A DNA stretch of 40,443 nt from Pseudomonadota bacterium (GTDB lineage Bacteria; Pseudomonadota; Gammaproteobacteria; Burkholderiales; Burkholderiaceae_C): positions 1-40,443 of the forward strand of contig JAKBBP010000025.1 of assembly GCA_021808445.1 (NCBI GenBank), read 5' to 3'. Below the pieces are notes generated by a model. That model was not told the origin of the DNA. It saw nothing but the letters and a program-made list of their open reading frames with translations, and ran no database searches. Both the position numbers and the translations under genes were made by a program. Shown piece by piece: positions 1 to 40,443 of the stretch (its first letter is position 1; the number at the start of each line of letters is the position of its first letter).

Positions 1-2
1 AG

Positions 3-203
3 GCCTACGCCTCGCCGAAGCGGCCCGGGCGGGCGCGCAGGGACGGCGCGACGGACCCGCAACCGCCGGCTTCGGGGCCACCGCCTTCGCCTCCGCCTCC
101 GCCTCCGCCTTCCGGGCCGCCTTCCGGGCCACCTTCCGCACCTCCTTCCGGTCCGCCCTCGTCCGCAGCCGCGCGGCCTCGCGTGGCGCGGCGCCTGCGC
201 TGA
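3..203 (+). CDS. C-terminal tail of a proline-rich protein (partial, 5' end outside window)
   Basis: One frame is open from the left edge to a TGA at 201-203. It would encode about 66 residues that are basic at both ends and dominated in the middle by Pro, Ser and Gly (PPS and GPP runs, from CCT-CCG and TCC-GGG codons). The TGA shares its last base with the ATG of the next gene (TGATG), an arrangement typical of translational coupling, and no separate ribosome site is visible for that gene. The coupling is the main reason to call this stretch coding. No domain can be recognised and no function is proposed. In DNA this rich in GC an open frame of this length can occur by chance, so the call is tentative. 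Confidence 0.45.
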   Translation, partial: AYASPKRPGRARRDGATDPQPPASGPPPSPPPPPPPSGPPSGPPSAPPSGPPSSAAARPRVARRLR

Positions 204-1180
204 TGCAGCGCCCCGAGCCCGATGCGCCGGGCCAGCTGGTCACCCTGACCCTGCAGCCCGGCCTGGACGTGTCCTACGAGGTGGACACGCTGGTGGACGA
301 CCGCAAGCTGCATGCCTCGCACTACCGCGTGGACCCTGGGGGCAATGGCATCAACGTGGCGCGGGGCCTGGAGCGCCTGGGCCTGCCGGCGCATGCCTGC
401 CTGGCGGTGGCCGGAGAGATCGGCGAGCTCATCGAGCGCCTGCTGCGGCGCCAGGTGCGCCATGTGCACGCGGTGCGCATTGCCGGGGAGACGCGCATCA
501 ACGCCACGGTGCAGCAGGCACGCCCGCCGGCGCAGTACGAGGTCATCGGCAGCGGCCCGCCGCTGCCCGGGGCCGCGCTGGACGAGCTGCTCGAGCGGGT
601 GCGCAGCCTGGGGGCCGGGGGCATCGTGGCGCTGACGGGATCGGTGCCCCCCGGCACCTCGGTCAAGCTGTACGCGACCCTGAGCCGCGAATTGCGCGCG
701 CTGGGCGGACGCGTGGTGCTGGACATGCAGGGCGAGGCGCTGGCGCTGGCGGTGCGCGAGCGGCCGTGGCTGATCAAGCCCAACCGCTGGGAGCTCGAGC
801 AGTTGAGCGCTCGCGCCCTGCCGCGCATCGAGGACGTGCGGCGCGAGGCCTGCGCGCTGGTGCGCCGGGGGGTGGATCATGTGTGCGTGTCCCTGGGCGC
901 GCAGGGCGCCCTGCTGGCCACTGCCGCCGGGGTCTGGCGCGGCATGGCGCCGCGGGTGGCGGTGCGCTCCACCGTGGGCGCCGGCGACTCCATGCTGGCC
1001 GGCCTGATGGCAGCGCTGGCGCGCGGGGATGCGCCGGAGCTGGCGCTGCGCCTGGGGCTGGCCTGCGGAAGCGGCACCGCCGCGCAGCCGGGCACCGAGA
1101 TCTTCGACGTGGCGCAGCTGCCGGCGCTGCTCGAGCACACACGGGTGCGGCGCCTGGACCAGGGCCGGGCCGGGGCCTGA
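203..1180 (+). CDS. pfkB: PfkB-family sugar kinase (6-phosphofructokinase II / 1-phosphofructokinase type)
   Basis: This is a ribokinase-fold kinase predicted to phosphorylate a sugar phosphate, most likely fructose 6-phosphate or fructose 1-phosphate, with ATP in the cytoplasm. At 325 aa it has the usual family length. Visible motifs are the N-terminal substrate-binding PGGNGINVARGL (residues 45-56), GSVPPG (146-151), KPN (192-194) and the PfkB signature STVGAGDSM, whose Asp262 is the expected catalytic base. These resemble E. coli PfkB, which has PGGGGINVARA and STVGAGDSM. The start is the ATG overlapping the upstream stop codon; there is no SD site, so translation is probably coupled. The gene converges on the exporter at 1205. 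Substrate choice between fructose 6-phosphate, fructose 1-phosphate and tagatose 6-phosphate cannot be read from the sequence. Confidence 0.85.
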   Translation: MQRPEPDAPGQLVTLTLQPGLDVSYEVDTLVDDRKLHASHYRVDPGGNGINVARGLERLGLPAHACLAVAGEIGELIERLLRRQVRHVHAVRIAGETRINATVQQARPPAQYEVIGSGPPLPGAALDELLERVRSLGAGGIVALTGSVPPGTSVKLYATLSRELRALGGRVVLDMQGEALALAVRERPWLIKPNRWELEQLSARALPRIEDVRREACALVRRGVDHVCVSLGAQGALLATAAGVWRGMAPRVAVRSTVGAGDSMLAGLMAALARGDAPELALRLGLACGSGTAAQPGTEIFDVAQLPALLEHTRVRRLDQGRAGA

Positions 1181-1211
1181 GCCGGCCTGATCACCGGTGC
1201 GCGCTCAGGCC
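1174..1211. terminator. Hairpin across the convergent pfkB and exporter gene ends
   Basis: GGCCTGAGC (1174-1182) is an exact inverted repeat of GCTCAGGCC (1203-1211), with a 20-base loop. The stem includes both stop codons. There is no T-run on either strand, so it may be a weak bidirectional terminator or only an mRNA 3'-end structure. Confidence 0.4.
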
Positions 1212-2398
1212 GGTGCCAGGCCGCGGCGGCCGTGGGCCAGTGCGCGCGCGCCGAGCATGGCCAGCAGCGCCAGCAGGCCGAAGGCGCGCAACTGGCCCAC
1301 CTCGAACAGGGCGGCCAGCGCCCCGGCCAGGGCTCCGGCGCAGTTGATCAGGCTGGAGGCCCAGGCCATGCGCAGGCCCATGTCCTGCTGGGCGCGCTCC
1401 ACGATGGCGCGGAACAGCGGGGCCAGCAACAGGCCGGCGCCCACCATGAACACGCCGTAGCAGGCCACGACCAGCACCGCCGGAAGGCGCAGCAGCGCCG
1501 CGGCCAGCGTGGCGGCGATGCCCCACGCACACAGGTCCAGCGCGCGCACCAGCAGCAGGGTGCGGGGATACAGGCCAAGCATGGGGTCGACCAGGCGGGT
1601 GCCGGCGATGTAGGCGCCGCAGGCATAGAGCTGGGCCCATACGAAGCCCCGGCTGCCGCCGTCGGAGGCGCGCAGCATGAAGGGACCGCTGACCACCCAG
1701 AGCACCATGACGGCGAACACCAGGCACCACACGCCCAGCAGGCTCATCATGGGGGCGTTGCGCAGCAGGGCCAGGTAGTTGGCCGCGATGGAGCGGGTGG
1801 ACAGCGGGCGGCTGCGCGAGCGGTCCACGGTCTCGGGCATCCAGCGTGCCAGCAGCGCGACCAGCGCGGCGCCGCCGATGCCCAGCAGCACGAAGCTGCC
1901 CTGCCAGGGCGCCAGCAGCATGGCGCCGGCGCCCAGCGCGGGGCCGAGCGCGGGCGCGAGCACGGTGACGCTGCCCATCCAGGCCTGGATGCGGATGGCG
2001 GTGCGCGCCTCGAACAGCTCGTGGATGCCGGCATAGCCCACGGTGATGGCCCAGACCCCGGCGCAGCCCTGGGCCAGGCGGGCGCCCAGGAACCAGCCGT
2101 AGCGGGACATCAGCGCGCAGGCCAGGCTGGCCAGCGCGAAGCCGACCACGCCGGCCAGCAGCACGCTCCTGCGTCCGAGGCGGTCGGACACGGGGCCGGT
2201 GATCAGTTGCACCACGGCCGCCCCGGCCGACCAGATGGCGATGCTGAGCTGGGCTGCCGCCTGGCTGACGCCGAAGCCCTGCTGCACCCGTGGCAGGGCG
2301 GGCAGGTACATGTCCTGCGACAGGTAGACGACGACTTCCAGCAGGACCAGGGCAAGCGGGAAGCGCCACCATGCGGTGGTCTGCGGTGCTGGAGGCAT
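1205..2398 (-). CDS. MFS multidrug exporter, Bcr/CflA family
   Basis: This is an inner-membrane drug:H+ antiporter of the DHA1 class, about 397 aa and predicted to have 12 membrane helices. Helix 1 carries the Bcr/CflA-typical LSQDMYLPALP sequence. The loop between helices 2 and 3 carries MFS motif A as GPVSDRLGRRS. A Gly/Pro-rich motif (ALGPALGAG) lies in the fifth-helix region, as in the antiporter motif C. The frame extends 48 codons upstream, but that stretch is Arg/Cys/Pro-rich and unlike a membrane protein, so the ATG at 2398, directly before the WWRFPLALVLLE helix, is preferred. Its SD site is weak. The gene stands alone between the convergent kinase and the small ORF upstream. The drug substrate is unknown. 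Confidence 0.88.
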   Translation of the reverse strand: MPPAPQTTAWWRFPLALVLLEVVVYLSQDMYLPALPRVQQGFGVSQAAAQLSIAIWSAGAAVVQLITGPVSDRLGRRSVLLAGVVGFALASLACALMSRYGWFLGARLAQGCAGVWAITVGYAGIHELFEARTAIRIQAWMGSVTVLAPALGPALGAGAMLLAPWQGSFVLLGIGGAALVALLARWMPETVDRSRSRPLSTRSIAANYLALLRNAPMMSLLGVWCLVFAVMVLWVVSGPFMLRASDGGSRGFVWAQLYACGAYIAGTRLVDPMLGLYPRTLLLVRALDLCAWGIAATLAAALLRLPAVLVVACYGVFMVGAGLLLAPLFRAIVERAQQDMGLRMAWASSLINCAGALAGALAALFEVGQLRAFGLLALLAMLGARALAHGRRGLAPA

Positions 2399-2563
2399 CG
2401 TCGGGCAGGCTCGGGATCGCGGCTGGGGCCGGCCGGGGTTGCAGCGCAGAGGCTGGCAGACCCGCCGGGAGGCGCAAGCCTCGGCGGCCCGCGTGCGGCG
2501 ATTGTGCGCAGGCGGCGTCGCGCGCGCGCACGCCCGCGACAAAAACCCGAGTACCCGAGTTGC

Positions 2564-2767
2564 TCAGCGGGCCTTCAAGTCGACGGTGCGCCGGGCCGTG
2601 CGCGCGGCCTTGTGGTCCTTCTGGCCGGTGTTGGCGTGGCGCCCGGCGATTTCCTCCGCAGCCGCCTGCTCGCGCGGGGCCTCGGCGTCGCGCCTGGGCG
2701 CACGTCGCTCGGCCGGCGCCTTGGGCGACACGGCAGGGGCGCGGGGAGGCTTGGTGGATGGGGACAT
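2564..2767 (-). CDS. Small basic hypothetical protein (67 aa)
   Basis: A 67-residue, Lys/Arg/Ala/Pro-rich protein with no Cys, membrane segment or signal peptide. The N-terminal half has SPSTKPPRAP-like low complexity and the C-terminal half is polar and basic, ending RTVDLKAR. It is called as a gene because a GGAG lies 6 bases before the ATG, and the leader has a promoter-like TAGATT and a strong hairpin. I do not recognise a family; nucleic-acid binding would be only a guess from charge. It is a single gene with a 165-bp gap to the exporter downstream and a 130-bp gap upstream. It could be a chance ORF. Confidence 0.5.
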   Translation of the reverse strand: MSPSTKPPRAPAVSPKAPAERRAPRRDAEAPREQAAAEEIAGRHANTGQKDHKAARTARRTVDLKAR

Positions 2768-2784
2768 GGCATGCTCCGCGATGC

Positions 2785-2805
2785 GGGCCCGCGACGCGCG
2801 GGCCC
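2785..2805 (-). other. Perfect 9-bp stem hairpin in the leader of the small ORF
   Basis: GGGCCCGCG and CGCGGGCCC are exact inverted repeats around a 3-base loop. The hairpin sits just upstream of the SD site of the gene starting at 2767 and downstream of a TAGATT that could be its -10 (minus strand, about 2818-2823). It could be a regulatory leader hairpin or a protein-binding palindrome. Confidence 0.5.
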
Positions 2806-2873
2806 CTCGCCGCCCAATCTAGGCCCGGCGTCCGGCGCGCGCACGGCGGCACGCGCACGGGGCTTGATCCGGC

Positions 2874-2891
2874 GCGGGGTCGGAGCCCCGC
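2874..2891 (-). terminator. Possible terminator hairpin of the 2.9-7.1 kb operon
   Basis: GCGGGG (2874-2879) and CCCCGC (2886-2891) form a 6-bp stem with a 6-base loop, a few bases after the stop codon of the quinone-oxidoreductase-like gene on the minus strand. No T-run follows, so it is not a canonical intrinsic terminator. Confidence 0.35.
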
Positions 2892-2897
2892 GGTGTT

Positions 2898-3872
2898 TCA
2901 ACAGTCCACCACCACCTTGCCCATCACGCCTCGCGCCGCCATGCGCTGCAGCGCGTCCAGCGCGCCGTCCAGGCCCACGCGCTCGGTGATGGGCGGGCGC
3001 AGCCGTCCCTGGCCGAACCAGGCGACCAGCTGCTCCATGTCGCGCAGGTGGGCGGCGGGGTCGCGTCGCAGCGCCTCGCCCCAGTACACGCCCAGCACGC
3101 GGCGCTCCTGCAGCAGCACGAGGTTGAGGGGCAGGCGCGGGATCTCGCCCGCGGCGAAGCCGACCACCAGGTAGCTGCCGCGCCAGGCGGTGGCGCGCAG
3201 GGCCTTTTCCGCATAAGGGCCGCCGACCGGGTCGAGCACGACGTCGGCGCCGCGCCCGTCGCTGAGCTCGAGCACGCGCTGGCGCAGGTCCTGGGTGGAG
3301 TAGTCGATGCCGGCATCGGCTCCGTGACGGGCCGCCAGTTCCAGGCGCGAGGCGCTGGAGGCGGCGGCGATCACCCGTGCTCCCAGCGCCTTGCCGACTT
3401 CGACGGCGGCCAGCCCGACGCCGCCCGCCGCGCCCAGCACGAGCAGGGTCTGGCCCTCGCGCAGGGCGGCGATGGTGCGCAGCGCATGCAGCGCGGTGCC
3501 GTAGGTGAGCACGAAGGCGGCGCCCTGCGCGAAGTCCATGCCCGCGGGCAGGGGGAGCAGGCGCGCGGCGTCGACCACGCAGCGTTCGGCGAGCCCGCCG
3601 TGGCCGGCGAAGGCCACCACGGCGTCGCCCACGCGCGCGTCGCGCACGCCTTCGCCCAGCGCCTCGATGACGCCGGCGAACTCGGCGCCGGGGGAGAAGG
3701 GCAGCGCGGGCTTGACCTGGTACAGGCCCTGCACGATCAGCGCATCGGGGAAATTGAGCGAACAGGCGCGCACGCGCACCACCACCTGGCCGGGCCCGGG
3801 CGAGGGGTCGGCCGCCTGCTCCAGGCGCAGGTCGGCGATGGGCCCGAAGGCGTGGCACATCAGGGCTTTCAT
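2898..3872 (-). CDS. Zinc-free medium-chain dehydrogenase/reductase (NADPH:quinone oxidoreductase-like)
   Basis: A 324-aa cytoplasmic NAD(P)H-dependent oxidoreductase of the quinone-oxidoreductase branch of the MDR superfamily. The GroES-like N-terminal half has SLNFPDALIVQG and PFSPGAEFAG. The Rossmann half has the cofactor motif GAAGGVG (147-153). The cysteines and histidines of zinc alcohol dehydrogenases are absent. It is the last gene of a four-gene operon. Its ATG overlaps the SDR stop codon as ATGA, and an AGGAA SD lies upstream. Such enzymes reduce quinones or alpha,beta-unsaturated carbonyls; next to acyl-CoA dehydrogenases it may act on an enoyl intermediate, but the substrate is not evident. 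Confidence 0.82.
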   Translation of the reverse strand: MKALMCHAFGPIADLRLEQAADPSPGPGQVVVRVRACSLNFPDALIVQGLYQVKPALPFSPGAEFAGVIEALGEGVRDARVGDAVVAFAGHGGLAERCVVDAARLLPLPAGMDFAQGAAFVLTYGTALHALRTIAALREGQTLLVLGAAGGVGLAAVEVGKALGARVIAAASSASRLELAARHGADAGIDYSTQDLRQRVLELSDGRGADVVLDPVGGPYAEKALRATAWRGSYLVVGFAAGEIPRLPLNLVLLQERRVLGVYWGEALRRDPAAHLRDMEQLVAWFGQGRLRPPITERVGLDGALDALQRMAARGVMGKVVVDC

Positions 3873-4723
3873 GGCGAGGGTTCCTGGGAAGAGGGGGGGT
3901 GGACGGCGGCGGCCGCGATCTCGGCGAAGCGCTCCTGTACGGCCTGGCCGATGCGCGCGTGGGGCAGGATGTAGAACTGGCCGCGCGCCATGGCCTCGAA
4001 GGCGAACCGGGCAATGTCGTCGGCGCTGAGGCGTCCGGCGAGTACCGCATGCTCCATGTTCTGTTCGTAGGGGCGCGAGGCCTCGGTGGCCGGCTCGGTG
4101 GCGCCGAAGCGCCCGGGGCGCACGCGGCTGCTGGCGTGGATTCCGGTGGGAACCCAGGCCGGGCACAGCACGGACACCTCGATGGGGCTGTGCTGCGCGG
4201 CCAGTTCGGCGCGCAGGGTTTCCGACAGGGCGACCACGCCCTGCTTGCTGGCGTTGTAGGCGGACAGCCCCGGGGTGGACACGAGCCCCGCGGCGGACGC
4301 GGTGTTGAGCACATGCGCGCGGGTCCCCGAGGCCTGCATGCGTGGCAGGAAATGCCGGATGCCGTGGGCCACGCCGAACAGGTTGACCCCGATCACCCAT
4401 TCCCAATCGGCCGCGCTGTGCTCCACGGCCAGGCGGCTGAAGCCGACCCCGGCGTTGTTGCACAGCAGGTGCACCGCGCCGTGGCGGGCGAAGGCGGCGT
4501 CGGCCAGGCGCGCCACCTCGGCGTCGCGGCTGACGTCCGCGGCGTGCAGCAGCAGGCGCGCCGGATCGGCGCCGAGGCCGCGGCCGGCTGCCTGGAGCGC
4601 GGCGGGATCCAGGTCGCTGAGCACCAGGCGCATGCCGCGCGCCAGTGCCTGGCGGGCCAGCGCCAGGCCGATGCCGCCTGCCGCGCCGGTGATCACCGCG
4701 ACGCGGTCGTTGAAGTCCTGCAT
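3869..4723 (-). CDS. Short-chain dehydrogenase/reductase (SDR)
   Basis: A classical SDR of 284 aa that oxidises or reduces a hydroxyl/keto group with NAD(P)(H). All core motifs are present: TGAAGGIG cofactor loop (residues 12-19), NNAG (89-92), and catalytic Ser143 with Tyr156 and Lys160 (YNASK). The acidic D37 after the second beta strand suggests NAD(H) preference. The start has an AGGAGCT SD; a longer frame upstream lies in the intergenic gap. It overlaps the next gene by four bases, so the two are translationally coupled. With two acyl-CoA dehydrogenase subunits upstream it may oxidise a 3-hydroxyacyl or other hydroxy intermediate. An SDR also accompanies the LvaA/LvaC-type 4-hydroxyacid enzymes, which have counterparts across the divergent promoter here. 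Confidence 0.85.
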   Translation of the reverse strand: MQDFNDRVAVITGAAGGIGLALARQALARGMRLVLSDLDPAALQAAGRGLGADPARLLLHAADVSRDAEVARLADAAFARHGAVHLLCNNAGVGFSRLAVEHSAADWEWVIGVNLFGVAHGIRHFLPRMQASGTRAHVLNTASAAGLVSTPGLSAYNASKQGVVALSETLRAELAAQHSPIEVSVLCPAWVPTGIHASSRVRPGRFGATEPATEASRPYEQNMEHAVLAGRLSADDIARFAFEAMARGQFYILPHARIGQAVQERFAEIAAAAVHPPSSQEPSP

Positions 4724-4769
4724 GGTGCGGAGCTCCTGGGTGGGAGGATGGGGGGAGGTTCGCGCTGGG

Positions 4770-5885
4770 TCATCGGGCCGCTTCGCCGGCGCCGGCCCGC
4801 AGGTAGCGCAGGAGCTGCTGGCGGCTGTCACCCAGCCAGAGCTCGGCCAGGCTCAGGCGCTTGAACCAGTGGCTGAGCACCAGCTCGTCGCTGAGGCCGA
4901 TTCCGCCATGCAGTTGCACCACCCCTTGCGAGATCTCGCGACAGGCGCGTCCGACGCGGGCCTTGACCGCCGCCATCAGTCGGGCGCGGCGCGCCGCAGT
5001 CTCGCCCTCGATCCGGCCTGCAGCCAGCCAGACCATGGAACGCGCCTGTTCCAGCTCCATCCACAGGCTCGCGGCGCGATGGCGCAGCACCTGCTGGGCC
5101 GCCAGGGGGCGGCCGAACTGCACGCGGGTGTTGAGGTAGGCGATGGTGGCGTCCAGCGCAGCCTGCATCACGCCCACGGCGTCGGCGCACACGGCGGCCA
5201 GCCAGAGGTCGCGCAGCTCCTCGGCGAGCTGGCGGGCCTCGCCGGGCAGGCGGGCGTCGGCGCGCAGGCGCACGCCTCGCAGGCTCAGCTCGGCGGCGTG
5301 CTGGCCATCCAGCAGCGCGTAGGGCCGCAGGCTCAGGCCCTGGGAGTCGGCCGGCACGGCGAACCAGGCGGGCTGGCCGTCCTCGCAGCGGGCCCAGACC
5401 AGCAGCACATGGGCCTGCGCGGCCTGCAGCACCAGGCTCTTGGCTCCGTCCAGCACCCAGCCCTGCGCATGGGCGCGGGCTTCGCAGCCCGGCGGGTCGT
5501 GCTCGAAGCCCGCGCCGGGCTCGAACAGGCCGATGGCGCCGACCGCGCCCTCGGCCATGCGCGGCAGCCATTGCGCAGCGGCGGGGCCGCCGCAGCGCGC
5601 GAGCAGGCGCGTGGCCAGCACGCAGCTGCCCAGCACGGGCTCGAGCACCAGGGCGGGGCCCAGCACCTGCAGGGCATGCAGGGCGTCGGCCAGCGGCGCC
5701 TCCAGGCCGCCATGTTCCTGGGGTACCAGCAGGGCGGCCAGGCCCAGCTCGCACAGGCCCTGCCAGCGCGAGGGGTCGAAGCCGCCCGCGGCCTGCGCGC
5801 GGCGGCGCTGCTCGAAGCCGTACTCGCGCTGCACGAAGCGCAGCAGGGAATCTTCGAGCATGCGCTGTTGTTCGGTGGCTTGCAT
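4770..5885 (-). CDS. Acyl-CoA dehydrogenase, small subunit (PimD-like)
   Basis: A 371-aa acyl-CoA dehydrogenase (ACAD)-fold flavoprotein. It keeps the overall fold, including VQFGRPLAAQQ in the helical domain and VQLHGGIGLSDE near the C-terminus. It lacks the substrate/FAD loop of the partner (here LFEPGAGFEHDP) and the C-terminal Y-E-G-T catalytic motif (here AELWLGDS). Such degenerate subunits pair with a more canonical ACAD to form alpha2-beta2 heterotetramers, as in PimC/PimD-type pimeloyl-CoA dehydrogenase and several steroid side-chain ACADs. The gene starts two bases after the stop codon of the large-subunit gene, which supports stoichiometric co-expression. The substrate is not determined; dicarboxyl-CoA is suggested by family and by the FadJ/PimF-like gene across the promoter. 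Confidence 0.8.
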   Translation of the reverse strand: MQATEQQRMLEDSLLRFVQREYGFEQRRRAQAAGGFDPSRWQGLCELGLAALLVPQEHGGLEAPLADALHALQVLGPALVLEPVLGSCVLATRLLARCGGPAAAQWLPRMAEGAVGAIGLFEPGAGFEHDPPGCEARAHAQGWVLDGAKSLVLQAAQAHVLLVWARCEDGQPAWFAVPADSQGLSLRPYALLDGQHAAELSLRGVRLRADARLPGEARQLAEELRDLWLAAVCADAVGVMQAALDATIAYLNTRVQFGRPLAAQQVLRHRAASLWMELEQARSMVWLAAGRIEGETAARRARLMAAVKARVGRACREISQGVVQLHGGIGLSDELVLSHWFKRLSLAELWLGDSRQQLLRYLRAGAGEAAR

Positions 5886-5887
5886 GG

Positions 5888-7132
5888 TCAAGGTCCCTCG
5901 CCGCCACGGACGCCGGTCGAGCCGGCGGCCGGAGCGACCTTGCCGGGGTCCAGTCCCAGGGCACCGGCCAGGATGTTGAGCTGGATCTCGTTGCTGCCGC
6001 CGTAGATCGACACCTTGCGCCAGTTGGCGTATTGCGCGGCCAGCAGCGCGCAGTCCTCGCCGGCCACCGGCTCGAAACCCGCCGGGGGCTCGAAGGCCTC
6101 GGGCTCGAAGGGCAGGGCGCGGGCACCCGCGGCGCGCATGAGCAGCTCGCTGACGCGTTGCTGCAGGCGGCTGCCGAGCACCTTGAGCATCGAGGCCTCG
6201 GCCCCGGGAGGGCCCTCGCGCTGCAGCATGCGCGCCTGCGTGGCCTCGAGGGCGAGCAGGTCGATTTCCAGCTCGGCGATGTCGGCCGCCAGCAGCGGCT
6301 GCTCGCCGGGGCGCAGGCCCCGCGCATCGGGCCGGGCGGCGAGCTCGCGCAGGCGGTCCAGCTCGCGCTGGATGGTGCCGATGCCGGCGATGTTGGCGCG
6401 CTCGTGCCCGAGCAGGTACTTGGCCACGGTCCAGCCCTGGTGCAACTCGCCGACCAGGTTGTCGCGCGGCACGCGCACGCCGTCCAGCCAGACCTCGTTG
6501 ACCTCGTGCTCTCCGTCGAGCAGCCGGATGGGGCGTACTTGCACTCCGGGGCTGCGCATGTCCACGAGCAGGAAGGAAATGCCGCGCTGGGGCCGGGCTT
6601 CGGGGTCGGTGCGGGCGAGGCAGAACATCCAGTCGGCATGCTGCGCCAGCGTGGTCCAGGTCTTCTGGCCGTGCAGCACGAAGCCCTCGCCGTCGGGGAC
6701 GGCGCGGGTCTTGAGGGAGGCGAGGTCGGAGCCGGCGCCGGGTTCGGAGTAGCCCTGGCACCACCAGCTGCGCCCCTCGATGATGGGGGGCAGCAGGCGC
6801 TGGCATTGCGCCGGGGTGCCGAAGCGCAGCAGCACGGGGGCCAGCATCTTGAGCCCGAAGGGCAACTGGCGCGGCGCGCCCAGGCGCGCGCATTCCTCGT
6901 CGAACACGGCGCTTTGCACCGGGGTCCACGCGCATCCGCCCCATTCGCGCGGCCAGTGCACGGCGCCCAGGCCCCGCGCATGCAGCAGGCGCTGCCAGCT
7001 CAGGTGGTCCTCGCGGTCCAGGCGCCGGCCCAGCAGGACCTTGTGGCGCAGGGCCTCGGGCAGCAGGGCGCGCAGGGTCTCGCGCAGTTCGCGGCGCCAT
7101 CCGGCGAGTTCGGGGAGGATGTCGATGTCCAT
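5888..7132 (-). CDS. Acyl-CoA dehydrogenase, large subunit (PimC-like)
   Basis: A 414-aa FAD enzyme catalysing alpha,beta-dehydrogenation of an acyl-CoA. Visible ACAD features are PREWGG, QGYSEPGAGSDLASL (FAD and substrate loop), GQKTWTT, and the C-terminal YGGSNEIQ. In that last motif Gly378 replaces the Glu that is the catalytic base in medium-chain enzymes; in this branch the base normally lies elsewhere in the fold. The start is the ATG at 7132 (MDIDILPELAG). An upstream ATG at 7198 would place the N-terminus inside the dyad of the intergenic control region. It is the first gene of the minus-strand operon, divergent from the IclR regulator, which probably controls it. It is expected to work with the small subunit encoded next. 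Confidence 0.85.
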   Translation of the reverse strand: MDIDILPELAGWRRELRETLRALLPEALRHKVLLGRRLDREDHLSWQRLLHARGLGAVHWPREWGGCAWTPVQSAVFDEECARLGAPRQLPFGLKMLAPVLLRFGTPAQCQRLLPPIIEGRSWWCQGYSEPGAGSDLASLKTRAVPDGEGFVLHGQKTWTTLAQHADWMFCLARTDPEARPQRGISFLLVDMRSPGVQVRPIRLLDGEHEVNEVWLDGVRVPRDNLVGELHQGWTVAKYLLGHERANIAGIGTIQRELDRLRELAARPDARGLRPGEQPLLAADIAELEIDLLALEATQARMLQREGPPGAEASMLKVLGSRLQQRVSELLMRAAGARALPFEPEAFEPPAGFEPVAGEDCALLAAQYANWRKVSIYGGSNEIQLNILAGALGLDPGKVAPAAGSTGVRGGEGP

Positions 7133-7180
7133 GCGGCTTCGGAAGACTTGCGCCGGGCTGGGTGATCCGCAAAACCGCTG

Positions 7181-7209
7181 TGCGGAACGATGTTCCATGT
7201 GGCTAGAAT
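7181..7209 (+). promoter_or_regulatory. Candidate promoter of the iclR-family gene
   Basis: TAGAAT (7204-7209) matches 5 of 6 positions of the -10 consensus. The hexamer 17 bp upstream (TGCGGA, 7181-7186) is a weak -35, consistent with a regulated promoter. The dyad at 7184-7196 lies between and over these elements. Confidence 0.4.
7184..7196. promoter_or_regulatory. Candidate IclR operator, GGAAC-N3-GTTCC
   Basis: A perfect 5-3-5 inverted repeat lies in the 149-bp gap between the divergent ACAD operon and the iclR-family gene. IclR regulators bind short palindromes of about this size in such positions. It overlaps the -35 region of the candidate plus-strand promoter, so binding could control both directions. 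Inference from position and symmetry only. Confidence 0.5.
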
Positions 7210-7281
7210 GGGGCCATTCTTCCGTCGGGTCCAGGGGCTGTCAAGGCGCCGGGGCCCCTTCGCTGGCAGGGAGCAAGAACC

Positions 7282-8124
7282 ATGGATGCAGGCCGCAGAG
7301 GGGCCGGCCGAAGGCAGGCGCAGCGGGCGAAGGGCGCGCCGGAGGCCGCTCGCGCGCCCGCTGGCGACGAGCGTCAGTTCGTCACCGCGCTGGCGCGGGG
7401 CCTGGAGGTCCTGGCCTGTTTCCGGTCGCGTGACCGCGCGCTGGGCAACCAGGACATCGCGCTGCGCTGTGCGCTGCCCAAGTCCACGGTTTCGCGCCTG
7501 ACGTACACGCTGACCCGCCTGGGCTACCTCAGCCATGACGAGGACAGCGGCAAGTACCGCCTGGGCAGCGCCACCCTGGCCCTGGGCAGCAGCGTGCTGG
7601 CGCGCATGGACATGCGCCAGCTGGCGCGGCCCTGGATGCAGCAACTGGCCGACGCCACCGGCACCATGGTGTCGCTGGGCCTGCGCGACCGCCTGTCCAT
7701 GATCTACGTGGAGAACTGCCGCAGTTCCTCGGCGCTGACCCTGAGCCTGGACGTGGGTTCGCGCATTCCGCTGGGCAGCACGGCGATGGGCCGGGCCTGG
7801 CTGGCCGCGGCGCCCGAGGCGGAGCGCGAGCTGCTGGTGGAGGAGCTGGTCGCGCAGGAAGGCGAGCAGGGCCCCGCGCTGCGCGCCGGCATCGAGCAGG
7901 CGCTGCGCGACGTGCGCGAACTGGGCTGCGCCTGTTCCTTCGGCGACTGGCAGCCCGACGTGCATGCCATCGCCGTGGCCGTCGATGCGGGGCGCGGCAT
8001 GCCCCGCATGGCCATCAACTGTGGCGGGCCTGCTTTTCAGTTGTCCCCCGAATTCCTGCTGGAGCAGGCGCGTCCGCGCCTGCTCGACCTGGCCGGGCGA
8101 CTGCGCCTGGCGGTGCAGGCCTGA
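7282..8124 (+). CDS. IclR-family transcriptional regulator
   Basis: A 280-aa DNA-binding regulator. After a basic, low-complexity stretch of about 32 residues comes the IclR winged helix-turn-helix (about 33-95). Its recognition helix region is ALPKSTVSRLTYTLTRLGYL, followed by the wing GKYRLG. The C-terminal effector domain (about 110-275) has the family hallmark PLGSTAMGRAWLAA and a Cys-containing segment (ELGCACSFGDW) in the effector pocket. An AGGGAG SD precedes the ATG. It diverges from the ACAD operon and leads the plus-strand run of beta-oxidation genes. It is therefore the likely local regulator of both, with an acyl or CoA-related effector inferred and not shown. Confidence 0.88.
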   Translation: MDAGRRGAGRRQAQRAKGAPEAARAPAGDERQFVTALARGLEVLACFRSRDRALGNQDIALRCALPKSTVSRLTYTLTRLGYLSHDEDSGKYRLGSATLALGSSVLARMDMRQLARPWMQQLADATGTMVSLGLRDRLSMIYVENCRSSSALTLSLDVGSRIPLGSTAMGRAWLAAAPEAERELLVEELVAQEGEQGPALRAGIEQALRDVRELGCACSFGDWQPDVHAIAVAVDAGRGMPRMAINCGGPAFQLSPEFLLEQARPRLLDLAGRLRLAVQA

Positions 8125-8174
8125 GCGGCCCGCCGAGGCGCGCAGCGCATCCCCCCGAATCGTCTGGAGACACC

Positions 8175-10289
8175 ATGCCCAAGGTCCACACCCGACTCGA
8201 CGTCGACGTCGCCGTGCTCAGCCTCGACAACCCGCCGGTCAACGGTTTCGGGCTGGAGCAGCGCCGGCTGCTGATCGAAGCCCTGGACGCCGCCGCGGCC
8301 GACCCGGCGGTGCGCGCCATCGTGGTGACGGGGGCCGGCACCCTGTTCAGCGGGGGCGCGGACATCCGCGAGTTCGGCAAGCCGGAGATGATCGCGTCGC
8401 CGCATCTGCTGGACGTGCTGCAGGTGGCCGAGTCCAGCCCCAAGCCGGTGGTGGCGGCCATCCACGGAACCTGCATGGGCGGCGGGCTGGAGTTCTCGCT
8501 GGCCTGCCACGGTCGCGTGGCCCTGGCCGGCGCCCTGGTGGGGCTGCCCGAGGTGAAGCTGGGGCTGCTGCCGGGAAGCGGCGGAACCCAGCGCCTGCCG
8601 CGCGCGCTGGGCCTGGCGCGGGCGCTGGACCTGATCGTGTCTGGCGAGCCGGTGCCGGCCGGGCAGTTGCGCGAGGGGGCGTTGTTCGACGCCGTGGTGG
8701 ACGAGGACGCGGTGGGCGCCGCCTGCGCGCTGGCGCGCCGTCTGGCGCAGGAGGGGACGCTGCCGCGTTTGCGCGATCGCGTGGTGCCGGACGCGGCGGA
8801 CGCGGCGGACGCGGGGGACGCGGCCCAGGAACTGCTGGCCACGCGTCGCGAGGTGGCGCGACGCCAGTATCCGCGGCAGCCGGCGCGTCTGCACGCGATC
8901 GATGCGGTGGCGGCCAGCCTGGGGGACTTCGACGCGGGCATGGACCTGGAGCGCTGGCTGTTCTTCGCCTTGCTGGCCACCCCGGAGTCGCATGCCATGC
9001 GCCACGCCTTTTTCGCCGAGCGGGCGGCGGCGCACCTTCGCGGCGTGCCGGCGGACACGCCGGTGCGGCCGGTGCGCCTGGTGGGTGTGGTGGGCGCCGG
9101 CACCATGGGGGGCGGCATCGCGATGAACTTTCTCAACGCGGGCCTTCCGGTGGTGCTGGTGGAGGCCCGGCAGGAGGCGCTGGAGCGGGGCCTGGCCACC
9201 GTGCGCGCCAACTACGAGGCCTCGGCGCGCCGGGGCCGCCTGAGCGAGCAGCAGGTGGAGCAGCGCATGGCCCTGCTGCGCCCCAGCCTGGACTTCGACG
9301 CGCTGGCGCCCTGCGACCTGATCATCGAGGCGGTGTTCGAGGACCTGCAGGTCAAGCGCGAGGTGTTCCAGCGCCTGGACGCGGTGGCGCGCGAAGGCGC
9401 CATCCTGGCCTCCAACACCTCGACGCTGGACCTGGACGCCATCGCCGGCTTCACGCGCCGGCCGGCCGACGTGGTGGGCATGCATTTCTTCAGCCCGGCC
9501 AACGTGATGAAACTGCTGGAAGTCGTGCGGGGACAGGCTACCTCGGCCGAGGTGCTGGCCACGGTCATGCGCCTGGCCCGAAGCATCCGCAAGACCGCGG
9601 TGGTGTCCGGCGTGTGCGACGGATTCATCGGCAATCGCATGCTGGAGCACTATGGGCGCATGGCCCATTTCCTGGTGGAGGAGGGTGCGTCGCCGCAGCA
9701 GGTGGACCGCGCGCTGGAGCAATGGGGCATGGCCATGGGTCCGTTCCGCATGAGCGACCTGGCGGGCAATGACATCGGCTGGGCCATCCGCAAGCGGCGC
9801 TACGTGGACAAGCCGCAGGTGCGCTACTCCCGGCTGGCCGACCGGCTGTGCGAGCTGGGGCGTTTCGGGCAGAAGACGGGCGCCGGCTGGTATCGCTACC
9901 AACGCGGCAGCCGCGAGGCGCTGCCCGACCCCGAGGTGGACGCGCTGATCCGCCAGTACCGGCAGGACATCGGCGTGAAGGCCCGCGCCGTGAGCGATCG
10001 CGAGATCGTCGAGCGCTGCATCTACGCGCTGGTCAACGAGGCGGCGCGCATCCTGGAGGAGGGCATCGCGCAGCGTGCCTCCGACATCGACATGGTGTAT
10101 CTGGCCGGCTATGGCTTTCCGGTGTGGCGCGGCGGGCCGCTGATGTGGGCCGACATGCAGGGCAGCTACATGGCGGCCCGGCGCATGCGCGAGTTCGCGG
10201 CGCAGCCCGGCGGGGATGCCGACTTCTGGGAGCCGGCGCCCTGGCTGGCGCGCCTGGCCGCGCGCGGCGCAGGCTTCCACGAGGCCTGA
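8175..10289 (+). CDS. Bifunctional enoyl-CoA hydratase / 3-hydroxyacyl-CoA dehydrogenase (FadJ/PimF-like)
   Basis: A 704-aa two-step beta-oxidation enzyme that hydrates an enoyl-CoA and then oxidises the 3-hydroxyacyl-CoA with NAD+. The N-terminal crotonase domain (about 1-190) keeps both catalytic glutamates, E106 in GGGLEFSL and E126 in LPEVKLG. The oxyanion-hole segment FSGGADI is also present. The C-terminal dehydrogenase has GAGTMG (307-312), SNTST and the catalytic His437 in GMHFFSPANVMKLLEVV, then two helical 3HCDH C-terminal domains. A linker at 206-217 is an Asp-Ala repeat encoded by a 9-bp tandem repeat. The SD is GGAG 6 bases before the ATG. It follows the IclR gene by 50 bp. Together with the heteromeric ACAD across the promoter this resembles the pim dicarboxylate set; no thiolase is adjacent. 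Confidence 0.92.
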   Translation: MPKVHTRLDVDVAVLSLDNPPVNGFGLEQRRLLIEALDAAAADPAVRAIVVTGAGTLFSGGADIREFGKPEMIASPHLLDVLQVAESSPKPVVAAIHGTCMGGGLEFSLACHGRVALAGALVGLPEVKLGLLPGSGGTQRLPRALGLARALDLIVSGEPVPAGQLREGALFDAVVDEDAVGAACALARRLAQEGTLPRLRDRVVPDAADAADAGDAAQELLATRREVARRQYPRQPARLHAIDAVAASLGDFDAGMDLERWLFFALLATPESHAMRHAFFAERAAAHLRGVPADTPVRPVRLVGVVGAGTMGGGIAMNFLNAGLPVVLVEARQEALERGLATVRANYEASARRGRLSEQQVEQRMALLRPSLDFDALAPCDLIIEAVFEDLQVKREVFQRLDAVAREGAILASNTSTLDLDAIAGFTRRPADVVGMHFFSPANVMKLLEVVRGQATSAEVLATVMRLARSIRKTAVVSGVCDGFIGNRMLEHYGRMAHFLVEEGASPQQVDRALEQWGMAMGPFRMSDLAGNDIGWAIRKRRYVDKPQVRYSRLADRLCELGRFGQKTGAGWYRYQRGSREALPDPEVDALIRQYRQDIGVKARAVSDREIVERCIYALVNEAARILEEGIAQRASDIDMVYLAGYGFPVWRGGPLMWADMQGSYMAARRMREFAAQPGGDADFWEPAPWLARLAARGAGFHEA
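8790..8825 (+). repeat. 9-bp tandem repeat encoding an Asp-Ala linker
   Basis: Four imperfect copies of GACGCGGCG encode DAADAADAGDAA inside the fused hydratase/dehydrogenase, between the crotonase and dehydrogenase domains. It probably acts as a flexible spacer. Confidence 0.7.
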
Positions 10290-10358
10290 GCCGGATGTCA
10301 CGAGGCCGGCCCGGTGCCGGCATGTCCGTCCCGCAGGTGGGACTTTGTGGAGAACCCG

Positions 10359-11360
10359 ATGAGCACGAACAATCTGCAGGTGTTGCTGGCCGAACGCCCC
10401 GTCGGCTGGCCCGAGGCGCGTCATTTCAGGATCCAGCAGGCGCCGATTCCGGTGCCCGGCGAGGGCGAGGTGCTGGTGCGCAATCTGTGGCTGTCGCTGG
10501 ATCCGTACATGCGCGGGCGAATGTCGGACGCCAAGTCCTATGCCGATCCGGTGGCGCTGGGCGCGGTGATGATCGGCGGCACGGCGGGTGAAGTGGTGGA
10601 GTCGCGCCATCCGGACCTGCGCCCCGGGGACAAGGTGGTGGGCATGCTGGGCTGGCAGCGCTATGGCTGCGCTCCGGCGCGCGCCTTGATGAAGGTGGAC
10701 GATGCGCGCGTGCCCCTGCAGGCCTACCTGGGCACGCTGGGCATGCCGGGGGTGACGGCCTGGTACGGGCTGCTGCGCATTTGCGAACCCAGGGCGGGCG
10801 AGACCGTGGTGGTGACCGCGGCCTCGGGCGCGGTGGGCGCGGTGGTGGGACAGCTGGCCAAGGCCCGGGGCTGCCGCGTGGTGGGCGTGGCCGGCGGCGA
10901 GCGCAAGTGCCGCTACGTGGTCGAGGAGCTGGGCTTCGACGCCTGCGTGGATTACAAGGCCGGACGCCTGGGCGAGGATCTGCGGGCGGCCCTGCCCGAC
11001 GGGGTGGACTGCCTGTTCGAGAACGTGGGCGGAGAGATCTTCGACCGCCTGCTGGGCATGATGCGTCCCTTCGGACGGGTGGCGCTGTGCGGCCTGATCT
11101 CCGACTACAACGCCAGCGAGCCGCACCCCATGCGCAACCTGCGCTCGGTGCTGATCCACCGCCTGAAGCTGCAGGGCTTCATCGTCTCCGAGCACATGGA
11201 GCTGTGGCCGCAGGCCTTGCGCGAACTGGCCGAGTTGGTGGCGGCCGGCAAGCTGCGCTGGCGCGAGACCGTGGCCGAGGGCCTGGAGCACGCGCCCGAG
11301 GCCTTCATCGGGCTGTTGCGCGGGGAGAATTTCGGCAAGCAGCTGGTGCGGGTGGGCTGA
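10359..11360 (+). CDS. NADPH-dependent enone/enal reductase, prostaglandin-reductase (CurA-like) MDR family
   Basis: A 333-aa medium-chain reductase of the leukotriene B4 12-hydroxydehydrogenase / prostaglandin reductase / CurA group. These use NADPH to reduce the C=C bond of alpha,beta-unsaturated ketones and aldehydes. Diagnostic features are [15 protein letters not shown] near the N-terminus, [13 protein letters not shown], the cofactor region [15 protein letters not shown], and [10 protein letters not shown]. The chosen ATG has GGAG in front; an upstream in-frame ATG at 10314 lacks one and would add a non-conserved extension. It lies between the fused hydratase/dehydrogenase and the kinase, all on one strand with short gaps, which suggests an operon. 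In this setting it may saturate an enal or enone before or during beta-oxidation, which is inferred only. Confidence 0.88.
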
Positions 11361-11363
11361 GCC

Positions 11364-12467
11364 ATGGGCGCCGATACCAGCCAGGACGCGCACCCGGCGC
11401 CGGGCGGCGACGCCGGGCGCCTGCGCGAGGTCAGCGAGGCCCTGGCCTTCGACACGCAGCGCCTGGGCAACTACCTGTCGGATCACCTGCCGGAGCTGCG
11501 CCTGCCCTTGCGTGTGTCGCTGTTCGAGGGGGGGCAGTCCAACCCCACCTACCTGCTGCGCGACGCCGCGGATCAGCGCTGGGTGCTGCGCCGCAAGCCG
11601 CCGGGCCGCCTGCTGCCTTCGGCGCACGCGGTGGACCGGGAATACCGGGTGATGTCGGCGCTGGCGCGCAGCGAGGTGCCGGTGCCTCGCATGCGGGTGC
11701 TGTGCGCGGACGAGTCGGTGATCGGCACCATGTTCTACGTGATGGACTGGGTGCAGGGGCGCATTTTCTTCGACCCGCGTCTGCCGGGCCTGGGGCCGGA
11801 CGAGCGCGGCGCGGTGTTCGACGCCATGAACCGTTCCATCGCGGCGCTGCACCGCGTGGATCCGGTGGCGGCGGGCCTGGGCGACTATGGCAAGCCGGGG
11901 CGCTACGTGGCACGCCAGATCGAACGCTGGAGCCAGCAGTACCGCGCCAGCCAGACCGAGCCGCTGGAGGCCATGGAGCGGCTGATGCAGTGGCTGCCCG
12001 AGCATGTGCCCGCGGGCGACGAGGTGGCCGTGGTGCATGGGGACTTCCGCATGGACAACCTGATCTTCCATCCCAGCGAGCCGCGGGTGCTGGCCGTGCT
12101 GGACTGGGAGCTGTCCACGCTGGGGCACCCGCTGGCCGATTTCGCCTACCACTGCATGGCCTGGCGCCTGGGGCCCGGGCAGTTCCGCGGCATGGCCGGC
12201 GAGGACCTGGCGGCGCTGGGCATTCCGGCCGAGCGGGACTACGTGGCGGCCTATTGCGCGCGCACCGGGCGCGCTCCGGTGGCACCCGAGGACTGGGAAT
12301 TCTTCCTGGCCTTCAACATGTTCCGCCTCGCGGCGATCCTGCAGGGGGTGCTGGCGCGCGCCCTGCAGGGCAACGCGGCCAGCGCGCAGGCGCTGGAGGC
12401 GGGTTCGCGCGCGCGTCCGCTGGCCGAGGCGGCCTGGGCGCAGGTGCAGCGCATCGGCGCGCGTTGA
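11364..12467 (+). CDS. APH-fold kinase, ACAD10/ACAD11 N-domain-like (LvaA-like)
   Basis: A 367-aa aminoglycoside-phosphotransferase-fold protein. Motifs seen are [11 protein letters not shown] in the nucleotide loop, WVLRRKPPG with the ATP-binding Lys, catalytic HGDFRMDN (H225, D227, N232) and the metal-binding [15 protein letters not shown] (D247). This variant, with RRKPPG and STLGHPLAD, is the one found as the kinase domain of mammalian ACAD10/11 and in LvaA of levulinate-degrading Pseudomonas, which phosphorylates the 4-hydroxyl of 4-hydroxyacyl-CoAs. It starts 3 bases after the preceding stop codon and is followed by an ACAD10/11-like dehydrogenase, so the two genes match the two halves of ACAD11. 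A role in antibiotic resistance is unlikely. The acyl chain length is unknown. Confidence 0.85.
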
Positions 12468-12496
12468 GCCGCAGGCTTTTCGCGCAGGAGACGAGC

Positions 12497-13732
12497 ATGG
12501 ATTTCGACTATTCGCCCAAGGTTCGCGCCTGGCAGCAGCGCATGCAGGAGTTCCTGGAGCGTCAGGTGCTGCCGGCCGAGCCGGAGTTCGCGGCCGAGGT
12601 GGCGGCCCACCGCGCCGCCGGCAATGCCTGGCAGCCGACCCGCGTGATGGAGCGCCTCAAGGAGCAGGCGCGCGCCGAGGGATTGTGGAACCTGTTCCTG
12701 CCCGACTCCCGCCACGGCGCGGGCCTGAGCAACCTGGAATACGCCCCGCTGTGCGAGATCATGGGGCGGTCCCCGCTGGCCCCGGAAGCCTGCAACTGCT
12801 CGGCGCCGGACACCGGCAACATGGAGGTGCTGGAGCGCTACGGAACGCCCGAGCAGCAGCAGCGCTGGCTGGAGCCTCTGCTGCGCGGGGAGATCCGCTC
12901 GGGCTTCGCGATGACCGAGCCGGCGGTGGCTTCCAGCGATGCCACGAACATCCAGGCGAGCATCCGGCGCGACGGCGAGGACTACGTGATCGATGCCCAC
13001 AAGTGGTGGACCTCGGGGGCCAATGATCCGCGTTGCAGGATCCTGATCCTGATGGGCAAGACCGACCCGGACCATCCGGACCGGCACCTGCGGCAGTCGA
13101 TGATCCTGGTGCCCATGGACGCACCCGGGGTGACGGTGCTGCGGCATCTGGAGGTGTTCGGCTTCGACGACGCTCCCCACGGGCATGCCGAAGTGCGCTT
13201 CGAGGGGGTGCGGGTTCCGGCCTCCAACATGCTGCTGGGCGAGGGGCGTGGATTCGAGATCGCGCAAGGGCGCCTGGGGCCGGGGCGCATCCACCACTGC
13301 ATGCGCCTGATCGGGTTGGCCGAGCGCGCGCTGGAGGACCTGTGCCGGCGCGTCGTGGCGCGCCGTGCCTTCGGGCGCAGCCTGGCCGAGCATGGGGTGA
13401 CCCGCGAGCGCATCGCGGAGGCGCGCATGCGCATCGATCAGGCGCGCTGGCTGGTGCTGTGCGCGGCCGATCGCATGGATCGACTGGGCAACAAGGCCGC
13501 GCGCAAGGACATCGCGATGATCAAGGTGGTGGCGCCCAACATGGCCTGCCAGGTCATCGACTGGGCCATCCAGGCGCACGGCGGCGCCGGCGTGTCGCAG
13601 GACTTCGGGCTGGCCCAGGCCTATGCGAACGCACGCACCCTGCGCCTGGCCGACGGCCCGGACGAGGTGCACCGCGACCAGATCGCCCGCATGGAGCTGG
13701 AGCCCTACCTGCGGCAGGCCCAAGGCCACTGA
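12497..13732 (+). CDS. Acyl-CoA dehydrogenase, ACAD10/11-like (LvaC-like)
   Basis: A 411-aa ACAD-fold flavoprotein. Features typical of the ACAD10/11 branch are [40 protein letters not shown] and the C-terminal [10 protein letters not shown]. In that last motif Asp386 replaces the Glu catalytic base of ordinary acyl-CoA dehydrogenases. In Pseudomonas LvaC and the mammalian enzymes, this branch acts on the 4-phosphoacyl-CoA made by the partner kinase and eliminates phosphate to give an enoyl-CoA. The ATG has GCAGGAG upstream. It lies 29 bp after the APH-kinase gene and is the last gene of the plus-strand run. The pair would feed 4-hydroxyacyl-CoAs into the upstream hydratase/dehydrogenase. Use as an ordinary long-chain dehydrogenase is the alternative. 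Confidence 0.87.
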
Positions 13733-13799
13733 GGCCGCGCCCGGGCAGGGGCAGGGCGCACCCTGTCTTGCTCCGCCCTGGCCCGCGCCGGAATGCAAG

Positions 13800-13815
13800 C
13801 CCCGCGGGCGCGGGG
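13800..13815 (+). terminator. Possible terminator hairpin after the acyl-CoA run
   Basis: CCCCGC and GCGGGG enclose a 4-base loop about 70 bp after the ACAD stop codon. No T-run follows. The hairpin may mark the transcript end. Confidence 0.35.
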
Positions 13816-13951
13816 ACTGATCTGGCGCACGAAGCCGCATCCGCCCGGTGCCCCGCGCGACGTTTCTTGATGCGGCACAATGTAAATAAATGTGACGACT
13901 CCTACAAAGGGCTCTGACGGTCATTCGATCGTGCAGCCGAAGGAGTCCATC

Positions 13952-14428
13952 ATGAACAAGCAGCAAAACTCGCCCGTGCGCCGCCTGCTGGTGGCCGCGT
14001 TGTGCGCCGGACTGGCGCTTCCCGTGGCGGCCTTCGCCAGCGGAGGCGGCGGTGGTGGCGGTGGCGGCGGTGGTGGCGGGGCCGGCGGTGGCGCCGGTGG
14101 CGGAGCGGGCCTGGGGGCCGCGGGCTCCGCGGGCCATGGCCCCGGTCCGGGGCAGGCAGCGCCTGCCCAGAACCAGCAGCAGGACCTGGAACAGACCCGC
14201 ACCCGTGAGCAGACCCAGGAGCGGACCCAGGAGCAGACCCAGGAGCGGACCCGGGACCAGACCCAGGACCAGACCCGGGACAGGACCCAGGACCAGACCA
14301 TGGACCGCACACGCGACCAGACGCGTGACCAGACCATGGACCAGGACCGCAGCCATGACCAGGACCAGGACCGTGATCGCGACCGCGATCAGGACCAGGA
14401 CCAGGACCGCGATCGCATCAGCCGCTGA
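13952..14428 (+). CDS. Secreted low-complexity protein: polyglycine head and tetrapeptide-repeat tail
   Basis: A 158-aa exported protein of unknown function. Residues 1-29 form a signal peptide (basic NSPVRRLL, hydrophobic core, cleavage after AFA). The mature N-terminus is 13 consecutive Gly followed by AGGG repeats and a Gly/Pro/Ala region. From about residue 84 the tail is a strict four-residue repeat, Thr-(Gln/Arg/Met)-(Glu/Asp)-(Gln/Arg), about 12 copies. About six copies follow with Asp in place of Thr. The tail is highly charged, without aromatic residues or Cys. The start has AAGGAG in front; the preceding AT-rich stretch (TAAATA, 13883-13888) could be a promoter -10. A similar Gly-rich secreted protein lies at 18501. 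Possible roles (matrix, cation or polymer binding) are guesses. Confidence 0.8.
   Translation: MNKQQNSPVRRLLVAALCAGLALPVAAFASGGGGGGGGGGGGGAGGGAGGGAGLGAAGSAGHGPGPGQAAPAQNQQQDLEQTRTREQTQERTQEQTQERTRDQTQDQTRDRTQDQTMDRTRDQTRDQTMDQDRSHDQDQDRDRDRDQDQDQDRDRISR
14201..14416 (+). repeat. 12-bp-period coding repeat (T-x-D/E-x units)
   Basis: About 18 imperfect units of 12 bp, of the form ACC-CAG-GAG-CGG or ACC-CGG-GAC-CAG, later GAC-CAG-GAC-CGC, encode the tail of the secreted protein. The repeats stay in frame. Near-identical neighbouring units could change in number by slippage or recombination without a frameshift. Confidence 0.85.
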
Positions 14429-14439
14429 ACCGGCCCACG

Positions 14440-14465
14440 CCTTCGCGGCCCGCTCGCCGCGAAGG
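14440..14465 (+). terminator. Strong hairpin between the repeat protein and the lipoprotein gene
   Basis: CCTTCGCGGC and GCCGCGAAGG form a perfect 10-bp stem with a 6-base loop, 12 bp after the repeat-protein stop codon. No T-run follows. It may be a Rho-assisted terminator or a 3'-end stabiliser. Confidence 0.5.
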
Positions 14466-14497
14466 GCTGCAAACTACCCGAGACAGGGAGTTCCATC

Positions 14498-16306
14498 ATG
14501 AAGCCCCACACCATCCGCACCGCCCTGCTGGGCTCCGCAGCCCTGGGGACCGCCTTGATCGCGGCCTGCGGCGGCGGCTCCGGCACCACCTCGTTCACGC
14601 CGTACGTGCCGGGCGACCAGCTCGCCATCTGCACGCCGGGCAAGGACGTCACCGGCACCTGGAAGACCCTGTCGGACAACAATACGTTGATCCCCGACTC
14701 GGCCTCCGTGGCCTTTTTCAGCTACAACCAGCCCTCGGTCAACAGCCAAGGCATGGTGGTGTTCCGGGGGCGCGCGCGCGACACCGGCGGAGGAGGCATG
14801 ACGCGCGGCGTGTTCGCGCTCGATGCCTGCGCGACCCGGCCGAAGATGTACACGGTGGCCGACACCAATTTCCAGGTGCCGGATCCGAACAACACCGGGG
14901 CGCTGTTCACGGAATTTCCGTCCATTCCGCGCATTGACATCGATTCGGCGGTGATCGCCACGCGCGGCCAGTCCAAGCCGGTGTGGACCCTCTCCGACGG
15001 CACGCAGCTGGGCACCACGGGCATCTATGCCACGATGCCCAAGGCCTTGGGCACGGCGGTGAATCTGCTGGGCAGCGTGGCCGACTTCAGCTACATGCAG
15101 GTGCCGGGCGCGACGACGGCGGGAACGCGCTTCGACCAGTTCCCGGGTTCGCCCTCGGTGACCCAGGGACGCTACGTGGTGTTCAAGGGCAACTACACCG
15201 ACGGGTCCACCTCGCGCACCGGGGTGTACTACCGGGACCTGAACACTCCGAACGCGCCGGTGCAGCGCATCGCGGACTCGACCACGCCGATTCCGGGGGC
15301 GTCCGCGCCCTTCGGGTCCACTGCGCCGCCGAGCGCGGCGGGCGGCAAGGTGGTGTTCGTGGGCCTGGACAATGAAAACGCTCCGACCGCCGGGGGTCTG
15401 TACCTGGCGAACCTGGCGCCCGACCCGGTGCTCAGCCCGCTGGTGAGTATCGGCGCCACCCAGGTGCCCGACGCGACCGGCGCGCCGCTGCCGCCCATGC
15501 CGGGCGCCAGCAGTCCGCCGACCTTCAGCCAGATCGGCGAGGGTCTGAGCTACGACGGGCGCTACGTGTCCTTCTGGGGCGCCTGGGACACCCAGGATCC
15601 GCAGCAGATGCGCGGGATCGCGCTGAACTGCCCGACCGACGGCAACAAGGATCTGATCAACGCCTGCAACGGCCAGTACCCGGGCGGCGTGGCGAACCTG
15701 TCCGAGCCGGTGAACCAGGGCATCTTCGTGCTGGACACGAGCAGCGGCAAGTTGTGGATGGCGGCGCGCGCCGGCAGCGGCGAGCAGTTCCAGGACCTGC
15801 TGTTCTGGACCTTCTCGGGCGCACCGGCCACCACCGGTTCGTCCGGCTCGGGTGGCTCGGGTGGATCCTCGGCGGAAGGCGGCAGCTCCGGGCCCACGGA
15901 TGCCGAGCCTCCGCGCTGGCGCGCCTCGGCCTTCACGGCGGTGGATGGAGTCCGCGGCGTGCTGTTCAAGGGGGCTCTGAACCCGCCCGCCGGCGGCGGC
16001 ACGGGTCCGGCCTCGGGGATCTACGGCTCGGCCTTGTCGGGCAGCGGCATGGGCGCGGTGTTCAAGGTGGTCGCGTTGGGCGACGACATGTCGGTCATCG
16101 ACCCCGCGGCCCCGGCCGGTTCGACGGTGAGCGCGGTGAGCATGGAGCGCGAGGCCCTGCGCGGCGGCTGGCTGGCCATCAGCGTGTCCTCGCTGAATCC
16201 GGCGCAGGAGAGCTGGGCCGGGGTGTACGCAACCTATTTCCCCGGGATCTGGAAGGTACAGCAGCCCGACCCGCTGGTGATGGGCGTGCTGGCCCTCGGT
16301 TCCTGA
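14498..16306 (+). CDS. Large exported lipoprotein with propeller-like repeats, function unknown
   Basis: A 602-aa protein with a lipoprotein signal: a hydrophobic segment ends in a lipobox (IAAC) with the modified Cys at about residue 24, followed by GGGSG. The mature protein contains at least four related segments of about 60-80 residues. Each begins V/I-P-(D/G)-(A/P), continues with a Phe/Pro-rich FxxFPxxP-like stretch, and then has a strand such as RYVVFKG, KVVFVG or RYVSFWG followed by GVYYRDL, GLYLANL or GIFVLD. This pattern suggests blades of a beta-propeller. A Ser/Gly linker (SSGSGGSGG) lies at about 447-455. The ATG has a GGGAG SD. A strong intrinsic terminator follows. No catalytic motif is visible and no function is proposed beyond a cell-envelope location. 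Confidence 0.82.
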   Translation: MKPHTIRTALLGSAALGTALIAACGGGSGTTSFTPYVPGDQLAICTPGKDVTGTWKTLSDNNTLIPDSASVAFFSYNQPSVNSQGMVVFRGRARDTGGGGMTRGVFALDACATRPKMYTVADTNFQVPDPNNTGALFTEFPSIPRIDIDSAVIATRGQSKPVWTLSDGTQLGTTGIYATMPKALGTAVNLLGSVADFSYMQVPGATTAGTRFDQFPGSPSVTQGRYVVFKGNYTDGSTSRTGVYYRDLNTPNAPVQRIADSTTPIPGASAPFGSTAPPSAAGGKVVFVGLDNENAPTAGGLYLANLAPDPVLSPLVSIGATQVPDATGAPLPPMPGASSPPTFSQIGEGLSYDGRYVSFWGAWDTQDPQQMRGIALNCPTDGNKDLINACNGQYPGGVANLSEPVNQGIFVLDTSSGKLWMAARAGSGEQFQDLLFWTFSGAPATTGSSGSGGSGGSSAEGGSSGPTDAEPPRWRASAFTAVDGVRGVLFKGALNPPAGGGTGPASGIYGSALSGSGMGAVFKVVALGDDMSVIDPAAPAGSTVSAVSMEREALRGGWLAISVSSLNPAQESWAGVYATYFPGIWKVQQPDPLVMGVLALGS

Positions 16307-16367
16307 GGGGTTGCCGAAGGATGGGTTGGCGAGCGGCCCGGGTGTCGTGCGGCGCCCGGGCACTTTG

Positions 16368-16402
16368 CAGGCACGGTGTCCCCCTCCGTGCCTGTTTTTT
16401 TT
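16368..16402 (+). terminator. Intrinsic terminator, 9-bp stem and eight T
   Basis: CAGGCACGG (16368-16376) pairs perfectly with CCGTGCCTG (16386-16394) around a 9-base loop and is followed directly by eight T (16395-16402). It is the only textbook Rho-independent terminator I found in the window. The SD of the next gene begins 3 bases after the T-run, so it may also act as an attenuator for that gene. Confidence 0.9.
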
Positions 16403-16415
16403 GTGGGAGATGATC

Positions 16416-16871
16416 ATGGACAAGCGGATGGCACGTCTCGGCGCGGCGCTGCTCGTCGCGGTGCTGACGGCCGGCTGCGCGATGAACCAGGAACAAGGCG
16501 GAGCGCTGCTGGGCGGAGCGGTGGGCGCGGCGGCGGGCTCGACGCTGGGACGCGGCTCGGGGCAGGTGGCGGCGGTGGTGCTGGGCGCGCTGCTGGGCAG
16601 CGTGGCCGGCGCCAACATCGGACGCCACATGGACGAGCAGGACCGGGTGCGCGCGGCCCAGGTGTTCGAGACTTATCCCACCGGCAGCCCGGGGCGCTGG
16701 CGCAACCCCGACACGGGTGACGTCTACGCGGTGACCCCCACGCGCACCTACGACACGGAGCAGGGGCCCTGCCGCGAATTCCGCATGCGGGCGACCGTCG
16801 GCGGCGAGGCCGACACCGTGTACGGCACCGCCTGCCGCAAGTCCGACGGGACCTGGCAGATCGTGCAGTGA
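16416..16871 (+). CDS. Glycine-zipper surface lipoprotein (17 kDa antigen-like family)
   Basis: A 151-aa outer-membrane-type lipoprotein. The signal peptide ends in the lipobox LTAGC, followed by a glycine-zipper segment of small residues (GGALLGGAVGAAAGS and VLGALLGSVAGANIGRHMDEQD) typical of 2TM glycine-zipper lipoproteins. The C-terminal domain, with TYPTGSPGRWRNPDTGD, CREF and AC-x-x-SDGTW, matches the C-terminal domain of 17 kDa surface antigen-like proteins. The ATG at 16416 is chosen over one at 16410 because GGGAG ends 6 bases before it. The gene follows the intrinsic terminator with no room for its own promoter between them, so its transcript must start within or before the hairpin. 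A role in envelope structure is likely. Confidence 0.87.
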   Translation: MDKRMARLGAALLVAVLTAGCAMNQEQGGALLGGAVGAAAGSTLGRGSGQVAAVVLGALLGSVAGANIGRHMDEQDRVRAAQVFETYPTGSPGRWRNPDTGDVYAVTPTRTYDTEQGPCREFRMRATVGGEADTVYGTACRKSDGTWQIVQ

Positions 16872-16978
16872 CAGGCAGCCGGGCGGCGCATGCGATGCCC
16901 GCGCGGAGCGCCCGGCCGGAGAACGACGTGCGCGCTCGGGCGACAATAGACGCTGGCAATTTTTTCCCGAGCAGATCC

Positions 16979-17959
16979 ATGCGATTCGAAGACCTGGCCC
17001 CGGAATCCGAAGACAGCCCCTCCAGCGTGGCCGAGCGATCACGCGTGGCCAGCCGCAGCACCTGGGTCAGCGTGGCGGTCAACCTCGTGCTGTCGGTGGG
17101 ACAGGTGCTGGTGGGCCTGGTGTCGGGCTCGCAGGGCCTGGTCGCCGACGGCGTGCATTCGGCCTCGGACCTGGTGGCCGATTTCGTGGTGCTGCTGGCC
17201 AGCCACCACGCCCGCAAGGACGCCGACCTGGACCACCCCTACGGCCATCAACGCTTCGAGACCGGGGCCTCGCTGGCGCTGGGACTGCTGCTGTTGCTGG
17301 TGGGCGGGGGCATGCTGTGGGCGGCGGTGGTCAAGCTGGAGTCCCCGGCGGGCGTGGCGCGTGTGCACGTGGTGGCGCTGTGGGTGGCCGGCGCCACGCT
17401 GCTGGCCAAGGAAGGGCTGTTCCGCTACATGCTGGCGGCGGCCAAGCGGGTGAAGTCGAGCATGCTGGTGGCCAACGCCTGGCATGCGCGTTCGGATGCC
17501 GCTTCCTCGCTGGTGGTGGGCGTGGGCCTGATCGGCAACCTGGCGGGCTACTCGCTGCTGGATCCCATCGCCGCGCTGATCGTGGGCCTGATGGTGGCGC
17601 GCATGGGCTGGGGTTTCGCCTGGGACGCGCTGCACGACCTGATGGATCGCGCGGTGGACGAGCAGGAGGTGCTGGCCATCCGCGACACGCTGCTGCAGAC
17701 CCCGGGGGTGCAGGGAGTGCACGACCTGCGCACGCGCAAGATGGGCGACATGATCGTCGCCGACGCGCACATCGAGGTGGATGCCCTGCTGAGCGTGGAG
17801 CAGGGCCACGAGATCGCCGTGTCGGCTCGCGAGCGGGTGATGCGGCGTCATCGGGTGCTCAACCTGATGACCCACGTCGATCCCTGGCAGCGTCCGGATC
17901 GGGACCACGCGGGCGGGACACCGGCAGGGCTCGAGGCAGCGCGGGCTGCGGCGTCCTGA
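16979..17959 (+). CDS. Cation diffusion facilitator, probable zinc exporter
   Basis: A 326-aa CDF-family inner-membrane metal/H+ antiporter. Six helices are predicted between about residues 27 and 210. The metal site is readable: H60-x3-D64 in helix 2 (HSASD) and H169-x3-D173 in helix 5 (HARSD). An HD/HD site of this type is typical of zinc-preferring CDFs. DHPYGHQRFE after helix 2 is another family hallmark. The C-terminal cytoplasmic domain (about 215-300) has VHDLRTRKMGDMIVADAHIEV, the usual ferredoxin-like dimerisation fold. The start at MRFEDLAPE has only a weak SD (GAGCAG). An in-frame ATG at 16868 overlaps the preceding gene and would add a non-conserved leader. No metal regulator is adjacent. 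Fe or Co transport is possible. Confidence 0.9.
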   Translation: MRFEDLAPESEDSPSSVAERSRVASRSTWVSVAVNLVLSVGQVLVGLVSGSQGLVADGVHSASDLVADFVVLLASHHARKDADLDHPYGHQRFETGASLALGLLLLLVGGGMLWAAVVKLESPAGVARVHVVALWVAGATLLAKEGLFRYMLAAAKRVKSSMLVANAWHARSDAASSLVVGVGLIGNLAGYSLLDPIAALIVGLMVARMGWGFAWDALHDLMDRAVDEQEVLAIRDTLLQTPGVQGVHDLRTRKMGDMIVADAHIEVDALLSVEQGHEIAVSARERVMRRHRVLNLMTHVDPWQRPDRDHAGGTPAGLEAARAAAS

Positions 17960-18036
17960 CCGCAGGCGCGGGGCCCTCGCGTGCCATCGGGCCGCGGGGG
18001 CGTGGGCCACGCGCGGTCCGGGCCGCGCGCGCCGCT

Positions 18037-18058
18037 CGGGAGCCTCGCGGGGCTCCCG
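18037..18058. terminator. Hairpin between convergent CDF and secreted-protein genes
   Basis: CGGGAGCC and GGCTCCCG form an 8-bp stem with a 6-base loop, about 80 bp after the CDF stop codon and 12 bp after the end of the minus-strand gene. No T-run on either strand; possibly a shared transcript end. Confidence 0.42.
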
Positions 18059-18069
18059 GTGCTTCGGGC

Positions 18070-18375
18070 TCAGCGGTCGTCGTCGTGCCAGTCGTCGCGG
18101 TCATGCCAGTCGCGGTCGCCCCAGCGGTGCCAGCCGCCGGCCCAGGGGCCGGGGTAGCCGTAAACGGGTCGGTAGACCGGGCGGTACACCGGGGCGTAGC
18201 GGGGGTAGTAGACCACCGGAGGCGGGGCCACGACCACCGGCGCCGGTGCCGCCACGCCGGCCCACACGCCGGGCACGCCGACGTTGACCGACCAGTACAC
18301 GGGGGCGGCCTGTGCCGCCGGAGCGGCCAGCGCGGCGGCCGCGGCGCAGGCCATCAGGGCTGTTTTCATCATCAT
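18070..18375 (-). CDS. Small secreted Pro/Tyr-rich protein with His-Asp tail
   Basis: A 101-aa exported protein. Residues 1-22 are a signal peptide (MMMKTALMACAAAAALAAPAAQA region) with cleavage after AQA. The middle is Pro/Val/Tyr-rich with a repeated PVYRPVYRPVYGYP segment. The last 20 residues are strongly polar, with alternating His, Asp, Arg and Trp (WHDRDDWHDDD). There are three consecutive ATG codons; the first (18375) is placed 7 bases after GGAG. A TATAGC at 18407-18412 on the minus strand could be the -10. Similar PVY-rich secreted proteins are common in betaproteobacteria without a known function. The His/Asp tail could bind metal, and the convergent neighbour is a zinc-type transporter, but that link is a guess. 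Confidence 0.72.
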   Translation of the reverse strand: MMMKTALMACAAAAALAAPAAQAAPVYWSVNVGVPGVWAGVAAPAPVVVAPPPVVYYPRYAPVYRPVYRPVYGYPGPWAGGWHRWGDRDWHDRDDWHDDDR

Positions 18376-18500
18376 GTCCGAACTCCAGGTTCCGGATGAA
18401 CATGACGCTATAACGGGCCCTGGCTGGTGTTGACGACAGCCCCGAACAGATTCCTGTAACGGCATGTGTCGTGTTGCGGGGCTGTCCGGCGGCCTCGGGC

Positions 18501-18875
18501 TCAGCGTGCGCGGCCTCCGCCGCCACCTCCGGCGCCACCTCCAGCTCCACCTCCCGGCCCCATGCCCGCCCCCCTGCCTGGGCCCGCGCCGGGCCCCGGG
18601 CCGGTGGAGCGCCTCGGCGCATCGGGCAGGGTCACGCCGCGTTCGCGGGCGCGCTCCTGCATTTCGCGGTGGTGCTGCAGGCGGATGTGCTCACGCTCCT
18701 GCAGGGTATGGGCATTGCGAAGGCGCTCGCGGTATTCCAGGCGCTCCTGCTGGGTCATCAGCTGGCTGCCGTAGATCACGGGTTCACGCGCTTGCGCCTG
18801 GGCGCTGAGGCTGAGGGCAGGGGCCAGCAGCAGGGCGCCGAGCGCGAGGGCGAGCACGCGGGGGCGGGTTGTCAT
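18501..18875 (-). CDS. Small secreted protein with QER-rich helix and Gly-rich C-terminus
   Basis: A 124-aa exported protein. The signal peptide runs to about residue 29 (cleavage after AQAQA). The mature part begins with REPVIYGSQLMTQQERLEY and continues as a charged, probably helical segment rich in Glu, Arg, Gln and His (NAHTLQEREHIRLQHHREMQERARERGVTLP). The YGSQLMT...ERGVTLP block is a recurring, uncharacterised motif in betaproteobacterial secreted proteins. The C-terminal 35 residues are Gly/Pro and then almost pure Gly/Ala. The ATG has GGAG 7 bases before it; a longer frame upstream would remove the signal peptide from the N-terminus. It is a single gene between the other secreted protein and the MaoC gene. 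Function unknown. Confidence 0.75.
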   Translation of the reverse strand: MTTRPRVLALALGALLLAPALSLSAQAQAREPVIYGSQLMTQQERLEYRERLRNAHTLQEREHIRLQHHREMQERARERGVTLPDAPRRSTGPGPGAGPGRGAGMGPGGGAGGGAGGGGGGRAR

Positions 18876-18927
18876 GGGAGTTCTCCGGGGTGGCGGTGGC
18901 GACACCGGCGCGCACCGGGCGCGGCAC

Positions 18928-18941
18928 GATGCCGCGGCATC
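18928..18941. repeat. 14-bp perfect palindrome upstream of the secreted-protein gene
   Basis: GATGCCGCGGCATC reads the same on both strands. It lies 53 bp before the start codon of the gene at 18875 and 55 bp after the stop codon of the MaoC gene. It could be an operator or a small hairpin. Confidence 0.4.
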
Positions 18942-18996
18942 CAGGGCACGCAGCCTCAGGCTAGGACCCCCGCCCGGGCGCTGTCCTTGCGCCACC

Positions 18997-19455
18997 TCAA
19001 GCCCGCGTGGCGGGCGCGTTGCCGGCGAGGTCGAACAGGCTGGTGGCCTCGAGTTCCAGCACCTCGATGCCGGAGTCGTTGCGCAGGCTCCATTGCCAGC
19101 GCAGGATGCCCAGCCCGGGGCGGCTGGCGCTGCGCCGGGTCTCCAGCACCCGTGCGCGCAGGCTCAGGCGGTCACCGGGGCGTACCGGGTGCGGCCAGCG
19201 CAGGCGCTCCAGCCCGGGGGAGGCGAAGGATTCGGAGCCGGCGAGCATGGAGTCGACAACCAGGCGCATGGCGATGGCACAGGTGTGCCAGCCGCTGGCG
19301 ACGAGCCCGCCGAAGCGGTGAGCCGCGGCGGCGCGCGGGTCGGTGTGGAACCATTGGGGGTCGTAGCGTGACGCGAAATCGATGATCTCGGCCTCGCTGA
19401 CCTCGTAGGGCCCGGCGCTCAGTTCCTGGCCGGCGTGGAATTCGGCGAATCGCAT
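18997..19455 (-). CDS. MaoC-like hot-dog-fold dehydratase
   Basis: A 152-aa MaoC-type protein predicted to hydrate an enoyl-CoA or related unsaturated thioester. The hydratase dyad is present in the loop YDPQWFHTDP (D32 and H37), followed by RFGGLVASGWHT, which forms the active-site helix in the family. It is the last gene of the box operon, 18 bp after the crotonase-fold gene. In that setting it may supply the hydration step toward 3-hydroxyadipyl-CoA, particularly because the neighbouring crotonase-fold protein lacks the standard catalytic residues. Single-domain MaoC proteins also act on other substrates, so the role is inferred from the operon. Confidence 0.83.
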   Translation of the reverse strand: MRFAEFHAGQELSAGPYEVSEAEIIDFASRYDPQWFHTDPRAAAAHRFGGLVASGWHTCAIAMRLVVDSMLAGSESFASPGLERLRWPHPVRPGDRLSLRARVLETRRSASRPGLGILRWQWSLRNDSGIEVLELEATSLFDLAGNAPATRA

Positions 19456-19473
19456 GGTCGCGCTGGGATGGCG

Positions 19474-20325
19474 TCAAGCCAGCGGCGTCGTGCGCGGCGC
19501 GAAGGCCGGCGCGCGCCTGGCCTCGAGGGCCTCGAAGCCTTCGCGCGCTTCCGCGGACGCGAAGCCGAGGATTTCCAGGGCCAGGGAATGCTCGAAGGCG
19601 GGCCAGGCCAGGCGCAGCCAGTGGTTCAGGCTGCGCTTGGTGGCTGCCAGCGCCTGCGCGCTGCCTGCGGCCAGCTGGCGGGCCACTGCGCGCGCGCGGT
19701 CGAGCAGCTCGGCATCGGGCACGCACAGGCCCACCAGGCCGATGCGCTCGGCCTGCGCGCCGTCGATGGGGGTGCACAGCAGCAGGTGCATGCGCGCCTT
19801 GGCCATGCCGCACAGCAGGGGCCAGATCAGCGCGGCATGGTCGCCGGCGGCGACACCCAGCCGGGTGTGGCCGTCGATGATCCTGGCCTTCTCGCCGGCG
19901 ATGGAGATGTCGGCCAGCAGGGCCACCGCGGCCCCGGCGCCCACTGCCGCGCCGTTGATCGCCGAGACGATGGGAAGCTCGCAGTCCATCATGCCCTGCA
20001 CGATGGCGCGCGCCTCGTGCATCACCCGAAGGCGGGCCTCGTGGCTGTCGAGCATTTCCCGCACCAGCGAGGGGTCGCCGCCGGCGCAAAAGCCCTTGCC
20101 GGTGCTGCGCACGAGGATGCAGCGCACCTCGGGCAAGGCCGCCAGGCGGGCCCACACGGTGCCGAGCAGCGCATGGCGCAGCGCGTCGGTGGACGGCATG
20201 CCGCCTTCGGGGCCGAGCACCAGCTCGGCCACGCCGTCGGCGCCGATGTCCGCGTGCAGATGGGGGGCGAAATCGATGCGGCGCGTGCTGGCGCCGGGGG
20301 CGCCGGGCGTGGTGTCGTCGCTCAT
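19474..20325 (-). CDS. Crotonase-fold (enoyl-CoA hydratase/isomerase family) protein with altered active site
   Basis: A 283-aa crotonase-superfamily protein. The fold is supported by STGKGFCAGGD (oxyanion hole, 74-84), INGAAVGAGAAVAL (123-136) and the helix IWPLLCG. The two glutamates that hydrate enoyl-CoA in canonical enzymes are both replaced. Ala133 stands where ELAL-type proteins have Glu, and His153 (DGHTRLG) stands where PEILLG-type proteins have Glu. An acidic residue is available at Asp162 (AGDHA). It starts four bases inside the preceding dehydrogenase gene (ATGA overlap) in the box operon. It may isomerise or hydrate a dehydroadipyl-CoA intermediate or have another crotonase-type activity; the reaction is not assigned. 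Confidence 0.82.
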   Translation of the reverse strand: MSDDTTPGAPGASTRRIDFAPHLHADIGADGVAELVLGPEGGMPSTDALRHALLGTVWARLAALPEVRCILVRSTGKGFCAGGDPSLVREMLDSHEARLRVMHEARAIVQGMMDCELPIVSAINGAAVGAGAAVALLADISIAGEKARIIDGHTRLGVAAGDHAALIWPLLCGMAKARMHLLLCTPIDGAQAERIGLVGLCVPDAELLDRARAVARQLAAGSAQALAATKRSLNHWLRLAWPAFEHSLALEILGFASAEAREGFEALEARRAPAFAPRTTPLA

Positions 20326-21896
20326 GCGCGGGTCTCCGGGGACGTGGCGCGACGGCGCAGCCAGGCCTGCTCGCGCAGCGCGGGGCTGACGCGGTAGCGT
20401 TCGCCGCGATAGTGGGCGTCCAGTGCATCGAGCATCGCCGCGGGGTCGGGCGCGCCGAGCTGGTGCCAGAGGCTGAGCCACTCGAAGGGGCCGGCGGGGT
20501 AGTTGACCCCGAGTTTCATCGCATGGTCGGCACCGTCGGCCGAGCACACGCCCTGGTGCACCGCGTCGGCCGCTTCGTTGATGAGCATGGCCACCGTGCG
20601 CGCGACCACCAGGCCGGGGATGTCGCGCAGGCGCAGCGGCTGCCAGCCCAGCAGGTGCAGCCAGCGCGGCGCCTGTTGCTGCCAGGTCTCACTGGCATCG
20701 GCGCCGGCGGCCCAGGCCAGAGCCAGACCGTTGTCGTCGCGCAGCGGCAGGTCGAACACCGCCACGTCGCCTCCGAGTTCGGTGGCGCAGCGCCCGTCGC
20801 TCAGGCGCAGGCTGGCGCCGTCGACTCGCAGGCCGCACCATGCGGACTGCGGATCGACTTCGTATTCGCGCCCGGCCGCGCACAGCGCAGCGCCGAGCCG
20901 GTCGGCCAGCGCGCCGCGCCCGGCCACCACCAGGCGCGTGGCCGCGTCGGGCTCGAGCAGGTCGGCGGGCGCGGGGCACGCGCTGGGCTGCCCGGCGCCG
21001 TCGGCATAGTCGTAGAAGCCACGCCCGGTCTTGCGGCCGAGCAGCCCGCCGTCGACCAGTTCGCGCTGCACCAGCGAGGGCTGGAAGCGCTTGTCGAAGA
21101 AGTTCGCCTCGTACACCGCCTGGGTCACCGCGAAATTGGTGTCGTGGCCGATCAGGTCCATCAGCTCGCACGGGCCCATGCGAAAGCCGGCGGCGCGCAG
21201 GCAGGCGTCGAGGGTCTCGGGGGCCGCCGCCTGCTCCTGCAGCAGCGCCAGGGTCTCGGCGTAATAGGGGCGGGCGATGCGGTTGACGATGAATCCCGGA
21301 GTGGAGCGCGCGTGCACCGCCGTCTTGCCCCACGAGCCTGCCAGCTCGAACACTTGCCGGGCCACCGCGGGGTCGCTGCGCAGGCCGCTGACCACCTCCA
21401 CCAGCTTCATCAGCGGAACCGGGTTGAAAAAGTGCATGCCGACCAGGCGCTCGGGATGGCGCATGTCGCGCGCCAGCGCGGTGATGGACAGCGAGGAGGT
21501 GTTGCTCGCCAGCACGCAATCGGGGGCGACCAGCGCCTCCAGGCGCGCCAGCAGCTCGCGCTTGACGTCCAGGCGCTCGACGATGGCCTCGACCACCAGG
21601 CCGCAGTCGGCCGCCTGTTCCAGCTGCTCGACGGCGTCGATGCGTGCCAGCGCCTCGGCGGCGGCGGCCGCCGGCAGGCGGCCCTTGGCCACCAGGGTGT
21701 CGAAGGTGGCGGCGAGCCTGTCGCGCGCCTGGAGCGCGGCGCCCTCGCGGGCGTCGAACAGCGCCACGCGCTGCCCGGCCTGCGCGGCCACCTGGGCGAT
21801 GCCCGCCCCCATGATTCCCGCGCCGACCACCAGCACGCGCGCGCTGCGCAATGCCGTGTCCCGGCGCGCGCCCTGCTCGGCGCCCGTGGTGCTCAT
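20322..21896 (-). CDS. paaH: 3-hydroxyacyl-CoA dehydrogenase, PaaH type (probable 3-hydroxyadipyl-CoA dehydrogenase)
   Basis: A 524-aa NAD-dependent dehydrogenase, predicted to oxidise 3-hydroxyadipyl-CoA to 3-oxoadipyl-CoA in the lower benzoyl-CoA/phenylacetyl-CoA route. The N-terminal Rossmann domain has VVGAGIMGAGIAQ. SNTSS and GMHFFNPVPLMKLVEVV supply the catalytic Asn and His. Two C-terminal 3HCDH domains follow, the second with GLVVARTVAMLINEAADA and GVNYPAGPFEW, as in PaaH. It is slightly longer than E. coli PaaH. The ATG shares one base with the boxA stop codon (TGATG), and the 3' end overlaps the next start codon, so it is translated as part of the box operon. The substrate is inferred from context. 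Confidence 0.88.
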   Translation of the reverse strand: MSTTGAEQGARRDTALRSARVLVVGAGIMGAGIAQVAAQAGQRVALFDAREGAALQARDRLAATFDTLVAKGRLPAAAAAEALARIDAVEQLEQAADCGLVVEAIVERLDVKRELLARLEALVAPDCVLASNTSSLSITALARDMRHPERLVGMHFFNPVPLMKLVEVVSGLRSDPAVARQVFELAGSWGKTAVHARSTPGFIVNRIARPYYAETLALLQEQAAAPETLDACLRAAGFRMGPCELMDLIGHDTNFAVTQAVYEANFFDKRFQPSLVQRELVDGGLLGRKTGRGFYDYADGAGQPSACPAPADLLEPDAATRLVVAGRGALADRLGAALCAAGREYEVDPQSAWCGLRVDGASLRLSDGRCATELGGDVAVFDLPLRDDNGLALAWAAGADASETWQQQAPRWLHLLGWQPLRLRDIPGLVVARTVAMLINEAADAVHQGVCSADGADHAMKLGVNYPAGPFEWLSLWHQLGAPDPAAMLDALDAHYRGERYRVSPALREQAWLRRRATSPETRA

Positions 21897-23164
21897 CAAT
21901 AGGTCTCCAGATGCAGTCGGCCCTGTTCCTTCCACGCGGCTGCCGTGGTTTCCCAATCCAGCCCCGCCTGGGCGGCGACGTCGCGCAGCGCGAGCAGCAC
22001 GCCGTCCTCCATGGCCTTGAGGCCGCAGACGTAGATGTGGGTATTGTCGTCGCCCAGCAATTCCCCCAGGTCGGCGGCGCGCTCGCGCATCAGGTCCTGC
22101 ACGTAGCGCCGCGGCTGGCCGGGGGTGCGGGAGAACGCGAGGTGGATGTCGATGAAGTCCTTGGGCAGGTTCTGCAGCGGTCCGAAGTAGGGCAGCTCGG
22201 CCTGGGTGCGTGCGCCGAAGAACAGCATCAGGCGCCCGCCGTCGAATTTGCCCGAGCGCCGCAGGCGCCGGCGCCATTCGGTCATCGCGCGCATCGGCGC
22301 GCTGCCGGTGCCGGTGCAGATCATCACGATGTTCGAGCGCGGATGGTTGGGCATCAGGAAACTGGCACCGAAGGGTCCGGTGACCTCGACCTTGTCGCCG
22401 ACCTGGAGGTCGCACATGTAGTTCGAGGCCACGCCGCGCACGGGACGTCCCTGATGGTCCTGCAGCACGCGCTTGATGGTCAGCGACAGGTTGTTGTAGC
22501 CGGCTCGCTCGCCGTTGCGCGGACTGGCCACCGAGTACTGGCGCGGATGGTGCGCCCGGCCGTCACCGTCCGCGCCAGGCGGGATGATGCCGATGGACTG
22601 GCCCTCCAGCACCGGAAAGGGCATGGCCCCGAAGTCCAGCACGATGTGGTGGGTGTCGTACTCGCGTCCGACCTCGGTGACCCGCACGTTGCCGGTGACG
22701 GTGGCGGTCACCGACTTGCGCGCGGACCTCGGGCCGTAGAGATTGGTGTAGGCGTGGGCCGCCGACCACGGCGGAACCACGGAGCCGTAGCGTGCGGCGC
22801 GGAACTCGGCCTCCGCGCCCGGCGCCGGTGTGTCGTCGCGCGCCGGCTGGGGCTGCACGGGCGCGGGATCGGCGGCCGGCAGCTCGCGCAGGTCGCCCTG
22901 CGCCGGCAGCTCGTCCCACAGCAGTTGCTCGGCCAGCGGATAGGCGGTGGCCCGCGGCACGTCGCGCCAGTTGTCGATGGCGCCGGTGGGGCAGGGCGGC
23001 ACGCAGGCCATGCAGAAATTGCATTTGTCGGCGTCGACCACGTAGTTGCGGCTGTCGTGGGTCACGGCGCCCACCGGGCAGGTGGCTTCGCAGGTGTTGC
23101 AGCGAATGCAGATCTCGGGGTCGATCAGGTGCTGGTGCAGGATCGCGGTGTCGGCCATGTCCAT
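21896..23164 (-). CDS. boxA: BoxA, reductase component of benzoyl-CoA 2,3-epoxidase
   Basis: A 422-aa iron-sulfur flavoprotein that passes electrons from NADPH to BoxB for epoxidation of benzoyl-CoA. Two 4Fe-4S clusters are visible at the N-terminus: C19, C22, C25, C29 ([12 protein letters not shown]) and C48, C51, C54, C58 ([12 protein letters not shown]). A Pro/Ala-rich linker (about 90-120) leads to a ferredoxin-NADP reductase domain with FAD motif RQYS (208-211) and NADP motif GTGSAPMR (285-292). The C-terminus ([15 protein letters not shown]) matches the FNR family. GGAG stands 6 bases before the first ATG; a second ATG two codons on is also possible. It lies 49 bp after boxB in the same operon. 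Confidence 0.95.
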
Positions 23165-23213
23165 GGCGGTCTCCGAAAGGCCGCGGGGCGCCGTCGCGCC
23201 CCGCGTTTCTGGA

Positions 23214-24641
<1,428 letters not shown>

Positions 24642-24659
24642 CTCGGTCTCCGTTTGCGC

Positions 24660-26318
24660 TTATACGCGATTGAAGTCGAACGCGGCCTTTTCACCCTTGC
24701 CGTACACCTTGAGCGCGCCCTTGTCGCCCACCGCGTTGGGGCGCTGGAAAATCCAGTTCTGCCACGCCGTCAGGCGCCCGAACACACGGGTGAACAGGTT
24801 TTCGGGGCCGTTGAAGCGCAGGTTGGCTTCCATGCCGGTCAGCGCATCGGGGGACATCGCCGCGCGTTCCTCGATGGCGATGCGGATCTCGTCGTCCCAG
24901 TCGATGTCGTCGGGGTTGCTGGTAACCAGGCCCAGCGCGAAGGCCTCGTCGGCGTCCAGCGCCTGCCCGGCCTTCGCGCGCACCGCTTCCATCGCAGGGG
25001 CCTCGGCGTAGAAGCGACGCTCCAGGCGGCTTTGTCCGGTGACCATCGGGTACAGCCCGAAATTGGCCTCCCCCACGGTGATGCGCGGAGTGCGTTGCGG
25101 CGCGTCCGGCAGGGCCAGGTGGTAGATGCGGTCGCAGGCCAGCGCCGGCTCGAGCAGCGTGCCGGTGAAGCACGAACCCTCGTCGGCCAGCGCGAACAGG
25201 CTGCGCGACGAGACGTCGATGCGGGCGAAGCCGCGGCGCAGCATGCCGATGGTCTCGCGCACCAGCCAGTGCTCGCGATGGGCCAGGAGCAGGGCGTCGA
25301 GTTCGGCCACCCTGGCGCTGTCGCCACGGGTCTTGATCAGCCAGGTGCCGATGTCCAGCTCGTTGGTGCGCATCGACAGGATGGCATCGTCGAGCTCGCG
25401 CGCCAGGCGCAGCGCGTACCAGTCGGCACCCAGGGCCTCGATGCCGGCGGCGTCGCGCGGCTGCTCGCCTTGCGGGGCTTGGAGGGTGAAGGTGGCGACG
25501 CGACGCGAGCGGTCGATGTCGACGCGCACCGTCGAATACACCAGCGCGTCGGCCTCGATGCTGCGCTGCAGGGGAGTCAATGCCACGCCGCGGGCGTCCT
25601 GCGGGCGGTCGCTCTGCGCGGCCAGCTGCAGTGCACGCTCCTGCACGGCCTGCGCGAACACGGCGGGCTTGGCGATGTCGTCGACCAGGCGCCAGTCCTT
25701 GGCCTTCTGGCCGCGCACGCCTTCGGCGGTGGTGCAGAAGATGTCGGCCAGGTCGTGGCGCACGTGGCGCTTGTCGGTCACGCGGGTGAGCCCACCGGTG
25801 CCGGGCAGCACGCCGAGCAGCGGAACCTCCGGCAGGCTGACCGCGCTGGAGCGGTCGTCGACCAGCAGGATCTGGTCGCAGGCCAGCGCGAGCTCGTAGC
25901 CGCCGCCGGCGCAGGCGCCGTTGACCGCGGCGAGAAACTTGAGGCCGCTGTTGCGCGACGAGTCTTCCATGCCGTTGCGGGTCTCGTTGGTGAACTTGCA
26001 GAAGTTCACCTTCCAGGCATGGCTGGAAAGACCCAGCATGAAGATGTTCGCGCCCGAACAGAACACCCGGTCCTTGAGGCTGGTCAGGACCACCGTGCGC
26101 ACCTCGGGGTGCTCGAAGCGGATGCGATTGAGCGCGTCGTTGAGCTCGATGTCCACGCCGAGGTCGTAACTGTTGAGCTTGAGCTTGTAGCCGGGGCGCA
26201 GCCCGGCGTCTTCGTCGAAATCGGCGGCCAGCGTGGCGATCTGGCCCTTGAAGCTCAGCTTCCAGTGCTTGTAGCGCGAGGGGTCGGTCTGGTAGTCGAC
26301 GCGGGGCGAATCGTTCAC
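24660..26318 (-). CDS. boxC: BoxC, 2,3-epoxybenzoyl-CoA dihydrolase (ring-cleaving)
   Basis: A 552-aa crotonase-superfamily enzyme that hydrolytically opens the ring of 2,3-epoxybenzoyl-CoA to 3,4-dehydroadipyl-CoA semialdehyde plus formate. Family features include DRVFCSGANIFMLG, NGACAGGGYELALACDQ (with the crotonase Glu), SLPEVPLLGVLPGTGGLTRVTDKR, and the C-terminal RFNGPENLFTRVFGRL and NWIFQRPNA. The start is GTG at 26318, 7 bases after AGGAG, giving the usual BoxC length. In-frame ATGs further upstream overlap the promoter and TGCA sites and are rejected. It is the first gene of the box operon, expressed from the divergent control region shared with benzoate-CoA ligase. Confidence 0.95.
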   Translation of the reverse strand: MNDSPRVDYQTDPSRYKHWKLSFKGQIATLAADFDEDAGLRPGYKLKLNSYDLGVDIELNDALNRIRFEHPEVRTVVLTSLKDRVFCSGANIFMLGLSSHAWKVNFCKFTNETRNGMEDSSRNSGLKFLAAVNGACAGGGYELALACDQILLVDDRSSAVSLPEVPLLGVLPGTGGLTRVTDKRHVRHDLADIFCTTAEGVRGQKAKDWRLVDDIAKPAVFAQAVQERALQLAAQSDRPQDARGVALTPLQRSIEADALVYSTVRVDIDRSRRVATFTLQAPQGEQPRDAAGIEALGADWYALRLARELDDAILSMRTNELDIGTWLIKTRGDSARVAELDALLLAHREHWLVRETIGMLRRGFARIDVSSRSLFALADEGSCFTGTLLEPALACDRIYHLALPDAPQRTPRITVGEANFGLYPMVTGQSRLERRFYAEAPAMEAVRAKAGQALDADEAFALGLVTSNPDDIDWDDEIRIAIEERAAMSPDALTGMEANLRFNGPENLFTRVFGRLTAWQNWIFQRPNAVGDKGALKVYGKGEKAAFDFNRV

Positions 26319-26336
26319 GACGGTGCTCCTGGAGTG

Positions 26337-26350
26337 TGCAGCAAAGTGCA
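26337..26350. promoter_or_regulatory. Candidate BoxR operator, TGCA-N6-TGCA (box side)
   Basis: TGCA-GCAAAG-TGCA lies immediately upstream of the boxC SD and roughly 16-30 bases downstream of the predicted box transcription start. There a bound repressor would block elongation. The match to the BoxR operator layout is from memory of the Azoarcus work. Confidence 0.6.
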
Positions 26351-26372
26351 TGTTTGGGGCCGATGGAGAGGC

Positions 26373-26401
26373 AGCATAATGCATGCGAGCCGGTTTCGCA
26401 A
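26373..26401 (-). promoter_or_regulatory. Predicted promoter of the box operon
   Basis: On the minus strand, TTGCGA (26401-26396) and TATGCT (26378-26373) are separated by exactly 17 bp, a good sigma-70 layout. A TGCA element at 26380-26383 falls inside the spacer, next to the -10. Predicted start is near 26366. Confidence 0.6.
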
Positions 26402-26521
26402 GCCCTCCCGCTGCACAGATTTGCGCTGCGAAGTCTACGTCAAGCTGCGATGCTGGGGGTTGGACCCCCCTGCAGGGTGCAGCATGGGAGGCGTGAGCGG
26501 GTTTTCCATGCAATATAGTGC

Positions 26522-26550
26522 TTGACAGTCCGAAGTCCAGAACTTACAGT
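26522..26550 (+). promoter_or_regulatory. Predicted promoter of benzoate-CoA ligase
   Basis: A perfect -35 TTGACA (26522-26527) is followed after 17 bp by TACAGT (26545-26550, 4 of 6 matches). A TGCA lies just upstream (26509-26512), and the palindrome TGCATGCA (26568-26575) lies at about +11 to +18, well placed for repression. Confidence 0.7.
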
Positions 26551-26567
26551 GGCTTTACGCACAATAC

Positions 26568-26575
26568 TGCATGCA
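26568..26575. promoter_or_regulatory. Candidate BoxR site TGCATGCA (ligase side)
   Basis: Two abutting TGCA tetramers just downstream of the predicted transcription start of the ligase gene. They mirror the TGCA-N6-TGCA pair in the early transcribed region on the box side. Confidence 0.5.
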
Positions 26576-26725
26576 ACCTCCGTTGCGCATGCTCTGCGGC
26601 GCGACGCCGAGCGGGTGTCGCCATGTGGTGGACTGCCAGGCCCGGGTGAGCGGGCACCGAATCCACGCTTTTCCAGCGGGGCCGCGAGCTTCGGCGCCCG
26701 ACGACGACTTCAGGAGACAAGGACC

Positions 26726-28327
26726 GTGCAAAGTGCCATTCCCGCGCCGCCCTGGGAGCAGGACACGAGCGGTGCGCTGCGATTCAACTTCGCGCAGCAC
26801 CTGTTCGAGCGCAATGCGCGTCGCCCCGACAAGGCGGCCTTCATCGACGATCATGGCCGCCTGAGCTACGCCGAACTCGAACGGCGTTCGCGGCGCATGG
26901 CCGCCGCGCTGCGCGCCATCGGGCTGCGCCGCGAGGAGCGCGTGCTCATGGTCATGCAGGACTGCAACCACTGGCCGGTGGCCTTTCTCGGCGCCATGTA
27001 CGCGGGCATCGTTCCGGTGCCGGTGAACACCCTGCTGACGGCCGACGACTACGCCTACATGCTCGAGCATTCGCGTGCGCAGGCCCTGGTGGTGTCGGGC
27101 GCGGTGCTGCCCGCGCTGGGCGCCGCGATGACCCGCGCCGACCACGAGGTGCGCCAGGTCGTCGTGTCGCATCCGCAGGCGCCGCTGCACGGGTCCGAGA
27201 CCGAGTTCGACGCCTTCGTCGATGCGCACGCGCCGATGGCGCGCCCGGCCGCAACAGGTCCGGACGACCCGGGGTTCTGGCTGTACTCCTCCGGTTCCAC
27301 CGGTCGGCCCAAGGGCGCGGTGCACTCGCATGCGAATCCCTACTGGACCATCGAGCTGTTCGGCAGTGGGGTTCTCGGCATGCGCGAAAGCGATGTGTGT
27401 TTTTCGGCGGCCAAGCTGTTCTTCGCCTATGGCCTGGGCAACGCCCTGACCTTCCCGCTGGGCGTGGGCGCCAGCGTGGTGCTGATGGCCGAGCGTCCGA
27501 CCCCGCAGGCGGTGTTCCGGCGCCTGAAGGGAGAGGTGGGCGGCGTTCGGCCGACCCTGTTCTTCGGCGCGCCCACCGGGTACTCGGGCATGCTGGCGCA
27601 CCCCGAGCTGCCGGCGCGCGAGCAGGTGGCGCTGCGCCTGGCATCCTCGGCCGGCGAGGCCCTGCCGGCCGATATCGGCGAGCGCTTCAAGGCCCACTTC
27701 GGTGCCGACATCGTGGACGGCATCGGTTCCACCGAGATGCTGCATGTGTTCCTGTCCAATCGTCCTGACCACATTCGCTACGGCACCACCGGCTGGCCGG
27801 TGCCCGGCTATGACATCGAGCTGCGCGGCGACGATGGCGGCCCGGTGGCCGACGGCGAGCCGGGGGATTTGTACATCCACGGCCCGTCGAGCGCGCTGAT
27901 GTACTGGGGCAACCGCGCCAAGTCGCGCGAGACCTTCCAGGGCGGCTGGACCAAGAGCGGCGACAAGTACGTGCGCAACGCCGACGGCACCTACACGTAC
28001 TCGGGGCGCAGCGACGACATGCTGAAGGTCAGCGGCATCTACGTGTCGCCCTTCGAGGTCGAGGCCACGCTGGTGCAACATCCCGCGGTGCTGGAGGCGG
28101 CGGTGATCGGCGTGCCCGACGAGGAAGGCCTGACCAAGACCAAGGCCTTCGTGGTGTGCAAGGATGGATCCAGCGTCGGGGCCGACGAGCTCAAGGCCTT
28201 CGTGAAGGAGCGCCTGGCGCCGTACAAGTACCCTCGCATCATCGAGTTCACCGACGAGCTTCCCAAGACCGCCACCGGCAAGATCCAGCGCTTCAAGCTG
28301 CGTCTGCGCGAGGCAGGCGCCGAGTGA
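26726..28327 (+). CDS. bclA: Benzoate-CoA ligase
   Basis: A 533-aa acyl-adenylate-forming enzyme that activates benzoate to benzoyl-CoA with ATP and CoA, the entry step of the box pathway. The AMP-binding P-loop is YSSGSTGRPKG (187-197). The hinge region is SGRSDDMLKVSGIYVSPFEVE, and the catalytic Lys519 lies in KTATGKIQRFK. Length, FFAYGLGNA and STEMLHVFLSN match benzoate-CoA ligases more closely than acetyl- or cinnamoyl-CoA ligases. The start is GTG (VQSAIPAPPWE), 9 bases after AGGAG. The frame can be extended to a TTG at 26522, but that TTG is the -35 box. Divergent from boxC, with shared control. Related substrates such as fluorobenzoates or 2-aminobenzoate are possible. Confidence 0.93.
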   Translation: MQSAIPAPPWEQDTSGALRFNFAQHLFERNARRPDKAAFIDDHGRLSYAELERRSRRMAAALRAIGLRREERVLMVMQDCNHWPVAFLGAMYAGIVPVPVNTLLTADDYAYMLEHSRAQALVVSGAVLPALGAAMTRADHEVRQVVVSHPQAPLHGSETEFDAFVDAHAPMARPAATGPDDPGFWLYSSGSTGRPKGAVHSHANPYWTIELFGSGVLGMRESDVCFSAAKLFFAYGLGNALTFPLGVGASVVLMAERPTPQAVFRRLKGEVGGVRPTLFFGAPTGYSGMLAHPELPAREQVALRLASSAGEALPADIGERFKAHFGADIVDGIGSTEMLHVFLSNRPDHIRYGTTGWPVPGYDIELRGDDGGPVADGEPGDLYIHGPSSALMYWGNRAKSRETFQGGWTKSGDKYVRNADGTYTYSGRSDDMLKVSGIYVSPFEVEATLVQHPAVLEAAVIGVPDEEGLTKTKAFVVCKDGSSVGADELKAFVKERLAPYKYPRIIEFTDELPKTATGKIQRFKLRLREAGAE

Positions 28328-28362
28328 GATCCCCCACGACAAGCTCCCCTCCCGCAGATCCG

Positions 28363-29244
28363 ATGTCCCGATCCGAAATCTCGTCTGGTGCCGCCGACGC
28401 CGCCGGCGCCCATGCCTCCAGCGGCGCAGGCCGCGCCACGGGTTCCGCCACGTCGCTGCTGCGTCTGCGCGCGCCGGGGTGGGACGTTGAAGTGGAGTAC
28501 CAATGGGTCGGCAGCACCGAGCCCGGGGCCATGCTGATGGTCTTTCTGCATGAGGGCCTGGGTTCGGTGTCGATGTGGCGCGACTTCCCGCAGCGCCTCT
28601 GCGAGGCGGCGGGCTGTCGCGGCCTGGTGTACTCGCGCCCGGGCTACGGCCGCTCCACGCCGCGCGCGGCGGAGGAGGTGTGGAATCCCGATTTCATGCA
28701 CCGGCAGGCGCTGGAGCTGCTGCCCGCGCTGCTGCAGGCGCTGGGCGTGGATGCGCAGGCGCGGCCGCCCTGGCTGTTCGGCCACAGCGACGGCGGCTCC
28801 ATCGCGCTGCTGCATGCGGCGCATGCCGGCGGCCGAGTGGCCGGAGCCATCGTGCTGGCGCCGCACATCCTGGTGGAGGACCTCGGCGTGGCCAGCATCG
28901 AGAAGGCGCGCCAGGCCTACCTGGAGACGGATCTGCGCCAGCGCCTGGCGCGGCATCACGCCGATCCGGATTCGGCCTTCTGGGGCTGGAACCGGATCTG
29001 GCTGGATCCGCGCTTTCGCGACTGGTCCATCGAGCGCGAGATCGAGGCCATCGCCTGCCCGCTGCTGGCGGTGCAGGGACTGGACGACGAGTACGGCACG
29101 CTGGAGCAGATCCGCGGCATCGCGCGTCGCGTTCCCCACGCGCAATTGCTGGAGCTGGCCGACTGCGGGCATTCGCCGCACCGCGACCAGCCGCTGGCTC
29201 TGATCCGGGCCTGCGTGGAATTCCTGGGCCGGCACGCGGGCTGA
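28363..29244 (+). CDS. Alpha/beta hydrolase of the benzoate locus
   Basis: A 293-aa alpha/beta-hydrolase with its catalytic triad visible. The nucleophile is Ser142 in GHSDGGS, the acid is in GLDDEYGT, and the His is in CGHSPHRDQ. HEGLGSVSMWRDFP near residue 63 supplies the oxyanion loop and YSRPGYGRS follows. This subgroup, with HEGLGS and GHSDGGS, recurs beside box genes in betaproteobacteria. It may hydrolyse a CoA thioester or a lactone formed from unstable ring-opened intermediates, but its substrate is not established. The ATG has only a weak SD. A GTG at 28324 overlapping the ligase stop codon (GTGA) would add 13 residues and allow translational coupling, and is a realistic alternative. 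It is co-directional with the ligase. Confidence 0.82.
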   Translation: MSRSEISSGAADAAGAHASSGAGRATGSATSLLRLRAPGWDVEVEYQWVGSTEPGAMLMVFLHEGLGSVSMWRDFPQRLCEAAGCRGLVYSRPGYGRSTPRAAEEVWNPDFMHRQALELLPALLQALGVDAQARPPWLFGHSDGGSIALLHAAHAGGRVAGAIVLAPHILVEDLGVASIEKARQAYLETDLRQRLARHHADPDSAFWGWNRIWLDPRFRDWSIEREIEAIACPLLAVQGLDDEYGTLEQIRGIARRVPHAQLLELADCGHSPHRDQPLALIRACVEFLGRHAG

Positions 29245-29260
29245 GCCGCCGGGCCGCCGG

Positions 29261-29284
29261 GCCGACACGCCGACACGCCGACAC
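29261..29284. repeat. Three tandem copies of GCCGACAC
   Basis: Three exact 8-bp copies follow the hydrolase stop codon, in the gap before the YajO-like gene. No function is evident; probably a slippage product. Confidence 0.7.
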
Positions 29285-29298
29285 AAGGCGCGGGCGCC

Positions 29299-29327
29299 CT
29301 GCAAGCCTCGCGCAGGCTCGCTATGCT
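29299..29327 (+). promoter_or_regulatory. Candidate promoter of the YajO-like gene
   Basis: TATGCT (29322-29327) lies 17 bp after CTGCAA (29299-29304). The -35 match is weak. Placement 38 bp before the start codon is reasonable and suggests transcription separate from the ligase-hydrolase pair. Confidence 0.35.
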
Positions 29328-29364
29328 GAGGGGCTTCGTCAGCAAGAACCGCACGGAGCCTGCC

Positions 29365-30345
29365 ATGGAAACCACACGTCTGGGCCGCACCGGCCTGAGC
29401 GTCTCGCGCATCTGCCTGGGATGCATGACCTTCGGCGATCCCGGCCGGGGCAGCCACAGCTGGACCCTGGACGAGCAGTCCAGCCGGCCACTGATCCGCC
29501 AGGCCGTCGAGCTGGGCATCAACTTCTTCGACACCGCGAACGCCTATTCGGACGGGCATTCCGAGGAGATCCTGGGACGCGCGCTGCGCGAGTACGCACG
29601 CCGCGACGAGATCGTCGTGGCCACCAAGGTGTACTACGCGTCGCGCCGGGCGCCCAATATCGGGGGGCTCTCGCGCAAGTCCATCCTGGCCGAGATCGAT
29701 GCCAGCCTGCAGCGCCTGGGCATGGACTACGTGGATCTGTACCAGATCCACCGCTGGGACCCTCACACGCCCATCGAGGAGACCATGGAGGCCCTGCATG
29801 ACGTGGTCAAGGCGGGCAAGGCGCGCTACATCGGCGCGTCCTCCATGTATGCCTGGCAGTTCGCGAAGGCGCAGGAGATCGCACGCGCCAGGGGCTGGAC
29901 GCCTTTCGTGAGCATGCAGCCCGAGCTCAGCCTGCTGTATCGCGAGGAGGAGCGGGAAATGCTGCCCTTGTGCCGCGACCAGGGCGTGGGCGTGATTCCC
30001 TGGAGCCCGCTGGCGCGCGGCCGTCTGGCCCGCCCCTGGGGCCAGAGCACCGAGCGGCTGCGCACCGACGAGTACGGCCGCAGCCTGTTCGGTGCCACCG
30101 AGCAGGCCGACAGCCGGGTGGCCACCGCGCTGGACGAGCTGTCCAAGCGCCGCGGCCTGCCCCATGCGCAGCTGGCGCTGGCCTGGGTCCTGCAGACTCC
30201 GGGGGTGACCGCGCCCATCATCGGCGCTTCCAGGCCGGGGCACCTGCAGGACGCGGTGGCCGCGCTGGAGCTGCGCCTGAGCCCCGAGGAAGTGGCCGCC
30301 CTGCAGGCCCCCTACGTGCCCCACGCGGTGGTGGGCTACGAGTGA
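29365..30345 (+). CDS. yajO: Aldo/keto reductase, YajO family
   Basis: A 326-aa NADPH-dependent aldo/keto reductase. The active-site tetrad is visible: Asp56 and Tyr61 (FFDTANAY), Lys88 (ATKV) and His129 (QIHRW). The sequence follows E. coli YajO closely, with LGCMTFG, SSRPLIRQA, LYREEEREMLPLC, VIPWSPLARGRL and APIIGASR. YajO is annotated as a 1-deoxyxylulose-5-phosphate synthase-like or general aldehyde reductase; its physiological substrate is unclear. The ATG has CGGAG upstream. The product could reduce reactive aldehydes such as the ring-opened semialdehyde, but its probable own promoter and the 120-bp gap suggest a general role. Convergent with the PcaC-like gene. Confidence 0.88.
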   Translation: METTRLGRTGLSVSRICLGCMTFGDPGRGSHSWTLDEQSSRPLIRQAVELGINFFDTANAYSDGHSEEILGRALREYARRDEIVVATKVYYASRRAPNIGGLSRKSILAEIDASLQRLGMDYVDLYQIHRWDPHTPIEETMEALHDVVKAGKARYIGASSMYAWQFAKAQEIARARGWTPFVSMQPELSLLYREEEREMLPLCRDQGVGVIPWSPLARGRLARPWGQSTERLRTDEYGRSLFGATEQADSRVATALDELSKRRGLPHAQLALAWVLQTPGVTAPIIGASRPGHLQDAVAALELRLSPEEVAALQAPYVPHAVVGYE

Positions 30346-30361
30346 GCCCGGCCGGGACGGG

Positions 30362-30390
30362 AGCCCGGAAGGCAGCCCGGAAGGCAGCCC
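30362..30390. repeat. Tandem 12-bp repeat between convergent genes
   Basis: AGCCCGGAAGGC occurs twice in a row and is followed by a partial third copy (AGCCC). It fills most of the 54-bp gap between the YajO-like gene and the PcaC-like gene. Confidence 0.7.
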
Positions 30391-30399
30391 TGGGGGCGC

Positions 30400-30780
30400 T
30401 CAGACCCCCAGTTCGGCGAACACCTCGCGTGCCACGCGGAAACTGTCCAGCGCCGCGGGCGCGCCGCAGTACACGGCGGCCTGCAGGAACACCTCCTTGA
30501 TCTCGTCCTTGCTCACGCCGTTGGTGAGCGCCCCGCGCAGGTGCAGGCGCAGCTCGTGGGGGCGGTTCAGGGCGGTCAGCATGGCCAGGTTGAGCAGGCT
30601 GCGGTCGCGCCGGGCCAGGCCGGGGCGCGACCAGATCTCGCCCCATGCGTACTCGGTGACCAGTTGCTGCACCTCGCGGTTGAAATCGTCGGCGCCGCGG
30701 ATCGAGGACTCCACGTAATCGGTGCCGAGCACCTCCTTGCGAACACTCAGGCCGCGCTCGTAGCGCTGCGAATCAGGCAT
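30400..30780 (-). CDS. Carboxymuconolactone decarboxylase family protein (PcaC-like)
   Basis: A 126-aa alpha-helical protein of the length of PcaC, which decarboxylates 4-carboxymuconolactone in the protocatechuate branch of the beta-ketoadipate pathway. The family pattern is clear: WGEIWSRPGL, RRDRSLLNLAMLTAL, ELRLHLRGALTNGVSKDEI and a conserved His in LHL. There is a single Cys and no CxxC, so it is a decarboxylase-type member and not an AhpD-type peroxidase. It lies 46 bp downstream of pirin on the same strand. No other pca genes are present, so it may act on another lactone or beta-keto acid. The link with the benzoate locus is positional only. Confidence 0.82.
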   Translation of the reverse strand: MPDSQRYERGLSVRKEVLGTDYVESSIRGADDFNREVQQLVTEYAWGEIWSRPGLARRDRSLLNLAMLTALNRPHELRLHLRGALTNGVSKDEIKEVFLQAAVYCGAPAALDSFRVAREVFAELGV

Positions 30781-30826
30781 CGAAGATCTCCAGTTCGATC
30801 ATGGGAAACAGGGGGGCGCGGGCGTC

Positions 30827-31717
30827 TCACCAGGGTGGCAGCGGGGCCTCCAGGCGCCGGCCGTCGTAGCCCCGCACCTGGCCGAAATAGTCGGCTCCGG
30901 CGTTCCATTCCTCGCTGGCGCGACGCAGTTCCTGCGGCGTGCGGGCCACGAAATTCCACCACATGCGCATGTCCTCGCCGAAGGGCGTGCCACCGATGAG
31001 CAGGCAGCGCGAGGCCGAGCCGGCGGCCACGCGCAGTTCGCTGCGGCCAGCGCCCAGGTACAGCAGGCTGCCGATGCCCAGGGCCTGGCCGTCGAAACAG
31101 GCCCCGTGCTCGAGCATCATCAGCGCGTATTCGAAATCGGCGCGCAGCGGAAGCACCGCCTCGACGGGGCCCTCGCTCAGCAGCTCCACGCCGAGCAGCG
31201 GGCTGTGCACGGCCGCCGGCGAGCGCTCTCCCAGGAACTCGCCGATCATCACGCTGACCCGCAGGCCCTGGTGATGGATCACCGGCAGATCCTGCACATG
31301 CTGGAAGCCGGGCTCGCACCCGCGCTGGGCCTCGGGCAGGGCGATCCACAACTGCGCGCCGTGCAGCGAAGGCGAGCGCTGCGCGGGCGACTCCTCGGAG
31401 TGGGAGATGCCGCGCCCGGCGGTCATCAGGTTGAGCTGGCCGGGCCGAATGGCCTGCAGCGAGCCCAGGCTGTCGCGGTGCAGCACTTCGCCCTGCACCA
31501 GCCAGGTGACGGTCTGCAGCCCGATGTGAGGGTGGGGTCCCACGCGCATGCCCAGGCCCTGGGACACGTCGGCCGGCCCGAAATGATCCAGGAAGCACCA
31601 GGCGCCGACCATGCGGCGGTGGCGGTGGGGCAGGGCGCGGGCGATGCGCATGCCCTCGCCCAGCACGGCTTCGTGGGCGGGGAGAATCTGCGGCAGGGAG
31701 TCGTCGGGCTGGTCCAT
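30827..31717 (-). CDS. Pirin family protein
   Basis: A 296-aa bicupin. The metal-binding residues of the N-terminal cupin are all present by alignment with human pirin: H62 and H64 (GPHPHIGLQTVTW), H106 and E108 (GISHSEES). The C-terminal cupin has EHGACFDGQALGIGSLLYLG and MWWNFVARTPQEL. Bacterial pirins include quercetin 2,3-dioxygenases and proteins that bind metabolic enzymes; the activity here is not determined. It starts at MDQPDDSLPQ; a longer frame would run into the divergent LysR gene's start. It is the first gene of a two-gene unit with the PcaC-like gene and diverges from the LysR regulator across 82 bp, which makes LysR its likely regulator. Confidence 0.9.
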   Translation of the reverse strand: MDQPDDSLPQILPAHEAVLGEGMRIARALPHRHRRMVGAWCFLDHFGPADVSQGLGMRVGPHPHIGLQTVTWLVQGEVLHRDSLGSLQAIRPGQLNLMTAGRGISHSEESPAQRSPSLHGAQLWIALPEAQRGCEPGFQHVQDLPVIHHQGLRVSVMIGEFLGERSPAAVHSPLLGVELLSEGPVEAVLPLRADFEYALMMLEHGACFDGQALGIGSLLYLGAGRSELRVAAGSASRCLLIGGTPFGEDMRMWWNFVARTPQELRRASEEWNAGADYFGQVRGYDGRRLEAPLPPW

Positions 31718-31799
31718 CGATCCATTGTCGCTCGATTCGGCGCGCGCGCAGTGGCTACCATCGCGGAGTTCCCCGCAGCCGCGTCCCGCATCGCGCACC

Positions 31800-32711
31800 A
31801 TGGTCGAGCTCCGCAACATCGAAACCTTCTACTGGGTCGCGACCCTCGGGGGTTTTCGCGCCGCCGCGGAAAAGCTGCACGCCACCCAGCCCGCCATCTC
31901 CCAGCGTATCCACGCGCTGGAGGAGGCGCTGGACGTGCGCCTGTTCGATCGCGACGCGCGCGGCGTGGCGCTCACCGCCAAGGGCCAGGAACTGCTGCCC
32001 TACGCGGAGCGCATGCTGCGCACCCGCCTGGAGCTGCAGCAGGCGGCACGCAGCGAAAGCGTGATCCGCGGCACCCTGCGCCTGGGGGTGTCGGAGACCA
32101 TCGTGCACACCTGGCTGCCGCGCCTGATGGAGCAGTTGCACGAGGCCTACCCGGCGCTGCTCATGGACGTGCAGGTCGACACCTCGACCTTGCTGAAGGA
32201 GCAGATCAACAGCCACCAGCTGGACCTGGCCTTCCTGCTCGGGCCGATGACCGAGCCGCATGTGTACAACCTGGAGCTCTGCGAGTACCCGCTGCGCTGG
32301 CTGGCCAGCCCGAAGCTTCCCGTGGGGCGCTCGCCGGTGCCGCTGCGCCGCCTGGGGGACTGGCCGGTGATCACCTACCCAGCCTCCACCGACCCGCACC
32401 GCGAGGTGCGCAAGATGCTGCACGCCACCGGCGTGGAGCCGCTGCGCATGTACGGCAGCGCTGCGCTGAGCGTGATCGTGCGCATGGCGCAGGATGCCAT
32501 CGGCACCGCGGTGATCGCCCCCATCTCCGCGCACCGCGCGCTGCAGGACGGCAGCCTGGTGATGCTCGACGTGGCGGGCCCCGCGCTGCCCTCGCTGCGC
32601 TACACCGCCTGCTGGCGACACGGGGCCACCGACCTGGTGCCCCGGGTGGTGGCGCAGGCGGCGCTGCGGGTCGCGCGAGAAGACGCGCTTTTGCATCAGG
32701 GCAAATACTGA
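31800..32711 (+). CDS. LysR-family transcriptional regulator
   Basis: A 303-aa LysR-type regulator. The N-terminal winged helix (1-60) has the classic FRAAAEKLHATQPAISQRIHALEEALDVRLFDR, followed by the linker helix. The effector domain (about 90-295) starts at GTLRLGVSETIVHTWLPRL. It diverges from pirin/PcaC and is followed on its own strand, after 88 bp, by the DUF1445 and transporter genes, so it may control either or both. The start ATG lies at the end of a GC-rich gap with no clear SD. The effector is unknown; an amino-acid-derived lactam would fit the downstream genes. Confidence 0.88.
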   Translation: MVELRNIETFYWVATLGGFRAAAEKLHATQPAISQRIHALEEALDVRLFDRDARGVALTAKGQELLPYAERMLRTRLELQQAARSESVIRGTLRLGVSETIVHTWLPRLMEQLHEAYPALLMDVQVDTSTLLKEQINSHQLDLAFLLGPMTEPHVYNLELCEYPLRWLASPKLPVGRSPVPLRRLGDWPVITYPASTDPHREVRKMLHATGVEPLRMYGSAALSVIVRMAQDAIGTAVIAPISAHRALQDGSLVMLDVAGPALPSLRYTACWRHGATDLVPRVVAQAALRVAREDALLHQGKY

Positions 32712-32736
32712 TTAGCGGAATTTATCGCCGGTCATC

Positions 32737-32754
32737 CAAACACGTGATTGGACA
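32737..32754. promoter_or_regulatory. Dyad TCCAA-N8-TTGGA upstream of the DUF1445 gene
   Basis: A perfect 5-bp inverted repeat with an 8-bp spacer lies in an AT-richer stretch between the LysR gene and the DUF1445-liv genes. It is a candidate LysR binding site; the arm and spacer sizes are close to LysR boxes, but no experimental match is known to me. Confidence 0.4.
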
Positions 32755-32799
32755 GCCCCCGGTGCGGGCGTTGAAATGCCCCTGCAACAAGGAGAGGGC

Positions 32800-33618
32800 A
32801 TGTCGAACATCCGCAATCCCGCGCCGGGCGCCTCGCCCGGACTGTCCACGCCGTACCGGGTGCGCCTGGCGGCGCGATCGGGCGCGCTGAGCTCGCCCAC
32901 GGCCGACCTGGCCCCCGGGCATGTGCAGGGCAACCTGGTGGTGCTGCCCCGCGTGCTGGCCGAGGATTTCCTGCTGTACTGCCAGCGCAACCCCAAGCCC
33001 TGCCCGCTGCTGGCGGTGGGCGAGGCGGGAGACCCCTCGCTGCCGGGCATGGGCGAGGACATCGACCTGCGCACCGACCTGCCGCGCTACCGCGTGTTCC
33101 GCGACGGGCGCCTGGTCGACGAGGTGGCCGATGTGCGCTCCTGCTGGCGCGACGACCTGGTGAGTTTCCTCATCGGCTGCTCCTTTTCCTTCGAGCAGGC
33201 CATGCTGGAGGCCGGGCTGCCGGTACGCCACGTGGAGCAGGGCTGCAACGTGCCCATGTACCGCACCAACATTCCCACGACGGCGGCCGGGCCTTTCCGG
33301 GGCCCGATGGTGGTGTCCATGCGTCCGCTCAAGGCGGCGCAGGCCATACGCGCCATCCAGGTGACTTCGCGCTTCCCGGCGGTGCACGGGGCGCCGGTGC
33401 ACCTGGGCGATGCGCGCCAGATCGGCATCCGCGACCTGGCCAGCCCGGACTTCGGCGACCCCGTGCGCATCGGGCCGGACGAGATCCCCGTGTTCTGGGC
33501 CTGTGGCGTGACCCCGCAGGTGGCGGTGGCCGAGGCCCGGCCCGATTTGTGCATCACCCACGCGCCGGGCTACATGCTGGTCACCGACCTGCGCAACAGC
33601 CAGCTGGCCAGTTTGTGA
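32800..33618 (+). CDS. DUF1445 / D-glutamate cyclase family protein (YcsI-like putative hydro-lyase)
   Basis: A 272-aa member of the DUF1445 family, also annotated as putative hydro-lyase and now named after D-glutamate cyclase, which forms 5-oxoproline. Conserved blocks are [69 protein letters not shown] and [18 protein letters not shown] stands before the ATG. In Bacillus subtilis the homologue ycsI lies in the 5-oxoprolinase (pxp) operon. Here it precedes an ABC transporter and a 5-oxoprolinase-type gene, which strengthens a link to 5-oxoproline metabolism. The direct reaction in bacteria is inferred. Confidence 0.87.
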
Positions 33619-33688
33619 ACCCCGAGGCCGCATCGGCGGCCCCGGGTCTTGTCGAAGCACGCAGTCCCAGACCACACCAGGAGGAATG

Positions 33689-34945
33689 ATGAAGCGCCGC
33701 GAACTACTCAGTGTCCTTGCCGCAGCAGGCCTCACGACGGCCTCGATCGTCCCCGCGCGAGCCGCGGGCAAGCCGGTGCGCATCGGCGCCATCTATCCCC
33801 TGACCGGCGCGCTGGCGTCGACCGGACAGGACATCAAGAGCGCCATCGAACTGGCGGTGGACATCGTCAACAAGCCCCACCCCGAGCTCAAGACTCTTCC
33901 GCTGGCGGCTGGTTCGGGGCTGCCGCGCCTGGGTGGTGCCATGCTGGAGGTGGTGTTCTCCGACTCGCAGGGCAACCCGGCCACGGGCCTGGCCGACGCG
34001 CAGCGCCTGATCGACGAGCAGGGCGTGGTGGCGCTGACGGGGGCGTACCAGTCCAACGTCACCGAGACCTGCAGCCGCGTCGCCGAACAACGCGGAATCC
34101 CCTATCTCAACGGCGAATCCAGCAGTCCCTCGCTGACCGAGCGCGGCTACAAGTGGTTCTTCCGCACCACGCCCAACGACGAGACCTTCATCCAGAACAT
34201 GATGGACTTCCTGGGCACCATCCGACAGGTGCCCGCGCAGCGTATCGCGGTGGTCTACGAGAACACGGACTTCGGGGTGAACACCTACAAGGCGGTGCAG
34301 AAGTTCGCGCCCCGGTTCAAGCGCCAGGTGGTGGCCGGCATCGCCTACACGGCGGGTTCGCCCTCCCTGAACGCCGAGGTGGCCAAGCTGGCCGCGGCCA
34401 AGCCCGACGTGGCGATCTTCGCGTCCTACACCTCGGACGCGCTGCTGTTCGTGCGCACCATGCGCGAGATGAAATATGCGCCGCCGGTGCTGCTGGCCAA
34501 CGACGCCGGTTTCATCGACTCGGCCTTCGTCAAGCAGGTCAGCGCGCAGACCCAGGGCATCCTGACCCGCGACGTGTGGGCCACCGACATCGCGAAGACC
34601 AACCCGATGCTCAACCACATCAACGCCCTGTACCGCGCCCGCGCCGGCAAGGACCTGAACGGGAACAACGCGCGCTCGATGGCCGGTGTGCTGGTGCTGG
34701 CCGACGCCATCAACCGCGCCGGTTCCACCGAGCCGGAGGCGATCCGCAAGGCGCTGATCGCCACCGACCTGGGCTACGAGCAGGTGGCCATGCCCTGGCC
34801 GGGGGTGAAGTTCGACGCGCAGGGCCAGAATGAGCGCGGCGCCGGGCTGATCCTGCAGATGGAGGGCCCGGGCTACCAGACGGTGTGGCCGACGCAGTTC
34901 AAGCACGACAAGGCGCTTCCGAAGCTTCCCTTCGCCTGGAGCTGA
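33689..34945 (+). CDS. livK: ABC transporter substrate-binding protein, LivK type
   Basis: A 418-aa periplasmic binding protein of the branched-chain amino acid/amide (type I fold) family. The N-terminus MKRRELLSVLAAAG carries twin arginines before a hydrophobic stretch, a weak Tat-like signal, with cleavage near PARAAG. The mature domain begins VRIGAIYPLTGALASTGQD, a family hallmark. The binding cleft segments ALTGAYQSNVT and GESSSPSLTERG are visible. Two ATGs are adjacent; the second (33689) is better spaced from AGGAGG. It heads livKHMGF and a 5-oxoprolinase-type gene, so the ligand may be 5-oxoproline or a related lactam. Ligand specificity cannot be read directly. Confidence 0.9.
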   Translation: MKRRELLSVLAAAGLTTASIVPARAAGKPVRIGAIYPLTGALASTGQDIKSAIELAVDIVNKPHPELKTLPLAAGSGLPRLGGAMLEVVFSDSQGNPATGLADAQRLIDEQGVVALTGAYQSNVTETCSRVAEQRGIPYLNGESSSPSLTERGYKWFFRTTPNDETFIQNMMDFLGTIRQVPAQRIAVVYENTDFGVNTYKAVQKFAPRFKRQVVAGIAYTAGSPSLNAEVAKLAAAKPDVAIFASYTSDALLFVRTMREMKYAPPVLLANDAGFIDSAFVKQVSAQTQGILTRDVWATDIAKTNPMLNHINALYRARAGKDLNGNNARSMAGVLVLADAINRAGSTEPEAIRKALIATDLGYEQVAMPWPGVKFDAQGQNERGAGLILQMEGPGYQTVWPTQFKHDKALPKLPFAWS

Positions 34946-34958
34946 GGCGGCAAGACTG

Positions 34959-34999
34959 CCCGGCGGGCATGCGCGGCGCCGCCGCGCCGCCCCGCCGGG
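34959..34999 (+). terminator. Nested stem-loop between livK and livH
   Basis: An outer 9-bp stem (34959-34967 with 34991-34999) encloses an inner 7-bp stem (34971-34977 with 34981-34987). The structure starts 13 bp after the livK stop codon, has no T-run and ends 25 bp before livH. It is likely a partial terminator or mRNA stabiliser that raises livK level over the membrane genes. Confidence 0.55.
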
Positions 35000-35024
35000 T
35001 GAACCCTGGGGGAGGAAGAACACC

Positions 35025-35876
35025 ATGCTCGAGGCGCTGTATTCCGGCTTGCTCGACGGACTGTTGTACGCCGCGGTCGCACTGGGACTGGCGCTGATCT
35101 GGGGCATCACCGACGTGATCAACTTCGCGCACGGTGAATTCCTGATGCTGGGCATGTACGCAGCCTACTGGCTGTTCACGCTGGCGCATCTGGATCCGCT
35201 GCTGTCGGCGCCGCTGGTGGCGGTGGCCATGGCCTTTTTCGGCTTCGGGGTGTACGCGCTGATCATCCGGCGCCTGCGCAGGGGGCCGCCGACCGCGGTG
35301 ATCCTGGCCACCTTCGGGCTGGGCCTGGTGATGCGCCAGGCGGCGTCGATCGCCTTCACGCCCAATTACCGCAACCTGTCGCACACGGCGCTCTCGGGCA
35401 GCGTGACCGTCACCGGGGTGCACCTGGGGCGCCCGCAGTTCGTCACCGCGCTGATCGCGCTGGCGCTGGTGGGCGTGGTGTTCTGGCTGGTGTACCGCAC
35501 CCGCTGGGGGCAGGCGCTGCAGGCGGTGGCCGAGGACCGGGAAGTGGCCGCCTTCGTGGGCATCTCGCCGCAGCGCGTGGACGCGCAGGTCTGGATGCTC
35601 AGCAGCGCCGTGGTGGGCCTGGTGGGGGCGCTGCTGACCAGTTTTTTCTACATCTTTCCTTCGGTGGGCGCGGTGTTCGGCCTGCTGGCCTTCGTGGCGG
35701 TGTGCATGGGCGGCTTCGGCTCCCTGCTGGGGGCCGCGCTGGCCGGGTTGCTGATCGGACTGATCGAGGCCTTCACGGGCTACCTGATCGAGCCGGCGCT
35801 GAAGACCCTGGGGATTTTCGTGTTGTTCGTGGCCGTGCTGTGGTGGCGTCCGCGCGGCCTGTTCGGACGGTGGTGA
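35025..35876 (+). CDS. livH: ABC transporter permease, LivH type
   Basis: A 283-aa integral membrane permease of the branched-chain amino acid/amide uptake family, with about eight predicted helices. Typical sequences are ALGLALIWGITDVINFAHGEFLMLGMYAAYW near the N-terminus and the cytoplasmic coupling loop RTRWGQALQAVAEDREVAAFVGI. FVAVCMGGFGSLLGAALAGLLIGLIE lies near the C-terminus. The start has a GGGGGAGGA SD. The stop codon is one base before the livM start, so the two are co-translated. It forms the channel with LivM and is powered by LivG/LivF. Confidence 0.93.
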   Translation: MLEALYSGLLDGLLYAAVALGLALIWGITDVINFAHGEFLMLGMYAAYWLFTLAHLDPLLSAPLVAVAMAFFGFGVYALIIRRLRRGPPTAVILATFGLGLVMRQAASIAFTPNYRNLSHTALSGSVTVTGVHLGRPQFVTALIALALVGVVFWLVYRTRWGQALQAVAEDREVAAFVGISPQRVDAQVWMLSSAVVGLVGALLTSFFYIFPSVGAVFGLLAFVAVCMGGFGSLLGAALAGLLIGLIEAFTGYLIEPALKTLGIFVLFVAVLWWRPRGLFGRW

Positions 35877-35877
35877 C

Positions 35878-36870
35878 ATGCATCCTGATCCTTCTCGAGA
35901 CCCGGCCGGCGCCCGCTGGCGCGATCGCCTGCCGCTGCTGCTGGCCGCCGCGCTGGCGCTGCTGATGGCCCTGGCGCCGGTGTTCACGCACGACGGCTTC
36001 ATCCTGCAGGTCCTGTTCAAGACCCTGCTGTTCGGCGCCCTGGGCGCGTCGTGGAGCCTGGTGGGCGGGTTCCTCGGGCGCATTTCCTTCGGGCACGGCT
36101 TTTTTCTCGGCGTCGGCGCGTACACGACGGTGCTGCTGATGCTGGACCTGCATGTCTCGCCGCTGCTGGGCATCCCGCTGGGCGGGCTGGCGGCCGCGGC
36201 CGTGGCCTGGCTGATCGCGGCTCCCACGCTGCGCCTGTCGGGGCATTATTTCGCCATGGTCACCATCGGCCTGCTGCAGATCGGACTGCTGGGATTCACC
36301 AACCTGCCTTGGGCGGGCGGGGCCAGCGGGCTGTCGGTGCCCATCGGCAATCATCCCTGGATGCTGCTGTTCCGCAATCGCATGCCTTACTACCTGATCG
36401 CCGTGGCGCTGGCGCTGCTGAGCTTCGCCGTGGTGTATTTCAGCGCGCGCTCGCGCCTGGGCTACTACTGGCGCGCCATCAGCGGCGACGAGGCGGCCGC
36501 GCGCAGCCTGGGGGTGCCGGCGCAGCGCTGCAAGCTGCTGGGCTTCGCGCTGTCGGCGGCGCTGACGGGGGTGTGGGGCGGTTTCTTCGCCATCTACGTG
36601 GGATTCATCGACCCCGACTCCATGTTCAGCCTGTCGACCTCGGTGGAGATCGTGCTGGTGGCCATCCTGGGCGGCGCCGGATCCCTGTACGGACCCTGGC
36701 TGGGCGCGGCCCTGCTGATTCCGCTGGGGGAGATCACTCGCGCCGCCTGGGGCGGCTCCAGCGGTGGCGCCGACGTGCTGGTGTACGGGCTGGTGATCGT
36801 GGCGGTCACGATGTTCATCCCCGGTGGACTGACCACCTTGCGGAGGCGCCATGGCCTTGCTCGAGGTTGA
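35878..36870 (+). CDS. livM: ABC transporter permease, LivM type
   Basis: A 330-aa membrane permease, partner of LivH. After a short polar N-terminus, about ten helices are predicted. Family marks are WSLVGGFLGRISFGHGFFLGVGAYTT, LRLSGHYFAMVTIG and the coupling helix GYYWRAISGDEAAARSLGVP. VAILGGAGSLYGPWLGAA follows near the end. It begins one base after livH and its last 20 bp overlap livG, so translation of the operon is tightly coupled. The substrate is that of LivK and is not evident from the permease. Confidence 0.93.
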   Translation: MHPDPSRDPAGARWRDRLPLLLAAALALLMALAPVFTHDGFILQVLFKTLLFGALGASWSLVGGFLGRISFGHGFFLGVGAYTTVLLMLDLHVSPLLGIPLGGLAAAAVAWLIAAPTLRLSGHYFAMVTIGLLQIGLLGFTNLPWAGGASGLSVPIGNHPWMLLFRNRMPYYLIAVALALLSFAVVYFSARSRLGYYWRAISGDEAAARSLGVPAQRCKLLGFALSAALTGVWGGFFAIYVGFIDPDSMFSLSTSVEIVLVAILGGAGSLYGPWLGAALLIPLGEITRAAWGGSSGGADVLVYGLVIVAVTMFIPGGLTTLRRRHGLARG

Positions 36871-37573
36871 GTCGCTGAGCAAGCGCTTCGGCGGGCTGAC
36901 GGCCAATCGCGACGTCAGCTTCGCGGTGGAGCAGGGCGAGCTGGTGGCCATCATCGGCCCCAACGGCGCGGGCAAGAGCACGCTGTTCAACAGCCTGGCC
37001 TGCAGCTACGCGCCCACCTCCGGCTCCATTCGCTTCGGCGGGCGTTCCATCGTCGGCATGAGCCCGGAGCAGGTGGCCGGGCTGGGGCTGGCGCGCAGTT
37101 TCCAGATTCCGCGCAGCTTCGGGGACATGACGGTGCTGGAGAACACCATGGTGGGGGCGCTGCTGCGCCATCGACGGGTCGCCGACGCGCGGCGCCATGC
37201 CGAGCAGGTATTGCGCAGCGTGGGCCTGCAAGGGCGCGCGCAGGAGCGGGCGGCGGCGCTCAACGTGGCGGGGCAGAAGCGCGTGGAACTGGCACGCGCG
37301 CTGGCCACGGCGCCGCGCATGCTGCTGCTGGACGAGGTGGCCGGTGGGCTCAACCCCGGCGAGGCGATCGAGCTGGCCGAGATCCTGCGCGAGATCCACG
37401 CGCAGGGGGTGACCCTGCTGATCGTCGAACATGTGCTGGAGGTGGTCATGCGTCTGGCGCAGCGCGTGCTGGTGCTGAATTTCGGGCAGCTGATCGCCCA
37501 GGGTTCGCCGCAGGAGGTCGTGCGCGACCCCACGGTGATCGAGGCCTACCTGGGGAGCAAGCACCGTGTCTGA
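36851..37573 (+). CDS. livG: ABC transporter ATP-binding protein, LivG type
   Basis: A 240-aa cytoplasmic ATPase of the uptake system. Walker A is GPNGAGKST and Walker B is MLLLDEVAGGL. The switch His is in VEHVLEVV. The signature segment reads NVAGQKRVELARAL in place of LSGGQ, in keeping with the divergent LivG signatures. LARSFQIPRSFGDMTVLENTMVG is a typical Q-loop region. The ATG lies inside the end of livM (20-bp overlap), and the gene's 3' end overlaps the livF start by 8 bp. It works as a heterodimer with LivF. Confidence 0.94.
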   Translation: MALLEVESLSKRFGGLTANRDVSFAVEQGELVAIIGPNGAGKSTLFNSLACSYAPTSGSIRFGGRSIVGMSPEQVAGLGLARSFQIPRSFGDMTVLENTMVGALLRHRRVADARRHAEQVLRSVGLQGRAQERAAALNVAGQKRVELARALATAPRMLLLDEVAGGLNPGEAIELAEILREIHAQGVTLLIVEHVLEVVMRLAQRVLVLNFGQLIAQGSPQEVVRDPTVIEAYLGSKHRV

Positions 37574-38297
37574 GACCCTGAGCGATCCGATGCTTCGCAT
37601 CGAGGACCTGGAGGTGGCCTATGGCGGCGTGCGCGCGGTTGGCGGCGTGTCGCTGGTGGTGGGGCGCGGCGAGGTGGTGGCGCTGCTGGGGGCGAATGGC
37701 GCCGGGAAGTCCAGCACCTTGCGCGCCGCCGTGGGCAGTGTGCGGGCGCGCGCGGGGCGCGTGGTCTTCGACGGGCAGGACATCACCGGCACACCGACGC
37801 ACCGCCTGGTCTCGCGCGGCATGGCGATGATTCCCGAGGGCGCGCGGGTGTTCGCGCGCCAGAGCGTGGAGGCCAACCTGCGCCTGGGTGCCTTCACGGT
37901 GCGCGAGCCGGCCGAAGTGCAGCGGCGCCTGGACCAGGTGTACGGGATGTTCGGACGCCTGGCCGAGCGACGCGCGCAGCTGGCGGGCACCTTGTCGGGC
38001 GGGGAGCGCCAGATGCTGGCCATCGGGCGCGCATTGCTGAGCGGGCCGCGCCTGCTGCTCATCGACGAGCCCAGCCTGGGGCTGTCGCCCAAGCTGGTGG
38101 AGGAAGTGTTCGAGGCGCTGGCGGGACTGAACCGCGAGCAGGGTCTGTCGGTGCTGCTGGTGGAGCAGAACACGGCCATGGCGCTGGACCTGGCGGCTCG
38201 AGGCTACGTGCTCCAAAGCGGGCAGGTGGTGCTGCAGGGAAGCGCCGAGGAGCTGCGCAACGACGACGAGGTGCGGCGTGCCTATCTGGGCCTGTAG
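37566..38297 (+). CDS. livF: ABC transporter ATP-binding protein, LivF type
   Basis: A 243-aa ATPase, partner of LivG. Walker A is GANGAGKSS, the signature is LSGGERQMLAIGRAL and Walker B is LLLIDEPSLGLSP. The family-typical GMAMIPEGARVFARQSVEANLRLGA is present. The start is GTG at 37566 (GGGGAG in front), overlapping livG by 8 bp; an internal ATG at 37590 is the alternative but loses the coupling. It is the last transporter gene. A 150-bp gap rich in hairpins separates it from the 5-oxoprolinase-type gene on the same strand. Confidence 0.93.
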   Translation: MSETLSDPMLRIEDLEVAYGGVRAVGGVSLVVGRGEVVALLGANGAGKSSTLRAAVGSVRARAGRVVFDGQDITGTPTHRLVSRGMAMIPEGARVFARQSVEANLRLGAFTVREPAEVQRRLDQVYGMFGRLAERRAQLAGTLSGGERQMLAIGRALLSGPRLLLIDEPSLGLSPKLVEEVFEALAGLNREQGLSVLLVEQNTAMALDLAARGYVLQSGQVVLQGSAEELRNDDEVRRAYLGL

Positions 38298-38356
38298 CCG
38301 GTAGCCGGTAGAGGGTGGCGGGCCGGACGAGCCGGCTCGATCCGGGTTTCGACGAA

Positions 38357-38410
38357 CGCGGCGCCTGGCGGCGCCGCGAGGGGCGGGTTCGCCCGCGTGC
38401 GGCGCCGCAC
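38357..38410 (+). other. Array of three hairpins between livF and the 5-oxoprolinase gene
   Basis: Three adjacent inverted repeats fill the middle of the 150-bp gap. A 9-bp stem with a TGGC loop lies at 38357-38378. CGGG-TTCG-CCCG, with a UUCG tetraloop, lies at 38384-38395. A 14-bp perfect palindrome, GTGCGGCGCCGCAC, lies at 38397-38410. None has a T-run. They could reduce transcription into the enzyme gene, guide RNA processing or stabilise the upstream mRNA. Confidence 0.6.
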
Positions 38411-38447
38411 GGGGCGCCGCGGCAACGAGCAAACGAGAGGAATCGAC

Positions 38448-40443
38448 ATGAAATGGCAGTTCTGGGTGGATCGCGGAGGCACGTTCACGGACATCGTGGC
38501 GCGCCGGCCCGACGGCTCGCTGGTGGCCAGCAAGTTGTTGTCGGAGAACCCCGAGCAATACCGCGACGCGGCCGTGGCGGGCATCCGGCGCCTGCTGGGC
38601 CTGGCCGAGGACCAGCCGATCACCCCGGACCTGGTGGATTGCGTGCGCATGGGCACCACGGTGGCCACCAACGCGCTGCTGGAGCGCAAGGGCGAGCCGG
38701 TGCTGCTGGTGACCACGCGCGGTTTCGCAGACGCGCTGCGCATCGGCTACCAGAACCGGCCGCGCCTGTTCGAGCGCCACATCGTGCTGCCCGAGCTGCT
38801 GTACCAGGAGGTGCTGGAGGTCGACGAGCGCGTGGATGCCGACGGCAGCGTGGTGCGCGAGCTGGACCTGGAGGCGCTGCGGGCGCCATTGCGGCAAGCG
38901 CATGCGCGGGGACTGCGCGCGGTGGCCATCGTGTTCATGCACGGCTACCGGCACACCGCGCACGAGCAGCAGGCGGCGGAGCTGGCACGCGAGCTGGGAT
39001 TCACCCAGGTCAGCCCCTCGCACGAGTGTTCGCCCTTGATGAAGTTCGTCTCGCGCGGGGACACGGCGGTGGTGGATGCCTACCTCTCGCCCATCCTGCA
39101 GCGCTACGTGGACCAGGTGGCCGCGCAGATGCCCGGGGTGCGGCTGTTGTTCATGCAGTCCAGCGGCGGGCTCACCGAGGCCAGCGCCTTTCGCGGCAAG
39201 GATGCCATTCTTTCCGGGCCCGCCGGCGGCATCGTGGGCATGGCCCGCACCGCCGAGCTGGCCGGGCACCGGCGGGTGATCGGCTTCGACATGGGTGGAA
39301 CGTCCACCGACGTCTCGCATTACGCCGGGGAATACGAGCGGGTGTTCGAGACCCAGGTGGCGGGAGTGCGGGTGCGCGCGCCGATGATGAGCATCCACAC
39401 GGTGGCGGCCGGCGGCGGCTCGATCCTGCATTTCGACGGCAGCCGCATGCGCGTGGGCCCGGACTCGGCAGGCGCCAATCCGGGGCCCGCCTGCTATCGG
39501 CGCGGCGGACCGCTGACCATCACCGACGCCAACCTGATGCTGGGCCTGATCCGCCCCGAGCATTTCCCGGCGGTGTTCGGCCCCGACGGGCGCCAGCCCC
39601 TGGACGAGGAGGTGGTGCGCGAGCGCTTCTCGCAACTGGCCGCGCGCATCGAGGCGCAGACCGGGCGGGTGCAGACCCCCGTGGGCGTGGCCGAGGGCTA
39701 CGTGGACATCGCGGTGCAGGCCATGGCCGGGGCCATCAAGAAGATCTCGGTGGCGCGGGGCTACGACGTCACCCGCTACACCATGCAGTGCTTCGGGGGC
39801 GCCGGCGCCCAGGTGGCCTGCCGCGTGGCCGACGCGCTGGGCATGAGCCGGGTCTACATCCACCCACTGGCGGGTGTGCTGTCGGCCTACGGCATGGGCC
39901 TGGCCGACCAGAGCGCGATGCGCGAGCGCAGTGTCGAGCAGGATCTGGAGTCCGGCGGCCACGCCCGCGTGCTCGGGCTGCTGGCCGAGTTGCGCGAGGA
40001 GGCGCGCGAGGTGCTGGTCGCGCAGGGCCTGCCGGCCGCGGGCGTGCGCACGGTCGAGCGAGTGCTGCTGCGCTACCAGGGCACCGATACCGCCCTGGGC
40101 GTGGAGCCGGGGGATCCGCGCCAGATGCGCGAGCGCTTCGAGCAGGCCTATCTGCAGCGTTTCGCCCACCTGCTGCAGGGGCGCGGGCTGATCGTGGAGT
40201 CGGCCTCGGTGGAGGCCATCGCCGGCGGCAGCGAAATGCACGAGCAGCCCCGGGAGCTCCAGCGCCAGGGCAGCGCGCCGACATCCCGCAGCATGCGCCT
40301 GTTCCACCAGGGGGCGTGGCATCCGGCGGTGCTGGTGCTGCGCCGCGACTGCAAGCCCGGGCATCAGGTCGAGGGCCCGGCGGTGATCGTGGATGCCAAC
40401 ACCACCATCACGGTGGCGCCGGAATGGCGCGCCGAGGTGACGG
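38448..40443 (+). CDS. 5-oxoprolinase (ATP-hydrolysing), OplAH/HyuA type, 5' part only
   Basis: The frame is open from the ATG at 38448 (GAGAGG SD) to the right edge, 665 codons, and continues beyond it. The product belongs to the hydantoinase A/oxoprolinase family, which uses ATP to hydrolyse 5-oxoproline to glutamate in the cytoplasm. Seen are the N-terminal [34 protein letters not shown], the actin-like phosphate loop [27 protein letters not shown] and [18 protein letters not shown] with [16 protein letters not shown]. The DRGGTFTD...LLSENPEQY start and the last motif fit the roughly 1,200-aa fused OplAH enzymes better than two-subunit N-methylhydantoinases or acetone/acetophenone carboxylases. 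That can be settled only with sequence beyond the window. It is probably co-transcribed with the liv genes. Confidence 0.9.

Follow-up and report, generated by a model that had tools for sequence, protein, structure and literature searches.

Analysis of the window (the whole stretch of DNA analysed, 40,443 nt) revealed the genes boxC, boxB and boxA on the minus strand and bclA on the plus strand, all scoring above their NCBIfam cut-offs. The two divergent units are separated by a gap of 407 bp (26319-26725). The sequence-only reading had placed two divergent promoters in this gap, and both were found exactly where it placed them (Table 1). The bclA promoter is supported by a -10 footprint in 36 aligned relatives: 17 bp on, a bclA-type -10 had T as its first base in 30, A as its second in 31 and T as its last in 30 of the 36 alignable loci, which had been picked by the fused operator/-35 described below, so that their TTGAC is given and is not a result. 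The boxC promoter is supported by L012, the closest relative among the best 80 of at least 591 boxC loci, which has TTGCCA-N17-TATGCT at the matching place.

Table 1. Genes, promoters and putative operators at the boxCBA/bclA locus (window coordinates).
Feature	Position	Strand	Basis and remarks
boxA, benzoyl-CoA 2,3-epoxidase subunit	21896..23164	-	TIGR03224, 721.7 bits (cut-off 459.2)
boxB, benzoyl-CoA 2,3-epoxidase subunit	23214..24641	-	TIGR03225, 910 bits (cut-off 499.1)
boxC, 2,3-epoxybenzoyl-CoA dihydrolase	24660..26318	-	TIGR03222, 942.8 bits (cut-off 712.3); GTG start at 26318
Operator O4, ATGCACTTTGCTGCAC (boxC strand)	26336..26351	-	boxC leader; 9/10 half-site positions; 2 mismatches; holds the TGCA-N6-TGCA pair; 33 bp from O3
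Operator O3, ATGCATTATGCTGCCT (boxC strand)	26369..26384	-	1 mismatch; includes the boxC -10 TATGCT; counterpart in L012
boxC promoter, TTGCGA-N17-TATGCT	26373..26401	-	8/12 by own count; unlisted by the promoter scanner; -35 poor
Stretch with three TGCA (26412, 26471, 26478)	26412..26481		outside the good operators; no counterpart in L012
Operator O1, ATGCAATATAGTGCTT	26508..26523	+	0 mismatches to ATGCANTATNNTGCWT; two-base overlap with the bclA -35
bclA promoter, TTGACA-N17-TACAGT	26522..26550	+	promoter scan, 10/12
Operator O2, ACGCACAATACTGCAT	26557..26572	+	1 mismatch (minus strand); 49 bp from O1; over the expected transcription start
bclA, benzoate-CoA ligase family	26726..28327	+	TIGR02262, 809.2 bits (cut-off 375.25); GTG start at 26726

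The tetramer TGCA starts at nine positions in the gap (26337, 26347, 26380, 26412, 26471, 26478, 26509, 26568, and 26572). The count of nine within 239 bp given by the sequence-only reading is exact, and no denser 239-bp stretch was found in the window. None of 200 first-order Markov sequences of window length reached nine TGCA (largest count, 8; mean of the maxima, 5.8). The accompanying estimate of about one TGCA by chance agrees with the average rate across the window (195 in 40,443 bp), but the contrast was overstated: shuffles of the gap that kept its dinucleotides had a mean of 3.5 TGCA, and nine were present in 10 of 2000 such shuffles. The excess is therefore about 2.6-fold and not nine-fold. 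The TGCA-N6-TGCA pair (26337-26350), the TGCATGCA (26568-26575) and the TGCA in the spacer of the boxC promoter (26380), to which the same reading had drawn attention, were each confirmed in the sequence.

The sequence unit that counts here is a palindrome of 16 bp, ATGCA-N6-TGCAT, of which the gap holds four copies, two per promoter, all within 237 bp. Scoring of the ten outer (half-site) positions gave 9/10 for all four (26336, 26369, 26508, and 26557), and no palindrome of at least 9/10 was found elsewhere in the window. One or more such palindromes occurred in 20 of 1000 shuffled gaps, and two in none. Both TGCA are exact in one of the four palindromes. In O1, the final two bases double as the opening TT of the -35 TTGACA, and the second TGCA is replaced by TGCT, so that this half was missed by counts of TGCA alone. 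O3 and O4 fit the operator pattern less well than O1. The TGCA array as a whole did not hold up as the operator set: five of the nine TGCA lie inside operator palindromes, and those between the two promoters (26412, 26471, and 26478) have no counterpart in L012. According to PMC6449761, the main BoxR motif is ATGCACTATAGTGCAT, TGCA-N6-TGCA, and its sites are almost always multiple; those of Betaproteobacteria are spaced mainly by 3 to 5 helical turns (Suvorova and Gelfand 2019, PMC6449761).

The pattern ATGCANTATNNTGCWT was composed with knowledge of the motif from the gap, from relatives and from PMC6449761, which accounts for part of its good fit here but not for its confinement to two loci. 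Scanning of the genome with at most one mismatch revealed five places, three in the boxC/bclA gap and two in a gap between boxR and pnbB. With at most two mismatches, 12 and 11 matches were obtained, compared with 2 and 1 when the pattern was reversed. The two-mismatch level comprises O4 and ten other places; no aromatic-catabolism genes were recognised near seven of these ten, judged from mechanical reading frames; the other three are C2:38867, C106:52745 and C106:110062, the last of which lies within the pnbB frame. A scan for strict TGCA-N6-TGCA gave 35 places versus 12 for the reversed motif and was too loose to define a regulon.

The search for BoxR-type genes turned up one in the genome, located on contig C106; the count covers the sequence of a 115-contig draft that is 92% complete. 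The deduced protein has HTH_3 and SKI (shikimate kinase) domains and scored 447.7 bits (cut-off 204) with NF006015, a model whose name refers to anaerobic benzoate catabolism and which makes no distinction between BoxR and BzdR. It is named BoxR because relatives of the C106 protein sit in box clusters. The stretch SERHLANLE in its HTH domain, kept to 96 to 100% per position in a BoxR alignment of 78 rows, is taken for the recognition helix. SKI also matched at two further places in the genome, in frames of 194 and 171 amino acids. No BoxR or SKI match was found in the window, so boxR is not beside boxCBA, a position that is usual though not required. On C106, a PF16155 gene (PnbB, 177.6 bits) is divergent from boxR, and the gap between the two contains a sequence identical to O1, TTGACA, and then an O2, 49 bp on. 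Together, boxR and pnbB make up another divergon of the BoxR type, built on the same module of operators and promoter (L008:7897-10272). An enoyl-CoA hydratase-like frame, below the cut-off of every model shown, lies just downstream of boxR.

The position of boxR was compared in the best 80 of at least 591 boxC loci, a sample whose frequencies describe close relatives only and whose gap limits are approximate, the gene ends being taken from tblastn alignments. The boxR gene lies directly upstream of boxC in 69 of these best 80 loci; in two (L026 and L091), a contig end interrupts the locus near boxC, and nine have another arrangement. In L052 and L066, boxR is farther upstream at the same locus; in L012, L050, and L054, it is on a separate contig; for L015, L037, L039, and L042, the search yielded nothing closer than BoxR-like matches of 46 to 53%. 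The boxR-boxC gaps contained an operator of at least 8/10 in 69/69 cases and two in 61/69 (best 80 of at least 591 loci), and equal-length stretches within boxC, which are coding DNA and so differ in composition, contained one in 0/69. On the other side of boxR, an operator fused to a -35 was present in 42 of 66 relatives from the best 80 of at least 591 loci and absent, as searched, from 24; the 66 are the 69 loci minus three with less than 250 bp upstream of boxR. Within the same best 80 of at least 591, two operators were 47 to 51 bp apart in 42 of 69 relatives, 15 had other spacings, and 12 had no pair. An operator overlapping the boxC -35 was counted in 16/69 relatives with a stricter and in 35/69 with a looser criterion (again from the best 80 of at least 591); none is recognisable in the gap studied here. 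The sequence-only reading had named a lack of TGCA conservation among close relatives as a result that would refute it. The outcome was mixed, with conserved operators but no conservation of the extra TGCA.

The left half of the gap resembles the boxR-boxC promoter of the relatives, and the right half resembles their promoter across boxR. The simplest reading would be that boxR left the cluster, that the two promoters came to lie side by side, and that boxR kept or took with it a copy of the divergent module. The promoter scan also listed a promoter-like sequence, TGGACT-N16-TATATT, at 26539-26512 on the minus strand, overlapping O1. It could be a leftover boxR promoter that now faces boxC; among 36 relatives, no consistent -35 partner was found in a comparison whose hexamers were set one base off. 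In the sister genome G100, BoxC is 89% identical and BoxR is 92% identical over the 238 residues present. The G100 boxR is likewise on another contig, which shows collinearity with about 4.4 kb of C106 and ends inside boxR. Because quick trees of BoxR and of BoxC (34/74 and 33/78 inner branches left open) each pair this genome with G100, they speak for the two having descended together and disfavour mis-binning.

The suggestion of the sequence-only reading that one BoxR-type repressor serves both transcripts is well supported by the single BoxR gene found, the restriction of the operator pattern at up to one mismatch to two loci, and the recurrence in relatives of operators at both promoters. 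As far as sequence comparison goes, BoxR control of the gap is well supported, and we assign a probability of roughly 0.88 to the reading that the gap consists of two BoxR-repressed promoters back to back, with BoxR acting in trans from the relocated boxR. With BoxR on O1 at the -35 and on O2 at the start site, the core bclA promoter would be flanked by repressor on both sides, and BoxR bound to O3 at the -10 and to O4 in the leader would likewise block boxC transcription. Benzoyl-CoA, to which the BoxR of Azoarcus responds and which BclA makes, would act as inducer and release the repressor. It is also the inducer of BzdR (PMC6678401). Since the boxR/pnbB locus has its own copy of O1, promoter and O2, BoxR would reach the boxC/bclA gap in trans from that locus and is probably also the regulator of boxR itself and of pnbB.

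Looping across 150 to 230 bp, which the sequence-only reading had considered, did not hold up, the distance between the promoter-proximal operators not being conserved. O3 and O1 are separated, centre to centre, by 139 bp in this genome, by 76 bp in L012, and by about 1 kb in genomes that have boxR between the promoters. This variation and the absence of the TGCA trio from L012 indicate that a loop joining the promoters is not conserved; wrapping of DNA within each single promoter is possible. The same distances, and the lack of L012 counterparts of the middle three TGCA, argue against the gap being one nucleoprotein unit in which BoxR on all sites, including the extra TGCA, loops or wraps the DNA and shuts both promoters jointly. 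Such a unit would be in line with the four operators inside 237 bp and with the close relative BzdR, which loops DNA around four dimers at PN as described in PMC6678401, but we regard it as improbable. It is equally doubtful that, after the departure of boxR, the promoters came near enough for BoxR bound to the two of them to operate as a single switch; if true, this mode would be less open to genomes with boxR between the promoters.

A different regulator, for example, a LysR-family protein encoded within 31611-32711, could control the gap, with the TGCA being incidental. The LysR-family gene is about 5 kb from the gap, but the palindromes agree with the BoxR motif of PMC6449761 and recur at the boxR promoter and in relatives, which makes this alternative very unlikely. 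Scarcely credible is a functionless TGCA cluster produced by composition: the mean of the shuffled gaps and the few of them that reach nine TGCA lend it something, but no Markov window reached nine, no shuffled gap had two palindromes, and the operators recur in relatives.

The reading of two BoxR-repressed promoters places the gap, with high confidence as far as sequence comparison goes, among BoxR-type control regions, a kind already published; the unusual part is the distant boxR with a copied promoter module. Divergent boxCBA/bclA units, multiple TGCA-N6-TGCA palindromes and a regulon that includes a pfam16155 (PnbB) gene are shared with the BoxR regulons of Betaproteobacteria (PMC6449761). 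In these published regulons, boxR is almost always in one arm, whereas here boxR and pnbB are at another locus. The two promoters thus face each other across 407 bp, while most sampled relatives (best 80 of at least 591) have boxR between them. With the Azoarcus BzdR/PN system, the locus has in common a regulator of HTH and shikimate kinase-like architecture (PMC6449761) and TGCA palindromes including TGCA-N6-TGCA (PMC6678401); the Azoarcus system differs in its anaerobic bzd operon and in its three operator regions at one promoter (PMC6678401). The passages covered by the literature search contain no account of a boxR relocated along with a copied box promoter, which is no proof of absence. 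The operator set, confined to two genome loci at up to one mismatch, is compact and directly testable, and the recurring promoter layout places one operator on the -35 and another on the start site. If boxR moved together with a copy of the promoter module, this shows how a local regulator can turn into a distant one while its targets retain their sites.

At the sister locus L012, the closest relative in the best 80 of at least 591 loci, a frame between bclA and boxC is taken from reading alone to be boxD; so read, boxD is the frame that comes first on the divergent side of boxC in G100. A search of the window with the L012 frame gave no match, so that no boxD was found in this cluster, and no close boxD was found in the 92% complete genome. 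The best match there, 44% identical on contig C50, is a longer frame adjoining a thiolase-like frame and is presumably PaaZ. The cluster is in this respect unlike the published BoxR regulons (PMC6449761). Most BoxR regulons include putative benzoate ABC transporters according to the same paper (PMC6449761). A putative ABC transporter cluster lies at 33686-37573 of the window, its binding protein being below the model cut-off and its other parts recognised by eye; no operator of at least 9/10 was found at it. In another genome, G107 (L054), bclA is directly divergent from boxC, and boxR is elsewhere, beside other genes. Just upstream of this relocated boxR, one 9/10 operator was observed (L151, 6303-6318).
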